48,925 nt of DNA, from contig JAJZRF010000017.1 in NCBI GenBank assembly GCA_021847425.1, positions 1 through 48,925 of the forward strand. The letters run 5' to 3'. Positions 1 through 48,925 of this stretch are shown here, piece after piece. Source of the stretch: Deltaproteobacteria bacterium (GTDB lineage: Bacteria > Desulfobacterota > Desulfobulbia > Desulfobulbales > Desulfurivibrionaceae). The position numbers and the translations under genes were made by a program. The notes beneath the pieces are model-generated. The model saw only the letters and a list, made by a program, of their open reading frames with translations. It ran no database searches and had not been told where the DNA came from. How positions within the stretch are numbered: the stretch's first letter is position 1; each line of letters begins with the position of its first letter.

Positions 1-1403
1 AGAAGGAGCGGGGCATCTCGGTGACCACCTCGGTGATGCAGTTCAATTACCGCGACTTCGAGGTCAACCTGCTGGACACCCCCGGCCATAAGGATTTTTC
101 CGAGGATACCTACCGGGTGCTCACCGCGGTGGACAGCGCGCTGATGGTCATCGACAGCGCCAAGGGGGTCGAGGCCCAGACCGAGAAGCTCATGGAGGTC
201 TGCCGGATGCGCAACACCCCGGTGATCACCTTCATCAACAAGCTGGACCGCGAGGGCCGCGAGCCCCTGGACATCCTGAGCGAGATCGAGGAGAAGCTGC
301 AGATCGAGTGCACCCCGCTCACCTGGCCCATCGGTATGGGCAAGAGCTTCAAGGGGGTCTACAATATCATGCGCCAGGAGCTGAATCTCTTTACCTCCAG
401 CAAGGACCGGCGGCCCCAGGACTCCATCGTGGTCAAGGACTTGAACGATCCGCTCCTGGAGCAGATGCTGGGCAGCCAGGCGGACCGGCTTCGCGAGGAT
501 CTCGAACTCCTGGCCGGGGCGGCCAGCGCCTTTGACCATGCCGAGTATCTTAAGGCCAGCCAGACGCCGGTGTTTTTCGGCAGCGCGGTCAACAACTTCG
601 GGGTGAAAGAGCTGCTGGACGCCTTTGTCGAGCTGGCTCCCTCTCCCTCCCCCCGCGCCACCACCAGCCGCATGGTTTCCCCGGACGAAGAGGCGTTTTC
701 CGGCTTTACCTTTAAGATCCAGGCCAATATGAACCCGGCCCACCGCGACCGGATCGCCTTTTTCCGCATCTGCTCCGGCAAATTCACCCGGGGGATGAAG
801 GTCATGCACCACCGGCTCGGCAAGGAGGTCTCCCTTGCCAACGCCACCATCTTCATGGCCCAGGATCGCACCAACGTGGAGGAGGCCTGGCCCGGCGACA
901 TCATCGGCATCCATAACCACGGGACCATCAAGATCGGCGACACCTTCTCCGACAAGGAACCCCTCAAATACACCGGCATCCCCAACTTCGCGCCCGAGCA
1001 TTTCCGGCGGGTGCTGATCAAGAACCCGCTCAAGATCAAGCAGCTGAACAAGGGGCTGGTGCAGCTGGCCGAGGAGGGCGCGGTGCAGCTTTTCCGGCCC
1101 ACCATGGGCAGCGACTACATTCTGGGCGCGGTGGGGGTGCTCCAGTTCGAGGTGACCATGGCCCGGCTGAAAGCGGAATACGGGGTGGATGCGGTGTACG
1201 AGCCGGTAAGCTACGCCACGGCCCGCTGGATCGACTGCGAGGACCGCAAGAAGTTCGATGAGTTCAAGAGCAAGAACCAGGCCCATCTCGCCCTGGACGC
1301 CGAGGGGCATCTGGCCTATCTGGCGGAAAGCGAATGGCGGCTGGGCAGGGTGCAGGAATTGTTCCCGGAGATCGTCTTTCGCAAGACCCGCGAGCACAGC
1401 TGA
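1..1403 (+). CDS. prfC: Peptide chain release factor 3 (5'-truncated by window edge)
   Basis: RF3 is a translational GTPase that recycles RF1/RF2 from the ribosome after peptide release. The reading frame is open from base 3 and starts inside the switch I region ([11 protein letters not shown]), followed by the G3 motif [14 protein letters not shown] and the G4 motif [10 protein letters not shown]; these spellings separate RF3 from EF-G. About 466 codons are present, so roughly the first 60 residues with the P-loop lie outside the window. The C-terminal RF3 domain is complete and ends with a TGA. The internal GTG at 21 is not a real start. No partner gene is visible upstream; the PilZ gene follows after 255 bp with its own candidate promoter. 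The identification is secure. Confidence 0.97.
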
Positions 1404-1568
1404 ACGGAGGGCGCAAGAAAGCCCCGATGAGGCTTCGCCGCTGGGGCAATGTGGGGGAACTGCAGTGGGGTGAAAAGCGGCCATCGGGGCGTGCTTGTAT
1501 TGTCGGTGAAAACGGCAGGGAAAAGCAAGCGAAAAAACAGTTTTTTCTGTCGGCGGGAAGGGGTGGTG

Positions 1569-1598
1569 TTGACCCGGCAGGGCAAAGATTGGTATCTT
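1569..1598 (+). promoter_or_regulatory. Candidate sigma-70-type promoter for the PilZ gene
   Basis: TTGACC at 1569-1574 and TATCTT at 1593-1598 are separated by 18 bp and lie about 60 bp upstream of the PilZ start at 1659. The match to the -35 box is 5 of 6 and to the -10 box 4 of 6. The rest of the 1404-1658 gap shows no gene. The call rests on sequence resemblance only. Confidence 0.4.
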
Positions 1599-1658
1599 TA
1601 GAACCGCAGCCGGGTTTGTCTCTTGCGAGAGCCTGAGCTGCAGGGAGTTTTATAGAGG

Positions 1659-2372
1659 ATGAAAGAGGCTGAAGTTGAAATTGTTCGGGAGCCGGGCGCG
1701 GTCAGCCGGATCTTCGAGTTGATGCTGGAGCGGCGCAAAGCCTTGAGCATCGTCCAGCACGGGCATCGCAGCGACGCCTGGGTTGTCAAGGCCTCGACCT
1801 CGCGGCTGATTCTGGCCAAGCGGGATAAAGCCTCGAAATTCACCGCCGATGCGGTGGATTTTCAGTTCCGCTGCGTGCTTGGCCGCAATATCGTGGGCAA
1901 AAGCCGGATTCTTCGGTTGAAGGATGAGTACCTTGAGCTCGCACTCCCCGCCGAGCTTACAATCATTCAGCGTCGGCATGCCTATCGGGTGGTGCCAACC
2001 GCCGAGAGTTTCGCCATCTTCCAGACCGCCACGAAATGGATTCTCTCCGGCCGGATCGAAGACCTGAGCGCAACCGGGATTCTGGTCCGGCTGCCGCAGG
2101 CAACCCCGGTTGTCGTGCCCAGCGAGATCCAGGCGATCTCTCTCCGGCTCAACCATGCGGTGCCTGCAGGCGAATTCACGCCTCCGGGAACAATGGAGAG
2201 TTTTCTGGTCAGGCTCAAGGCCGCAACCATTGCCAGAAAGGCCGACAACGGGACAACGAAATTCGCGACCTATGGCATCCATTTCACGCCGACAATTGCC
2301 GTGGAGCGGCAATTGTCCCAGGTCATCCTCCGCTTTGAACGGGCCGCCCGAATGAAAGGACTCAACGCATAA
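1659..2372 (+). CDS. PilZ domain protein (predicted c-di-GMP receptor)
   Basis: A 237-residue soluble protein. The second half carries the two PilZ signature elements for cyclic di-GMP binding: an RxxxR motif (R106-HAY-R110, inside QRRHAYR) and a D/NxSxxG motif (D135-LSAT-G140). The first ~100 residues look like the YcgR-type N-terminal beta-barrel that precedes PilZ in flagellar-brake-like proteins. It probably senses c-di-GMP and acts on motility, surface attachment or polysaccharide output, but no flagellar, pilus or cellulose gene is nearby to narrow this. The ATG at 1659 has GGGAG about 13 bp upstream and AGAGG directly before it. It ends 9 bp before the convergent ABC-F stop. Family call is firm; the process it controls is unknown. 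Confidence 0.85.
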   Translation: MKEAEVEIVREPGAVSRIFELMLERRKALSIVQHGHRSDAWVVKASTSRLILAKRDKASKFTADAVDFQFRCVLGRNIVGKSRILRLKDEYLELALPAELTIIQRRHAYRVVPTAESFAIFQTATKWILSGRIEDLSATGILVRLPQATPVVVPSEIQAISLRLNHAVPAGEFTPPGTMESFLVRLKAATIARKADNGTTKFATYGIHFTPTIAVERQLSQVILRFERAARMKGLNA

Positions 2373-2381
2373 CCCGGGTTA

Positions 2382-4007
2382 TTACGCCTGATGCCCGGAC
2401 TTGCGCAGGTAGTATTCGTAATCCCCCCCGTAGGACCGCATCTCCCCGTGATCCACCTCCATGATCCGGTTCACCAGCGAGCGGAGAAAATGGCGGTCAT
2501 GGCTGACCAGCACCACGGTGCCGGTGAATTTTTGCAGCGCTCCCAGCAATATCTCCCGTGACTGGATGTCCAGGTGGTTGGTGGGCTCGTCCAGGATCAG
2601 GAAATTGAGCGGCCGGGCCAGCATGGTGGCCAGCACCACCCGGCTTTTTTCCCCGCCGGAAAGCAGCTTGATCTGCTTATCCACCGTATCGCCCTGGAAG
2701 AGAAAGGCGGCGCAGAGGTTGCGCACCGCGCCGATGTTGGCCTGGGGCAGGGCATCCTGCACGGTGTCAAAAACCGTTCGTTCCGGGGCCAAAACGTCCA
2801 TGGCGTGCTGGCTGAAATAGCCCAGGCTGACGTTGGCCCCAATGGTGGCGCAGCCCGAGGTGGGTTCGGTCTGACCGGCCAGAACCTTGAGAAAGGTGGA
2901 TTTGCCCGCGCCGTTGACTCCGACCACCGCCACCTTTTCCCCCCGCTGGATCACCCCGGAAAGGCCGCTGAACACCGGCCTTTCCCCGCCCTCGTCCAAG
3001 GGCCAGGACTTGGCCAAATCCGTCATGCGCACCACATCGTCGCCGCTGCGGGGCGGCTCGCTGAATTCGAAATGGATCACCCGCTGTTCGACGGGCAGCT
3101 CGATGCGTTCGATCTTGTCCAGTTTCTTGATCCGGGACTGCACCTGGGAGGCGTGGGAGGCGCGGGCCGCGAAGCGGGCGATGAAGTCCTCCTCCTTGGC
3201 CATCATCTCCTGCTGGCGGCGGAAGCTGGCGGCCAGCTGTTCCCGCCGGATCTCCCGCTCGCGCAGGTAGAAATCGTAATTGCCGCTGTAGGTGGTGATG
3301 GTCCCGTTGGCCACCTCGATGATCCGCGAAACCAGACGGTTCATGAAATCGCGGTCATGGCAGGTCATGAGCACCGCGCCCTTGAACTCCTTGGCCAGCC
3401 ATTCCTCCAGCCAGACGATGGACTCCACGTCCAGATGGTTGGTGGGCTCGTCGAGCAGCAGGACATCGGGGTTCATGGTCAGGATGCGGGCCAGGGCGAT
3501 GCGCATCTTCCAGCCGCCGCTGAACGATTCCACCGGCCGGTTGAAATCCCCCGGCCCGATGCCAAGCCCGGTGAGCACCGCCTGGGCCCGGGATTCCAGG
3601 TCGTAGCCGCCGCGATGCTCGAACTCCTCCATGGCGTCGCCGTATCGCTCCAGCAACGCGGTCATGGCGTCGTCTTCCATGGGCTGGGCCATGGCCGCTT
3701 CCATTTTCTTAAGCTCCTCGCCCAACCGCACCACCTCGCCCACTGCGGCCATGGTCTCCTCCAGGGCCGAGCGGCCGGACATCTCGCCCACTTCCTGGGA
3801 AAAATAGCCGGTCACCGTTTTCTTGGCGCAGGAGATCTCGCCTTTGTCCGCCTCTTCTTCGCCGGTGATCAACCGGAAGATGCTCGACTTGCCTGCGCCG
3901 TTGGGCCCGACCAGGCCGGTGCGCACGCCGGGAAGGATCTGCAGGCTGGCGTTGGCAAAAAGAATCTGCGAGCCATGCTGTTTGCTGATGTTGGTGAGGT
4001 GTATCAT
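2382..4007 (-). CDS. ABC-F family ATP-binding protein (YheS/Uup-like)
   Basis: A 541-residue protein with two ABC ATPase domains and no membrane segments, as in ribosome-associated ABC-F proteins that act at the E site. The first domain has Walker A GPNGAGKSS and signature FSGGWKMRIALARIL; the second has GVNGAGKST and LSGGEKSRVVLA. Both have LLLDEPTNHLD/LILDEPTNHLD Walker B regions. A charged linker (QSRIKKLDKIERIEL) joins them. I chose the ATG at 4007 (MIHLTNISKQ), the typical ABC-F N-terminus, with GGAG upstream; the open frame extends 25 codons further but that part is Cys-rich and unlike the family. It could be a housekeeping translation factor or an antibiotic-resistance ABC-F; the sequence does not decide. 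Confidence 0.93.
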   Translation of the reverse strand: MIHLTNISKQHGSQILFANASLQILPGVRTGLVGPNGAGKSSIFRLITGEEEADKGEISCAKKTVTGYFSQEVGEMSGRSALEETMAAVGEVVRLGEELKKMEAAMAQPMEDDAMTALLERYGDAMEEFEHRGGYDLESRAQAVLTGLGIGPGDFNRPVESFSGGWKMRIALARILTMNPDVLLLDEPTNHLDVESIVWLEEWLAKEFKGAVLMTCHDRDFMNRLVSRIIEVANGTITTYSGNYDFYLREREIRREQLAASFRRQQEMMAKEEDFIARFAARASHASQVQSRIKKLDKIERIELPVEQRVIHFEFSEPPRSGDDVVRMTDLAKSWPLDEGGERPVFSGLSGVIQRGEKVAVVGVNGAGKSTFLKVLAGQTEPTSGCATIGANVSLGYFSQHAMDVLAPERTVFDTVQDALPQANIGAVRNLCAAFLFQGDTVDKQIKLLSGGEKSRVVLATMLARPLNFLILDEPTNHLDIQSREILLGALQKFTGTVVLVSHDRHFLRSLVNRIMEVDHGEMRSYGGDYEYYLRKSGHQA

Positions 4008-4126
4008 GCTGGGGGGTATCTCCACGAAAAAACGGCATTTATAGCATGATGGACAAGGCGGTGCAACTCTATTCTCTTGCACCTCCGGCGTGTCGCTTGT
4101 ATGACAGATGGAGCAATGCTATAATC

Positions 4127-4234
4127 GTAAGCGGTCACAGGGCGCCGCATCTTCTTTGTCATCGGCCCGCTCATGTGCAATAGCACACTTCGCAGGTCTC
4201 TTCCGCGAATCTGCGGCACCCTGTAACCGCTTAC
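4127..4234. repeat. MITE-like element with 23-bp terminal inverted repeats
   Basis: The left end (4127-4149) and the reverse complement of the right end (4212-4234) agree at 21 of 23 positions, both starting GTAAGCGGT. The interior holds further self-complementarity, such as TGTGCAATAGCACA. Total length is 108 bp with no coding capacity. It fills the gap between the ABC-F promoter region and mod. Whether other copies exist in the genome cannot be seen here. Confidence 0.7.
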
Positions 4235-4260
4235 AGGGCTGTTTGGCTCCTGGGTTTTGC

Positions 4261-4379
4261 CTCCCCTCCCTTGACGGGAGGGGATTGAGGGGTGGGTGAA
4301 GTTGCAGATAGAGTCAGATGCGGTAATGCCGCTGACGCTGTTTCCCCCACCCCTACCCCCCTCCCGCAAGGGGAGGGGG
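4261..4379. repeat. Pair of inverted GC-rich palindromic repeats
   Basis: Two copies of one short element face each other. The copy at 4261-4298 is a hairpin (CCCCTCCC-TTGA/C-GGGAGGGG) followed by ATTGAGGGGTGGGTG. The copy at 4344-4379 is the mirror arrangement, CCCCCACCCCTA followed by a CCCTCCC-GCAA-GGGGAGGG hairpin. Together they can fold into one compound stem. A related copy is found inside the res coding sequence at 9128-9166. Such G/C-tract palindromes are dispersed repeats in many proteobacteria. Confidence 0.75.
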
Positions 4380-4441
4380 AACTTTATGAATGTCTGCCGG
4401 GCAGGACGCACGGCGATGAGTTACCCGCAAGGAGAAGTTGC

Positions 4442-4550
4442 ATGGCCAGGCTGACCGAACAGGAACAGCAGGAAATCGTCCGCTACATCGAGGCGGGCAA
4501 GCCCTTGCCGGACAAAGTACCGTTTTCTCCTCTTCGAGGACAAGCGGGAG
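4442..4550 (+). pseudogene. Frameshifted 5' end of the Type III mod gene
   Basis: ATG at 4442 has a strong ribosome binding site (AAGGAG, 7 bp upstream) and encodes MARLTEQEQQEIVRYIEAG, the usual start of Type III Mod proteins. After codon GAC at 4511-4513 the frame fails: dropping one A from AAAG (4514-4517) would continue as KYRFLLFEDKREVELVW straight into the downstream frame. The gene therefore has an apparent +1 frameshift. The run is only three A, which is short for slipped-strand phase variation, so a sequencing error or a genuine inactivating or programmed shift are all possible. Confidence 0.8.
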
Positions 4551-6869
4551 GTGGAGCTGGTCTGGAACGGCAAGACCGGCGAGGTCTGCAACGTGGTGCT
4601 GCCGTTTCAGGTGATCGAGCAGGTGGACGAGCCGCGGGCCGAGAAACCCGCCTCCCTGCAACTTGGGCTGTTCGACCTGGACAACCGGGGCCGCCAGCTC
4701 AAGGGCTGGACCAACAAGCTGATCTGGGGCGACAACAAGCTCATCCTCTCCAGCCTGAAAAACGGCCCCCTGCGGGAGGAAATCGAGGCCCAGGGAGGCC
4801 TCAAGCTGATCTACATCGACCCGCCCTTTGACGTGGGCGCGGATTTCTCCATGGACATCGAGATCGGCGGCGACACCTTCACCAAGCGGGCCAATGTGCT
4901 GGAAGAACTCGCCTATCGCGACACCTGGGGCAGGGGGGCTGATTCCTTCATCTCCATGATCTACGAACGGCTGGTGCTGATGCGGGATCTGCTGGCCGGG
5001 GATGGCAGTATTTATGTGCATTGCGATTGGCGGGTGAATTCATTCATCAGACTGGCACTTGAAGAAGTTTTTGGCAGAGAGCAATTTCAAAACGAAATTG
5101 TATGGATAAGGACGAACGCCCATAACATGCAAACACAGGGCTACGCTCGTTCTCAGGAAACTATCTTTTTCGCTTCAAAATCGAAAACCTTTATTTTTAA
5201 TGAGCAGCGAACAGAATATGGTGATGCGCAACTCAGCCGATATAAAAAGGATGAAACTGGAAGGTTATACACTGGGCGAGACATGACGTTCTCATCAGCT
5301 AATCCAGGTCGTCAGTTTGAATGGCGAGGGGCAAAACCTCCATCGAATCGTTCTTGGGGCTATCCCTTGGAGAAGCTTGAAGAGCTTTGGGCGCAAGGTC
5401 GTATTTTGACGAAACAGGATGGAACACCTCGACTCGATGGTTTGAAAGTTTATTTGGATGAAGCCAAAGGTAAATCTCTGACCACTCTTTGGGATGATGT
5501 TGGTCGTATTGGAAACACATCATCTGAACGTCTCGGCTATCCCACCCAAAAACCCGAAGCCTTGCTTGAGCGGATCATCAAGGCCTCCTCCAACGAAGGC
5601 GACCTGATCGCCGATTTTTTCTGCGGCTCCGGCACTACTGCTGCCGTAGCCGAGCGGTTGGGCCGCAAGTGGATCGCCACCGACCTGGGCAAATTCGGTA
5701 TCCACACCACCCGCAAACGGTTGATCGGGATCCAGCGCCGGCTCAAGAAAGACAACCACCCCTACCGCGCCTTCGAAATCCTCAACCTGGGCAAATACGA
5801 GCGCCAGCACTATATCGGCGTCAACCCCAACCTCCGCGATATCGAAAGGCAGCAGCAACTGGAGGAAAAAGAGGCGGCCTTTCTCGACCTTATCCTCCGC
5901 GCCTACCGGGCCGAGCCCACCACCGGCTTTGCCACCTTCCACGGCAAGAAGGCGGGGCGGCTGGTGGCGGTGGGGCCGGTCAACCTGCCCATCACCCGGT
6001 TGTTCGTGGAAGAGATCATCCTGGAATGCCGCAAGCAGCACATCACCAAGGTGGACATCCTGGGCTTCGAGTTCGAGATGGGCTTGTTCCCCAACGTGCT
6101 GGACGAGGCAAAAGCCAAGGGCATCGACATCGCGCCCAAGTACATCCCCGCCGATGTCTTCGACAAGCGGGCGGTGGACAAGAACCAGGTGGTGTTCCAC
6201 GATGTCTCGTTCATCGAGGTCAAGCCGATCATCAAAAAGAAGACGGTGGCCGTGGAGCTGACCGATTTTTCGGTGTTCTATTCCCAGGATTCCATTGCCG
6301 CCGCCGAGGCGAGTTTGAAGGACAAGCAGAGTAAAATCGTGGTGGAAAAGGGCCAGATCGTGAAAGTCAGCAAGGACAAGGACGGCATCCTCAGCCGCGA
6401 ACCGCTGACCAAGGTCTGGACCGACTGGATCGACTACTGGTCGGTGGATTTTGATTTCGAGAACAAGCGGGAGATCATCCGGGTGCCGGTGGAGAAAATC
6501 CCCCCCGGCCCCCCTTTTTCAAAGGGGGGAGGTACGGATGCGGGCGCCGGTTATCCCTTGTCAGCGGTGGGAGATACGGATGGCGGCGCTGGTCATCCCC
6601 TGTCAAAGGTGGCGGATGCGGATGCTGGTCATCCCCACTTTGAAAAAGGGGGGAGCGAGGGGGGATTTGAAGAGGTCTGGACCGGCGACTACGTCTTTGA
6701 AAACGAGTGGCAGTCCTTCCGCACCAAGAAGGATCGGTCGCTTGAGCTGATCAGCGTCGCCCAGGAGGTGCTGCCGGGCCGCCGCAAGATCGCGGTCAAG
6801 GTGGTGGATATTTTTGGCAACGATACGATGACGATTATCGAAGTTACCGTGGGGGGGAAAGAACAATGA
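4551..6869 (+). CDS. Type III restriction-modification methyltransferase subunit (Mod)
   Basis: N6-adenine DNA methyltransferase that gives a Type III R-M enzyme its sequence specificity. It is a beta-class enzyme: the catalytic DPPF motif (IYIDPPFDVG, about residue 90 of this frame) precedes the SAM-binding FCGSGTTAAVAERLG motif (about residue 357). The target-recognition part between them (about 5040-5520) is much more AT-rich than its flanks (19 G+C in 60 bases at 5161-5220 against 37 in 60 at 4861-4920), as if exchanged by recombination. Near the C-terminus about 57 residues at 6496-6668 come from an inserted repeat. Position 4551 is a GTG with a poor site; the natural start is 4442 in another frame. 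It overlaps the following ATPase start by ATGA (6866-6869). Activity is doubtful unless the shift is bypassed. Confidence 0.9.
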   Translation: MELVWNGKTGEVCNVVLPFQVIEQVDEPRAEKPASLQLGLFDLDNRGRQLKGWTNKLIWGDNKLILSSLKNGPLREEIEAQGGLKLIYIDPPFDVGADFSMDIEIGGDTFTKRANVLEELAYRDTWGRGADSFISMIYERLVLMRDLLAGDGSIYVHCDWRVNSFIRLALEEVFGREQFQNEIVWIRTNAHNMQTQGYARSQETIFFASKSKTFIFNEQRTEYGDAQLSRYKKDETGRLYTGRDMTFSSANPGRQFEWRGAKPPSNRSWGYPLEKLEELWAQGRILTKQDGTPRLDGLKVYLDEAKGKSLTTLWDDVGRIGNTSSERLGYPTQKPEALLERIIKASSNEGDLIADFFCGSGTTAAVAERLGRKWIATDLGKFGIHTTRKRLIGIQRRLKKDNHPYRAFEILNLGKYERQHYIGVNPNLRDIERQQQLEEKEAAFLDLILRAYRAEPTTGFATFHGKKAGRLVAVGPVNLPITRLFVEEIILECRKQHITKVDILGFEFEMGLFPNVLDEAKAKGIDIAPKYIPADVFDKRAVDKNQVVFHDVSFIEVKPIIKKKTVAVELTDFSVFYSQDSIAAAEASLKDKQSKIVVEKGQIVKVSKDKDGILSREPLTKVWTDWIDYWSVDFDFENKREIIRVPVEKIPPGPPFSKGGGTDAGAGYPLSAVGDTDGGAGHPLSKVADADAGHPHFEKGGSEGGFEEVWTGDYVFENEWQSFRTKKDRSLELISVAQEVLPGRRKIAVKVVDIFGNDTMTIIEVTVGGKEQ
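6496..6668. repeat. Repeat element inserted in frame within mod
   Basis: Ends at 6496-6524 and 6638-6668 are inverted repeats of about 29-31 bp (AAATCCCCCC... to ...CTTTTTCAAAG) differing by a small indel. Between them lie about two and a half imperfect 42-bp tandem units, translated as repeats of the type DTDGGAGHPLSKV. The frame stays open, so the element adds a Gly/Pro/Asp-rich loop beginning IPPGPPFSKGGG. The flanking protein (…REIIRVPVEK / EEVWTGDYVFENEW…) reads as a continuous Mod C-terminus when the insert is removed. Confidence 0.8.
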
Positions 6870-8233
6870 TAAGAAAAATTTCTGCCATCAATTTCAAATC
6901 CTGGAAGCATACAGGAGACATCAAGCTGGCTCCTATCACCGGTCTTTTTGGCAGCAACAGTTCCGGCAAGACGAGCCTCTTGCAGTTGCTTCTGATGCTC
7001 AAGCAGACCACCGAGTCGGCTGATCGTGGGCAAGTGCTTAATCTTGGTGACCAGGCTAGCCTTGTGGAACTTGGAACCTTTCGAGATCTGCGCTTCAACC
7101 ATGAAGAGGCATCTTGTCTGAAATTGGGTATTGAATGGGATCAGCCTGAGGAACTTGTCATTAAAGACCCGGAACGAAAAGGCAGCGTTCTTTTTTCCGG
7201 ATTGTCCCTGGGTTTTCACACAGAGATTGATGGAAATGGTTCCGGCCGGATGGCTGTCAAGGAAATGAGTTATGAATTTGCCGGGCAAGTGTTCGGTATG
7301 CGGCGCAAAGCCAATGACAAATTTTCACTCTTCCCGGAGAAAAAAATATCGAAAAGCCCTTTCCGGTTTATTCGCACAGCGGGGCGATCATGGGATCTTC
7401 CTGTGCCAGCAAAGTGCTACGGATTCCCAGACCAAACCAAGGCATACTTCCAGAACGCCGCTTTCCTGGCCGATTTTGAATTAGCCTTCGAAAAACTTTT
7501 TTCCCGGATATTCTATCTGGGACCTCTAAGGGAGAATCCCCGGCGTCAATATACTTGGGCTGGAGCCCATCCCGCCGACATGGGACGCAAAGGGGAGCGA
7601 GTGGTGGACGCATTGCTTGCCTCGCGTGAACGTAGAGAAAAAATTTCACGCGGCAGGGGGAACAAAAGTCTGACAGTGGAAGAGTACGTTGCGCATTGGC
7701 TTAAGGAACTCAAGCTGATTCACAGCTTTTCCGTTGAACCGATCAGGGAGGGAGGAAACCTCTATCAAGTATGGGTTCAGAAAAGCCCCGCGAGTTCCAA
7801 GGTATTGATCACCGATGTCGGTTTCGGCGTCTCCCAGATTCTGCCGGTACTGACCCTTTGCTATTACGTCCCGGAAGGCTCCACGGTGCTCATGGAGCAG
7901 CCGGAAATCCACCTTCATCCCTCGGTGCAGGCGGGCTTGGCCGATGTTTTTATTGATGCCGTTAAAACGCGAAAGATACAGTTGATTCTCGAAAGCCACA
8001 GTGAACACCTGCTTAAGCGGTTGCAGAGGCGTATTGCCGAGGAACAACTTTCGCACACTGATGCCGCGCTGTATTTTTGTGAAATCAAAGGGGGCGGCTC
8101 CTCGCTACAAGCCCTCCATCTTGATTTGTTTGGCAACATCACCAATTGGCCGTCAGGTTTTTTCGGTGATGAATTTGAAGAAATGGCTGCCATGAGCAAA
8201 GCGATCGTGGCCCGCAAAAAGCAGGGTGAGTGA
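6866..8233 (+). CDS. SMC/RecF-like AAA ATPase, DUF3696 type, nested in Type III R-M locus
   Basis: A 455-residue ABC-type ATPase of the AAA15/AAA21 (OLD/RecF-like) group. The N-terminus MIRKISAINFKSWK leads to Walker A GSNSSGKT (residues 29-36). A DVGFGVSQILPVL signature-like segment precedes Walker B TVLMEQPEIHLHP (around residue 340) and a switch region LILESHSEHLLKRLQRR. No Toprim nuclease domain is evident. It starts on the mod stop (ATGA) and overlaps the PIN gene start by 8 bp, so the three are probably co-translated. Base composition is lower in GC (27 of 60 at 7081-7140) than mod or res flanks, suggesting separate acquisition. By analogy with other ATPase-plus-nuclease defence pairs it may sense phage or R-M failure and license the PIN effector; that role is inference. 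Confidence 0.85.
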   Translation: MIRKISAINFKSWKHTGDIKLAPITGLFGSNSSGKTSLLQLLLMLKQTTESADRGQVLNLGDQASLVELGTFRDLRFNHEEASCLKLGIEWDQPEELVIKDPERKGSVLFSGLSLGFHTEIDGNGSGRMAVKEMSYEFAGQVFGMRRKANDKFSLFPEKKISKSPFRFIRTAGRSWDLPVPAKCYGFPDQTKAYFQNAAFLADFELAFEKLFSRIFYLGPLRENPRRQYTWAGAHPADMGRKGERVVDALLASRERREKISRGRGNKSLTVEEYVAHWLKELKLIHSFSVEPIREGGNLYQVWVQKSPASSKVLITDVGFGVSQILPVLTLCYYVPEGSTVLMEQPEIHLHPSVQAGLADVFIDAVKTRKIQLILESHSEHLLKRLQRRIAEEQLSHTDAALYFCEIKGGGSSLQALHLDLFGNITNWPSGFFGDEFEEMAAMSKAIVARKKQGE

Positions 8234-8726
8234 AGTGCCGACGGCTGTGGTAATTGATACCAATGTGCTGGCGACTGCCAACGGCAAGTCGGATCACGCC
8301 GGCCCTGATTGCTTGCTGTCCTGCCTCAATGCCTTGGAGGAAGCCAAGAAGCGTCATGTGGTGACGGTTGATAACGGGATGCTGATTCTTGATGAGTACC
8401 GGCGGCATGCCAGCCTTGGCGGCCAGCCCTGCGTTGGTGATGCGTTCCTCAAATGGCTCTGGCAGAACCAAGGGAACTCCCGGCATTGTGAACAGGTGAC
8501 GATTACCCCCACAAAAAGTGATCAGAGGAATTTTCAGGAGTTTCCTGACGATCCGGCACTATCAAAATTTGATCCGTCGGATCGCAAATTTGTTGCCGTA
8601 GCCTTGGCCAGTCACAATCGTCCGCCCATTCTCAACGCCACCGACTCTGATTGGTGGGATTTCCGTCAAGCGTTCGCAGACAATGGTCTAGACATTATTT
8701 TTTTGTGCCCCGACCTATTTCGCTGA
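8226..8726 (+). CDS. PIN-fold nuclease-like protein paired with the ATPase
   Basis: A 166-residue protein with the acidic set of PIN ribonucleases: D11 in VVIDTNVLAT, E57 in LILDEYRRH, D119 in DPSDRKFVAVALA and D140/D142 in NATDSDWWDF. Most VapC toxins are about 130 residues; this one is slightly longer. The GTG start at 8226 lies inside the 3' end of the ATPase gene (8-bp overlap), with GCAGGG just upstream in the same transcript. No antitoxin-like gene accompanies it; the ATPase takes that position. It is likely the RNA-cleaving effector of the two-gene module. GC is low like the ATPase. A DNA- or tRNA-specific target cannot be judged from sequence. Confidence 0.75.
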   Translation: MSEVPTAVVIDTNVLATANGKSDHAGPDCLLSCLNALEEAKKRHVVTVDNGMLILDEYRRHASLGGQPCVGDAFLKWLWQNQGNSRHCEQVTITPTKSDQRNFQEFPDDPALSKFDPSDRKFVAVALASHNRPPILNATDSDWWDFRQAFADNGLDIIFLCPDLFR

Positions 8727-8884
8727 ACAGTATGAGGGCGCGCGTTACCCCTATCCTGAAAGGTCTTTTAGATGCTGCCCGCCAGAGGAACAGTAACAAA
8801 TAGATAATTATGGAAAATCAAGCAATTGCCATTTAGACGCTAATCCGGCCATCATAAGGCTGGCTCATCAATGGAGCATTCCCC

Positions 8885-11611
8885 ATGGCCCTGCATCCTG
8901 ATTTTCCCGACTCCCCCCACGCCATCCTCGATCCAGCCATCCGTTGGTTCCCGGCGGACGAGGCACTGCGGGCATCAAGTTTTGAAAAACTCCTGCCGCC
9001 TCTGGTTCCGGAACTGCGCCGTCAGGTAAAGGCATGGCGGGACAGCGGCTATGCCAAGGCCACGGAAACCAGCCGCAGCCTGCTTGTTTGGTGGTTCAAG
9101 ACCCCGCACCTGCTGCCCACCTCTTATCTCCCCTCGCCCTCTGGGAGAGGGGCCGGGGGTGAGGGCATGGTCGAATTCCAATACTATTTCGCCCAGCGGG
9201 AGGCGCTGGAAACCATCATCTATCTGTATGACGTGGCGGGGGTCAAGGACAAGTACGACTTGATGCGTTTTGACCAGACCGGCGCGGTATCCACCGGCAT
9301 GTTCGACGAGACCTGGCGGCGTTTCGTGGTCAAGATGGCCACCGGCGCGGGCAAGACCAAGGTGATGAGCCTGGTGCTGGCCTGGAGTTTTTTCCACAAG
9401 CTCTATGAGCCGGAATCCGCCCTTGCCCGCAACTTTCTGGTGATCACGCCCAACATCATCGTGCTGGACCGCATCTACAAGGATTTTCAGGAGCTGAGAA
9501 TTTTTTTCGCAGACCCGGTGCTGCCGGATAACGGCGTGGATGGGCGGAACTGGCGGGATGATTTCCAGCTTACCCTGCATGTGCAGGACGAGGTGCGCAT
9601 CACCCGTCCGGTGGGCAATATCTTCCTGACCAATATCCATCGTGTTTACGCGGGCGAAGACATCCCGGCCTCGCCCGATGACGACAACACCATGGATTAT
9701 TTCCTGGGCAAGCGGCCCAGCGGGGCAACCACCGACTCCAAGGTGGATCTGGGCATGATCGTGCGGGACATCGACGAGCTGATGGTCTTGAACGACGAGG
9801 CCCACCATATCCACGACAAAAAGCTGGCCTGGTTCAAGTCCATCGAGGACATCCACCACCGCCTGCTGCAAAAGGGCGCTGCCCTGAGCCTGCAGGTGGA
9901 TGTGACCGCCACGCCCAAGCACAATAATGGCGCGATCTTTGTGCAAACCATAGCCGATTACCCTTTGGTGGAAGCGATCTCCCAAAACGTGGTCAAGCAT
10001 CCGGTGGTTCCCGATCCGGCCAGTCGTGCAAAACTGTTTCCTCGTCAGAGCGCCAAGTACACCGAAAAGCATGCCGACTACATCAACCTGGGCGTGGTGG
10101 AGTGGCGCAAGGCGTATGCCGAGCATGAAAAGCTGGGCAAGAAGGCCATCCTGTTCGTGATGACCGATGACACCAGGAATTGCGACGACGTGGCCGAATA
10201 CCTGAAAGGGAACTATCCTGAATTATCCGCAAAAGACGCGGTGCTGGTGATCCACACCAAGGACAACGGCGAGATTTCCGAGGCCGCCTCCGGGAAAAAG
10301 AAGGAGGAACTGGAACTTTTGCGCCAACAGGCAAACGGGATCGATAGCCTGGAGAGCCCCTACAAGGCCATCGTCTCGGTGCTGATGCTGAAAGAGGGCT
10401 GGGACGTGAAGAACGTCACCACCATTGTCGGCCTGCGCGCCTATGCGGCCAAGAGCAATATCCTGCCCGAACAGACCCTGGGGCGCGGCCTGCGCAAGAT
10501 GTACCCCGGTGGCATCGAGGAGTACGTCAGCGTGGTCGGCACCGACGCCTTTATGGATTTTGTCGAGTCCATCCAGGCCGAGGGCGTGGTGCTGGAGCGC
10601 AAGCCCATGGGCGAGGGCACCGGAGCCAAGACGCCGCTGGTGGTGGAGATAGATACGGACAACGAGAAGAAGGACATCGAGGCCCTGGACATAGAGATTC
10701 CGGTGCTGACCCCGCGCGTGTACCGGGAGTACAAGAATCTGACCGACCTGGACGTGCGCCTGGCGGCTGACGCCAAGGTGGCCTATCAGCAGTTCAGCGA
10801 AGAGGAGCAGCGGGAGATTGTCTTCAAGGACATTACCACCGGCGAGGTGACGCACACCACCATCCTCGACACGGCGGGTATTGCCGATTACCGCAGTGTG
10901 ATCGGCTATTTTGCCCGATCCCTCATGAAAGACTTGCGGCTGGTGAGCGGCTACGATGTGCTGTACGGCAAGCTCAAGGTCTTTGTGCGGGATGAGTTGT
11001 TCGATCGGCAGGTGGCGCTTGATGACCCCAACACCCTGCGTAACCTGTCGGAGCCGGCCGCCACTAAATTGTTGTTTGAAAGCTTCAAGAAGGCCATCAA
11101 TGCGCTCACCGTGCAGGACAAGGGCTGCGCCGAAATACGGGACACGATCAAGCTGCGGCAAACCCGTCCTTTTGTGGCGAAGGATCAGGGCTACCTTGTC
11201 CCGAAGAAAAGCATCTTCAACAAGATTATCGGCGACAGCCATTTCGAGCTGCTTTTCGCCGGGTTTCTCGAAGGCTGCGATGATGTGACGTCCTACGCCA
11301 AAAATTATCTGGCCGTCCATTTCAAGCTGGATTACGTGAATGCGGACGGGGACATCTCCAATTACTACCCGGATTTTTTGGTGAAGCTGTCTGCCAGGGA
11401 GATTTTCATTGTCGAAACCAAGGGGCAGGAAGACCTGGATGTGCCGCTGAAAATGGCCAGACTCCGCCAGTGGTGCGAGGACATCAATCAGGCGCAAGAG
11501 CAGATGAAGTACGGCTTTGTGTACGTGGATCAGGAAAGTTTTGAGAAGTACAGGCCCAACTCATTTCGGAAGCTGGTTGATGGATTTCGGGAATATCAAG
11601 GGAAGGGCTGA
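8885..11611 (+). CDS. Type III restriction enzyme subunit (Res)
   Basis: A 908-residue DEAD/DEAH-type translocase and endonuclease that works with Mod to cut DNA between inversely oriented sites. Walker A is MATGAGKTK (about residue 151), the Walker B box is NDEAHH (about 304), and the superfamily-2 motif VI is EQTLGRGLRKMYPGG. The C-terminal nuclease shows the PD-ExK pattern as PDFLVKLSAREIFIVETKG (about 828-846). The ATG at 8885 follows GGAG with good spacing. About 160 bp separates it from the PIN gene, so it may have its own promoter. At 9128-9166 a palindromic repeat has been inserted in frame (PSPSGRGAGGEG) ahead of the Walker A, between WWFKTPHLL and EFQYYFAQRE. The frame is otherwise intact. 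Confidence 0.95.
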   Translation: MALHPDFPDSPHAILDPAIRWFPADEALRASSFEKLLPPLVPELRRQVKAWRDSGYAKATETSRSLLVWWFKTPHLLPTSYLPSPSGRGAGGEGMVEFQYYFAQREALETIIYLYDVAGVKDKYDLMRFDQTGAVSTGMFDETWRRFVVKMATGAGKTKVMSLVLAWSFFHKLYEPESALARNFLVITPNIIVLDRIYKDFQELRIFFADPVLPDNGVDGRNWRDDFQLTLHVQDEVRITRPVGNIFLTNIHRVYAGEDIPASPDDDNTMDYFLGKRPSGATTDSKVDLGMIVRDIDELMVLNDEAHHIHDKKLAWFKSIEDIHHRLLQKGAALSLQVDVTATPKHNNGAIFVQTIADYPLVEAISQNVVKHPVVPDPASRAKLFPRQSAKYTEKHADYINLGVVEWRKAYAEHEKLGKKAILFVMTDDTRNCDDVAEYLKGNYPELSAKDAVLVIHTKDNGEISEAASGKKKEELELLRQQANGIDSLESPYKAIVSVLMLKEGWDVKNVTTIVGLRAYAAKSNILPEQTLGRGLRKMYPGGIEEYVSVVGTDAFMDFVESIQAEGVVLERKPMGEGTGAKTPLVVEIDTDNEKKDIEALDIEIPVLTPRVYREYKNLTDLDVRLAADAKVAYQQFSEEEQREIVFKDITTGEVTHTTILDTAGIADYRSVIGYFARSLMKDLRLVSGYDVLYGKLKVFVRDELFDRQVALDDPNTLRNLSEPAATKLLFESFKKAINALTVQDKGCAEIRDTIKLRQTRPFVAKDQGYLVPKKSIFNKIIGDSHFELLFAGFLEGCDDVTSYAKNYLAVHFKLDYVNADGDISNYYPDFLVKLSAREIFIVETKGQEDLDVPLKMARLRQWCEDINQAQEQMKYGFVYVDQESFEKYRPNSFRKLVDGFREYQGKG
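9128..9166. repeat. Palindromic repeat inserted in frame within res
   Basis: CCCCTCGCCCTCTGGGAGAG is followed by GGGCCGGGGGTGAGGG, forming a G/C-rich hairpin of the same general design as the pair at 4261-4379. It is translated as SPSGRGAGGEG and leaves the res frame open. Confidence 0.75.
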
Positions 11612-11726
11612 AAATTTTGAGTCCCAAGGACGGGGCTTTGCAACTCTCGGCGGATGTTGTAATAAGATGCGCGAAAGAATCAGGGCGCGGTGCGCCTCAG
11701 AGCAACCAGAGAAGAACGGAATTCCC

Positions 11727-12446
11727 ATGCAGCGAAGCAGATCCCGGATGATCGGTGAAATTTTTTTCTTTGTCCTCCTTGTTTCCGGCTGTGCCCGCCA
11801 TGCGCCCGTGGCCGATCTCCCCGCAGGCCGCACAGCGCTGCGGGAGACAGGAATCTTGGCTCCAGATGCCGCTGCAAAGCAGAGCAAAATTTCCGTTGCC
11901 CCCGAGAGTGAGCCGTCCCCGGATCAGGCCTCGTCTCCGGAGGATTTCACCGCCGCCCTCGCCGCCGGGCAGGGGCGCACCACGGCGGAGTGCTTTCAGT
12001 TGCGGCCCGGGGCTGTGCGTCTCAAGGGAGCAAAAAAAGGAAGGGGGCGGCGCTGCGAACCGCAGAGCCTTCCCTTTGCCCGTTGCCGGAGCGGCATTGA
12101 CAGCTGCCGCCTTGGTCATGAAAACGGCCCCCTGTCCTGGTTTTCCTGTGAAAAACAGCGCGGCAACACCTCGCTTGTGCCACGGCCCGGCAGTATCCTC
12201 ATCCTTGCCGCCAACGGTCGCAGAAAGATGCCCACCGGGCATGTCGCCTATGTTGAGGATGTCGTCGCCCAAAGCGCCACGTCCTACCTGCTGACTTTTA
12301 CGCACACCAACTATGATCGGAGATGCAGCCTGGAGTCAAACATCGAGGCAACCTACGACAGCGTTGCCCGGACGCTCGATATCCAGAGCGGCGCCTGGCA
12401 AGCCTGGGGAAAAGGGCTTCCGGTGGCAGGGTTTATCCTCGACTGA
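11727..12446 (+). CDS. Lipoprotein with CHAP-like domain
   Basis: A 239-residue predicted outer-membrane or periplasmic lipoprotein. The N-terminus (MQRSRSRMIGEIFFFVLLVSGC) is a lipoprotein signal peptide with lipobox VSGC. A Ser/Pro-rich linker follows, then a segment resembling CHAP/NlpC-type amidases: RPGSILILAANGR, GHVAYVEDVV and a later His/Asn pair (FTHTNYD). The expected catalytic Cys is not obvious; Cys residues precede the GSILIL strand. A role in peptidoglycan cleavage or binding is plausible. I chose the ATG at 11727 because it directly precedes the signal peptide; the open frame runs further upstream over the end of res. It is unrelated to the R-M genes before it. Confidence 0.7.
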   Translation: MQRSRSRMIGEIFFFVLLVSGCARHAPVADLPAGRTALRETGILAPDAAAKQSKISVAPESEPSPDQASSPEDFTAALAAGQGRTTAECFQLRPGAVRLKGAKKGRGRRCEPQSLPFARCRSGIDSCRLGHENGPLSWFSCEKQRGNTSLVPRPGSILILAANGRRKMPTGHVAYVEDVVAQSATSYLLTFTHTNYDRRCSLESNIEATYDSVARTLDIQSGAWQAWGKGLPVAGFILD

Positions 12447-12504
12447 CAGTCCGGCTGGGCGGGATTGTCGTATTCTATTCATCTATAACAAGAGAGAGGG
12501 GCAT

Positions 12505-12957
12505 ATGGGAGTGGTCGAAGCGGTCTGCGTCAGTGAAAAAAAAGGCATGGTCAAAAAAGAAGTGTCTGAAATTATCCTGAAGGAAAATTGGGGGATCACC
12601 GGAGATGCCCATGCCGGGGACTGGCACCGGCAGGTCTCCCTGCTTGCCGCCGAGAGCATCGAGGAAGTGAAAAAGAAGATGCCTGGCCTCAGGCACGGGG
12701 TGTTTGCCGAGAATATCGTCTGCCGGGGGTTGAGGCTGACAGCGCTCTCCATTGGGGACCGGCTGATCATTGACGGTCAGGTGGTGCTCGAAGTCACGCA
12801 GATCGGCAAGGAATGTCACAACGCCGGTTGCGCCATCAAGAAGGCCACCGGCGATTGCATCATGCCCAAGGAAGGCATTTTCACCAAAGTCATCCACGGC
12901 GGTGTCGTCAAGGCGGGCCTTGCCATCGCCATGGAACCTGTTGCCGTTGCGTCATAA
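12505..12957 (+). CDS. MOSC domain protein
   Basis: A 150-residue stand-alone MOSC domain, the C-terminal module of molybdenum cofactor sulfurases, thought to carry sulfur or bind the pterin cofactor. Family features are the ITGDAHAGDWHRQVSLL segment, GVFAENIV, and the conserved Cys region IGKECHNAGC. The ATG at 12505 follows an AGAGAGAGGGG ribosome-binding stretch; the longer open frame upstream lacks similarity. Anaerobes often encode such a single-domain form near molybdenum cofactor genes, but none is adjacent here. It is probably monocistronic, with a decayed gene on the opposite strand downstream. Confidence 0.9.
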   Translation: MGVVEAVCVSEKKGMVKKEVSEIILKENWGITGDAHAGDWHRQVSLLAAESIEEVKKKMPGLRHGVFAENIVCRGLRLTALSIGDRLIIDGQVVLEVTQIGKECHNAGCAIKKATGDCIMPKEGIFTKVIHGGVVKAGLAIAMEPVAVAS

Positions 12958-13007
12958 GAAAGTTGCCCGGCAAGCTCCGGCCCTTGGAGGCTGCGATCAT
13001 TGTAGGC

Positions 13008-13337
13008 TCAGGGCCTGCAGGAAACATTGCAGGCCCCGGCCAAGGTTTCCTTGGCATAGGGGAAGTATTTTTTTGGGAAGCGCAGCGCCACGTTGACCAG
13101 CCCGGCGCAGTACTCGGTGTCGCCGCCGGCCAGATCGTTCCAGACAATGACCATGGCGATGCAGCGGGCCAACCCGATGAGGATGAGGCCTTGAAAAATT
13201 GGGCTGTTGTCCGCATATCTCTCCCGGTTCTCCTGGTTGCCTTCAGTCAGGGGTGTCTTGTTCTGGAAAATTTCTGCCTTGTGATCGGTTGCATCCGCAT
13301 AGGCGGATGAAAACAAGCCTGGTATCGCCAACGCCAT
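13008..13337 (-). pseudogene. Remnant of an ACR3-type arsenite efflux pump
   Basis: The frame reads …[28 protein letters not shown], which is the highly conserved mid-protein helix region of ACR3 arsenite permeases. It then jumps directly to [14 protein letters not shown], the ACR3 C-terminus. The intact protein has well over a hundred residues between these, and about 100 N-terminal residues are also missing. The upstream ~45 codons resemble nothing I recognise. This is therefore an internally deleted remnant; no other ars gene is present. The rest of the 12958-13437 gap contains no other recognisable gene. Confidence 0.7.
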
Positions 13338-13437
13338 GAAATATGGCGTCCCGTTTCCCGCATATACTTTTAGCCGTTTCCGGAATACAATGTCCTGGCG
13401 AAGTTGTTCAGGATGAACCCCCTCTTATTGAGCCACG

Positions 13438-14448
13438 ATGAACCGCATTGTCACGCCCGATCCGCACTCCGCCTTTCACCGCCTGACCCCGGACATGGTC
13501 CTCGGTCTGGTGGAAAAGGCGCTGGATATTCGTTGCACCAATCTTTGCCGTCCCCTGGCCAGCTATATCAACCGGGTCTACGAGCTGGAAGGCGAGGACG
13601 GCGCCGGCCTGGTGGTGAAGTTCTACCGGCCGGGCCGCTGGAGTTATGGTGCGCTTCAGGACGAGCATGAGTTTCTGCTTGAGCTTGCCGGCCGGGAGAT
13701 CCCGGTCGTCGCGCCTCTTGCCCTGCAGGGGAACAGCAGTCTGGGCGTGCACGAGGGGATGTATTTTGCCGTGTTTCCCAAATGCGGCGGCCGCAGCTCG
13801 GATGAATACACCGATGAGCAGTGGCTGGAAATCGGCCGTCTGCTTGGCCGCACCCATGCCGTGGGCGCCGGCCGGATTCCGGAGGGGCGGATCACCATGA
13901 CCCCGGACAAGTCAACCCGGCAACAGGCGGACTATCTCCTGGCCGGCAAGTTCCTGCCCGCGGATCTTGCCCCGCAATTCGCTGAGCTGGCGAAAACCCT
14001 GATCGCCGAGATCAGCCCGCTGTTTGCGAACACCGGGATGATCCGGATCCATGGCGACTGCCATTTTTCCAATCTCATCTACCGACCCGGCGAATCCTTT
14101 TATCTCATCGATTTCGACGACATGGCCCTGGGTCCGCCGGTGCAGGATTTCTGGATGCTCCTGCCGGGCTACCGGGAAGAGGCCTTTGCCGAGATCGACC
14201 TCTTTCTTGAAGGCTATGAGACCTTCCGGGATTTCGACCGGCGGAGTCTGCGTCTGATCGAACCGCTCCGGGCCATGCGCTATATCCATTACACGGCCTG
14301 GTGCGCGTATCAGGTGGCAGAGGAGGGGCTAAGCCGGGTGATGCCCGATTTCGGCACCCGCGAATACTGGCAGCGGGAGCTGCGCGATCTTGATGAGCAG
14401 CTACAGAGGATCAGAACAGCACCTGAGCCCCACGGGAACTGGCGTTGA
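13438..14448 (+). CDS. srkA: Stress response serine/threonine kinase (SrkA/RdoA-like)
   Basis: A 336-residue aminoglycoside-phosphotransferase-fold kinase of the YihE/SrkA family, cytoplasmic, linked in Escherichia coli to survival under envelope and oxidative stress. Features are the N-terminal FHRLTPDMVL, a nucleotide-binding lobe with VVKFYRPGRW and EHEFLLEL, the catalytic IRIHGDCHFSNLIY and the metal-binding LIDFDDMALGPPVQDFW. Length and motif order match the family. cooA begins 85 bp downstream on the same strand; the two may share a transcript, although a link between them is not established. Confidence 0.92.
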   Translation: MNRIVTPDPHSAFHRLTPDMVLGLVEKALDIRCTNLCRPLASYINRVYELEGEDGAGLVVKFYRPGRWSYGALQDEHEFLLELAGREIPVVAPLALQGNSSLGVHEGMYFAVFPKCGGRSSDEYTDEQWLEIGRLLGRTHAVGAGRIPEGRITMTPDKSTRQQADYLLAGKFLPADLAPQFAELAKTLIAEISPLFANTGMIRIHGDCHFSNLIYRPGESFYLIDFDDMALGPPVQDFWMLLPGYREEAFAEIDLFLEGYETFRDFDRRSLRLIEPLRAMRYIHYTAWCAYQVAEEGLSRVMPDFGTREYWQRELRDLDEQLQRIRTAPEPHGNWR

Positions 14449-14533
14449 GGCTTGGGCGGGTTCGGCGAGATACTCAGTAATCGAGGGCAACCAACGCCAT
14501 AGGAAGACTACGGCTATCCCCATGGAGCCAACC

Positions 14534-15190
14534 ATGAAAACGGATCTTTTCTCCATAGACCTGATCAAGGAGCTGCAAAAACCGGAATACGGGGCGGTGC
14601 GGGAGGAATTCAGCGAGCTGTCCTTTCCCCGCAACGTTTTGATCTTTCAGCCCGACGGCTGTGCCGACCTAGTGTTCGTAGTCAAACAGGGAAAGGTGCG
14701 GGTCTATCTCGCCTTTGAGGATAAGGAATTCTCCCTGGCCATCCTGAAAAAAGGCGATATCTACAGTACCCACACCAGGGCCTTTGTCGCCACGCTTGAC
14801 GATACCGTGCTCTTGGCCATGCCCACCGCCAGATTCCATCGTTTCATGATCTCGTATCCGGTTTTTTCCCGGACCGTGATGGGTGTTTTTGGCGAGATCC
14901 TCAAGCAATCCTTTTCCATTATCGACAGTCTGGTTTTCAAGGACGTTACCCAGCGGCTGGTCGAGTTTTTGCTGTATGAGGCGAGAAGCCATGGCCGTCC
15001 GGAGGGAGGCGGCATCTGGCTGGAGGTCGATTTGACCATGGAGCAGCTCGCCGCCGTGGTCGGGGCTTCCAGGCAGACCGTATCGACCATTATCAACGAG
15101 ATGGTCAAGGCCGGGGTGATCGTCAAACGGGGAAGGGGGGAGTTCTTCCTGCCAAAACTGGAACTGTTGCAAGATTTCCACCAAGGGTGA
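14534..15190 (+). CDS. cooA: CooA-like CO-sensing CRP/FNR-family regulator
   Basis: A 218-residue CRP-family activator. The effector domain carries RVYLAFEDKEFSLAILKKGD and IYSTHTRAF: His80 aligns with His77, the haem ligand of Rhodospirillum rubrum CooA, while the redox-switch Cys75 position is Ser here, as in several other CooA proteins. There is no N-terminal Pro2, so the second ligand may be the N-terminal amine. The DNA-binding helix GASRQTVSTIINEMVKAG closely resembles CooA's SSRQTTSTALN. The ATG at 14534 has GGAG 8 bp upstream. The gene lies 1.7 kb before cooS, whose promoter has a matching TGTCG-N6-TGACA site. A generic CRP/FNR role is the alternative. Confidence 0.82.
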   Translation: MKTDLFSIDLIKELQKPEYGAVREEFSELSFPRNVLIFQPDGCADLVFVVKQGKVRVYLAFEDKEFSLAILKKGDIYSTHTRAFVATLDDTVLLAMPTARFHRFMISYPVFSRTVMGVFGEILKQSFSIIDSLVFKDVTQRLVEFLLYEARSHGRPEGGGIWLEVDLTMEQLAAVVGASRQTVSTIINEMVKAGVIVKRGRGEFFLPKLELLQDFHQG

Positions 15191-15221
15191 GAGCGCTTTC
15201 CGTGCCCCCAGCCCAGGGCAA

Positions 15222-15259
15222 AAAAATCCCGGCAGCTTGCCCGCTGCCGGGATTTTTTT
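15222..15259. terminator. Bidirectional rho-independent terminator
   Basis: A perfect hairpin with an 11-bp core stem (ATCCCGGCAGC / GCTGCCGGGAT, loop TTGCCC) is flanked by an A run on the left and a T run on the right. It sits between the convergent cooA and tusA-like genes and can serve both. Confidence 0.9.
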
Positions 15260-15292
15260 TGGTGTGCGTGTAACTCAAACAGAGGGGGCCGG

Positions 15293-15535
15293 CTACCCCT
15301 TCTTGATATAAAAACAGAAAACCCCGGCTTCTTCCTTGTCGCCCAAAAACTCATGGCCGGAGCGCGCACACCAGTTGGGCAGGTCATTTTTGGAGCCGGG
15401 ATCGGTGCCCAGAACCTCCAGGATCTGGCCGGAAGCGATGGATTCAACGGCCTTTTTGGTTTTCAGCAGCGGCATCGGGCAGCTCATCCCTTTGACATCA
15501 ATGGTCCGGTCCGGTTTAACGATTGCGAGATCCAT
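15293..15535 (-). CDS. TusA-family sulfur carrier protein
   Basis: An 80-residue protein with the SirA/TusA signature GMSCPMPLLKTKKAVESIASGQ, in which the Cys is the persulfide-carrying residue. The rest (VLGTDPGSKNDLPNWCARSGHEFL) matches the family. TusA-like proteins relay sulfane sulfur for tRNA thiolation, cofactor assembly or, in sulfur-metabolising bacteria, dissimilatory sulfur pathways. The start has a strong GAGGAGG site. It follows the dodecahaem cytochrome gene on the same strand, separated by about 100 bp that contain two hairpins, so the two may be co-transcribed with RNA processing in between. Confidence 0.93.
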   Translation of the reverse strand: MDLAIVKPDRTIDVKGMSCPMPLLKTKKAVESIASGQILEVLGTDPGSKNDLPNWCARSGHEFLGDKEEAGVFCFYIKKG

Positions 15536-15562
15536 ACATTCCTCCTCTGGTGGTTGTATACA

Positions 15563-15633
15563 GCTTCCCTGTCGGCAATCATGCCGACAGGGAAGCTTGC
15601 ATCGTCAATCATGCCGCCGCGCGGCAACATGAT
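15563..15633. other. Two adjacent hairpins between cytochrome and tusA-like genes
   Basis: The first (15563-15596) is a perfect 14-bp stem GCTTCCCTGTCGGC with loop AATCAT. The second (15608-15633) pairs ATCATGCCGC with GCGGC…ATGAT. Neither is followed by a T run on the minus strand. They could protect the 3' end of the cytochrome mRNA or tune tusA-like expression. Confidence 0.6.
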
Positions 15634-15636
15634 GCA

Positions 15637-16455
15637 CTATTTGTTCAGATCATGCGCTACCCCATGGCATTGGCCGCAGCGCGGGAAACTCTGGTGCATG
15701 GCGGCGGGGTGCGGCGTGGCGCCATGGCAGTCCTGACACTTCGGAATCATCTTGTGTTTGTCCTTGTGACAGTAAACGCATTCCAGCTTGCTGTGCTTGG
15801 CCTTGCTCTTTTTAAGCTTGTCGTAGGCCGCTGCATGGCACCCGGCGCAATTGCTGGAAGGAGTCTCCTTCGGGTAGGTGACCTCCTTGGGCATGTGGGC
15901 TTTGTGACAGGTCAGGCAATCCTTCTGCACCTGTCCGGCGGTATGGGGCGAATGACAGTCGGTACAGTTGGGAATAAGGCCGTGCCGTTCGCGGTGGCAG
16001 GTGGAGCAGGCAACAGCGGTATGCTTGCTGACATTCTGCTGGAGCTGGGCCATCTGTTTGGTGTGGCAGGTCAGGCAGGGGTCCGTGATTCCGTCGGGAA
16101 TCGTCACCACCAGCGGAGTGTGCGGGTTGTTGTGGCAGCCGAGGCACCCCTGCAATTTGAAATGGGGGGTGTCGGTATGGCAGTTGCTGCAACTCGGAAT
16201 GATATCCTTGCCCTGGACCTTGGGCGGATGGCCGACATGGCAGTCCACACAGCTCACTTGCGTCTTGTGGGCGCCGCCGTTGCTGTCAATATCCTGGGGC
16301 TCCTTTTCATGGCATTTCACGCAATCACTGGGCAGGAGTTCAGCCGCTTTCGGAGCGGCCTTGGGGCCGGCCTGCGCCCATGCCGCAGTGGTGAGGAGCA
16401 GAACGCCGGTAATTATTCCCATCAATCCTTTTCTACCGCTTTTTCTTCGCATCAT
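15637..16455 (-). CDS. Twelve-haem periplasmic c-type cytochrome
   Basis: A 272-residue protein with a Sec signal peptide (GLMGIITGVLLLTTAAWAQA) and twelve CXXCH haem-binding motifs: CVKCH, CVDCH, CSNCH, CLGCH, CLTCH, CSTCH, CTDCH, CLTCH, CAGCH, CVYCH, CQDCH and CGQCH. Additional His residues scattered between them can serve as distal ligands, as in cytochrome c3-like modules. About one haem per 20 residues makes it an electron-storage or wire protein in the periplasm. It is divergent from cooS across a 405-bp gap and upstream of tusA-like. Whether it exchanges electrons with CO oxidation, hydrogenases or sulfur metabolism is not shown by the sequence. Confidence 0.92.
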   Translation of the reverse strand: MMRRKSGRKGLMGIITGVLLLTTAAWAQAGPKAAPKAAELLPSDCVKCHEKEPQDIDSNGGAHKTQVSCVDCHVGHPPKVQGKDIIPSCSNCHTDTPHFKLQGCLGCHNNPHTPLVVTIPDGITDPCLTCHTKQMAQLQQNVSKHTAVACSTCHRERHGLIPNCTDCHSPHTAGQVQKDCLTCHKAHMPKEVTYPKETPSSNCAGCHAAAYDKLKKSKAKHSKLECVYCHKDKHKMIPKCQDCHGATPHPAAMHQSFPRCGQCHGVAHDLNK

Positions 16456-16758
16456 TCCTGCTTGTTCCTTTTGTGGAGATTTTCATAAGTTGTTTGCCTG
16501 GACCTGGGTTCAATAGCGAACCTCTTTTAGGGCTTGAGCAATTCCCATGCCATTGCAAACAAATCGGGGATGGTTCTTGAAAAAGTACGTCATTGCTGGC
16601 GTTAAGAGCAAAAAAATTCCCTTCCCTTCTGCCGGTGCAACCCCATCCCATCAACAAATGACCGACCCCGCCAGAAACTGTTGACCGGACAGAGATGGAA
16701 GGCAGCCAACAGGCAAGGAGCCAGGGCATGGGCATACCCCCGCAAAAAACAGAGACAA

Positions 16759-16774
16759 TGTCGGGAAGCTGACA
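16759..16774 (+). promoter_or_regulatory. Candidate CooA operator at the cooS promoter
   Basis: TGTCGGGAAGCTGACA has the TGTCR-N6-YGACA symmetry of CooA sites. A -10-like TATGAT lies at 16796-16801. If transcription starts 7 bp after it (about 16808), the operator centre at 16766.5 is at -41.5, the class II activator position used by CRP-family proteins. No -35 box is seen, as expected for an activator-dependent promoter. cooS begins at 16861. Confidence 0.7.
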
Positions 16775-16795
16775 GAATGTTTTTCCGGGGCAACG

Positions 16796-16801
16796 TATGA
16801 T
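16796..16801 (+). promoter_or_regulatory. Candidate -10 element of cooS
   Basis: TATGAT differs from the sigma-70 consensus by one base and is correctly placed relative to the CooA-like site at 16759-16774. Confidence 0.55.
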
Positions 16802-16860
16802 CATGCTGTGAGGTGCATGGCCTTCCAGGAATAACCGTTGACTACAGAGGAGAACGCATC

Positions 16861-18735
16861 ATGGCAAAGGAAAAGCGAACGATTGAGGAGAAATCCATCT
16901 GGCCCGACGCCAGGCAAATGCTCGCCAAGGCCGAGCGCGACGGGGTGGAGACGGCCTGGGACCGGCTGGAACAGCAGACCCCGCATTGCAAATTCTGCGA
17001 GCTGGGCACCACCTGCCGCAACTGCGTCATGGGGCCGTGCCGGATCAGCGACAAGATGAAACGCGGTGTCTGCGGCGCTGACGGGGATGTGGTCGTGGCC
17101 AGAAATTTCGGCCGGTTCATCGCCGGGGGTTCGGCCGGCCACTCCGATCACGGCCGGGATCTGGTCGAGGTGCTGGAGGCCATTGTCGAGGGCGCCACCA
17201 AGGATTACCAAATCCGGGACGAGGCAAAGCTGATCCGCATCGCCGGGGAGATCGGGATCAAAACCGAGGGCAGGAAGATTCTCGAGATCGCCCGCGATGT
17301 TTTGGATATCTTTTACGGCGACTTCGGCAGCCGCAAGAAAGAGGTCTCGCTGCTGTGCCGGGTGCCTGCCAAGCGCCGCGCGATCTGGCGGAAACTCGGC
17401 ATGACCCCGCGCGGCGTTGACCGGGAGATCGTCGAGATGATGCATCGCACCCACATGGGCTGCGACAACGATGCGCCCAACACCCTGATCCACGCGGCGC
17501 GCACCGCCCTGGCCGACGGCTGGGCCGGCTCGATGATCGGCACCGAACTTTCCGACGTGATCTTCGGCACCCCCACCCCCAGGAAGGCCAAGGTGAACCT
17601 GGCGGTAATCCGCAAGGATCAGGTGAACGTTCTGGTCCATGGCCACAATCCGGTGGTGAGCGAGATGATCGTTGCCGCGGCCCAGGACCCGGCCCTGCTG
17701 GCCAGGGCCAAGGCGCTGGGCGCCACCGGCATCAATGTCGCCGGGCTCTGCTGCACCGGCAACGAGATCCTGGCCCGCCAGGGCATCCCCATGGCCGGCA
17801 ACCACCTGATGACCGAACTGGCGGTGGTCACCGGCGCGGTGGAGGCCATCGTTGTCGATTACCAGTGCATCATGCCGAGCCTGATTCCGGCGGCCGGCTG
17901 CTACCACACCAAGTTCATCACCACCGCCAACAAGGCCAAGTTCACCGGGGCCATCCATTTCAATGTCCGGCCGGAGACCGCCCTGGCCCAGGCCAAGGAG
18001 ATCGTCGGCCTTGCCGTGGAAGGGTTTGCCAAGCGCGATCCCAACCGGGTGGAGATTCCGGGCACGCCGGTGGAGATCATGACCGGTTTCAGCAACGAAG
18101 CGATCCTTACCGCCCTGGGCGGCAGCCTCACCCCGCTGCTCGATGCGGTAAAGGCAGGGAAGGTGCGCGGCTTTGTCGCCATTGTCGGCTGCAACAATCC
18201 GAAATTCCAGCAGGATTCCTGCAACGTCGGGTTGGCTAAGGCCCTGATCAAAAAGGACATCATGGTTTTGGTCACCGGCTGTGTAACCACCGCCGCCGGC
18301 AAGGCAGGCCTGTTGATGCCCGAGGCGATTTCCATGGCCGGGCCGGGGCTCAAGGCGGTCTGCGGCGCTTTGGGTATTCCGCCGGTCCTCCACATGGGCA
18401 GCTGTGTGGACAACTCGCGGGTTATCCAGCTCTGCGCCCTGATTGCCAACGAATTGGGGGTAGACATCTCCGACCTGCCGGTGTGCGCCTCCTCGCCCGA
18501 GTGGTATTCGGAAAAGGCGGCGGCCATCGGCCTCTATGCGGTGGCCTGCGGCATCTATACCCATCTGGGGCTGCCGCCCAATATCCTTGGCTCCAAGGTG
18601 GTCACCGATCTGGCTTTAAACGGACTGGAAGGTCTGGTGGGTGCCAGCTTCGTGGTCGAGCCCGACCCGCTTAAGGCGGCAGAACTGCTCGATCAGCGGA
18701 TCATCAGCAAGCGCAAGGCGCTGGGGCTGCCCTGA
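16861..18735 (+). CDS. cooS: Anaerobic Ni-Fe carbon monoxide dehydrogenase catalytic subunit
   Basis: CooS interconverts CO and CO2 at the [Ni-4Fe-4S] C-cluster. The 624-residue length is typical. The N-terminal Cys set for the D- and B-clusters is seen as C43, C46, C52, C55, C60 and C71 (CKFCELGTTCRNCVMGPC). C-cluster and active-site regions include VLVHGHNPVV, GLCCTGNE, VGCNNPK, VTGCVTTAAGK and MGSCVDNSR. The ATG at 16861 has AGAGGAGAA upstream; the longer frame from 16813 is not needed. There is no cooC maturation ATPase, cooF ferredoxin or acetyl-CoA synthase subunit next to it, so it is a solitary CooS whose nickel insertion and electron acceptor come from elsewhere. The promoter suggests CO induction through the nearby CooA. 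Confidence 0.97.
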   Translation: MAKEKRTIEEKSIWPDARQMLAKAERDGVETAWDRLEQQTPHCKFCELGTTCRNCVMGPCRISDKMKRGVCGADGDVVVARNFGRFIAGGSAGHSDHGRDLVEVLEAIVEGATKDYQIRDEAKLIRIAGEIGIKTEGRKILEIARDVLDIFYGDFGSRKKEVSLLCRVPAKRRAIWRKLGMTPRGVDREIVEMMHRTHMGCDNDAPNTLIHAARTALADGWAGSMIGTELSDVIFGTPTPRKAKVNLAVIRKDQVNVLVHGHNPVVSEMIVAAAQDPALLARAKALGATGINVAGLCCTGNEILARQGIPMAGNHLMTELAVVTGAVEAIVVDYQCIMPSLIPAAGCYHTKFITTANKAKFTGAIHFNVRPETALAQAKEIVGLAVEGFAKRDPNRVEIPGTPVEIMTGFSNEAILTALGGSLTPLLDAVKAGKVRGFVAIVGCNNPKFQQDSCNVGLAKALIKKDIMVLVTGCVTTAAGKAGLLMPEAISMAGPGLKAVCGALGIPPVLHMGSCVDNSRVIQLCALIANELGVDISDLPVCASSPEWYSEKAAAIGLYAVACGIYTHLGLPPNILGSKVVTDLALNGLEGLVGASFVVEPDPLKAAELLDQRIISKRKALGLP

Positions 18736-18802
18736 GAGGCGAAGGTGTTTTTGTGCTGGGCACAGACTGCAGCCCGGGCCGGTTGTCGCCGCTCCGGGCC
18801 GG

Positions 18803-19777
18803 TCAGTTTGCCGTGCGTCGGGAGGGGTGTTTTTTGTGCTTTCGGACGTTTTTGTGGGCGGGCTTTGCCTTGATTTCCTCCAGGGTCTGCCGGAAATTAG
18901 CCAGCAGCGGCCCGCCAAGCTCCACGGCCCGTTGCGCCGAAGCCAGGGCCTCTTTCCGCTTGCCCTGTTCGTTCAGGACCTGGGCCAGGTTGTTGAAGGG
19001 GATGCCGTTTTTGGGCTGAAGCAGGGTTGCCCGGCGAAAGGCCTCGGCACTGGCGGCAAGATCGTGCAGCTGGTAACGGCTGTTGCCAATACCCATCCAG
19101 GCACCAAAACTCTCCGGCCATCGTTTCAGGGCCGCACCATATCCGGCTGCGGCGCCCTTCCACTGCCCGGTTCTTTCCAGGCCGGCAACGGCGGCAAGCC
19201 AAGGTTCTTCTTCCGCCGTGGCAGGCAGGCGGTCAGGCGGCAGAACCAGGAGCCCCCAGCACTCGCTGCGCTGCCAGGTATTCAGGAAGACCCGGTAGCT
19301 GAGATGTTCGCTGGCGGTGAGCCCTGAGTGGAGGATGACCTCGCCCTGCTCTTGATCGTAGCCGATCACCACGCCATAGTGCCATTTCGGGTACCAGGAG
19401 AAACCGAGATTGAGCAAAACGATAACCGGATGGCCAGCCGCGACTTCGGCCAGCAGGGGTTCGCTGCCGGCAATGGGATAACCGACCCGGCCATGCCTGC
19501 GGGCTGCGCCGAGCAGGGCACTCTGCAGGCTGCCCTTGAGGCCGGGGGTGAAGACTTCGGGGGTGAGGTCCGCGGGTTGTACCGCCACCCCGCTCCAGTT
19601 AAGCGCCATGGCCAGGGCTGCCGGCCCGCACTGCAATTCTTCCTGGGCAAAGAAAGGTACCCCGGCGGCCATGGCCTTGTCCGGCCTGCCCGGCGCCAGG
19701 GGCAGCCGTTCCGCCGGAAAAAGGGCGCAGCCGGAGAGGAAAAGAGGCAGCGCTAAAAACAACAGGCCGGCAATCAT
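18803..19777 (-). CDS. PA2778-like lipoprotein: C39-type cysteine peptidase with TPR repeats
   Basis: The N-terminus MIAGLLFLALPLFLSGC is a lipoprotein signal. A papain-like C39 domain follows: FFAQEELQCGPAALAMAL (catalytic Cys), GHPVIVLLNLGF, and the His strand WHYGVVIGYDQEQGEVILHSG. The C-terminal third holds TPR units (AWMGIGNSRYQLHDLAASAEAFRRAT; PFNNLAQVLNEQGKRKEALASAQRA). This matches the PA2778 family of cysteine peptidases. The open frame extends to 19849 and overlaps the PA2779-like stop, so translational coupling from the earlier ATG is possible. The chosen ATG at 19777 lies in a perfect 10-bp hairpin (GCCGGCAATC/GATTGCCGGC). It ends with a basic tail. It faces cooS convergently. Confidence 0.85.
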   Translation of the reverse strand: MIAGLLFLALPLFLSGCALFPAERLPLAPGRPDKAMAAGVPFFAQEELQCGPAALAMALNWSGVAVQPADLTPEVFTPGLKGSLQSALLGAARRHGRVGYPIAGSEPLLAEVAAGHPVIVLLNLGFSWYPKWHYGVVIGYDQEQGEVILHSGLTASEHLSYRVFLNTWQRSECWGLLVLPPDRLPATAEEEPWLAAVAGLERTGQWKGAAAGYGAALKRWPESFGAWMGIGNSRYQLHDLAASAEAFRRATLLQPKNGIPFNNLAQVLNEQGKRKEALASAQRAVELGGPLLANFRQTLEEIKAKPAHKNVRKHKKHPSRRTAN

Positions 19778-19817
19778 CCGATTGCCGGCCTGAAGGAAAC
19801 GCGAATTTGCCTGGCGC

Positions 19818-20225
19818 TTAGCGGTGGTGGTTGACAAAGGAAAAAACATGGGTGAGTCCGAGGAGGTCGGTGATCAGCAAAACCACAAAGATAAAAACCG
19901 CGGCGCCGACGATCGCGCCGATCCCATCGCCACCGGCGGGCAGCTGGTCCATGGTTTTGGAGATTTTTGCCAGTTCCGCATCGGAAAGGCTGGCTACCCT
20001 TTTCTGCGCCTCGGCAGCATCAACGCCCTGCTGCACCATGACTTTCCGCACATCTTCCCGGCCCAGGAAGGCGGCAACCCGCGCTCTGTCCGTTTCCGTC
20101 CTCTGTGCCGCGAGCACGGTACTGGTGTCGATCATCTGCGCCTTTGCCGCATGCACGGAAAGATCGAGGAGGAGAAAGGAGAAAACCAACAAGAAACTCA
20201 CGGGCTTGATTATTTTTTGCAGCAT
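19818..20225 (-). CDS. PA2779 family membrane-anchored protein
   Basis: A 135-residue protein with an N-terminal signal segment (FLLVFSFLLLDLSVHA), a charged middle (DTSTVLAAQRTETDRARVAAFLGREDVRKVMVQQGVDAAEAQKRVASLSDAEL) and one C-terminal membrane helix (GAIVGAAVFIFVVLLITDLLGLTHVF). This is the partner that conservedly precedes the PA2778-type peptidase. The function of the pair is unknown; a processing or export role for a secreted peptide has been the natural guess because of the C39 domain. It opens the two-gene unit on the minus strand. Confidence 0.88.
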   Translation of the reverse strand: MLQKIIKPVSFLLVFSFLLLDLSVHAAKAQMIDTSTVLAAQRTETDRARVAAFLGREDVRKVMVQQGVDAAEAQKRVASLSDAELAKISKTMDQLPAGGDGIGAIVGAAVFIFVVLLITDLLGLTHVFSFVNHHR

Positions 20226-20393
20226 GGATCTTCTCCCTTGTTTTGAAGTTTAGTAGAAGTTATACCCAACAAAAAAACACCCCTACTATAATAAATAATA
20301 GGGGCGGACAGTGCAATGGCTTTCCCGCTTTTGGCCCCTGTTTTTCCGCACAGAAAAAATTCCTTAAGGGGACAGCGGGGAGAAGAACCCCGG

Positions 20394-20615
20394 CTAAAAC
20401 GGGTCAAACTCAAGGGCGCCGTCGAATTCCTCGGCGTAGTGTTCGCTCTGGAAAAAGGCGCAGCGCAGGCAGCGCTCGCTTTTCTGGCGGAAGGCCAGGA
20501 TGGGCCGGCCGGAGCCGATGGTGCCGGCCAGCGAAGCACAACTATTGCCCGAACCGGGGAAGGCCGGGCAGGTTTTTTTCTTTTCTCCGCAGTGGTGAAA
20601 ATCCCAGCAGTGCAT
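20394..20615 (-). CDS. Two-CW domain cysteine-rich protein
   Basis: A 73-residue protein starting MHCWDFHHCG and continuing EKKKTCPAFP, NSCASLAGT and KSERCLRCAFF. The Cys pattern C-x5-C-x6-C-x9-C and later C-x2-C matches small proteins found in delta-proteobacteria and other anaerobes and annotated as two-CW domain proteins, probably metal or haem/iron-sulfur binding. The ATG at 20615 has AGGGA about 11 bp upstream. A longer frame to 20924 overlaps the response-regulator gene and is not credible for its first part. It lies downstream of the BaeSR-like operon, about 160 bp past the response regulator stop. Confidence 0.7.
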   Translation of the reverse strand: MHCWDFHHCGEKKKTCPAFPGSGNSCASLAGTIGSGRPILAFRQKSERCLRCAFFQSEHYAEEFDGALEFDPF

Positions 20616-20775
20616 GGCAATGATCCCTGGGCAGCGAGACCGGACAAGGGGCCAATTGGGGCAGCCGATCGCGACGTTGGCAGAAACTGTATCATATCCC
20701 TGGGCGAGCCCCGAGGCAATACGGAATAAATACGGGCTTCGGACGCGAATTGCATAGCCGATAAGCGCAACGGGT

Positions 20776-21480
20776 TCAGAGAGACTCTTCCTTGTCTGCC
20801 GGGCACGGCGCCGGTTCTGCCAGCGGTTCAAGCTTGTACCCCACCCCATAAACGGAATGGATGAAATCCGAGCCGGCGCCAATGAAGGCGATCTTTCTGC
20901 GCAGTTTTTTGATGTGACTGTCAATGGTCCGGTCGGCCACGATCCGCTCGTCGGGATAGATGCTGTCCATCAACTGCTGGCGGGTGCAGACCTTCCCTGT
21001 TTTTACGGAAAGGAATTGCAGCAATTTGAATTCGACCGCGGTGAGTTCCAGGTCTTGGCCGTTCAGGGTGGCTTGGTAGCGGTCCTGGTCCAGGATCAGA
21101 CCGCTTACCGGGGAAAGGGAGGGCCCCTCGCTTCGTCTGAGCACCGCCCTGACCCTGGCCACCACCTCGCGGGGACTGAACGGTTTGCAGATGTAGTCGT
21201 CCGCCCCGGATTCCAGCCCCTGGAGTCTGTCGATCTCCTCAACGCGGGCGGTGATCATGATGATCGGCACGGACGAGCGGGTGCGGATATCCCGGCAGAT
21301 ATCCAGACCGTCACGTTCAGGCAGCATCAGGTCCAGCAGGATCAGGGCCGGGGCGTGCTCCCGGGCCCAGGGAACCACTGCCGAGCCATTGGCGATCCAG
21401 AAGGTCTTGAACCCTGCCTGGCGCAGATAGTCGCGTAACACCCCGGCCAGTTTCGGCTCATCCTCCACGATCAGGATCAT
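20776..21480 (-). CDS. OmpR-family response regulator (BaeR-like)
   Basis: A 234-residue regulator. The receiver domain has acidic residues EDE near the start, the phospho-acceptor D50 in ILLDLMLPERDG, T in IIMITAR and K in YICKPFSPREV. The C-terminal winged-helix domain reads LTAVEFKLLQFLSVKTGKVCTRQQLMDSIY and RTIDSHIKKLRRKI. The start codon overlaps the stop region of the histidine kinase (ATGA at 21477-21480) in an unusual order: regulator first on the minus strand is downstream of the kinase. The pair resembles BaeSR/CpxRA envelope-stress systems. Confidence 0.93.
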   Translation of the reverse strand: MILIVEDEPKLAGVLRDYLRQAGFKTFWIANGSAVVPWAREHAPALILLDLMLPERDGLDICRDIRTRSSVPIIMITARVEEIDRLQGLESGADDYICKPFSPREVVARVRAVLRRSEGPSLSPVSGLILDQDRYQATLNGQDLELTAVEFKLLQFLSVKTGKVCTRQQLMDSIYPDERIVADRTIDSHIKKLRRKIAFIGAGSDFIHSVYGVGYKLEPLAEPAPCPADKEESL

Positions 21481-22943
21481 TTGCCTTCACCTCGATGCTC
21501 CGTCATGGGCAGCTCGACCTGCACCCACAGTCCGCCCAGGGGGGAGGGCTGTACCGAGATTTGCCCCTGGTGGGCCTCGACGATATTCCGGCAGATGGCC
21601 AGGCCGAGGCCGGCGCCGCCGGTGGCGCGGTTGCGGGAGGCCTCAACCCGGAAGAGCCGCTCGAACAGCCGTTTCAGGTCCGGTTCCGCAACTCCGGGGG
21701 CGGAGTCCTGGAAATCGAGGGTCACGGTCCGTCCATGGCAGGTCATGCCGATGCGCAGCTCTCCTCCGGCGTTGGTGTACTTCAGGGAATTGGCGAGCAG
21801 GTTGGCGAAAAGCTGGCGCAAGCGTTCGGGGTCCCCGAATATTTCCACCATGGGTTTTGAAGGGAGAGTGGTGGCGAGGGTGATTTCCTTGCCGGAGAAT
21901 TCCGCCTTGTGGCTGGCAATTGTTTCCTTGAGCAGTTCCATGATATCCAGCCTTTCCTTCCGGTAGGTGAGCGCCCCCAAATCGGACATGGCCAGCTGGT
22001 AAAGATCGTCCACCAGGCGGGTGAGGCGGATCACCTCCCCGTGCAGGGAGCGGAGTGCGGCGGAATCCGGCTGGCGGATGCCGTCCTGGAGCGCTTCGAT
22101 CTCGCCCCGCAGGATCGCCACCGGCGTGCGCAATTCGTGGGAGATATCCGCCACCCATTGCCTCCGGCCCTGCTCGTTTTTTTCCAGGGTCATGGCCAGG
22201 ATATTGAAGTTGTCGGCCAGCTGCCCCAGTTCGTCGGCGGAGACCACTTCCACTCTGGTGGAAAACTTCCCTGCGGCCAGCCGGCGTGTCGCCTCCGCCA
22301 GATCGCGGAGCGGGCGGACCAGCCGTTTGGAGAGAATCAGCGAGAGCCCGGTGGCCAGCAGGAGAATGACTCCAGCCACCATGACAAAGGTCAAGGACTG
22401 TTCCCGGAGAAAACGTTCCTGGTGGGGTTCGGACAACTCCTCGCGGGGCAACAACCCCAGGTATCCCACGATCTTGCCTTGATGGAGCAAGGGGGTTGCC
22501 TCGCTGCCCGCGGGGATTGCAATCCGGCTGATCAGAACCTTTCTGTTTGCATCAAGAAGAAAGAGGCGTTGCACAAAGCGGTGGGCCAGATGTGGCGGGA
22601 GCGGCCCGGGGGGGTGTCCACCCTCCATCCCGGGGCTTGGCCGTGGGCCAGGCAGGGCGCCATCCGGGGGAGGAGGCGGCGGGACATTCCCCGGCATGGC
22701 GGCAATGACCAGCCGATGCCACAGGGCTGGGTGGTGCAGCACGAAATCCCAGCCGGAATCAGGGCGATATCCCTCCTCCAGCGAGGCGGCCAGCCGGGAA
22801 ACCCCTGTTTTTTCCACGGTGTTGAGATAACGCAGGAATCCCTGCTTCATGCTCAACTGCATGATGAGGACCAAGCTGATCACCGCCATGCCGGCAGCCA
22901 AAATAATCGCCAGGAAAAGCCTGTGTGTCACGCTGATCTTCAT
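21477..22943 (-). CDS. Sensor histidine kinase (BaeS-like)
   Basis: A 488-residue inner-membrane kinase with two membrane segments (LFLAIILAAGMAVISLVLIMQL near the start, FVMVAGVILLLATGLSLIL before HAMP). The periplasmic part between them is Pro/Gly-rich (PPPPPPDGALPGPRPSPG), possibly flexible. HAMP (KRLVRPLRDLAEATRRLAAGKF) is followed by the phospho-acceptor WVADISHELRTPVAILRGEIEAL, the N box LRQLFANLLANSLKYTNAGG, the D/F box and G2 GGAGLGLAICRNIVEAHQG. It is expressed with the response regulator and divergent from the EF-hand gene across 194 bp. The Pro/Gly stretch between the membrane segments is atypical and worth noting for metal or envelope sensing. Confidence 0.92.
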   Translation of the reverse strand: MKISVTHRLFLAIILAAGMAVISLVLIMQLSMKQGFLRYLNTVEKTGVSRLAASLEEGYRPDSGWDFVLHHPALWHRLVIAAMPGNVPPPPPPDGALPGPRPSPGMEGGHPPGPLPPHLAHRFVQRLFLLDANRKVLISRIAIPAGSEATPLLHQGKIVGYLGLLPREELSEPHQERFLREQSLTFVMVAGVILLLATGLSLILSKRLVRPLRDLAEATRRLAAGKFSTRVEVVSADELGQLADNFNILAMTLEKNEQGRRQWVADISHELRTPVAILRGEIEALQDGIRQPDSAALRSLHGEVIRLTRLVDDLYQLAMSDLGALTYRKERLDIMELLKETIASHKAEFSGKEITLATTLPSKPMVEIFGDPERLRQLFANLLANSLKYTNAGGELRIGMTCHGRTVTLDFQDSAPGVAEPDLKRLFERLFRVEASRNRATGGAGLGLAICRNIVEAHQGQISVQPSPLGGLWVQVELPMTEHRGEGK

Positions 22944-23137
22944 CCCCTTCTCCCGTCACTCCGTACGGATTCAGTTTCCTTTTATCATAACCAGCGGGAT
23001 TCACGCATGACCATTTGACGAGGGAGAAATCATTTCCTTATTCTTTCCACATTGTTTTGCCGCTCCTCACCCGATATGGAAAACAGGCGTATCATGGACG
23101 GGATGCATCTTCAGATTTCATATCAGGAGGACAGAGT

Positions 23138-24097
23138 ATGGTGAGCAGTATCAGCAGTTCCAACAATTATGCCCTGCAGCAGGCCTTGCTGGCCATGCAG
23201 CAGCAACAGCAGCAGAGTGGAGCAGCGCAAAATTTGTTCGGGGTGATGGATTCGAACGGCAGCGGCGGGACTTCCCAGTCCGGGGTGACCTCGCTGGCAC
23301 AGGCCATTGGCGGCACGAGCAGCCAGAGCCTCAACGCGAGCAGCGCTGCCTTTACCGGCTACGACACCAATGGCAATGGCGCGTTGAGCGGGCAGGAATT
23401 CATGGCCGCACTGGAAAGCAACGCTCTTCTTTCGGGAGGGACGGAGAGCCCGGGGCTATTGGGGACGTCATCAACCTCGATGGACCAGGCCACAGCGGCT
23501 TATTCCGCCAATTCCGGAGGGGACGGGCTTTCCGCCCTGATTGCCGGACTGCAAAATCTGGTGCAGCAGTTGCAGTCCGGGTCCGGCGACCAAGGCACTT
23601 CCTCGACCGCGGCGGCCAATACGACCACGGCGCCGGTCGAACACCACCATCATGGCGGGCACCACGGAGGCGGGGGCCTTTTCAAGAAGGTGGATACGGA
23701 CGGCAGCGGCGGGGTTTCCATGGATGAGCTTTCAGCCATGGCCACGAACGTGCAAAACAATGGCGGGCCGGCCATTAACGTTACTCAGTCCACCTTTGCG
23801 GCGACCGACGCCAACGGAGACGGCCAGCTCAGTCCCGATGAGCTGAAAACATTCATGGGCCAGCAGGGTCTTGTCCCGCCGTCCCAAGGCGGAGGCATGG
23901 CCTCGGCAACCGCAAGCGATGCCTCGCAAACCGGAATTTCCGGCGCAACGGGTTCCGCTTCTTCGGGCAATACAACGGTTGCCTCCGCCACCCAGAAGCA
24001 GATCGATATGCTGCAGATGATGCTGGAACAACTGACAACCCTCAACTCGGCAGCAAACGCAACAACGCCTACTTCCCTGCTGGATGTCACCGCGTAA
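23138..24097 (+). CDS. EF-hand protein with polyhistidine stretch (XopAW-like)
   Basis: A 319-residue, Ser/Gly/Gln-rich protein without an evident Sec signal. Canonical calcium-binding EF loops are at residues 76-87 (DTNGNGALSGQE), 186-197 (DTDGSGGVSMDE) and 224-235 (DANGDGQLSPDE); a fourth at 38-49 (DSNGSGG) lacks the position-12 Glu. A HHHHGGHHGGGG stretch (169-180) just before the third loop may bind Ni, Zn or Cu. The start MVSSISSSNNY with Q-rich helix resembles bacterial EF-hand proteins of the XopAW type. AGGAGG sits 6 bp before the ATG at 23138. It is divergent from the BaeSR-like pair, which may control it. A hairpin at about 24113-24146 follows the stop. Confidence 0.85.
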   Translation: MVSSISSSNNYALQQALLAMQQQQQQSGAAQNLFGVMDSNGSGGTSQSGVTSLAQAIGGTSSQSLNASSAAFTGYDTNGNGALSGQEFMAALESNALLSGGTESPGLLGTSSTSMDQATAAYSANSGGDGLSALIAGLQNLVQQLQSGSGDQGTSSTAAANTTTAPVEHHHHGGHHGGGGLFKKVDTDGSGGVSMDELSAMATNVQNNGGPAINVTQSTFAATDANGDGQLSPDELKTFMGQQGLVPPSQGGGMASATASDASQTGISGATGSASSGNTTVASATQKQIDMLQMMLEQLTTLNSAANATTPTSLLDVTA

Positions 24098-24112
24098 CTA
24101 ACTCCCCTCTGT

Positions 24113-24146
24113 CCCGGCTGTCTTCGGAGATGAAGGCAGCCGGGCG
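24113..24146 (+). terminator. Possible terminator after the EF-hand gene
   Basis: CCCGGCTG pairs with CAGCCGGG across a 16-18-base loop shortly after the EF-hand stop. There is no immediate T run, although a TTTTTTT stretch lies about 25 bp further on. Weak as an intrinsic terminator. Confidence 0.4.
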
Positions 24147-24203
24147 CCGCAGAACTACAGCAAACCGGCTCTTTTTTTCCTGAGCACAAACACAAGCCGA
24201 CTT

Positions 24204-25019
24204 TTACCAGTTCGCAGCCGCCGCGGGCACCGCGGCGCGGTCGATCAGGCGGATGGCCTCGTGCTGGCAGGCGGGGCGGCAGATGCCGCAGCCATAGCAG
24301 GCGGTGGCGTCGACCACACACTTCCGGTTGTCGCGGTCGCAGGCGATGGCCGCAAAGTAGCAGCGCGTGCGGCAGAGGTTGCAGCCGGTGCAGCGCAGCG
24401 GGTCGATCTCGGCCACGTACTCCGCCTTCCACATGGTGCGGGTCACTCCCAGGGTGATCTGGGCCCGGTAGGCCATGCAATCCTGGTCGCAGTTGCAGAT
24501 CGCGCCGATGAACGGGGTGTTGAAGGTCCAGACGCTGTGGGTCTTGCCCTCCTGGTCGAGGCGGCGGATGAAGGTGATGGCCTGTTCCCTGGTCCAGTAT
24601 TCGAAGGCGGCGAAGTCCGGCGCCTCGGCGAGGATCGGGGTCAGGTCCATGCCCACCCCGAAGCAGTAGCGCTGCTCCGTGCCGAGGGAGACCCGGCGGC
24701 AGACGCAGGGCAACCGGACAATATGCTCCACCTGCGAGAGGATGGCCTCGATGTCTTCCAGGGGCACGACCTGGCCGAAATGGGTTTTTTTCATGTTGCG
24801 GGAGAGGATCGGGTAGGCGATGAAGCGGTAGATGCGCGGAAAGCGGCGCTGCCAGCGGGAGGCGAAGGCTACCCCCTCCCGGAGCGATTCGGCAAAGGTG
24901 CGCAGGAAGCGGGCGAGGTTCTGTTCGGAATTGACCTGGTGAAACACCTCGGCCGTATAGTTGGCCATGTTCTCGTACCATTTTTTCCCCTCCCCGTGCT
25001 GGGTGCAAAACTGGCACAT
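24204..25019 (-). CDS. Iron-sulfur protein with C-terminal 2[4Fe-4S] ferredoxin domain
   Basis: A 271-residue cytoplasmic protein. The C-terminus holds two ferredoxin motifs, CTGCNLCRTRC and CYGCGICRPAC. Further Cys groups occur upstream: MCQFC at the start, LPCVCRRVS, RYCFGVG and ICNCDQDCMAY, so additional clusters or a bound cofactor are possible. No transmembrane segment is obvious. The ATG at 25019 gives the Cys-containing N-terminus MCQFCTQHGEGKKW common to this uncharacterised family, with GGGA upstream. It lies about 100 bp downstream of the copper/metal operon but probably belongs to a separate function. The redox partner is unknown. Confidence 0.75.
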   Translation of the reverse strand: MCQFCTQHGEGKKWYENMANYTAEVFHQVNSEQNLARFLRTFAESLREGVAFASRWQRRFPRIYRFIAYPILSRNMKKTHFGQVVPLEDIEAILSQVEHIVRLPCVCRRVSLGTEQRYCFGVGMDLTPILAEAPDFAAFEYWTREQAITFIRRLDQEGKTHSVWTFNTPFIGAICNCDQDCMAYRAQITLGVTRTMWKAEYVAEIDPLRCTGCNLCRTRCYFAAIACDRDNRKCVVDATACYGCGICRPACQHEAIRLIDRAAVPAAAANW

Positions 25020-25118
25020 ATGCTCAATCCCAAACCCGGCCGCACCGGGTATGCGCCCCCATTCCGGGGAAGAAGCGCTTCTTTGCGCGTCAAGGCAAGC
25101 AGGCAATTTTCCGGCTTT

Positions 25119-25571
25119 TTACTTAACCGTATACTCAAAGCGGAACTGCCGCTTTTCGCCGTTGCCGAGCTTGGTGCCCACCTCCAAAACGTATTTTCCC
25201 TTCCGGCTCAAGGCCACATCCGCGCCGAAACTGCCTTCCATGGCCATCATCTGCACCGCCTCCGTTTTTTTGCCGGCAGGATCGACGATTTTTACCGCAA
25301 CCACCCCTGAGTCCATGGGTTTGCCGGTGGCAACATCCGTAAAGCTGACCATGAAATGGTGGGTCGTGCTCATGCCTGCCGCAACCATGGCCTTGCGGCT
25401 ATCCAGCAGGTGCGCCATGGCCTTGACTCCGTTCACCGTCGCTTCCGGCAGCATGATCTCATCGCCGCCCATCTTCATGCCGGCCATGGCGCCATGGTCC
25501 ATGGCCTGAACCCCGGCGGCCAGGGCCAGAAAAAACAAGGCGGCTATCAGTTGCAGCAGATTCTTTTTCAT
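25119..25571 (-). CDS. Small periplasmic Met/His-rich protein of metal-efflux operon (YtkA/FixH-like)
   Basis: A 150-residue secreted protein: signal peptide KKNLLQLIAALFFLALAAGVQA followed by a metal-ligand-rich MDHGAMAGMKMGGDE and more Met and His (MAAGMSTTHHFMVSF). The remainder looks like a single immunoglobulin-like beta domain (GVVAVKIVDPAGKK, KGKYVLEVGTKLG), as in YtkA/FixH-like proteins found with RND metal pumps. It follows cusA-like by 66 bp on the same strand. It may deliver Cu(I) or Ag(I) to the pump or buffer the metal in the periplasm. Confidence 0.75.
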   Translation of the reverse strand: MKKNLLQLIAALFFLALAAGVQAMDHGAMAGMKMGGDEIMLPEATVNGVKAMAHLLDSRKAMVAAGMSTTHHFMVSFTDVATGKPMDSGVVAVKIVDPAGKKTEAVQMMAMEGSFGADVALSRKGKYVLEVGTKLGNGEKRQFRFEYTVK

Positions 25572-25637
25572 TGGTTGTCTCCTTTTGAGTGTAATGCAGG
25601 GACGGATGATTCCGTGTGTTTACAGATCAGTGCCGGG

Positions 25638-28600
25638 CTATGCCCCTTCCACCTCCTCGGTGGCGGTGGCAATCATGGTTTTTTTCAGCTTCCGGCCGCG
25701 CCAGAGAAAAAAGATGACCGGGTAGACCATCAGCTCCATGACGCCGGAGGTCACCACCCCGCCCACCATGGGGGCGGCGATCCGCTTCATCACGTCGGCG
25801 CCCGCGCCGTGGCTCCACATGATGGGCAAAAGGCCGGCGATGATCACCGAGATGGTCATGATCTTGGGCCGGATGCGCTTGACCGCCCCGTGGTGGATGG
25901 CCTGGACCAGATCGCCCCGGGTGCGCATCCGGCCGGCATCTCCCCAGAGTTTGTGGGAAAGGTCGAGGTAGAGGAGCATGACCACCCCGGTCTCGGCGTC
26001 AAGGCCTGCCAGGGCGATAAGCCCGACCCAGACCGCCACCGAGGTGTGGTAGCCGAGGAGATAGAGAAACCAGAAGGCGCCCACCAGGGAAAAAGGCACG
26101 GCCATGAAGACGATGGCGGTTTTCACCAGCGATTTGGTGTTCAGATAGATGATCACGAAAATGAGCAGGATGGTCAGGGGGATGATCACCACCAGCCGCT
26201 CCCCGGCCGCCTGCATGTATTCGAACTGGCCGCTCCAGACGATGGAATAGCCCGGCGGCAGCTTGATCTTGGCGGCAACCGCCGCCTGCGCCTGCTGCAC
26301 ATAGGTGCCGAGGTCGATGCCGGTGATGTCCACATAGACCCAGGCGGTGCGGCGGGCGTTTTCGCTCTTGATGGCCGGAGGCCCCTTGTGCATGGCGATG
26401 CTGGCCACCTGGGAAAGCGGGATATGGGTGCCGTCGCGCAGCGGCACCAGAACGCGGCCCAGGGCTTGCGGATCGTTGCGATAATCGCGCGGATAGCGGA
26501 TGTTTACCGGATAGCGTTCCAGCCCTTCCACGGTCTGGGTGATATTCATGCCGCCGATGGCCGACTGGATGGTGTCCTGCACCTCGCCCACGGTGAGGCC
26601 ATAGCGGGCCGCGGCTGCCCGGTCGATATTGAAATCGAGATAATTGCCGCCCACCGCCCTTTCGGCATAGGCGCTCAAGGTGCCGGGCAGGGTGCCGACC
26701 AGCGCTTCGATCTCCTCGCCGATGCGGCTGAGTTCGTTCAGGTCGTTGCCCATGACCTTGATGCCCACCGGGGTCTTGATGCCGGTGGAGAGCATGTCGA
26801 TCCGGGTCTTGATCGGCATGGTCCAGGCATTGGTCAAGCCGGGAAACTGGACGGCGCTGTTGAGCCGCTCGATGAGCTCTTCCGGGGTCATGGTTTTGCG
26901 GTCCGGCCACAGCAGGCGCAGCGGCTTTTGCAGCCATGCCGGCCAGCCGCTGTAAAAACGGCGTACCTCCACCTTGCGCCACTGCTCCTCCGGTTTCAGG
27001 GTGATCGTCGTTTCCAGCATGGAAAGGCCAGCCGGATCGGTGGCGGTCTCCGCCCGGCCTGTTTTGCCGAAGACCCGTTCGACCTCGGGAAAGGCGGCGA
27101 TGATGCGGTCGGTCTGCTGCAGCACCTCCTTGGCCTTGGTGATGGAGATCCCGGGCAGGGTGGTGGGCATGTAGAGCAGGTCGCCTTCATAGAGAGGCGG
27201 CATGAACTCGGAACCCATCCGGCTGATGGGCCAGGCAATGGAACCGATGAGGAGCAGGGCAATGAGGACGGTTGCCACCCGCCATCTGAGGGCAAAATCA
27301 ACCACCGGATGGTAGAGCCGGATCAGCATCCGGTTGAGGGGATTGGCGTGTTCCGGCTTGATCCTGCCGCGGATGAACCAGCCCATGAGCACCGGCACCA
27401 GGGTGATCGAGAGCAGGGCGGCCGCTCCCATGGCATAGGTCTTGGTAAAGGCCAGGGGCTTGAACATCCGGCCGGACTGATCCTGCAGGGTGAAGACCGG
27501 CAGGAAGGAGACGGTGATGACCAGCAGGGAGTAGAAGAGGGTGGGGCCCACCTCCTTGGCCGAGGCCATGATGATTTCCCAGTGCGGCTTTTTGCCCCGG
27601 TCCCGCTCCAGATGTTTGTGGGCATTTTCAATCATGATGATGGCGGCGTCGATCATGGCCCCGATGGCGATGGCGATGCCGCCCAGGCTCATGATATTGG
27701 CGTTGATCCCCTGGGCATGCATGATGATGAAGGCCATGAGGATCGCCACCGGCAGGGTGAAGATGGCGACAAAGGCGCTGGGCAGATGAAAAAGAAAGAG
27801 CGCGGTCACCAGGGCGACCACGATGCTCTCCTCAATGAGCTTGCCCTTGAGGGTATCCACCGCCCGCTCGATCAGGTCGGAACGGTCATAGGCCGTTTTG
27901 ATCCGGACGCCCGCGGGCAGGCCGGCCTGCAGTGACGCCAGCTTCTTCTTGACGTTTTCGATCACGGTCAGGGCGTTTTCGCCATAGCGCATCACGACAA
28001 TGCCGCCCACCACCTCGCCCTTGCCGTCCAGTTCAGCCACCCCGCGCCGCAGCTCCGGCCTGATGCGCACCTCGGCCAGATCCTTGACCAGGATCGGGGT
28101 GCCGGCCCGGTCGGTGGAAACCACCACCTGTTCAATATCCGCCACCGATTTGAGGTAGCCTAACCCCCGCACCATGAACTCGGTCTCGCCCATCTCCACC
28201 AACCGGCCGCCGACATCGTTGTTGCTGTGCTGGATGGCCTGCCGGATCTGCGGAATGGTGAGATGGTAGGCAAGCAGCCGGTTGGGGTCCACGGAAACCT
28301 GGTACTGCTTCACATAGCCGCCGAGGCTCGCCACCTCCGAAACCCCTGGCACCGTGGCCAGTTCGTAGCGCAGATACCAGTCCTGGATGGAGCGGAGCTG
28401 CTGCAGGTCGTGGCGGTCGCTTTCCAGGGTATATTCGTAGACCCAGCCCACCCCGGTGGCGTCCGGCCCCAGGCTCGGCGTGACCCCCTGCGGCAGTTTT
28501 TTGGCGGCGTAGTTGAGATATTCGAGCACCCTGGATCTGGCCCAGTAGATGTCGGTGCCGTCGTCGAAGATCACATAGATGAAGGAGTAGCCGAAAAAGG

Positions 28601-28856
28601 AGTAGCCCCGCACCACCTTGGCATGGGGCACGGCCAGCAGCTGGGTGGTCAGGGGATAGGTCACCTGATCTTCCACCACCTGGGGCGCCTGGCCGGGATA
28701 TTCGGTGAGGACGATGACCTGGACATCCGAGAGATCGGGAATGGCGTCGATGGGCGTCTTTTTCAGGGCATAGCCGCCGGCCGCGATAAAAAAGGCGGTG
28801 AGGAGAAGGACCATGAATTTGTTGTTGACAGACCACTCGATTATTTTGCTGAGCAT
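25638..28856 (-). CDS. Heavy-metal efflux RND permease (CusA/CzcA family)
   Basis: A 1072-residue inner-membrane proton antiporter of the HME-RND group. Twelve helices are expected; the helix IV proton-relay region reads GAMIDAAIIMIENAHKHLERD. The N-terminus MLSKIIEWSVNNKFMVLLLTAFFIAAGGYA and AIPDLSDVQVIV are characteristic. Of the three methionines that bind Cu(I)/Ag(I) in Escherichia coli CusA, the first seems kept (IDMLSTGIKTPVGIKV) but the positions in RYGLTVGEVQ and GPPAIKSENARR are Leu and Ala/Ile. Metal preference is thus uncertain. The start is 8 bp after the adaptor stop. It works with the adaptor and outer-membrane channel genes upstream. Confidence 0.95.
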   Translation of the reverse strand: MLSKIIEWSVNNKFMVLLLTAFFIAAGGYALKKTPIDAIPDLSDVQVIVLTEYPGQAPQVVEDQVTYPLTTQLLAVPHAKVVRGYSFFGYSFIYVIFDDGTDIYWARSRVLEYLNYAAKKLPQGVTPSLGPDATGVGWVYEYTLESDRHDLQQLRSIQDWYLRYELATVPGVSEVASLGGYVKQYQVSVDPNRLLAYHLTIPQIRQAIQHSNNDVGGRLVEMGETEFMVRGLGYLKSVADIEQVVVSTDRAGTPILVKDLAEVRIRPELRRGVAELDGKGEVVGGIVVMRYGENALTVIENVKKKLASLQAGLPAGVRIKTAYDRSDLIERAVDTLKGKLIEESIVVALVTALFLFHLPSAFVAIFTLPVAILMAFIIMHAQGINANIMSLGGIAIAIGAMIDAAIIMIENAHKHLERDRGKKPHWEIIMASAKEVGPTLFYSLLVITVSFLPVFTLQDQSGRMFKPLAFTKTYAMGAAALLSITLVPVLMGWFIRGRIKPEHANPLNRMLIRLYHPVVDFALRWRVATVLIALLLIGSIAWPISRMGSEFMPPLYEGDLLYMPTTLPGISITKAKEVLQQTDRIIAAFPEVERVFGKTGRAETATDPAGLSMLETTITLKPEEQWRKVEVRRFYSGWPAWLQKPLRLLWPDRKTMTPEELIERLNSAVQFPGLTNAWTMPIKTRIDMLSTGIKTPVGIKVMGNDLNELSRIGEEIEALVGTLPGTLSAYAERAVGGNYLDFNIDRAAAARYGLTVGEVQDTIQSAIGGMNITQTVEGLERYPVNIRYPRDYRNDPQALGRVLVPLRDGTHIPLSQVASIAMHKGPPAIKSENARRTAWVYVDITGIDLGTYVQQAQAAVAAKIKLPPGYSIVWSGQFEYMQAAGERLVVIIPLTILLIFVIIYLNTKSLVKTAIVFMAVPFSLVGAFWFLYLLGYHTSVAVWVGLIALAGLDAETGVVMLLYLDLSHKLWGDAGRMRTRGDLVQAIHHGAVKRIRPKIMTISVIIAGLLPIMWSHGAGADVMKRIAAPMVGGVVTSGVMELMVYPVIFFLWRGRKLKKTMIATATEEVEGA

Positions 28857-28864
28857 GGGCGCGC

Positions 28865-30247
28865 CTATTTCTCAAAGAGAGAATCGAGGGATTCCTTGGC
28901 CTTGCCCCCGGTATTTTTTCCGGCAGGGGGTTGCGGTTTTTTCGGTTCCGTCATTTGCTGCTCCACTGCCCGCAGGGTGCTTTCCGAATCCAGCATGAAC
29001 TGGGCGGAAACCACGATGCGTTCGTTGCCGGTAAGCCCCTGCACCACCTGGACAAAGCCATCATCGCCCTGCAGCCCCAGCTTTACCCGCCGCGGCGCGA
29101 ATTTTCCCTGCCCCAGGGAAACGAAAACGGTCGGGTGTTCCCCGGAATTGAGCACCGCTTCCTTCGGAATGGCGAGGACGTTTTTGAGCGGCCGCGTCTC
29201 AATGCGGACATTCACATACATCTCGGGCTTGAGCGCGAAGTTGGGGTTGGCCAGGTCGATCCGGGCCTTGACGGTCCTGGTTTTGGCTTCAACATAGGGG
29301 TAGATGGTGCTGATCCTGCCCTGGATCGGCTCACCCTGGTAGGGTAGCTGGATGCTCGCCGTCTGGCCTATCTTGATCCAGGGCAGCTCATATTCATAGA
29401 TGTCCGCATAGACCCACACCTTGGAGATATCGGCGATCTGGAACAGCTCCGTCCCCGCCTTGATAAACATGCCCTCCTCGACCTTTTTCTGGGTAAGAAC
29501 CCCGCTGTTTTTGGCGTAGAGGGTGAGGGTCTTCTTCGCGGTCCCGGTTTTCTCAAGGTTTTTGATCTGCGCTTCGCTTATATCCCAGTAGCGCAAGCGT
29601 TTGCGGGATGCTTCCAGCAGGCGGGCGCCGCTGGCGGCGATTTCCGGCACCTCGCTTTTGGCAAGGGCATCCTTGTTGCGCAGGGCAAGGAGATACTCTT
29701 CCTGGGCGGTGACCAGGTCCGGGCTGTATATATCCAGGAGAGGCTGGCCTTTTTTGACCTGGCTGCCGGTTTCATTGACATAGAGGCGTTCTATCCAGCC
29801 GTCGATCTTGCTGTTGACGGAATACTGGCGCGGTTCCTCGTAGCCTACCACCCCCACGGTGCGGATGGTCCGGGACAGGTCCCGGCGGCTGACGATGGCG
29901 AGACGCACGCCCATGTTCTGCTGGGTTACCGGATCGATGGTGATGACACCGCCATCGGCGGCCACTTTCCCGGCTTCTGTCTCCTTGCCGGAGCCGGCCA
30001 TTTTCATGGGGACAAGGGTCATGCCGCAGATGGGGCAATTGCCCGGTTTGTCCCGGATGATGAAGGGATGCATGCTGCAGGTGTATTTCCGGGTTTCGGC
30101 CCTTGCCTCGTCCGGCCCTGCCGCAAGGTGCAGATGGGAGTGCTCGTGGGAGTGTTCATCGGCAGGCGGGGTAAAACCCACCGGTCCGGCAAAGACCAGA
30201 AACAGGGTGAGAGAACCGGTCAGGAAAATTTTCATTATCCGCGGCAT
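28865..30247 (-). CDS. RND periplasmic adaptor with N-terminal heavy-metal-binding domain (CusB-like)
   Basis: A membrane-fusion protein of about 460 residues. The signal segment KIFLTGSLTLFLVFAGPVG is followed by a His-rich patch (DEHSHEHSHLHL) and a small metal-binding domain YTCSMHPFIIRDKPGNCPICGMTLVPM. Next come the barrel-sandwich and helical hairpin parts (WIERLYVNETGSQVKKGQPLLDIYSPDLVTAQEEYL) and the beta-barrel (YADIYEYELPWIKIGQTASI). I chose ATG 30247 with AAGGAG upstream; an ATG overlapping the channel gene stop (30274) is an alternative, and both are in frame. It links the permease to the outer-membrane channel. Confidence 0.92.
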   Translation of the reverse strand: MPRIMKIFLTGSLTLFLVFAGPVGFTPPADEHSHEHSHLHLAAGPDEARAETRKYTCSMHPFIIRDKPGNCPICGMTLVPMKMAGSGKETEAGKVAADGGVITIDPVTQQNMGVRLAIVSRRDLSRTIRTVGVVGYEEPRQYSVNSKIDGWIERLYVNETGSQVKKGQPLLDIYSPDLVTAQEEYLLALRNKDALAKSEVPEIAASGARLLEASRKRLRYWDISEAQIKNLEKTGTAKKTLTLYAKNSGVLTQKKVEEGMFIKAGTELFQIADISKVWVYADIYEYELPWIKIGQTASIQLPYQGEPIQGRISTIYPYVEAKTRTVKARIDLANPNFALKPEMYVNVRIETRPLKNVLAIPKEAVLNSGEHPTVFVSLGQGKFAPRRVKLGLQGDDGFVQVVQGLTGNERIVVSAQFMLDSESTLRAVEQQMTEPKKPQPPAGKNTGGKAKESLDSLFEK

Positions 30248-30270
30248 GGCTGTCTGTGCTCCTTGTCGTT

Positions 30271-31578
30271 TCATGGCGTCTGACCGGCAGTATGTTCCGC
30301 CGGGTTGTTGGCTTGGCCGGATTCCGCTTCCAGGCGGGCGAGGTTGCGTTGCCCGTCGCTTAAAGCCTTCTGGTATTGCAGCTCAAAGGTGTAGACGGTC
30401 ATCAGGTTGTCCAGGAGGTTGAGGAAGGGAACCTTGCCCACCTGATAGCCGTTGATTGCCGATGCCAACGCCTGGCTGGCCTGAGGAATGATGCCGGTTT
30501 TGTAGAGAGTGGCCTGGTCGTGGTCAGTCTGCACCTGGCTGTAGGCGTCCTGGATGTTGAAAAGCACCTGGTTGCGGAAGTCGTTGTACTGGGCAAGGGC
30601 CATGCGCGTACCGGCCTCTGCCTCGGCGGTTGCGGCGCTGCGTTTTTCCCGGAAGATCGGCAGGTTGATCCCGACCTCGATGCCGGCAAAGTCGGTGCCG
30701 GAGTCGGCCATGTTCGGTTCCCGGAAGGCATAGGCCAGGCCGACCTTGAAGTCCGGCTGGTAATCGAGCTCGGCCAGTTTGTGCTGGGCCTGATAGCGGT
30801 CTATCAGGGAGCGGTAGGCGGCATACATGGGGCGCAGGTTTTCGGCATTTTTCTGGAGCGCTGCAAGGGGGGTGTCGATGGCGGCCATGGGCGGATCGGG
30901 GGTTTCACCCACCGCAGTGGCCGAGGGGCGGTTTACCAGGCGGTTGAGACCGGCCAGGCTGGTGAGCCGCTGTTGGCGCAGGGTGTAGAGGCGATCAAGC
31001 AGCTTGCTCCTCTCCACCTGGGCCTTGAGCACATCCTGCTGCTGGCCCTTGCCCACCTCGTAGTTGGCCTCGCTCAAGCGGATAAAGTCGTCCAGCAGCC
31101 GCATGTTTTTTTCGGTGATGGCAACGGCCCGGGTGGCGTAGGTCAGGGAGTAGTACGCTTCCTTGACCTGGCGGCTGAGCTGCAGTTGCTGTTCGGCAAG
31201 AAGGGCCTTGTACCATTTGGCCTGCTGTTCGGCAATCTCGGTTCTGGCCGCGAGTTTTCCCGGGAAGGGGAAATCCTGGGAGAGCTTGACGACCTTGCCG
31301 GTCATGGGGAAGACGTTGCCGGAAAAGGAGTCCACCGGGTAGTTGCTGAAGGCAAAGGAGAGGGAGGGGTCGTTTAAGGCGCCGGCGGGGATGATCTTGT
31401 GTTTGTAGAGGCGTAACCGGGCTTCGGCCGCCTTGAGATCGGGGTTTTCGGCCAGGGCCGTGGCGATCAGCTCCTCCAGAACCGGGGAAGGAGGGTTGCT
31501 GTTCTGCGCCGCGCGGGCGCCCCCTGCCATGGAGATGAAAATGAGCAGGGCTGCCAGGAAACGTATGGGCGTATTCAT
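30271..31578 (-). CDS. TolC-family outer membrane channel (CusC-like)
   Basis: First gene of the RND operon, 435 residues. A signal peptide (IRFLAALLIFISMAGGARA) is followed by the two long TolC repeats with coiled-coil pattern (LIATALAENPDLKAAEARLRLYK; FAGIEVGINLPIFREKRSAATAEAEAGTRMALAQYNDFRNQVLFNIQDAYSQV). The ATG at 31578 follows GGAGAGAGGA; the in-frame upstream ATGs lie in the leader and in the adjacent MITE. The stop overlaps a possible start of the adaptor (ATGA). It forms the exit duct for metal ions. Confidence 0.92.
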   Translation of the reverse strand: MNTPIRFLAALLIFISMAGGARAAQNSNPPSPVLEELIATALAENPDLKAAEARLRLYKHKIIPAGALNDPSLSFAFSNYPVDSFSGNVFPMTGKVVKLSQDFPFPGKLAARTEIAEQQAKWYKALLAEQQLQLSRQVKEAYYSLTYATRAVAITEKNMRLLDDFIRLSEANYEVGKGQQQDVLKAQVERSKLLDRLYTLRQQRLTSLAGLNRLVNRPSATAVGETPDPPMAAIDTPLAALQKNAENLRPMYAAYRSLIDRYQAQHKLAELDYQPDFKVGLAYAFREPNMADSGTDFAGIEVGINLPIFREKRSAATAEAEAGTRMALAQYNDFRNQVLFNIQDAYSQVQTDHDQATLYKTGIIPQASQALASAINGYQVGKVPFLNLLDNLMTVYTFELQYQKALSDGQRNLARLEAESGQANNPAEHTAGQTP

Positions 31579-31595
31579 TCCTCTCTCCTTAAATA

Positions 31596-31776
31596 AGGGA
31601 CGCAGAAAATACCAATATACCATCACGCATCCCGTCTTGGGGCCATCTTTGGCCGCGTCTCAATCGCATAATCCTCGCCGTAGCTCTGCTACGCCTGTGG
31701 TTCTGCTCAATCGGCACAACCAAATCTGACCCCAATCCAGGCGCGATCCAGGTATATTAGTATTTTCTGAGTCCCT
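31596..31776. repeat. 181-bp MITE-like element with 26-bp terminal inverted repeats
   Basis: Positions 31596-31621 and the reverse complement of 31751-31776 agree at 24 of 26 bases (AGGGACKCAGAAAATACYAA and on). Inner arms also pair partially (TTGGGGCC…, …GACCCCAA) and the centre is a hairpin, CGTAGC-TCT-GCTACG. No coding capacity. The left end is 18 bp from the efflux operon start codon, so the operon leader and perhaps its promoter (TGGTATATT, an extended -10 on the minus strand within the TIR) come from the element. Confidence 0.8.
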
Positions 31777-32073
31777 AAAGACTCGCCGGTTCGGAGCAGA
31801 AATAACGCAAGGAATATGCCAAGTATTTTATTTGTATTTATATCAGCATGTTATTTGTTTTTTTTCGGCCAGGAGATGACGGGAGTGAAGAATAGTGTGC
31901 AAAGAGAGTGGAGAATATTCTTTAAGCACACGTACTTTTCGCGTTCAATCGGGCAATGGGCGGTGCGATTTTTTTGTCTGGAATTATTCTTCGCCGATTT
32001 TTTTTTTTAAGGGAGGGTAGTTTTTTCTGGCCGGAACCAGGCCCGGTTCGTCGCGGCACGGCGGAAAGGGGGG
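31777..32073. other. AT-rich intergenic stretch
   Basis: Strikingly AT-rich compared with all neighbours, with runs of T at about 31859 and 31999-32009. A 64-codon open frame at 31816-32010 encodes mostly Phe, Leu and Ile from the T runs and has no ribosome binding site; I do not regard it as a gene. I see no RNA gene or clear terminator. Confidence 0.5.
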
Positions 32074-32616
32074 TTATTTTGCGGCAACCCCGCCGGAGAC
32101 GATAAGCTTCATCACCTCTCCGGGGTTGGCGGGCAAGGGAGATACCCGGCTCCGGTCGACAATGAGGAGGTTGCCTGCGAAATTGTAGGCCTGCGGCAGG
32201 TAGACGGCGACACTGTCGGCAATGCCGAGACCGCTGAGATCTTCCCGGGTAATAAAACCCAGGACACGGATCTTGTTGTCCGCATCGATGGCAACCTGAA
32301 CCGGCCTGTTGAAGCTTTTCTTGTCTCCCACAAAGGCATGGACCAGATCCCTGATGGAGGTGTAGAGCATGGCAACCAGCGGCAGCCGGGCTAAAATCCG
32401 GTCCACCAGGAGCACCACTTTACTGGCCAGCAGGTTGGAGGTCACGAACCCCATTGCCAGGATAAGACCGATGGTGGCCAGAAACCCTACGCCCGGAATA
32501 TCAAAGCGAAAGATCCCGTCGATTTTGGAAAAAATCACATAGATCACATACCCCGTGACCACCACCGGCACGAGGACAAGAAGACCCTGCAGGAAATATT
32601 GGCTTATCTTTTTCAT
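32074..32616 (-). CDS. DUF502 family membrane protein
   Basis: A 180-residue protein with two N-terminal membrane helices (YFLQGLLVLVPVVVTGYVIYVIF and GVGFLATIGLILAMGFVTSNLL). The conserved soluble part has LPLVAMLYTSIRDLVHAFVGDKKSFNRPV and VYLPQAYNFAGNLLIVDRSRVSPL. These features define DUF502, found widely in proteobacteria and plants (COV/LCV proteins). Its biochemical function is unknown. It is the last of four minus-strand genes and about 130 bp after DUF504. Confidence 0.9.
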   Translation of the reverse strand: MKKISQYFLQGLLVLVPVVVTGYVIYVIFSKIDGIFRFDIPGVGFLATIGLILAMGFVTSNLLASKVVLLVDRILARLPLVAMLYTSIRDLVHAFVGDKKSFNRPVQVAIDADNKIRVLGFITREDLSGLGIADSVAVYLPQAYNFAGNLLIVDRSRVSPLPANPGEVMKLIVSGGVAAK

Positions 32617-32737
32617 GATTCGGTCCTGAACGTTTTTTGATTGCCGCGGAAATGATTACCCTAGTCAGCTTTGGTAATCCGGTCAATCATGAATATGCCG
32701 GAGAGCATGCCGATCCCGGCCTCTGCGCCACAGACTT

Positions 32738-32771
32738 CCCAGAGTCAGCGGAGTATCCCGCTGACTCTGGG
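32738..32771. other. Perfect 14-bp stem-loop overlapping the DUF504 stop codon
   Basis: CCCAGAGTCAGCGG and CCGCTGACTCTGGG enclose a 6-base loop. The DUF504 stop (32745-32747) is inside the stem. No T run follows on the minus strand, so it is more likely an mRNA end-protecting or rho-related structure than a classic terminator. Confidence 0.65.
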
Positions 32772-33017
32772 CCGCTGCCAGATCAGCGCGCCATCGCGGG
32801 ACACCTCGCGCACCCGGTGCAGGGGAATCCGCTGGTACACGCCCTCTTCGTCCATGAGCAGAAAGGAATTCTTGTTGCCCGGCTCAAAGAGCAGGTCGGC
32901 AAGCGGCCGCCGGACGATGATCGCGGCCACCCGGTCGTAGTAGCCGATCTCAAAGGCGGCGTCGCCGAAGCTCTTGTCCCATCTGATGCGATCCAGCAGT
33001 TTGTCGATCGGCTGCAT
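32745..33017 (-). CDS. DUF504 (MJ1316-like) protein
   Basis: A 90-residue protein typical of DUF504: MQPIDKLLDRIRWDKSFGDA, FEIGYYDRVAAIIVRRPL, and the segment PLHRVREVSRDGALIWQRP. The domain occurs in archaea and bacteria and has been associated with recognition of RNA cyclic-phosphate or modified ends; the true role is not settled. The start at 33017 is 22 bp after the nfo stop, so the two are likely co-transcribed. A longer open frame to 33341 is only a shadow of nfo. A link to DNA or RNA repair with endonuclease IV is a reasonable guess from the pairing. Confidence 0.85.
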   Translation of the reverse strand: MQPIDKLLDRIRWDKSFGDAAFEIGYYDRVAAIIVRRPLADLLFEPGNKNSFLLMDEEGVYQRIPLHRVREVSRDGALIWQRPRVSGILR

Positions 33018-33039
33018 GTCTGGCTCTTGGCAAAGGATC

Positions 33040-33891
33040 TTATTTGAGCAGGCTCCGCAGCAGCGCCAGGTTTTCCCGGTCTTCGTGGAGATCATCCGAC
33101 TTGGGGGTTTCCAGGACCATGGGATGGTCGGCGAAGCGGGGGTCGTTGACGAGGTTGCGGAACCCCGCCGCGGTGATCTCGCCTTGGCCGATATGGGTGT
33201 GGCGGTCGATCCTGCTGCCCAATCCTTTGCTGGCGTCATTGAGATGGAAGAACCGGAGCCGTTCCAGGCCGAGCAGCCGGTCGAAGCTGGCCATGGTCTC
33301 GGCATACGTTTCCGGGGTGCGGATATCGTAGCCTGCGGCAAAGGTGTGGCAGGTGTCGTAGCAGACGCCCAGCTGCTCCGGGTAAGCGGAGGCGGCGATG
33401 ATCGCGGCCAGCTCCTCGAAGCTCGCCCCCAGGTTGGTGCCCTGGCCGGCGGTGGTTTCCAGCAGCACCATGACCTGGCGGCCGGTGTCGGCCTCGTCCA
33501 TGGCTTGGTCCAGGTTGGCGGTGAAGCGTTGCAGCCCCGCCGCGATCCCTTGGCCGAGATGGGAGCCGGGATGCATGATCAGGTATTCAACGCCCAGGGC
33601 CGCGCAACGGCGCAGCTCCTCGACAAAGGCCGTGATGGATTTGCCCGTTGTTTCCGGATTGGACGAGGCGAGGTTGATCAGGTAGGAATCGTGGGAGGCG
33701 ACCGGCATTCCCACCCCCTGGCGCCGCCGGGTCTTGAAGGCTTCGATCTCCGCGGGCGTCGGCGTCTTGGGCTGCCACTGCCGCTGGTTGGCGGTGAAGA
33801 TCTGCAACGCCTCGCCCTCCACCTCGGCCAGTCGGTCAAAGGCCAGGGCGATCCCGCCGCTGATGGACATGTGGGCGCCGAATCGGGGCAT
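33040..33891 (-). CDS. nfo: Endonuclease IV (AP endonuclease)
   Basis: Base-excision-repair enzyme that incises 5' to abasic sites using three zinc ions. The 283-residue protein begins RFGAHMSISGG, has the family motifs HDSYLINLASSN, EYLIMHPGSH, VLLETTAGQGTNLG, GVCYDTCHTFAAGYD, FFHLNDASKGLGSRIDRHTHIGQG and a C-terminal LETPK, so the metal-binding His, Glu and Asp are present. The GAGGAGTAAAG just before the ATG serves as ribosome binding site and belongs to a gene remnant. It forms an operon with DUF504 downstream. Confidence 0.97.
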   Translation of the reverse strand: MPRFGAHMSISGGIALAFDRLAEVEGEALQIFTANQRQWQPKTPTPAEIEAFKTRRRQGVGMPVASHDSYLINLASSNPETTGKSITAFVEELRRCAALGVEYLIMHPGSHLGQGIAAGLQRFTANLDQAMDEADTGRQVMVLLETTAGQGTNLGASFEELAAIIAASAYPEQLGVCYDTCHTFAAGYDIRTPETYAETMASFDRLLGLERLRFFHLNDASKGLGSRIDRHTHIGQGEITAAGFRNLVNDPRFADHPMVLETPKSDDLHEDRENLALLRSLLK

Positions 33892-33893
33892 CT

Positions 33894-33998
33894 TTACTCC
33901 TCCGGCTCGTGGAAGATCCGCCGCAACGGATTGTCAAAGGTATAGGCCAGCCACCAGGGGCAGACTGTTTTGCCATTGTCCGGGAGGCCTGTTTCAGC
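33894..33998 (-). pseudogene. Remnant of a SAM methyltransferase N-terminus
   Basis: Between the alkene reductase and nfo, the minus strand reads AETGLPDNGKTVCPWWLAY then TFDNPLRRIFHEPEE and a stop. CPWWLxYTxDNPLRRxFHxPE is the characteristic beginning of a family of class I SAM-dependent methyltransferases; the SAM-binding part is gone. The frame is the same as that of the alkene reductase, immediately after its TAA, and has no start of its own. I read it as a leftover of a deleted gene. Confidence 0.6.
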
Positions 33999-35099
33999 TT
34001 ACAGGGAAGAAGCCGGGGTATACGGCGGATAATCCGTATACCCTTGGGCCCCAGGGGTATACCACAGCGACATATCCTCGGCAGGGTTGAGGGGGTAATT
34101 GTTTTTGAAGCGTTCGGGCAGATCTGGGTTGGTGATAAATGGGCGGCCAAAGGCGATCATGTCCGCAGTGGTCTCGGCTAATCGCTGCTCAGCCGCTTCC
34201 TTGGTGTAGCCGCAGTTGCCGATGATCCTGCCCTGGAAAATCGGCCTGAATTCCGCCAGGGTCATGGGCTCGCCCTTGCCGTGAAAGCCAAAGGCCAACC
34301 CGTCCATGACATGGAGATAGCCGAGGTTGAATTTGTTTAATTCCTTGGCCGCGTACAGATACGTTTCCCGGAAGTCCTCGCTGCCCATGTCGTTGAAAAC
34401 CCCGTTGGGCGAGATGCGGGCGCCGACCTGCTCCGGCGCCCAGACCTCAAGCACCGCCTCGACCACCTCTTTGAAAAAACGGAACCTGTTTTCCAGGCTG
34501 CCGCCGTATTGATCCGCACGGAGATTGGTTTTCGGATCGAGAAATTGATTGATCAGATACCCGTTGGCGCCATGCACCTCGATCCCGGAAAACCCGGCCT
34601 CCTTGGCATTGAGGGCGGCCTGGCGGTAATCAGCCACGGTTGCCTTGATCTCCTCCACCGTCAGGGCGCGGGGAATTTCGTACTGCTTCTTGCCGAGCGG
34701 GGTCTTGATGTGATCCCCGTTCAGCTGCACCGCGGAGGCGGAAACCGGGAGCGCGCCAGCATGGAAATCGCTGTGCGACGCCCTGCCGCAATGCCATAAC
34801 TGGAGAAATATGTGCGTGCCGGTTGGCTTGACCGTATCGGTAACTTTCCGCCACCCCGCAACCATCTCCGCGGTGTAGATGCCCGGCGAATCGATCCAGC
34901 CGATGCCCTGCTCTGAAACCACGGTTGCCTCGGTGATGAGCAATCCGGCCGTGGAGCGCTGAAGATAATATTCGGCCATCAACTCGTTTGGCACCCGCGC
35001 CGTCCCGGCCCGCCCCCTGGTCATGGGCGCCAGGACGATTCTGTTTTTCAAGTGCAGATTTCCGATGGAGAGCGGTTCAAATAACCTGTTCGTTTTCAT
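33999..35099 (-). CDS. Old Yellow Enzyme family alkene reductase (NemA-like)
   Basis: An FMN-dependent ene-reductase, 366 residues. Features are FEPLSIGNLHLKNRIVLAPMTRGRA (FMN-binding start), LLITEATVVSEQG, the catalytic HxxN-type region FSGIEVHGANGYLINQFLDPKTNLRADQYGGSLENR, and the phosphate-binding GNCGYTKEAAEQ and DMIAFGRPFITNPDLPERF. It reduces activated C=C bonds or nitro esters, and its physiological substrate is not predictable. A His-Asn pair (H…GAN) is conserved. It is on the same strand as nfo but separated by a methyltransferase remnant. Confidence 0.95.
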   Translation of the reverse strand: MKTNRLFEPLSIGNLHLKNRIVLAPMTRGRAGTARVPNELMAEYYLQRSTAGLLITEATVVSEQGIGWIDSPGIYTAEMVAGWRKVTDTVKPTGTHIFLQLWHCGRASHSDFHAGALPVSASAVQLNGDHIKTPLGKKQYEIPRALTVEEIKATVADYRQAALNAKEAGFSGIEVHGANGYLINQFLDPKTNLRADQYGGSLENRFRFFKEVVEAVLEVWAPEQVGARISPNGVFNDMGSEDFRETYLYAAKELNKFNLGYLHVMDGLAFGFHGKGEPMTLAEFRPIFQGRIIGNCGYTKEAAEQRLAETTADMIAFGRPFITNPDLPERFKNNYPLNPAEDMSLWYTPGAQGYTDYPPYTPASSL

Positions 35100-35150
35100 G
35101 GGGCCTCCTGGCTGGCTGGAACGGAACGAAATCCGTCACCTTGTTCGTCT

Positions 35151-35483
35151 TTACAGCCCTTCAATGAGTTTGGAATACTCCTTGAGCGTGCGGAGGGATT
35201 CCATGGTTGCCTGGAATAAGACCCAGCTGAGCACGAGGATTACGATGGTGAGTCCGATCTTCCATGCCCGCGCCGTTTGCGGCCGCCACCAGATCAGGGG
35301 CAAGGCCAGAGGCCCTACGCAACTGACGGCGATGACAATAAAGGATTTCCGGAAATACCAGGGCCTCTTTTCCTCTGCGAGGCGGGCCCGGCGGGAACCA
35401 TCCGGAAACTCCCCGCAGTGTTTGCACTTTATAGATTCATCTTGAATTTCTTCAGCGCAGAAGGGGCATTTTTTCACTACCAT
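35151..35483 (-). CDS. Zinc-ribbon membrane protein
   Basis: A 110-residue protein starting with a zinc ribbon, CPFCAEEIQDESIKCKHCGE (two CxxC knuckles), followed by a basic stretch and two membrane helices (SFIVIAVSCVGPLALPLIWW and IGLTIVILVLSWVLFQATM). Such small zinc-ribbon membrane proteins are widespread and uncharacterised. It is upstream of the alkene reductase by 51 bp and could share its transcript. Confidence 0.8.
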   Translation of the reverse strand: MVVKKCPFCAEEIQDESIKCKHCGEFPDGSRRARLAEEKRPWYFRKSFIVIAVSCVGPLALPLIWWRPQTARAWKIGLTIVILVLSWVLFQATMESLRTLKEYSKLIEGL

Positions 35484-35667
35484 CTCTCCTGGTAGAAAGA
35501 ACTTTCATTATCAGCGGAACGCGGAAAGGGCGTTGGGTGGATTGGTCTGTTGAGGATCTTTTTTATTCTAGGTGAATTTTAGCCGTTTGGATAGCGAGAT
35601 CTTTATCCTTAAGTTCATGGATGTCCCTGATTTACCCCAACTTGCCAGTCGGGTAGGACTTAAATCC

Positions 35668-36585
35668 TCACGCCCTTGCCGGTAGTGAGTTTGGCGAGTC
35701 TTCTATCCTCATCTTACTGATAATGTTAATAAACTCCTGCTGAAAAACCGGAAGTTGGCTGTTTTTTAAAAATGCTGCATACCAGGTCACCGGCAATCCG
35801 CCCTTGGTGATGGGCCGGGCCGTAATGCCGGTTGTTTCCAGAGAGCTGTTGAGCGCCCATCGCGGAAGGACGCCGAGACCGAACCCCGACGCCACCATCT
35901 CGACAATGGCGTGGGGTTGGCTGACCGTCATGAACCGTTTGGGTTCCAGACCCCTTGGTTTGAGGGCAAGCTGGTAAAACCGGCTGGCTCCCTTTTCAGA
36001 ATGAGATATCAGGTTAAACCTGCCGAAATCCTCGTACTGTACACAGGAACGGGCGCGCAAGGGATGGTCGGCGGGCATGATGCAGACCAACTGGTCGGCA
36101 AATAACGGCACATAGGTATATTGCTCATCCGGCGCGGTTGCCGCGGTGATGATGAAGTCAAATCTTTTGTTTTCCAGATCATTGGTCAGGTCATTGGAGG
36201 CGCCGATCTCAAACTCGATGTTGGGAAATTTCTTTTGGAAGAACCGGATAACGCCGGGCAGCCATTTATAGCAGAAGATGCATTGGATGCCGACCTTGAG
36301 TTCTCCCTGCTCGCCGGAGACGGTCTTGGCGATTTCAAGCTCCGCATCCTCAAGCGTCAGGATGACCTGTTGTGCCGATTCCAGAAGTTTTTTGCCGATG
36401 GGGGTGAGGATCATGATTTTCCGGGTCCGGAAAAACAAGTCGACCTTTAGCTTGCCTTCAATATCCTTGAGCTGTTGGCTGAGCGCGGATTGGGAAATAC
36501 ACAGCCTTGCCGCCGCCTTGGTCATATTGCCGGTTTCCGCAATGGTGCAGATCATTCGGAGATGCTTGACTTCCAGGTGGTTCAT
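35668..36585 (-). CDS. LysR-family transcriptional regulator
   Basis: A 305-residue LTTR: helix-turn-helix at the N-terminus (HLRMICTIAETGNMTKAAARLCISQSALSQQLKDIEGKL) and a periplasmic-binding-like effector domain (LKVGIQCIFCYKWLPGVIRFFQKKFPNIEFEIG; GFGLGVLPRWAL). The spelling near the start resembles MetR-type members. Cys residues in the co-inducer region (QCIFCYKW) are notable. It is divergent from the AhpD-like gene across 156 bp and probably regulates it and itself. Confidence 0.93.
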   Translation of the reverse strand: MNHLEVKHLRMICTIAETGNMTKAAARLCISQSALSQQLKDIEGKLKVDLFFRTRKIMILTPIGKKLLESAQQVILTLEDAELEIAKTVSGEQGELKVGIQCIFCYKWLPGVIRFFQKKFPNIEFEIGASNDLTNDLENKRFDFIITAATAPDEQYTYVPLFADQLVCIMPADHPLRARSCVQYEDFGRFNLISHSEKGASRFYQLALKPRGLEPKRFMTVSQPHAIVEMVASGFGLGVLPRWALNSSLETTGITARPITKGGLPVTWYAAFLKNSQLPVFQQEFINIISKMRIEDSPNSLPARA

Positions 36586-36741
36586 ACCGGTAGATTAACT
36601 GTCCTTATCAACTTGATTATTTAAATTCATTTTACTTATACAGTCGGCCGCCGTATTTTCCAAGCATAATCGACGAGGACTGCCGGTGGCTATTACGGGC
36701 AGCCTATTTCCCTTGCCCATAGTAAAAAAAAGGAGACCCAC

Positions 36742-37281
36742 ATGGCGCTGATCAGCACGGTTCCACCCGAAAAAGCGGAAGGCATTATTAAAGAAGGCTA
36801 TGACATGTTCATGGAAAGAATCGGCATCATCCCCAGACCCATGGAAATGATGAGCGCCAGCCCGGCCCTCTTCGAGCTGCAGCTCCGAAGAATCGAGTAT
36901 TTCTCGAAGCATCCTAAGTTGAGCTTTGCCTTGCTGGCTCATATCCGTTACCTGGTGGCCCATAATCTGGGCTACGGTTTCTGCATGGATCTCAATAAAC
37001 ATATCTTGAAAAAGCAGGGAATCGAGGAGGCTGATATCCGCAAAATGGAGGCTGACCCGTCCCAGTCACTGCTCGAAGAGAACGAGAGCGCCATGCTGGC
37101 CTTTGTCGTCAAGGCGGTCAAAGCCCCCGGCTCCGTGTCCGCGGAGGAGGTCCAAAGGCTTAAAGATATGGGATGGGAAGACAGGGATATGGTGGACGCC
37201 CTGGCCCAAGGGGTCAGCATGATCGATCACGCCATCATGATGCAGGTTTTTCAAATGGACCAAAACTGCATGGTTGGTTGA
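36742..37281 (+). CDS. AhpD/carboxymuconolactone decarboxylase-like protein
   Basis: A 179-residue all-helical protein resembling the AhpD/CMD superfamily (FELQLRRIEYFSKHPKLSFALLAHIRYLVAHNLGYGFCMDLNKHILKKQGI; ALAQGVSMIDHAIMMQVFQMD). AhpD enzymes use a CxxC pair, but here only single Cys (GFCMDL) is found, so the disulfide chemistry is not expected. AGGAGACCCAC precedes the ATG at 36742. It is divergently paired with the LysR regulator. Possible roles are peroxide or nitro-compound response, but no substrate is supported. Confidence 0.8.
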   Translation: MALISTVPPEKAEGIIKEGYDMFMERIGIIPRPMEMMSASPALFELQLRRIEYFSKHPKLSFALLAHIRYLVAHNLGYGFCMDLNKHILKKQGIEEADIRKMEADPSQSLLEENESAMLAFVVKAVKAPGSVSAEEVQRLKDMGWEDRDMVDALAQGVSMIDHAIMMQVFQMDQNCMVG

Positions 37282-37632
37282 CAAGCAACCTGAAAGGGGG
37301 GGTGGGGGCACTCTCCAGCTTCCTTCCGCTTGCCGGGTGGCTGAGGCGCAGGCTGGCGGCGTGCAGGGCCTGGCGAGGGAGGCGGAGGCGGGTGTGGTCC
37401 GCCCCGCTCAACCGGTCTTCCTGGAAACAGAGGAAAAGCTGCCCGTCCACCCCGCGGAGCTTGTCGTCCACCACCGGAAAGCCCAGGTGTGGCAGGGGTG
37501 GCCCGGAGCTGATGGCAGCGGCCGGTGTGCGGCTAGGCTCAGGCTGGTGTTACCTGCGCCGGAGAGTCGCCGGAAGGCGGTGATGGAAGGAAATAGAGAT
37601 GATGTTCCTCTATTTCCCGCAAAAGCCAACGC
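37282..37632 (-). pseudogene. Degenerate duplicate of the 3' half of the rluA-type gene
   Basis: The minus strand encodes pieces that match the intact RluA-like protein at 39006-39971: FRRLSGAGNTSLSL (intact FRRISGTGDGSLSL), then after a frame change VVDDKLRGVDGQLFLCF (VVGDKLYGVDEQLFLRF) and ADHTRLRLPRQALHAASLRLSHP (ADHARLRLPRQALHAANLRLVHP). About 11 bp (CTGGAAGCGAG in the intact gene) are missing where the frame changes. It has no start. Together the two copies are direct repeats flanking the CBS and ParDE genes. Confidence 0.85.
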
Positions 37633-38055
37633 CTACGAAATGACCAATCTCAAAAGATTCAGCACCGAGATAATGCCTGTGCAGGTATCCTTCTCACCCG
37701 AAACCACCAGATGATGAACCCCGGCGCCATTCATGACCCCAATGGCATCCCCGACGCTTTGCTCCGAATCGAGCTGCACACAGGGGGATTTCACGGCCTT
37801 CCCGAGAATGAGCTCACAGCGGGTCATGAAACCGGAGACTTTGGTTTCATCGAGATCGTCGTATCTGGCAATACTGGCCAGCATATCCATGTCGGTCACA
37901 AGGCCGACGACGTCATCGCCTGCCTTCACCAGAACGGCTGAGCTTTTGCCGTCGACCATCTTTTGAATAACGACGCGCAGGCTGTCATCCATCGCAACAG
38001 CCGGTGCTTCCCAGTTCACAGCGTTTTTGATTTCAGCGTTCAGTCCCATTTTCAT
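37633..38055 (-). CDS. CBS-pair domain protein
   Basis: A 140-residue protein made of two CBS motifs (APAVAMDDSLRVVIQKMVDGKSSAVLVKAGDDVVGLVTDMDML; SPCVQLDSEQSVGDAIGVMNGAGVHHLVVSGEKDTCTGIISVLNLL), a module that binds adenine nucleotides and signals energy state. No enzyme domain is fused. The ATG is preceded by GGAGGGTT. It stands alone between the rluA fragment and the toxin-antitoxin pair. What it regulates is unknown. Confidence 0.88.
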   Translation of the reverse strand: MKMGLNAEIKNAVNWEAPAVAMDDSLRVVIQKMVDGKSSAVLVKAGDDVVGLVTDMDMLASIARYDDLDETKVSGFMTRCELILGKAVKSPCVQLDSEQSVGDAIGVMNGAGVHHLVVSGEKDTCTGIISVLNLLRLVIS

Positions 38056-38387
38056 AACCCTCCGGTAGCGTCTTTGGAATCCAGGTGTATCCCATTTCCC
38101 ACGGGCACCTCACAGGCAGCACAGATGGTGAATAATATCAACAGGGGGTGAATCCCCGGAAACCTTGCGACAGGCCCGACGTCTGCATTTTTTCGCGCAA
38201 GAGGGGTCTGAAAATAGAACTTCTTTAATAAATTTTGTTCAGGAAATATAGTTTTTGTCAAACGAAAACCGTCAAGCAGCAGAAGGGAACGGAGGGACAT
38301 CTCCCAGTTTCTTTCAGGTGACGGAAAAGATGCTGTCGTTCCGAAACCAATAGATCATCTCATACTTCATAATCATCCATATGAAGG
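38056..38387. other. Intergenic region upstream of the CBS gene
   Basis: No convincing gene in 332 bp; the 82-codon minus frame at 38052-38300 lacks family resemblance. An AT-rich patch at 38215-38275 contains minus-strand TTGACG/TATATT-like boxes about 19 bp apart that could be the CBS gene promoter, but this is weak. Confidence 0.4.
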
Positions 38388-38681
38388 TCAATCCCGAATG
38401 TGCCGGATGGCATCCATATGGTGGTGTAGAATGCGAACGACGAGGATGTCGTTTTTACTGGTCGGTTTGTAGAAGATCAGGTGGCTTTTGTGGGGAAATC
38501 GGCGGTATCCGGGCCGGATATCTTCGGCAGTACGGCCCATTTCCGGATGGTCGCCGAGGAGTTTCAGGCAGCGGGTCAGAGAGTTGAAGTAGTTTTTCGT
38601 TTGCAACAGGCCAAACTCGACCAAGGACTGCTCCAGAATCGCTTCGATATCCTGGGCAGCACCATTGGAAAGGTTATACAT
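38388..38681 (-). CDS. parE: ParE/RelE-type toxin
   Basis: A 97-residue RelE/ParE superfamily toxin: NLSNGAAQDIEAILEQSLVEFG, ARCLKLLGDHPEMGR-like middle (SLTRCLKLLGDHPEMGRTAEDIRPGYRRFPHKSHLIFYK) and the terminal ILVVRILHHHMDA. These match ParE, which poisons DNA gyrase. Its start overlaps the antitoxin stop by 8 bp, the usual ParDE order. No transposase lies adjacent. Confidence 0.9.
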   Translation of the reverse strand: MYNLSNGAAQDIEAILEQSLVEFGLLQTKNYFNSLTRCLKLLGDHPEMGRTAEDIRPGYRRFPHKSHLIFYKPTSKNDILVVRILHHHMDAIRHIRD

Positions 38682-38919
38682 CGAGCCCGCGCCGTGCTTT
38701 GACACCCTGCCAGATGTCCCCGACCGTGCGTTCGGAAACGCCGCTGTTTTCTCCGGCAATGAGCGCCTTGACAAGGGCCTCGCGTTTGTCCTGGTATTCC
38801 TGGTCTTGCCGGATAAGATCACGGACATAATCGCTGGCATTGCTGTAATGGCCGGTGCTGACCTGTCTCTCAACCCACGATTTCATCGGGTCAGGCAGGG
38901 AAACATTCATGGTTGCCAT
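38674..38919 (-). CDS. parD: ParD-type antitoxin (ribbon-helix-helix)
   Basis: An 81-residue antitoxin: MATMNVSLPDPMKSWVERQV is the CopG/Arc-like N-terminal DNA-binding segment, followed by STGHYSNASDYVRDLIRQDQEYQDKREAL, standard for ParD. It neutralises ParE and autoregulates the operon. The start at 38919 has GGAGGTGG upstream; the longer frame to 39159 starts within the rluA-type gene end and is Pro/Gly-rich without homology. Confidence 0.9.
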   Translation of the reverse strand: MATMNVSLPDPMKSWVERQVSTGHYSNASDYVRDLIRQDQEYQDKREALVKALIAGENSGVSERTVGDIWQGVKARRGLDV

Positions 38920-39005
38920 GGTGCCACCTCCTGTTGAAGTATGGTCTTTCTTGGCAATCTTTGTCAAGAAAAAGAATAAGTGCTCGAATTTCCGGGGCGC
39001 AATAC

Positions 39006-39971
39006 CTACTTCGTCGCCATTAAAGCGGAAATGGCCAAAGGCAACGGAGCGGAAAACTCCAGCTCTTTTCCCGTTATCGGATGAACGAGGCGCAGGTTGG
39101 CTGCGTGCAGCGCCTGGCGGGGGAGGCGGAGGCGGGCATGGTCGGCCCTGCTCAGGCATCCTTCCTTGAAACGGAGGAAAAGCTGCTCATCCACCCCGTA
39201 GAGTTTGTCGCCCACCACCGGAAAGCCTAAAGATAACAGGCTGGCCCGGATCTGATGGCAGCGGCCGGTGTGCGGCCTCGCTTCCAGCAGGCTCAGGCTG
39301 CCATCGCCTGTCCCGGAGATTCGCCGGAATCCGGTGCTGCAGTCCACCGCTTTTGGCGGCGCATCGTTTTGTTCCGGATAGAACCGCACCTTCTTGCGGA
39401 TCGCGCTGTTCGGGTCCGGCCCCAGCCAGCCTGCGGCTTCCACCTCCTGGGGCGTGTCCGGGAACTTTCCTTCCACCACCACCAGATAGACCTTCTCCAC
39501 CCTCCGCTGGGCAAACTGTTCCTGGCAAAGGCGGGCCGCGACCTTGGTCTTGGCCACCAGCACGATGCCGGAGGTCTCCCGGTCCAGCCGGTTGATCAGC
39601 CTCGGGCCGGCAAGGCCGTGATGTTTTTTGAGCAGAGCCCAGAGGGTATGGGCGAAGAAGCGGCCGCCGGGATGGCAGGGCAGGGGGGCGGGCTTGTTGA
39701 TCACCAGCAGGTCGTCATCCTCATGCAGGACGGTATAGCCGGAATCAACCGGGGGCTCCACCAGGGCGTCCATCAGGTAAACGAGCCGGTCGCCCGGGGC
39801 CAGGATGGAATCACCCCGCGCCTCGCCATCGTTGAGCAGGAAGCGGCTGGCCGCCAGCTCCGTCTGCCATTCCTCCCGGCTGAGGTAGGTGAAGCGCTGG
39901 CTGACGAAATCCAGGAGCTGCCGGCCCGCCTGCCGGGGCTGGATGAGCACCGAGTTTTTTCTTTGCATCAT
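39006..39971 (-). CDS. RluA-family 23S rRNA/tRNA pseudouridine synthase
   Basis: A 321-residue pseudouridine synthase. The catalytic Asp is in RLINRLDRETSGIVLVAK; an S4-like RNA-binding start (REEWQTELAASRFLLNDGE) and C-terminal RPHTGRCHQIRASLLSLGFPVVGDKLYG complete the RluA group. It likely modifies rRNA or tRNA uridines; which position is not evident. The 3' end is partly duplicated at 37282-37632. Confidence 0.93.
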   Translation of the reverse strand: MMQRKNSVLIQPRQAGRQLLDFVSQRFTYLSREEWQTELAASRFLLNDGEARGDSILAPGDRLVYLMDALVEPPVDSGYTVLHEDDDLLVINKPAPLPCHPGGRFFAHTLWALLKKHHGLAGPRLINRLDRETSGIVLVAKTKVAARLCQEQFAQRRVEKVYLVVVEGKFPDTPQEVEAAGWLGPDPNSAIRKKVRFYPEQNDAPPKAVDCSTGFRRISGTGDGSLSLLEARPHTGRCHQIRASLLSLGFPVVGDKLYGVDEQLFLRFKEGCLSRADHARLRLPRQALHAANLRLVHPITGKELEFSAPLPLAISALMATK

Positions 39972-40044
39972 TGTCCGGTCATCAGAGAGAAGGTCCAGCC
40001 AGTATTTGCTTGTAGAGCGAGCCGATACATCACAAGACCGTCGC

Positions 40045-40060
40045 CCCGGCGAAGGCCGGG
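40045..40060. repeat. Dispersed palindrome (CCCGGC-GAAG-GCCGGG)
   Basis: A 6-bp stem hairpin with flanking CGTCGC…GGGATTC, the common intergenic repeat found in many proteobacterial genomes. It sits in the 147-bp gap between the rluA-type gene and the efflux operon end and may act as an mRNA 3' structure. Confidence 0.6.
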
Positions 40061-40118
40061 ATTCAAAAATTCAGGACGTGGGAATTTAAAACGCCCGGCA
40101 GACTTTTTCCTGCAGACG

Positions 40119-41579
40119 CTACGAGTCCGAACCCTCGCTGGCCGCGGGTTCTTCCGTCTGCCAGCCGCCGCCCAGGGCCTTGTACAGGGCGACGAGATCG
40201 GTGGCGACGGTGCCGGTGGACTGGGCCAGGGCATCCTCGGCCGCATAGAGGGAGCGCTGGGCGTCCAGCACGGCGAGAAAATCGGTCTGGCCCGCGGTAT
40301 AGAGGGCGGTGGCCAGTTCCACCGCGGTGCGGTTGGCTGCCACGGCCTGGGCCATTGATCGGCGATGCTCCTCCTCCTTGGTCGAGGCGATGAGGGCGTT
40401 TTCCACCTCCTGCAGAGCGGTGAGCACGGTCTGCTGATAGGCCAGGAGTTGTTCTTCCTGGACGGCTTTGCTCAGTTCGAGATTGGCGCGGCCGCGGCCC
40501 ATGTCAAAGAGCGGCCAGTTCAGGCCGGGGCCGATGGACCAGGCCGTGCTGGACCGGTTGAGGGTGGAAGTGAGGGTGGAGTTCTGGAGACCGAGGGTGC
40601 CGGAGATGGTGAATTTGGGGAAGAGATCGGCCTTGGCGACGCCGATCCGGGCGGTGGCGGCATGGATCTTCGCTTCCGCCATGCGGATGTCCGGCCTGCG
40701 GAGGAGCAGATCCGATGGCAATCCCAAGGGCACCGTGGCCAGGGCTGCTGGCAGGGCCGCCTCCGGAGCCAGTTCTGCCAGCAGGGTGGAAGGCTCTCCG
40801 CCCAGCAGCAGGCTGAGGCTGTAAATCGTTTGCCGGATCTGCGTTTCAAGCAGCGGGATCTGTCCGGCCGTGGTGGCGGCCAGCGCTTCCGCCTGCACCA
40901 CATCGAGTTTGCTGGCAAAGCCCGCGCTGAAGCGCTGGCGGGTCAGGTCGGTGGTGTGTTGCTGGGCCGTCAGGTTTTGACGGGCAATGGCGAGCCGCTG
41001 TTGCAGGGAGCGCAGATTCAGATAGTCGCTGGCCACCTCGGCGCTCAGGCTCACCAGCAGATCGCGGCGGCTTTCCACGGTCGCGTCAAGATCCGCGCCT
41101 GCCGCTTCGACTCCGCGCCGCAATCCGCCGAAGAGGTCCATTTCCCAGCCGGCATCGAAACCCATCTGGTAGAGATTGCCGGTTACCGTCACGGGCCGGC
41201 TCGCTGATCCCGGAGTCCGGCTGCGGGTGAGGGATGCGCTGGCATTTGCCGCCGGGCCGAGATCCGCCCCGGCGATGCCCAAGGAGGCGCGGGCCTGGCG
41301 GATTCGGCTTTCCGCCATGCGCAGGTTTAGATTGGCCTGCATACTCCGCTCCACCAGGGAGGTGAGCTGGGGATCATGGAAAATCGTCCACCACTGGGCC
41401 AGGTTCCGCTCCTCCGGGGATGCGGCTTTGGGAGCCGGGGGTTGCCCCAGCCACTGGGAGGAAACCTTTGCCGCCGGGCGTTGGAAATCAGGCCCCATCA
41501 TGCAGCTGGCCAGGAGGGGCAGGCAGAGGCAAAGGGCCAGGGAGGTCCGGGATGCGGTGCGGTGCGGACGAGGGATCAT
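40119..41579 (-). CDS. NodT/OprM-type outer membrane efflux lipoprotein
   Basis: A 486-residue outer membrane factor. The lipoprotein signal ends LLASC, followed by MMGPDFQRPAAKVSSQWLGQ, the usual family start. Two TolC-like repeats follow, with LGIAGADLGPAANASASLTRSRTPGS and LSLLLGGEPSTLLAEL…LPLGLPSDLLLRRPDIRMAEAKIHAATARIGVAKADLFPKF, an NodT signature. The ATG at 41579 has AAGGAGTAA before it. It ends the macAB-like operon and is likely the exit channel for it. Confidence 0.94.
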   Translation of the reverse strand: MIPRPHRTASRTSLALCLCLPLLASCMMGPDFQRPAAKVSSQWLGQPPAPKAASPEERNLAQWWTIFHDPQLTSLVERSMQANLNLRMAESRIRQARASLGIAGADLGPAANASASLTRSRTPGSASRPVTVTGNLYQMGFDAGWEMDLFGGLRRGVEAAGADLDATVESRRDLLVSLSAEVASDYLNLRSLQQRLAIARQNLTAQQHTTDLTRQRFSAGFASKLDVVQAEALAATTAGQIPLLETQIRQTIYSLSLLLGGEPSTLLAELAPEAALPAALATVPLGLPSDLLLRRPDIRMAEAKIHAATARIGVAKADLFPKFTISGTLGLQNSTLTSTLNRSSTAWSIGPGLNWPLFDMGRGRANLELSKAVQEEQLLAYQQTVLTALQEVENALIASTKEEEHRRSMAQAVAANRTAVELATALYTAGQTDFLAVLDAQRSLYAAEDALAQSTGTVATDLVALYKALGGGWQTEEPAASEGSDS

Positions 41580-41625
41580 GGGGTTACTCCTTGAAATATG
41601 GGCCGGAATGGCGGGCCGGTTGCCT

Positions 41626-42996
41626 TTATTCATAGCGCAAGGCCTCGATTGGGTCAAGGCGAGAGGCCTTCCAGGCCGGGTAAAATCCGAAGATGATCCC
41701 CACCCCGGCCGAAACCAGCACCGCTGCGGCGATGGCCGCGGGCGAGGTCTCCACCGGCCAGTGGAGCAGGAATTTCACCAGCAGGGAGCCGCCATGGCCG
41801 AGGATAATGCCCATGGCCCCGCCGGTGAGACAGAGGACCACCGCCTCCACCAGAAACTGGCGGAGGATGTCGCGTCCCCGGGCGCCGACGGCCATGCGCA
41901 AGCCGATCTCCCTGGTGCGCTCGGTAACGGAAACCAGCATGATGTTCATGATCCCCACCCCGCCCACCACCAGGGAGATCATGGCCACGGCCAGCAGCAG
42001 GTTGGTCATCAGGGTGGTGGTGGTGGAGAGGGTTTTGGTGAGTTCGGCCATGTTGCGGATGTTGAAATCGTCCGGGTCATCGCCGCGAATGCGATGCCGT
42101 TCCCGGAGAACCCCGGTTATCTGTTCGATGGCCATGGAGATCTCCCCGGAATTGTTGGCAGCGGCCATGATACTGTCGATATTGGCGAAGCGCACCGGCA
42201 TGGGATTGTCGGCCTGCTGGGCGGCGGACTGTTCGGGGTAAAGGGTGCCATGGGTCGCCGGGTAGAGATTGCTCAGGGTGTTCACCGAAGTGCTGGCCGT
42301 GGCATCGGTGCTCTGGTTGGAGGTGGAGAGGCTGGCGCCGGTGACCCGGTATTTGATGGTGGTCCAGGGCGCGAGGATGACATCGTCCTGATCGAAGCCC
42401 ATCATGTTGGCGCCCTTGGGGGTGAGCACCCCGATCACCCGGAAGGCGATGTTCTTGATCCGGATATCCTTGCCCAGGGGGGAAGCGCCCTCGAACAGCT
42501 CCCGAACCAGGGTCTGGCCCAGAATGCAGACCCGGTTGCCGTTCAAGACATCCCGTTCGCTGAAGGGCTCGCCCTCGGCCAGGATGGACCAGTTCTGCAC
42601 TTCAAGATATGCCGGGGTGGTGCCGTAGATGGCGTTGGGCACCCAGTTGCGGTTGCCGTACACCACCTGGGTCCGGGCGCGGACCATGGGCGTGGCGTTG
42701 CGGATGGCCGGGCATTCCCGCAGAATGGCCTGGCTGTCTTCCGGGGTCAGGGTGGTGGTGGAGCCCGCCCCGAAGGAGACCCCGCCGCTGGAGGCGGTGC
42801 CGGGCTGGATCACCAGGACGTTGGCCCCCATGCTGGCGATGGTTTTCTTGAGGGTTGCCGAGGAGCCCGCGCCGATCTCCATCATGGCGATGACCGCGCC
42901 CACGCCGATGACGATGCCCAGGGTGGTGAGCATGGCCCGCATGGGATTGCGGCGCAAGGCTCTAAAGGCGGTGCGGGCGGTGGCGTAGAGTCTCAT
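41626..42996 (-). CDS. MacB-like FtsX-family ABC transporter permease
   Basis: A 456-residue permease with an N-terminal helix (RAMLTTLGIVIGVGAVIAMMEIGAGSS), a large periplasmic MacB-type domain, and three C-terminal helices (MTNLLLAVAMISLVVGGVGIMNIMLVSVTERTREIGLRMAVGARGRDIL, then two more). It lacks an ATPase domain; that is encoded separately by the next gene, unlike Escherichia coli MacB. The start overlaps the ATPase stop (ATGA). It transports drugs, peptides or lipids from the periplasmic side. Confidence 0.94.
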   Translation of the reverse strand: MRLYATARTAFRALRRNPMRAMLTTLGIVIGVGAVIAMMEIGAGSSATLKKTIASMGANVLVIQPGTASSGGVSFGAGSTTTLTPEDSQAILRECPAIRNATPMVRARTQVVYGNRNWVPNAIYGTTPAYLEVQNWSILAEGEPFSERDVLNGNRVCILGQTLVRELFEGASPLGKDIRIKNIAFRVIGVLTPKGANMMGFDQDDVILAPWTTIKYRVTGASLSTSNQSTDATASTSVNTLSNLYPATHGTLYPEQSAAQQADNPMPVRFANIDSIMAAANNSGEISMAIEQITGVLRERHRIRGDDPDDFNIRNMAELTKTLSTTTTLMTNLLLAVAMISLVVGGVGIMNIMLVSVTERTREIGLRMAVGARGRDILRQFLVEAVVLCLTGGAMGIILGHGGSLLVKFLLHWPVETSPAAIAAAVLVSAGVGIIFGFYPAWKASRLDPIEALRYE

Positions 42997-43721
42997 GGCG
43001 CGCCTCCTCCCGGGGTTTCCCGGCCTGATCCGGCAGGGGCGGCGTCAGCCAGAATCACCCCGTCATCCATGCGGATCACCCGTTTGGCGTGGCCGGCCAC
43101 CTTGGGGTCGTGGGTCACCATGATGATGGTGATGCCGTCCTCGGTGTTGAGCCGCTCGAACATCTGGAGCACCTCTTCGCTGGTCTTGGAATCCAGGTTG
43201 CCGGTGGGCTCGTCGGCAAAAAGCACCGGCGGGCGGTTGATCAGGGCCCGGGCGATGGCCACCCGCTGCTGCTGGCCGCCGGAGAGCTGGGAGGGATAAT
43301 GGCCCAGCCGGTCGGCAAGCCCCACCCTCGCGAGCATCTCCGCGGCCCGTTTCCTGGCCTCGCGTTCGCTCAAGTTTTCGGCGGTGTAGGAGAGCGGCAT
43401 GGCCACATTGTCGATGGCGCTGGTCCTGGCCAGCAGGTTGAAGCTCTGGAAGACGAAGCCCAGCTTGCGGTTGCGGAGCATGGCCCGTTCGTCGCTGGAG
43501 AGCTTGGAGATTTCCTGGTTGTCCAGCCAATATTCGCCGGCACTCGGCCGGTCCAGACAGCCCAGGATGTTCATCAGGGTGGATTTCCCGGAGCCGGACG
43601 AGCCGGTAAGCGCGAGCAATTCCCCCTGGCGGATGGCCAGGGAGATGCCCTTCAGCACGGGCACGGCGATGTCGCCCATCTGGTAGGTCTTTTCGATGGA
43701 GCGCAGTTCGATGAGTTCCAT
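42993..43721 (-). CDS. ABC transporter ATP-binding protein (MacB/LolD-type)
   Basis: A 242-residue ATPase. Walker A is GSSGSGKSTLMNILGCLDRP, signature LSGGQQQRVAIARALI, Walker B PVLFADEPTGNLDSKTSEEVL, His loop IIMVTHDPKVAGHAKR. The start MELIELRSIEKTYQMG is 7 bp after the MacA-like stop; the open frame runs further upstream inside that gene. It powers the permease. Confidence 0.95.
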   Translation of the reverse strand: MELIELRSIEKTYQMGDIAVPVLKGISLAIRQGELLALTGSSGSGKSTLMNILGCLDRPSAGEYWLDNQEISKLSSDERAMLRNRKLGFVFQSFNLLARTSAIDNVAMPLSYTAENLSEREARKRAAEMLARVGLADRLGHYPSQLSGGQQQRVAIARALINRPPVLFADEPTGNLDSKTSEEVLQMFERLNTEDGITIIMVTHDPKVAGHAKRVIRMDDGVILADAAPAGSGRETPGGGAP

Positions 43722-43728
43722 GGCTGCT

Positions 43729-45027
43729 CTACTTGGCTTTGGTGCCCTTCTTGCCGGCGCCGAATTGTGGGGTGAAGGGGTTGGCGCCCCCGGTTTTGCC
43801 GGAATCCGGCAACCGTATCCCGGTGATTGCCTGCATCCCCTCATGCAGCTCCGCACCCTCCACCACGGTGTTGGTGCCGTCGCTGGCCCCGGTCCGGACC
43901 TCGATCCGTTTGGGCTTCTGATTCTCGTCCAGCACCCAGAGAACTCCGGTGTTCTTGATGCCGGCCTGGCCCTGGGCCGAGGCTGGTCCTTTGCTCCCCT
44001 TTATCCCGTCTTGTTTCGTGGCGCTCTCGGCCTCGCCCTCCTTGGTTGGCGGGCTCCAGCGCAGGGCCGCGTTGGGCGTCTGCAGCACATTGCCGACCTG
44101 CAGCAGCTGAAACTGGACATTGGCGGTGAGGTACGGCAGGAGACGGCCGTCACTGTTGTCGGTGGCGATCTCCACCGTGTAGGTCACCACGTTCTGGGTC
44201 ATGGAGGCGTTGAGCCGGACCTTGCCCACCTTGCCATGGAAGGTTTCGCCGGGGAAGGCGTCCACCGTGAAGGTTACCGGCAGGCCGGGGTGGATTCGGC
44301 CGATATCCGCCTCGTTCACCGCCACCCATACCTGGATGCGGGTGAGATCCTTGGCCAGCAGGAAGAGGCTCGGGGCGCTGAGGCTCGCCACCACGGTCTG
44401 GCCGGTGTTGACCCTCCGGTCGATGATGATGCCCTTGACCGGCGAGGTGATGGTGCAGTATTCGAGATTGCGTTGAGCGCGCAGTAATGCCGCCTCGGCC
44501 AGGCGGATTGCCGCCTCGCTCTCCGCCACCAGGGCCAGCGCGGTTTTATAGGTGGATTCGTAGGATTCGTAGCTCGATTGCGACAAGGCTTCTGAGGGGC
44601 CCAACTGCTTGGCCCGGTTCCAGTTCTGTTCCGCCAGGTTCAAATCGGCCTTGGCCTTCTGCAATCCGGCCTTGTTCGAGAGAAGCTGGGCCTGGGCCTG
44701 GGCCAAGTCCGCGGCGTAGAGCGAGTCGTCGATGCGGGCCAGCACCGTGCCTGCCTCAACCACGGAGCCGTAATCCACGGGCTTTCCCTTGCTGTCCTTG
44801 CCAAAAGAGACAATCCGTCCCGCCACCTGGGCGCCGACGTCGATGACCTCTTCCGGTTCCACGGTGCCGGTGGCGCTGATGGTAACCCGCAGATCCCCGC
44901 GCTTGATCTCGGCGGTCCGGTAGGGGATGGCTGTTTCCTGGCTGCGGGTATGCTGCCAGATGGCCACGCTGCCGAGCAGAAGCACGGCGATCAGGACAAT
45001 AAGGGATTTTTTGCCCGGCTGTTTCAT
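43729..45027 (-). CDS. MacA-like periplasmic adaptor
   Basis: A 432-residue membrane-fusion protein: one N-terminal anchor (KKSLIVLIAVLLLGSVAIW), a barrel-sandwich hybrid domain (ATGTVEPEEVIDVGAQVAGRIVSFGKD; VKGIIIDRRVNTGQTVVASLSAPSLFLLAKDLTRIQVWVAVNEADIGRI), a coiled-coil hairpin (AQLLSNKAGLQKAKADLNLAEQNWNRA) and a C-terminal beta-barrel part. It overlaps the TetR stop by ATGA (45024-45027). Confidence 0.94.
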   Translation of the reverse strand: MKQPGKKSLIVLIAVLLLGSVAIWQHTRSQETAIPYRTAEIKRGDLRVTISATGTVEPEEVIDVGAQVAGRIVSFGKDSKGKPVDYGSVVEAGTVLARIDDSLYAADLAQAQAQLLSNKAGLQKAKADLNLAEQNWNRAKQLGPSEALSQSSYESYESTYKTALALVAESEAAIRLAEAALLRAQRNLEYCTITSPVKGIIIDRRVNTGQTVVASLSAPSLFLLAKDLTRIQVWVAVNEADIGRIHPGLPVTFTVDAFPGETFHGKVGKVRLNASMTQNVVTYTVEIATDNSDGRLLPYLTANVQFQLLQVGNVLQTPNAALRWSPPTKEGEAESATKQDGIKGSKGPASAQGQAGIKNTGVLWVLDENQKPKRIEVRTGASDGTNTVVEGAELHEGMQAITGIRLPDSGKTGGANPFTPQFGAGKKGTKAK

Positions 45028-45701
45028 GAGCCAACCTCGTTTTCTGATTGTTGCGCATCCCGGAGGCGAAGCGCCCGGATACCGGCAAGGCTGAAGCGGG
45101 TGACATGCTCGGCCAGCTGTTGCACATCTTCGAGCAGCGGTTCAAGATCGGTGAGGGGGAGACCCTGGGCACTCTTGCTGCGACGGGCGTGGAGCAAGGG
45201 GCCAAAACACTGGGCGCGGATACTCATGGTGCAGAGCTGCACTTCGTGCTCGCCGGGCTCTTTGTCCAGTAATTCGCCGACCAGGAGGGCAAGGCCCTTG
45301 AAGATCGGCTCCACCGATTCCTGCATGGCCTGGGTCAGCAGGCCGGTGGGGCTTGCCACCTCCTTGTGGCAGATGTCAAATTCATGGCTTTTCGGATCGA
45401 TGATCCGCCGCATGATCGCAAGGATCCGCCCGCGCAGCCGTTCTTCCGCCGGGGCCCCGGCCGGGATTCCTCCGTCGAGGGGATAGGCTGTCAATGACTG
45501 GTTGAAGGCATAACGCCAGCTTTCCACATACAGGGCTTCCTTGCTGCCGAAATGGTAGCTGACCGCAGCGGTGTTGGCCTTTGCCTGTTGGCAGATCTCG
45601 GCGATGGTCGCCTGGCGAAAGCCTTTGGCGGCAAAGATCTTGCCTGCGGCCGCCAACAGGTTCCGGCGGGTTTCCTGGCCGTCGCTTCGCTGTTTTCTCA
45701 T
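45024..45701 (-). CDS. TetR/AcrR-family repressor of the macAB-like operon
   Basis: A 225-residue regulator. The N-terminal HTH reads QETRRNLLAAAGKIFAAKGFRQATIAEICQQAKANTAAVSYHFGSKEALYVESW. The C-terminal half (IDPKSHEFDICHKEVASPTGLLTQAMQESVEPIFKGL) resembles the CerR/AcrR-like ligand-binding type. ATG 45701 with AAGGAT 8 bp upstream is preferred over the in-frame TTG at 45719. It is the first gene of the efflux operon and presumably autorepresses through the palindrome immediately upstream. Confidence 0.93.
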   Translation of the reverse strand: MRKQRSDGQETRRNLLAAAGKIFAAKGFRQATIAEICQQAKANTAAVSYHFGSKEALYVESWRYAFNQSLTAYPLDGGIPAGAPAEERLRGRILAIMRRIIDPKSHEFDICHKEVASPTGLLTQAMQESVEPIFKGLALLVGELLDKEPGEHEVQLCTMSIRAQCFGPLLHARRSKSAQGLPLTDLEPLLEDVQQLAEHVTRFSLAGIRALRLRDAQQSENEVGS

Positions 45702-45717
45702 GGAGAGATCCTTTTTC

Positions 45718-45747
45718 AAATAAGTTAAATGTATATTTGACTTATTT
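45718..45747. promoter_or_regulatory. Palindromic TetR operator candidate
   Basis: The 30 bases starting AAATAAGTTAAATGT and ending TTGACTTATTT are self-complementary at 26 of 30 positions. The site lies 16 bp upstream of the TetR start codon and is AT-rich within GC-rich surroundings, as expected for an autoregulatory operator over the promoter. Confidence 0.75.
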
Positions 45748-45942
45748 GCTTGACCGCGTCAAGGGGTTTTTGGGGTTGGCTTTTCTCCGGCCATACTTTG
45801 TTGAAATCGCAAAAAAAAACGCGATTACAACGGTTATTGCTACGCCACTTCGTTGCCGGTGTTACGGACCTTTGACCTTTTTCCTTTTTGTGCGAGTCCA
45901 TCATTTTTTGAAACAGTGCCGGGAATGTGTTACAGAGGGTGG

Positions 45943-47046
45943 ATGCATACCCAACCAAAACAACCGGCAACCGGCAGGTCCGAGCCCATCCTGCCAAAGG
46001 GAGGAAAAACCGATCTGCGCGACCTTACCCCGGATCAACTGGCCGAGTATGTCGTAGGCTTGGGTCTGCCTGGCAAGCGGGCCCGGCAGATCTTTGCCGG
46101 ACTGTGCCGGCCCGGGGTGCTCGATTTTTCCCAGCTTGGGATCAGCCGGGAGGTGACAACGCTCCTGGCCGGTCACGCCGTTATGAGCAATCTTGCCCCA
46201 GCCGTTGTTGAAAAATCGGCGGACACCACCGAGAAGTTCGCCTTCCGGCTTGCCGACAACGCAATGATCGAGAGCGTGCTCATCCCCGAGGACGGCCGCC
46301 ATACCCTGTGCATCTCCTCCCAGGCGGGTTGCGCCATGGGCTGCCGCTTCTGCCTCACCGGGAGCCGGGGCTTTGTCCGCAACCTGCGCCCCGCTGAGAT
46401 CGTGGGCCAGGTGCTGGCCGTGATGACCCACATGGTTGCGGGCGGGATCAAGCGGGCCACGCCTCGGGAGCTGCTCAACAACCTGGTCTTCATGGGCATG
46501 GGCGAACCCCTGGCCAATTACGACAATTTGTTGGATGCGCTCAAGATCCTCATGGCTGACCACGGCCTCGGCTTTTCCGAGCGGCGGATCACGGTCTCCA
46601 CCTGCGGCATTGTGCCGCGCATGGACGATCTGGGCAGGGACATCCGGGTCAACCTGGCCGTGTCGCTGCACGCCGCCGACGACGAAACCCGCAGCCGCCT
46701 GATGCCGGTGAACCGCACCCACGGGCTGGCATCGCTGCTCGCGGCCTGCCGCAGGTATCCGCTGGGGAACAAGAAGGTGATTCTCTTCGAGTACATCATG
46801 CTCAAGGGGATCAACGATTCCCTGGCCGATGCGCGATTGCTGGCGGAAAAGCTGCAGTCCATCCCCAGCCGGATCAATCTGTTGCCCTACAACGGTTCCG
46901 GGGAGAGCGAATATGCCTGCTCCGGGGAGGCGGAGATCCTGGCCTTTCAGAAGGTGCTGCGCGAGGCGGGGTTCAATACCTTTATCCGGCAGAGCCGGGG
47001 CGCGGACATCTCCGCAGCCTGCGGCCAGCTGGCAGGCAAGGGTTAG
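45943..47046 (+). CDS. rlmN: Dual-specificity RNA methyltransferase (23S A2503/tRNA A37)
   Basis: A radical SAM enzyme that methylates C2 of A2503. The 367-residue protein has the cluster motif CAMGCRFCLTG, GMGEPLANYDNLLDAL, and the mechanistic C-terminal Cys in ADISAACGQL. The N-terminal helix bundle (DLTPDQLAEYVVGLGLPGKRARQIF) is typical. ATG 45943 follows GAGGGT; the ATG at 45925 is an alternative. It overlaps the convergent radical SAM gene by 4 bp at the 3' end. Confidence 0.95.
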   Translation: MHTQPKQPATGRSEPILPKGGKTDLRDLTPDQLAEYVVGLGLPGKRARQIFAGLCRPGVLDFSQLGISREVTTLLAGHAVMSNLAPAVVEKSADTTEKFAFRLADNAMIESVLIPEDGRHTLCISSQAGCAMGCRFCLTGSRGFVRNLRPAEIVGQVLAVMTHMVAGGIKRATPRELLNNLVFMGMGEPLANYDNLLDALKILMADHGLGFSERRITVSTCGIVPRMDDLGRDIRVNLAVSLHAADDETRSRLMPVNRTHGLASLLAACRRYPLGNKKVILFEYIMLKGINDSLADARLLAEKLQSIPSRINLLPYNGSGESEYACSGEAEILAFQKVLREAGFNTFIRQSRGADISAACGQLAGKG

Positions 47047-47912
47047 AAGGCTTGCCTAAAGGTGCAGCGGCGGCAGAGGGGCTCGCTGAGCCGCCGCTGG
47101 GAAAAGCCGGTGCGCATGGCCACGGCGCGGGGGCTGGCGCAGATTTCTGCCAAGGATTGCGCATGGATGTTGCCCAGGGGGATGTCCGCCTCACCATCGA
47201 GGCAGCAGGGCGCCACAGTGCCGTCCACCAGGATGGCGACATGATCCCGCAGCCCCCGGCAGGTCCCTGTGCCGCCCAGATCCGGGGCTGGTCCATGGGG
47301 CCAGGTGAAGCGACCGTTCTGGCTCAGGAAAATTCGTGGGGCCAGGGTGATGCCGTGGCCGGGGGTTGGCTCGGGGCCAAGAGACTCCGGCAGGGCAAAA
47401 AAAGCCGTGATCCGGTTGAGAATGCGCTGATTGTGGCCGTTCCCTTCTGCCGCGGAAAGATTCCAGAGGCGGAGGCTGATGAAAAGCGGGGTGTGCATGG
47501 CCTCTTGAACAAAGGCAAAAATTCCGGCCAGCGCGGTTTCCCGAGGGCCGTCGGGCAGTTCGGCAAGACCGTGCAGGGAGATGTTGACCTGGCGCAGGGC
47601 CTGGCTGGCCAGCAAAAGTCCCTGGCGCTGGGGCAGCAGGGTGCCGTTGGTGGTCAGGTTGACCTTGAGGGTATGCTCTTGGCAGAGGGCGAGGATCTCG
47701 CCGAGTTCCGGGTGCAGCAAGGGCTCGCCCAGCACGTGCAGGGCGAGGTGATCGGTGTGGGCCTCTATCTTATCGAGGATGGCGCGGAAATCCTCCGGTC
47801 GCATGAAGGCTTTGGCTCGTTCGCTCCGGTGGCAGAAGCTGCAGGAAAGATTGCAGCGGTTGGTGATCTCAAGGTATATTTTCTTGAATTTTTTCAATGC
47901 CTGCGGGATCAA
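47043..47912 (-). CDS. Radical SAM/SPASM protein
   Basis: A 289-residue protein. The radical SAM motif is CNLSCSFCHR (CxxxCxxC) within YLEITNR-C…; conserved LHVLGEPLLHPEL and VNLTTNGTLLP follow. A C-terminal SPASM-like Cys set (TCRGL…DGTVAPCCLDGE…PLGNI…LCRRCTF) would bind an auxiliary cluster. Its substrate may be a small peptide or protein. The upstream 55-residue Cys-rich gene overlaps its start by ATGA (47909-47912), so the two are co-translated. Confidence 0.88.
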   Translation of the reverse strand: MIPQALKKFKKIYLEITNRCNLSCSFCHRSERAKAFMRPEDFRAILDKIEAHTDHLALHVLGEPLLHPELGEILALCQEHTLKVNLTTNGTLLPQRQGLLLASQALRQVNISLHGLAELPDGPRETALAGIFAFVQEAMHTPLFISLRLWNLSAAEGNGHNQRILNRITAFFALPESLGPEPTPGHGITLAPRIFLSQNGRFTWPHGPAPDLGGTGTCRGLRDHVAILVDGTVAPCCLDGEADIPLGNIHAQSLAEICASPRAVAMRTGFSQRRLSEPLCRRCTFRQAF

Positions 47913-48076
47913 TCAAAAATTTCGATGTCGCCATGTTTGCATTCGGAGCAGCGGAGCATGGGGTCGATTTTTGTAAAGGCCACGCGCCAGCCCTCTTTGG
48001 TGATGGTCTCGGCGAACTCCTTTTCACATTCGGAACAGAGCCAGCGGTCGCCCTGTGGCGTGACAAATAGTTTCAT
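47909..48076 (-). CDS. Small 55-residue CxxC-CxxC protein
   Basis: The protein reads MKLFVTPQGDRWLCSECEKEF…DPMLRCSECKHGDIEIFD, with two CSEC knuckles 27 residues apart. It is most likely a zinc ribbon. Because it directly precedes and overlaps a radical SAM/SPASM gene, a role as a substrate or partner peptide cannot be excluded. The ATG at 48076 starts the conserved-looking part; the frame upstream runs into the repeat region. Confidence 0.65.
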   Translation of the reverse strand: MKLFVTPQGDRWLCSECEKEFAETITKEGWRVAFTKIDPMLRCSECKHGDIEIFD

Positions 48077-48190
48077 GCTTTTCACCTGGATGCGAGGGGT
48101 AATGAGAGTATCGCCGGTTGCGGCTTCGCGGCGATGGTGTATTCTTGCTTGGCAACATAGTTGAAATCGGGGATTGCGGCAAGAGGGGAG

Positions 48191-48566
48191 CTTTTTCTTC
48201 TTTTGCGTGCCCAAAAGAAGAAACAAGAAAAGGGCACCCCAACCAGTCCTGGCGCTACGGGCTTCCCTTACTTCTCGACGAGGGCGGGACGCGGAAAAAC
48301 TCGGGCTTCGCCCTCAAACAGTTCCCGCGTCTTTTTCCGCCCCCGTCTGCGAGGCGCGGCAGGACAAATGGGGGAGGGAAAATCCCATTGGCACGCAGCC
48401 GAGCACCTGAGAGGCTGCCGAAAAGGGGATTTGCACTGTTTGAGCGAAGCGAGTTTGCAAAGCCCCGGCAGCATCGAGGAGCGCAGGGCATCCCGCCAAC
48501 GGCGGGACAAGAGACACAGGGGCCTTTTCTTTGGTTCGTTTCTTTGGGCAAGCAAAGAAATGAACA
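48191..48566. repeat. Dispersed intergenic repeat with ~45-bp imperfect terminal inverted repeats
   Basis: The left arm (48191-48240, with TGCCCAAAAGAAG and AAGAAAAGGGCACCCC) is the imperfect reverse complement of the right arm (48519-48566, GGGGCCTTTTCTTT and TTTCTTTGGGCAAGCAAAG). Inside are smaller hairpins such as CCCGCCAACGGCGGG. All six frames give long but meaningless ORFs of the kind that recurs in many proteobacterial genomes. It fills the gap between the zinc-ribbon gene and rnhA. Confidence 0.75.
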
Positions 48567-48624
48567 GAAAGAATAAAGCTGGCTGCTGAGATTGATTTGT
48601 AATCAAAAAAGGAATAATCCAAAC

Positions 48625-48925
48625 ATGGCAGCAAAGAAATTCTACGCAATCCTGGCCGGGCGGGCGCCTGGCATCTACGATAACTGGCCCAAGGCCCAAG
48701 CCCAGGTCATCGGCTTTCAGGGCGCCAGATTCAAGGGTTTTGCCACCCGGGCCGAGGCCGAGGCCTGGCTGCAGAACCCCACCTCAGGCCAGGGCGGGCC
48801 GGGCAGCGGGAAAAGTCCTGCGAAGGCCACTCCGCAGGATGGCGGGGATACCTCCCCCCGCGACGGCGTGGTCTCCATCTACACCGACGGCGGGGCCCGC
48901 TACAATCCTGGTCCTGGCGGCTACG
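48625..48925 (+). CDS. rnhA: Ribonuclease HI with N-terminal viroplasmin-like domain (3'-truncated by window edge)
   Basis: The first 100 codons are present. Residues 1-50 (KKFYAILAGRAPGIYDNWPKAQAQVIGFQGARFKGFATRAEAEAWL) form the caulimovirus viroplasmin/RNase H N-terminal RNA-DNA hybrid-binding domain. After a Gly/Pro-rich linker the catalytic domain begins with VSIYTDGGARYNPGPGGY, containing the first active-site Asp. ATG 48625 has AGGAATAA upstream. It degrades RNA in RNA-DNA hybrids. Confidence 0.93.
   Translation, partial: MAAKKFYAILAGRAPGIYDNWPKAQAQVIGFQGARFKGFATRAEAEAWLQNPTSGQGGPGSGKSPAKATPQDGGDTSPRDGVVSIYTDGGARYNPGPGGY

Follow-up and report, generated by a model that had tools for sequence, protein, structure and literature searches.

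What do two genes lodged between the mod and res genes of a Type III restriction-modification (R-M) locus do, and are they tied to the enzyme that surrounds them? The question is raised by a stretch of 48,925 nucleotides from a deltaproteobacterium of the family Desulfurivibrionaceae (contig JAJZRF010000017.1; the whole stretch is referred to as the window), in which mod, an ATPase gene, a gene for a predicted PIN nuclease and res follow one another at 4551-11611, all on the + strand (table 1).

The locus and its composition

The first-pass annotation had described the two inner genes as locked into this row by overlaps, and the coordinates bear this out: mod and the ATPase gene overlap by 4 bp (ATGA), and the ATPase and PIN genes by 8 bp when the PIN protein starts at the GTG at 8226. 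With the alternative GTG at 8235 the two genes would lie 1 bp apart, but the start at 8226 is favoured because the copy of the pair in locus L187 has the identical 8-bp overlap. The end of the PIN gene at 8726 and the start of res at 8885 are separated by 158 bp. The lower G+C content pointed out earlier (27/60 at 7081-7140 versus 39/60 at 9301-9360 in res) is correctly counted, and the contrast is moderate: 50.4% in the ATPase gene and 53.3% in the PIN gene versus 56.3% in mod and 57.6% in res (54, 58, 71 and 77%, respectively, at third positions), with the region 4900-5500 inside mod, at 46.9%, lying below both genes of the pair. The window gave no Rfam match at gathering thresholds.

In Type III R-M, a Mod-Res complex cuts between inversely oriented sites. 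The flanking genes have the features of such a system, as mod encodes an N6/N4 methylase and res a helicase with a nuclease, the match of the C-terminal endonuclease domain being weak (RE_endonuc, 0.0049). Res also matches restr_BPTD_3080 at 1.1e-75, which is under the cut-off of that profile. HmaA, HmaB and HmaC do not surround the pair: no Hma profile is listed there, and the best matches are MTase_III for mod (among the best 25 of 64 families) and REase_III for res (6 families).

Table 1. Features of the locus (window coordinates).
Feature	Position	Strand	Evidence
mod, Type III DNA methyltransferase, 772 aa	4551..6869	+	PADLOC MTase_III 2e-113; PF01555 6.4e-43
Exchange slot, mod stop to res start, 2015 bp	6870..8884	.	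11 empty, 18 filled of 29 readable loci
ATPase HEC-03B, OLD/AAA_15-type ABC ATPase, DUF3696 tail, 455 aa	6866..8233	+	PADLOC HEC-03B 4.8e-165
Walker A FGSNSSGKTS, residues 28-37	6947..6976	+	G34, K35 in 91/91 rows with a letter
ABC-signature-like DVGFGVSQ, residues 317-324	7814..7837	+	D317, S323, Q324 in 91/91 rows with a letter
Walker B EQPE, residues 344-347	7895..7906	+	E344 91/91, Q345 90/91
E-S-H-S switch region, residues 376-379	7991..8002	+	E376, H378 in 90/91
PIN nuclease (predicted), HEC-03A, 166 aa	8226..8726	+	PADLOC HEC-03A 6.6e-42; AlphaFold2 pLDDT 96.5
PIN DTN motif, D11-N13	8256..8264	+	D11 84/86, N13 86/86 rows with a letter
PIN E57	8394..8396	+	85/87
PIN D116 and D119	8571..8582	+	D116 83/87, D119 86/87
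PIN D140	8643..8645	+	85/86
res, Type III-like restriction subunit, 908 aa	8885..11611	+	ResIII 5.7e-14; REase_III 2.4e-18

The two proteins

The pair is already catalogued by PADLOC as HEC-03B/HEC-03A (profiles of PADLOC-DB 2.0.0), a candidate defence system that is reportedly an Hma-embedded candidate from a 2024 preprint by Payne et al. Both window proteins, encoded by adjacent overlapping genes, match over nearly their full length (residues 1-453 of the ATPase), and as in HEC-03 the pair is embedded in another defence system, although here it occupies the slot of a Type III mod-res locus.

In the ATPase, AAA_15, AAA_21 and DUF3696 (6.9e-10) are above Pfam cut-offs. Its AlphaFold model (pLDDT 92.1) finds PtuA (8sux, the top match), GajA and Rad50/SMC heads as the best Foldseek matches, and the predicted head is OLD/PtuA-like. 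Walker A and an ABC-signature-like motif are conserved, as is the Walker B motif EQPE, where Gln occupies the place of the catalytic Glu of classical ABC ATPases; conservation was counted on all rows (91 ATPases found), and the structure alignment used the window protein and 75 ATPases hand-picked from the 91. EQPE was considered as a hallmark of HEC-03 and discarded, as it is common to all 16 distant relatives on viral contigs. G014, G201 and L084 have a disrupted ATPase reading frame.

For the partner, a PIN fold with four acidic residues had been claimed; the fold is predicted, and the residues are present. The fold is assigned because the AlphaFold2 model, Foldseek and the HEC-03A match point to it; the Foldseek matches are PIN domains of SMG6, archaeal proteins, an exosome subunit and a toxin-antitoxin complex, at modest TM-scores (0.44/0.45 to SMG6, 0.50/0.57 to 7vwo). 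The sole Pfam match, PIN_3 (E 0.0082), is under the cut-off, and searching PDB sequences with this protein found no PIN structure. The window protein has D11, E57, D116 and D140, plus D119. In the alignment of the window protein and all 87 PINs found, on which conservation was counted, an acid stands at all four positions in 78 of the 84 covering rows, six are without one, and four further rows are gapped at these positions; the structure alignment used the window protein and 72 PINs hand-picked from the 87. Phage records searched with the PIN protein gave zero matches.

Conservation of the partnership

Partner conservation, which the first-pass annotation had named as a check on its proposal, is strong. 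PIN adjoins the ATPase in 76 of the 80 genome loci most similar to the window, a sample that is not random, and 72 of the 76 lie within 20 bp of the ATPase, either way. All PIN matches in the phylum (7/7), in the class (12/12) and on plasmids (12/12, judged by position) are paired with an ATPase, the pair being also plasmid-borne. The two proteins diverge together (r 0.77 over 68 loci; the maximum of 500 shuffles is 0.12). In four of the 76 paired loci (L031, L056, L060, L076) the PIN is partial, frameshifted or weak, and the ATPase stands without PIN in L041, L048 and L051 despite 3.8-5.5 kb of downstream sequence. This PIN is absent from all 16 distant relatives on viral contigs (the L104 contig ends at the ATPase).

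The tight coupling of the two genes and their presence on plasmids could also be expected if the pair stabilised the R-M locus by addiction or as a toxin-antitoxin system, with the ATPase restraining a PIN toxin; VapC toxins are PIN proteins. However, a large ATPase with conserved nucleotide-binding motifs is unlike a VapB-type antitoxin, and the locus departs from VapBC in that PIN overlaps the ATPase and only the 158 bp ahead of res are left for a small antitoxin. Furthermore, the modules at this site are swapped or missing in relatives, which would make for poor addiction, and we consider this explanation improbable.

The mod-res junction is an exchange slot

The junction of this mod-res family is an exchange slot. 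Among the 29 readable loci of relatives, the window counted, 11 have nothing at this point and 18 carry cargo there; six regions were unreadable (L149, L156, L163, L166, L189, L191), and L165 has res ahead of mod. The cargo varies even inside one genus and includes quite different defence-like genes, and unrelated cargo also occupies the slot in mod-res loci that are 86-97% identical to the window over the aligned DNA. DNA homology between the window and L183 stops at 6844 and resumes at 8796. L012 (G140) was considered as an empty junction of the same family and rejected, its mod and res being 31% and 25% identical, respectively.

What is new here is the site, i.e. the Type III mod-res slot, the pair itself being known. 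Among the literature matches listed for mod-res or Type III embedding, no title or abstract deals with a slot in Type III R-M. A recombination hotspot for defence cargo inside an R-M operon has likewise been proposed for Type I systems, where such genes lie between hsdS and hsdR (PMC12255303, available part), whereas the site described here is the junction of a Type III family. It provides a Type III case of a defence cargo slot for which the empty state, the two boundaries and numerous occupants are available, and the unassigned occupants can therefore be ranked as candidates for phage defence.

The pair is not tied to Type III R-M

Of 79 tabulated loci, the accompanying system is Hma in 11, Type I in 8 and Type III in 5; a further 24 have flanks of 5 kb or more on either side and show none of the three, and the remaining 31 are uncallable (unlabelled, with less than 5 kb on a side). 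L084, where the ATPase is split over two ORFs, was left out of this count and of the tree, and the HsdM label of L036 was set aside by hand. Since the HMMs that supplied the context labels were built on these same loci, other defence systems are missed; one locus lies by BrxL and one by a Type IIG enzyme. Hma and Type I are thus commoner contexts than Type III, and the pair is not tied to Type III R-M. On the ATPase tree, context changes 6 times among the 27 Hma, Type I and Type III rows (at least 10 times in 200 shuffles); it is therefore partly inherited along the tree, a pattern compatible with some functional link to the host system.

These data bear on whether the pair is a true R-M guard, in which the ATPase would contact Mod or Res and free PIN when a phage inhibitor blocks restriction. 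On the one hand, the overlapping genes are nested between mod and res, the nesting is repeated in G313/L187 and also in L086, where mod and res belong to different families, the context is conserved clade-wise to some degree, and PrrC and PARIS are termed RM guardian systems in the available part of PMC12707154. On the other hand, Type III genes accompany only 5 of the 79 loci and 24 full-flank loci lack Hma, Type I and Type III alike, closely related mod-res loci hold unrelated cargo or nothing, and the nearest ATPase outside the slot (L018, 76% identical) follows hsdMSR. A guard is thus unlikely. What stands of the earlier proposal is a linked OLD/ABC ATPase and PIN fold in R-M or R-M-like operons; its dedication to guarding a Type III enzyme is not supported, given the locus counts and the unrelated cargo in 86-97% identical mod-res loci. 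Of what had been named as refuting that proposal, one half is seen, most homologues lying outside Type III loci, and the other half is not, since the partners are strongly conserved, a PIN fold is predicted and the acidic site is there.

Proposed function and known systems

The explanation that we favour, with some reserve, is that 6866-8726 is an HEC-03 module whose RNase is gated by the ATPase in PARIS-like fashion and acts as a backup defence, housed in a cargo slot. The OLD-family ABC ATPase would sense infection and hold or activate the PIN endoribonuclease, which on a trigger would cut host RNA, most likely tRNA, so that translation stops and restriction is backed up. In this Type III family the slot would carry one of many modules translated directly after mod and before res, and linkage to mod-res could provide co-expression and joint transfer; the pair probably works without Mod or Res. 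In the available part of PMC12839542, OLD-ABC and PIN-endoRNase pairs, the identical pairing in the same proposed role, are put forward as suicidal effectors that back up BREX and systems related to it; that survey covers BREX and DUF499-based systems, and neither 'ligase' nor 'DUF3696' occurs in its available main text. Catalytic residues are required for phage defence in two other PIN systems, according to the accessible part of PMC13092281.

PARIS (AriA-AriB) likewise combines an OLD/ABC ATPase with a separate nuclease, and its mechanism is used here for comparison as given in the available part of PMC12409363. The window ATPase matches the AriA profile at 1.9e-24, although HEC-03B, NsnB and PDC-M55A score better in PADLOC (all literature matches listed for NsnB are unrelated), and its effector has the PIN fold of HEC-03A and not the Toprim of AriB. 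The parallel with PrrC drawn earlier survives in the layout, an effector lodged within an R-M locus, but the ATPase is nearer to OLD, PtuA and GajA, and PARIS is therefore the better analogue. Moreover, PrrC is a single protein encoded within a Type IC locus (PMC12707154, available part), whereas the pair consists of two proteins found mostly outside Type III, and no PrrC profile is among the best 25 of 116 PADLOC families. The structural likeness of the ATPase to Septu/retron PtuAB does not extend to its partner: PtuB is an HNH nuclease, and the only PADLOC and Pfam matches of the window protein are HEC-03A and PIN_3.

RNA ligases beside the pair

A further difference from HEC-03 is that an RNA ligase follows PIN in 8 of the 80 genome loci and in 8 of the 12 class loci; neither of the two ligases scanned matches a PADLOC family, and a PDB sequence search gave weak matches only. 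The trios fall into two ATPase clades and two ligase subfamilies. The window copy of the pair is without a ligase, and no PF09414 ligase was found in its genome (81% complete).

The ligases also bear on whether the ATPase is a sensor of DNA ends or DNA structure whose PIN cuts DNA and so adds to restriction. The ATPase head resembles Rad50/SMC and GajA as well, and some PIN-like folds cut DNA; however, the best PIN matches include the RNA-linked SMG6, the exosome subunit and the toxin-antitoxin complex, and RNA ligases repeatedly join the pair, which makes a DNA-cutting role very improbable. Tentatively, HEC-03 could at root be a cut-and-reseal RNA system, in which the gated PIN breaks RNA and a dedicated ligase rejoins the ends: the cell would halt translation during attack and restart it afterwards, the two ligase subfamilies would have been recruited separately, and ligase-free copies such as that of the window would be a one-way suicidal form. 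The recurrent ligase makes the substrate question directly testable, as RNA with ligatable ends. That R-M-embedded pairs are ligase-free was also considered and rejected, for in L211, L212 and L216 the trio lies next to hsd genes.

Gene layout and family identity

The locus is real and belongs to a catalogued candidate family, HEC-03. The gene order and overlaps proposed by the first-pass annotation were borne out: mod, ATPase, PIN and res lie in a row on the same strand, with mod overlapping the ATPase gene by 4 bp (ATGA) and the ATPase gene overlapping that of the PIN by 8 bp, and the ATPase and the PIN have one match each within the window's own genome. The lower GC claimed for the pair stood in part. 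The pair differs from mod and res, mostly at third codon positions, where the gap is greatest (G+C of 54% in the ATPase and 58% in the PIN versus 71% in mod and 77% in res), but one part of mod has a lower G+C than the pair.

Positions of the features in the window and in two loci of relatives (L, single locus or region; G, its genome)
Feature	Position	Strand	Remarks
mod	4551-6869	+	
ATPase (HEC-03B)	6866-8233	+	PADLOC 4.8e-165
PIN (HEC-03A)	8226-8726	+	PADLOC 6.6e-42
res	8885-11611	+	
Inverted-repeat element	6500-6662		in frame inside mod; 31-nt arms, 84% complementary, 101 nt apart
Short repeat-like stretch	9119-9167		in frame near res start
HEC-03 region, L209 (G368)	7642-11475		
Slot cargo, L193 (G471)	7245-9013		

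The name HEC (Hma-embedded candidate) comes from a guilt-by-embedding approach, and antiviral activity has been shown for several HECs, including HEC-06, according to the accessible text of PMC12988326. HEC-03 is named in a rumen survey (PMC13356809, available in part), and a literature search by that name found only this survey and an osteoarthritis paper. A PIN-bearing HEC, perhaps HEC-03 itself, may already have been assayed.

Partnership and predicted structure of the ATPase and the PIN

A species-genome collection was scanned with an eight-row ATPase alignment and, out of at least 564 matches, the top 80 were kept; these 80 loci are therefore those most like the window. The PIN adjoins the ATPase in 76 of these best 80, with a gap of -20 to +20 bp in 72 of them, four of the 76 PINs being partial, frameshifted or weak; one of the other four loci ends 134 bases past its ATPase and three are without a recognisable PIN. 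Searched from the PIN side, the ATPase adjoins in 7 of 7 cases in phylum genomes (with its reading frame interrupted in G014 and G201) and in 12 of 12 in class genomes, and in each of the 12 plasmid records that have the PIN an ATPase match stands directly before it. Among 20 viral-contig ATPases, a PIN is present with the nearest four, and none was found with the 16 distant ones, of which L104 ends at its ATPase.

The AlphaFold2 models have a mean pLDDT of 96.5 for the PIN (73 sequences) and 92.1 for the ATPase (76 sequences). In Foldseek, the PIN model matches PIN domains, with modest TM-scores (SMG6, E 6.2e-4; an exosome subunit; archaeal PINs; a TA complex), and the ATPase model matches PtuA, GajA and the heads of Rad50 and SMC. 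All four acidic positions are present in 78 of the 84 PINs covering them, and the ATPase motifs are near-invariant across 91 rows. The Walker B is EQPE, as in distant relatives, its Gln standing where ABC ATPases usually have the catalytic Glu; judged from its sequence, HEC-03B would combine slow hydrolysis with a stable ATP-bound state.

An RNA ligase gene after the PIN

In four plasmid records (Aeromonas, Azotobacter, Rhodococcus and Tistrella) the annotation gives the gene that follows the PIN as an RNA ligase family protein; in an Acinetobacter plasmid it does not. A ligase follows the PIN in 8 of the 80 genome loci (the top 80 ATPase matches among at least 564), and one follows it in 3 of the 4 near viral-contig loci and in 8 of the 12 class genomes. 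These ligases form two groups (median identity 26% between, 67% and 46% within), each in an ATPase clade of its own; no fewer than 3 changes are required, versus at least 13 in 200 shuffles. PF09414 matches members of each group (L069, 1.9e-20; G014, 1.2e-33; G254, 4.9e-32), and KxDG, ligase motif I, occurs in all 18 labelled ligase ORFs (two loci counted twice) and in 8 later ones. PF09414 is present in 6 of 14 control genomes; in eight HEC-03 genomes it was found only in G014 and G254, once each and at the HEC-03 locus, and the window's genome (81% complete) has no match. Two ligases scanned against PADLOC matched no family.

PIN cleavage yields 5'-phosphate and 3'-OH ends. A ligase of this kind could seal these ends with no healing step, which favours RNA as the substrate of the PIN and suggests that the damage is reversible in ligase-bearing versions. 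Mostly non-subscription literature, including the available part of PMC7824862, yielded no paper that pairs a PIN of this type and an RNA ligase.

Exchange of cargo between mod and res

At E up to 1e-60 the window's res has matches in 31 of the 297 phylum genomes, at E up to 1e-150 in 16 of the 257 class genomes and at E up to 1e-100 in 2 plasmid records; the window's own genome and G145 are part of both genome counts. With distant or fragmentary matches left out, 33 regions were drawn from the genomes, covering 19 of the other 30 in the phylum and 12 of the remaining 14 in the class, and the 2 plasmids were added. The order mod then res is readable in 29 of 36 regions, window included, and the slot between them is empty in 11 and filled in 18. 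In ten of the empty slots the mod stop overlaps the res ATG by one base; the eleventh has a 5-bp gap.

Occupants of the slot between mod and res
Locus	Occupant
Window	HEC-03
L187	HEC-03 + DUF488 protein, PDC-M19A
L183, L185	Fic (L183, SoFic in PADLOC; L185, by Pfam alone)
L186	ATPase matching HEC-01A and mad3 + weak mad4 match
L184, L155	zeta-like kinases
L151	IetAS
L152, L153	PDC-S13 Bro-N
L157, L194	PDC-S22 KilA-N
L158, L160	Schlafen AlbA_2
L193	HATPase, DUF4325, PIN
L164	DUF559
L192, L167	no assignment (both outside family searches)

In the window's genus, res occurs in four other genomes, with Fic in G479 and G484, a HEC-01A-like ATPase in G490 and two empty loci in G487; a search of the 16 further genomes in the genus found no HEC-03A. 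Between the HEC-03 pairs of the window and L187, identity is 93% for the ATPase and 82% for the PIN; despite this shared cargo, the closer relatives of the window's res are those in L186, L183, L184 and L185, which carry other cargo. The res tree of 29 rows requires at least 15 cargo-state changes when the two HEC-03 loci count as different states and the pair of unassigned loci as a single one. The DNA of the window and L183 is homologous through mod as far as 6844 and again from 8796, just upstream of res. In 2 of the 18 filled slots tested, part of the mod 3' end is repeated between cargo and res (L151, 84 bp, 84.5%; L187, 112 bp, 86.6%), a possible trace of cargo entry by recombination.

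DarTG2 is likewise cargo inside an R-M operon, there of Type I rather than Type III, between hsdS and hsdR, at a site called a potential recombination hotspot in the accessible portion of PMC12255303. A search of mostly non-subscription literature found no paper that describes a slot for cargo between mod and res of a Type III system; what this analysis adds is the exchange slot and the recurrence of the ligase.

The inverted-repeat element inside the window's mod drops out when this gene is aligned with the mods of L183, L185 and L186, and the repeat-like stretch in res matches, on the opposite strand, DNA in these same mods (79-85% identity). The zeta-like kinases have no PADLOC match and the Schlafen AlbA_2 proteins weak ones only; both are candidate defence proteins. 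The DUF4325 protein of L193 is STAS-like and its PIN is a different one, and the three proteins are perhaps another gated RNase.

Host systems and proposed mechanism

Context labels came from HMMs built on the loci themselves, and 79 of the 80 loci entered: 11 are associated with Hma, 8 with Type I and 5 with Type III (L062, L065, L070, L078, L086), 24 with none of the three despite 5 kb on each side, and 31 are not callable; the 39 with full flanks comprise 8, 5, 2 and the same 24. These counts weaken the proposal of the first-pass annotation, which drew on a PrrC-like layout, that the pair is a dedicated guard of the Type III enzyme. In 12 class genomes, two pairs are nested in Type III (G000, G313) and three adjoin hsd genes (G330, G451, G424). 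The pair lies strictly between mod and res in the window, L187 (G313) and L086, the last with other mod and res families, and upstream of mod in L062, L065 and L078.

In an ATPase tree built by a quick method, with SH-aLRT support only, separating Type III from the rest requires at least 6 changes; across the 27 Hma, Type I and Type III rows, 6 context changes compare with at least 10 in 200 shuffles, and context is thus not random. The HEC-03 module shifts between hosts, though not freely.

Pairs of an OLD-ABC ATPase with a PIN endoRNase occur in BREX and its related systems and are put forward as backup suicidal effectors in the available text of PMC12839542; the general idea of the first-pass annotation is therefore, as far as that text goes, already published for other hosts. 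The best-supported model for the HEC-03 pair is a PARIS-like one; in PARIS, AriA, a hexameric ABC ATPase, keeps hold of AriB and, on sensing phage proteins, frees a tRNase (PMC12409363, in its accessible part).

On three gammaproteobacterial contigs (L062, L065, L078) a helicase, the HEC-03 pair and mod lie in a row, with res next in L062 and L065; the helicase of L065, the only one of the three scanned, is DrmD-like. In L209 and L210 (G370), the HEC-03 pair, the only match in either genome, lies 7 bp upstream of a gene that, from its sequence, we take to encode methionyl-tRNA synthetase, a neighbour that is possibly a hint at tRNA or merely the insertion site.
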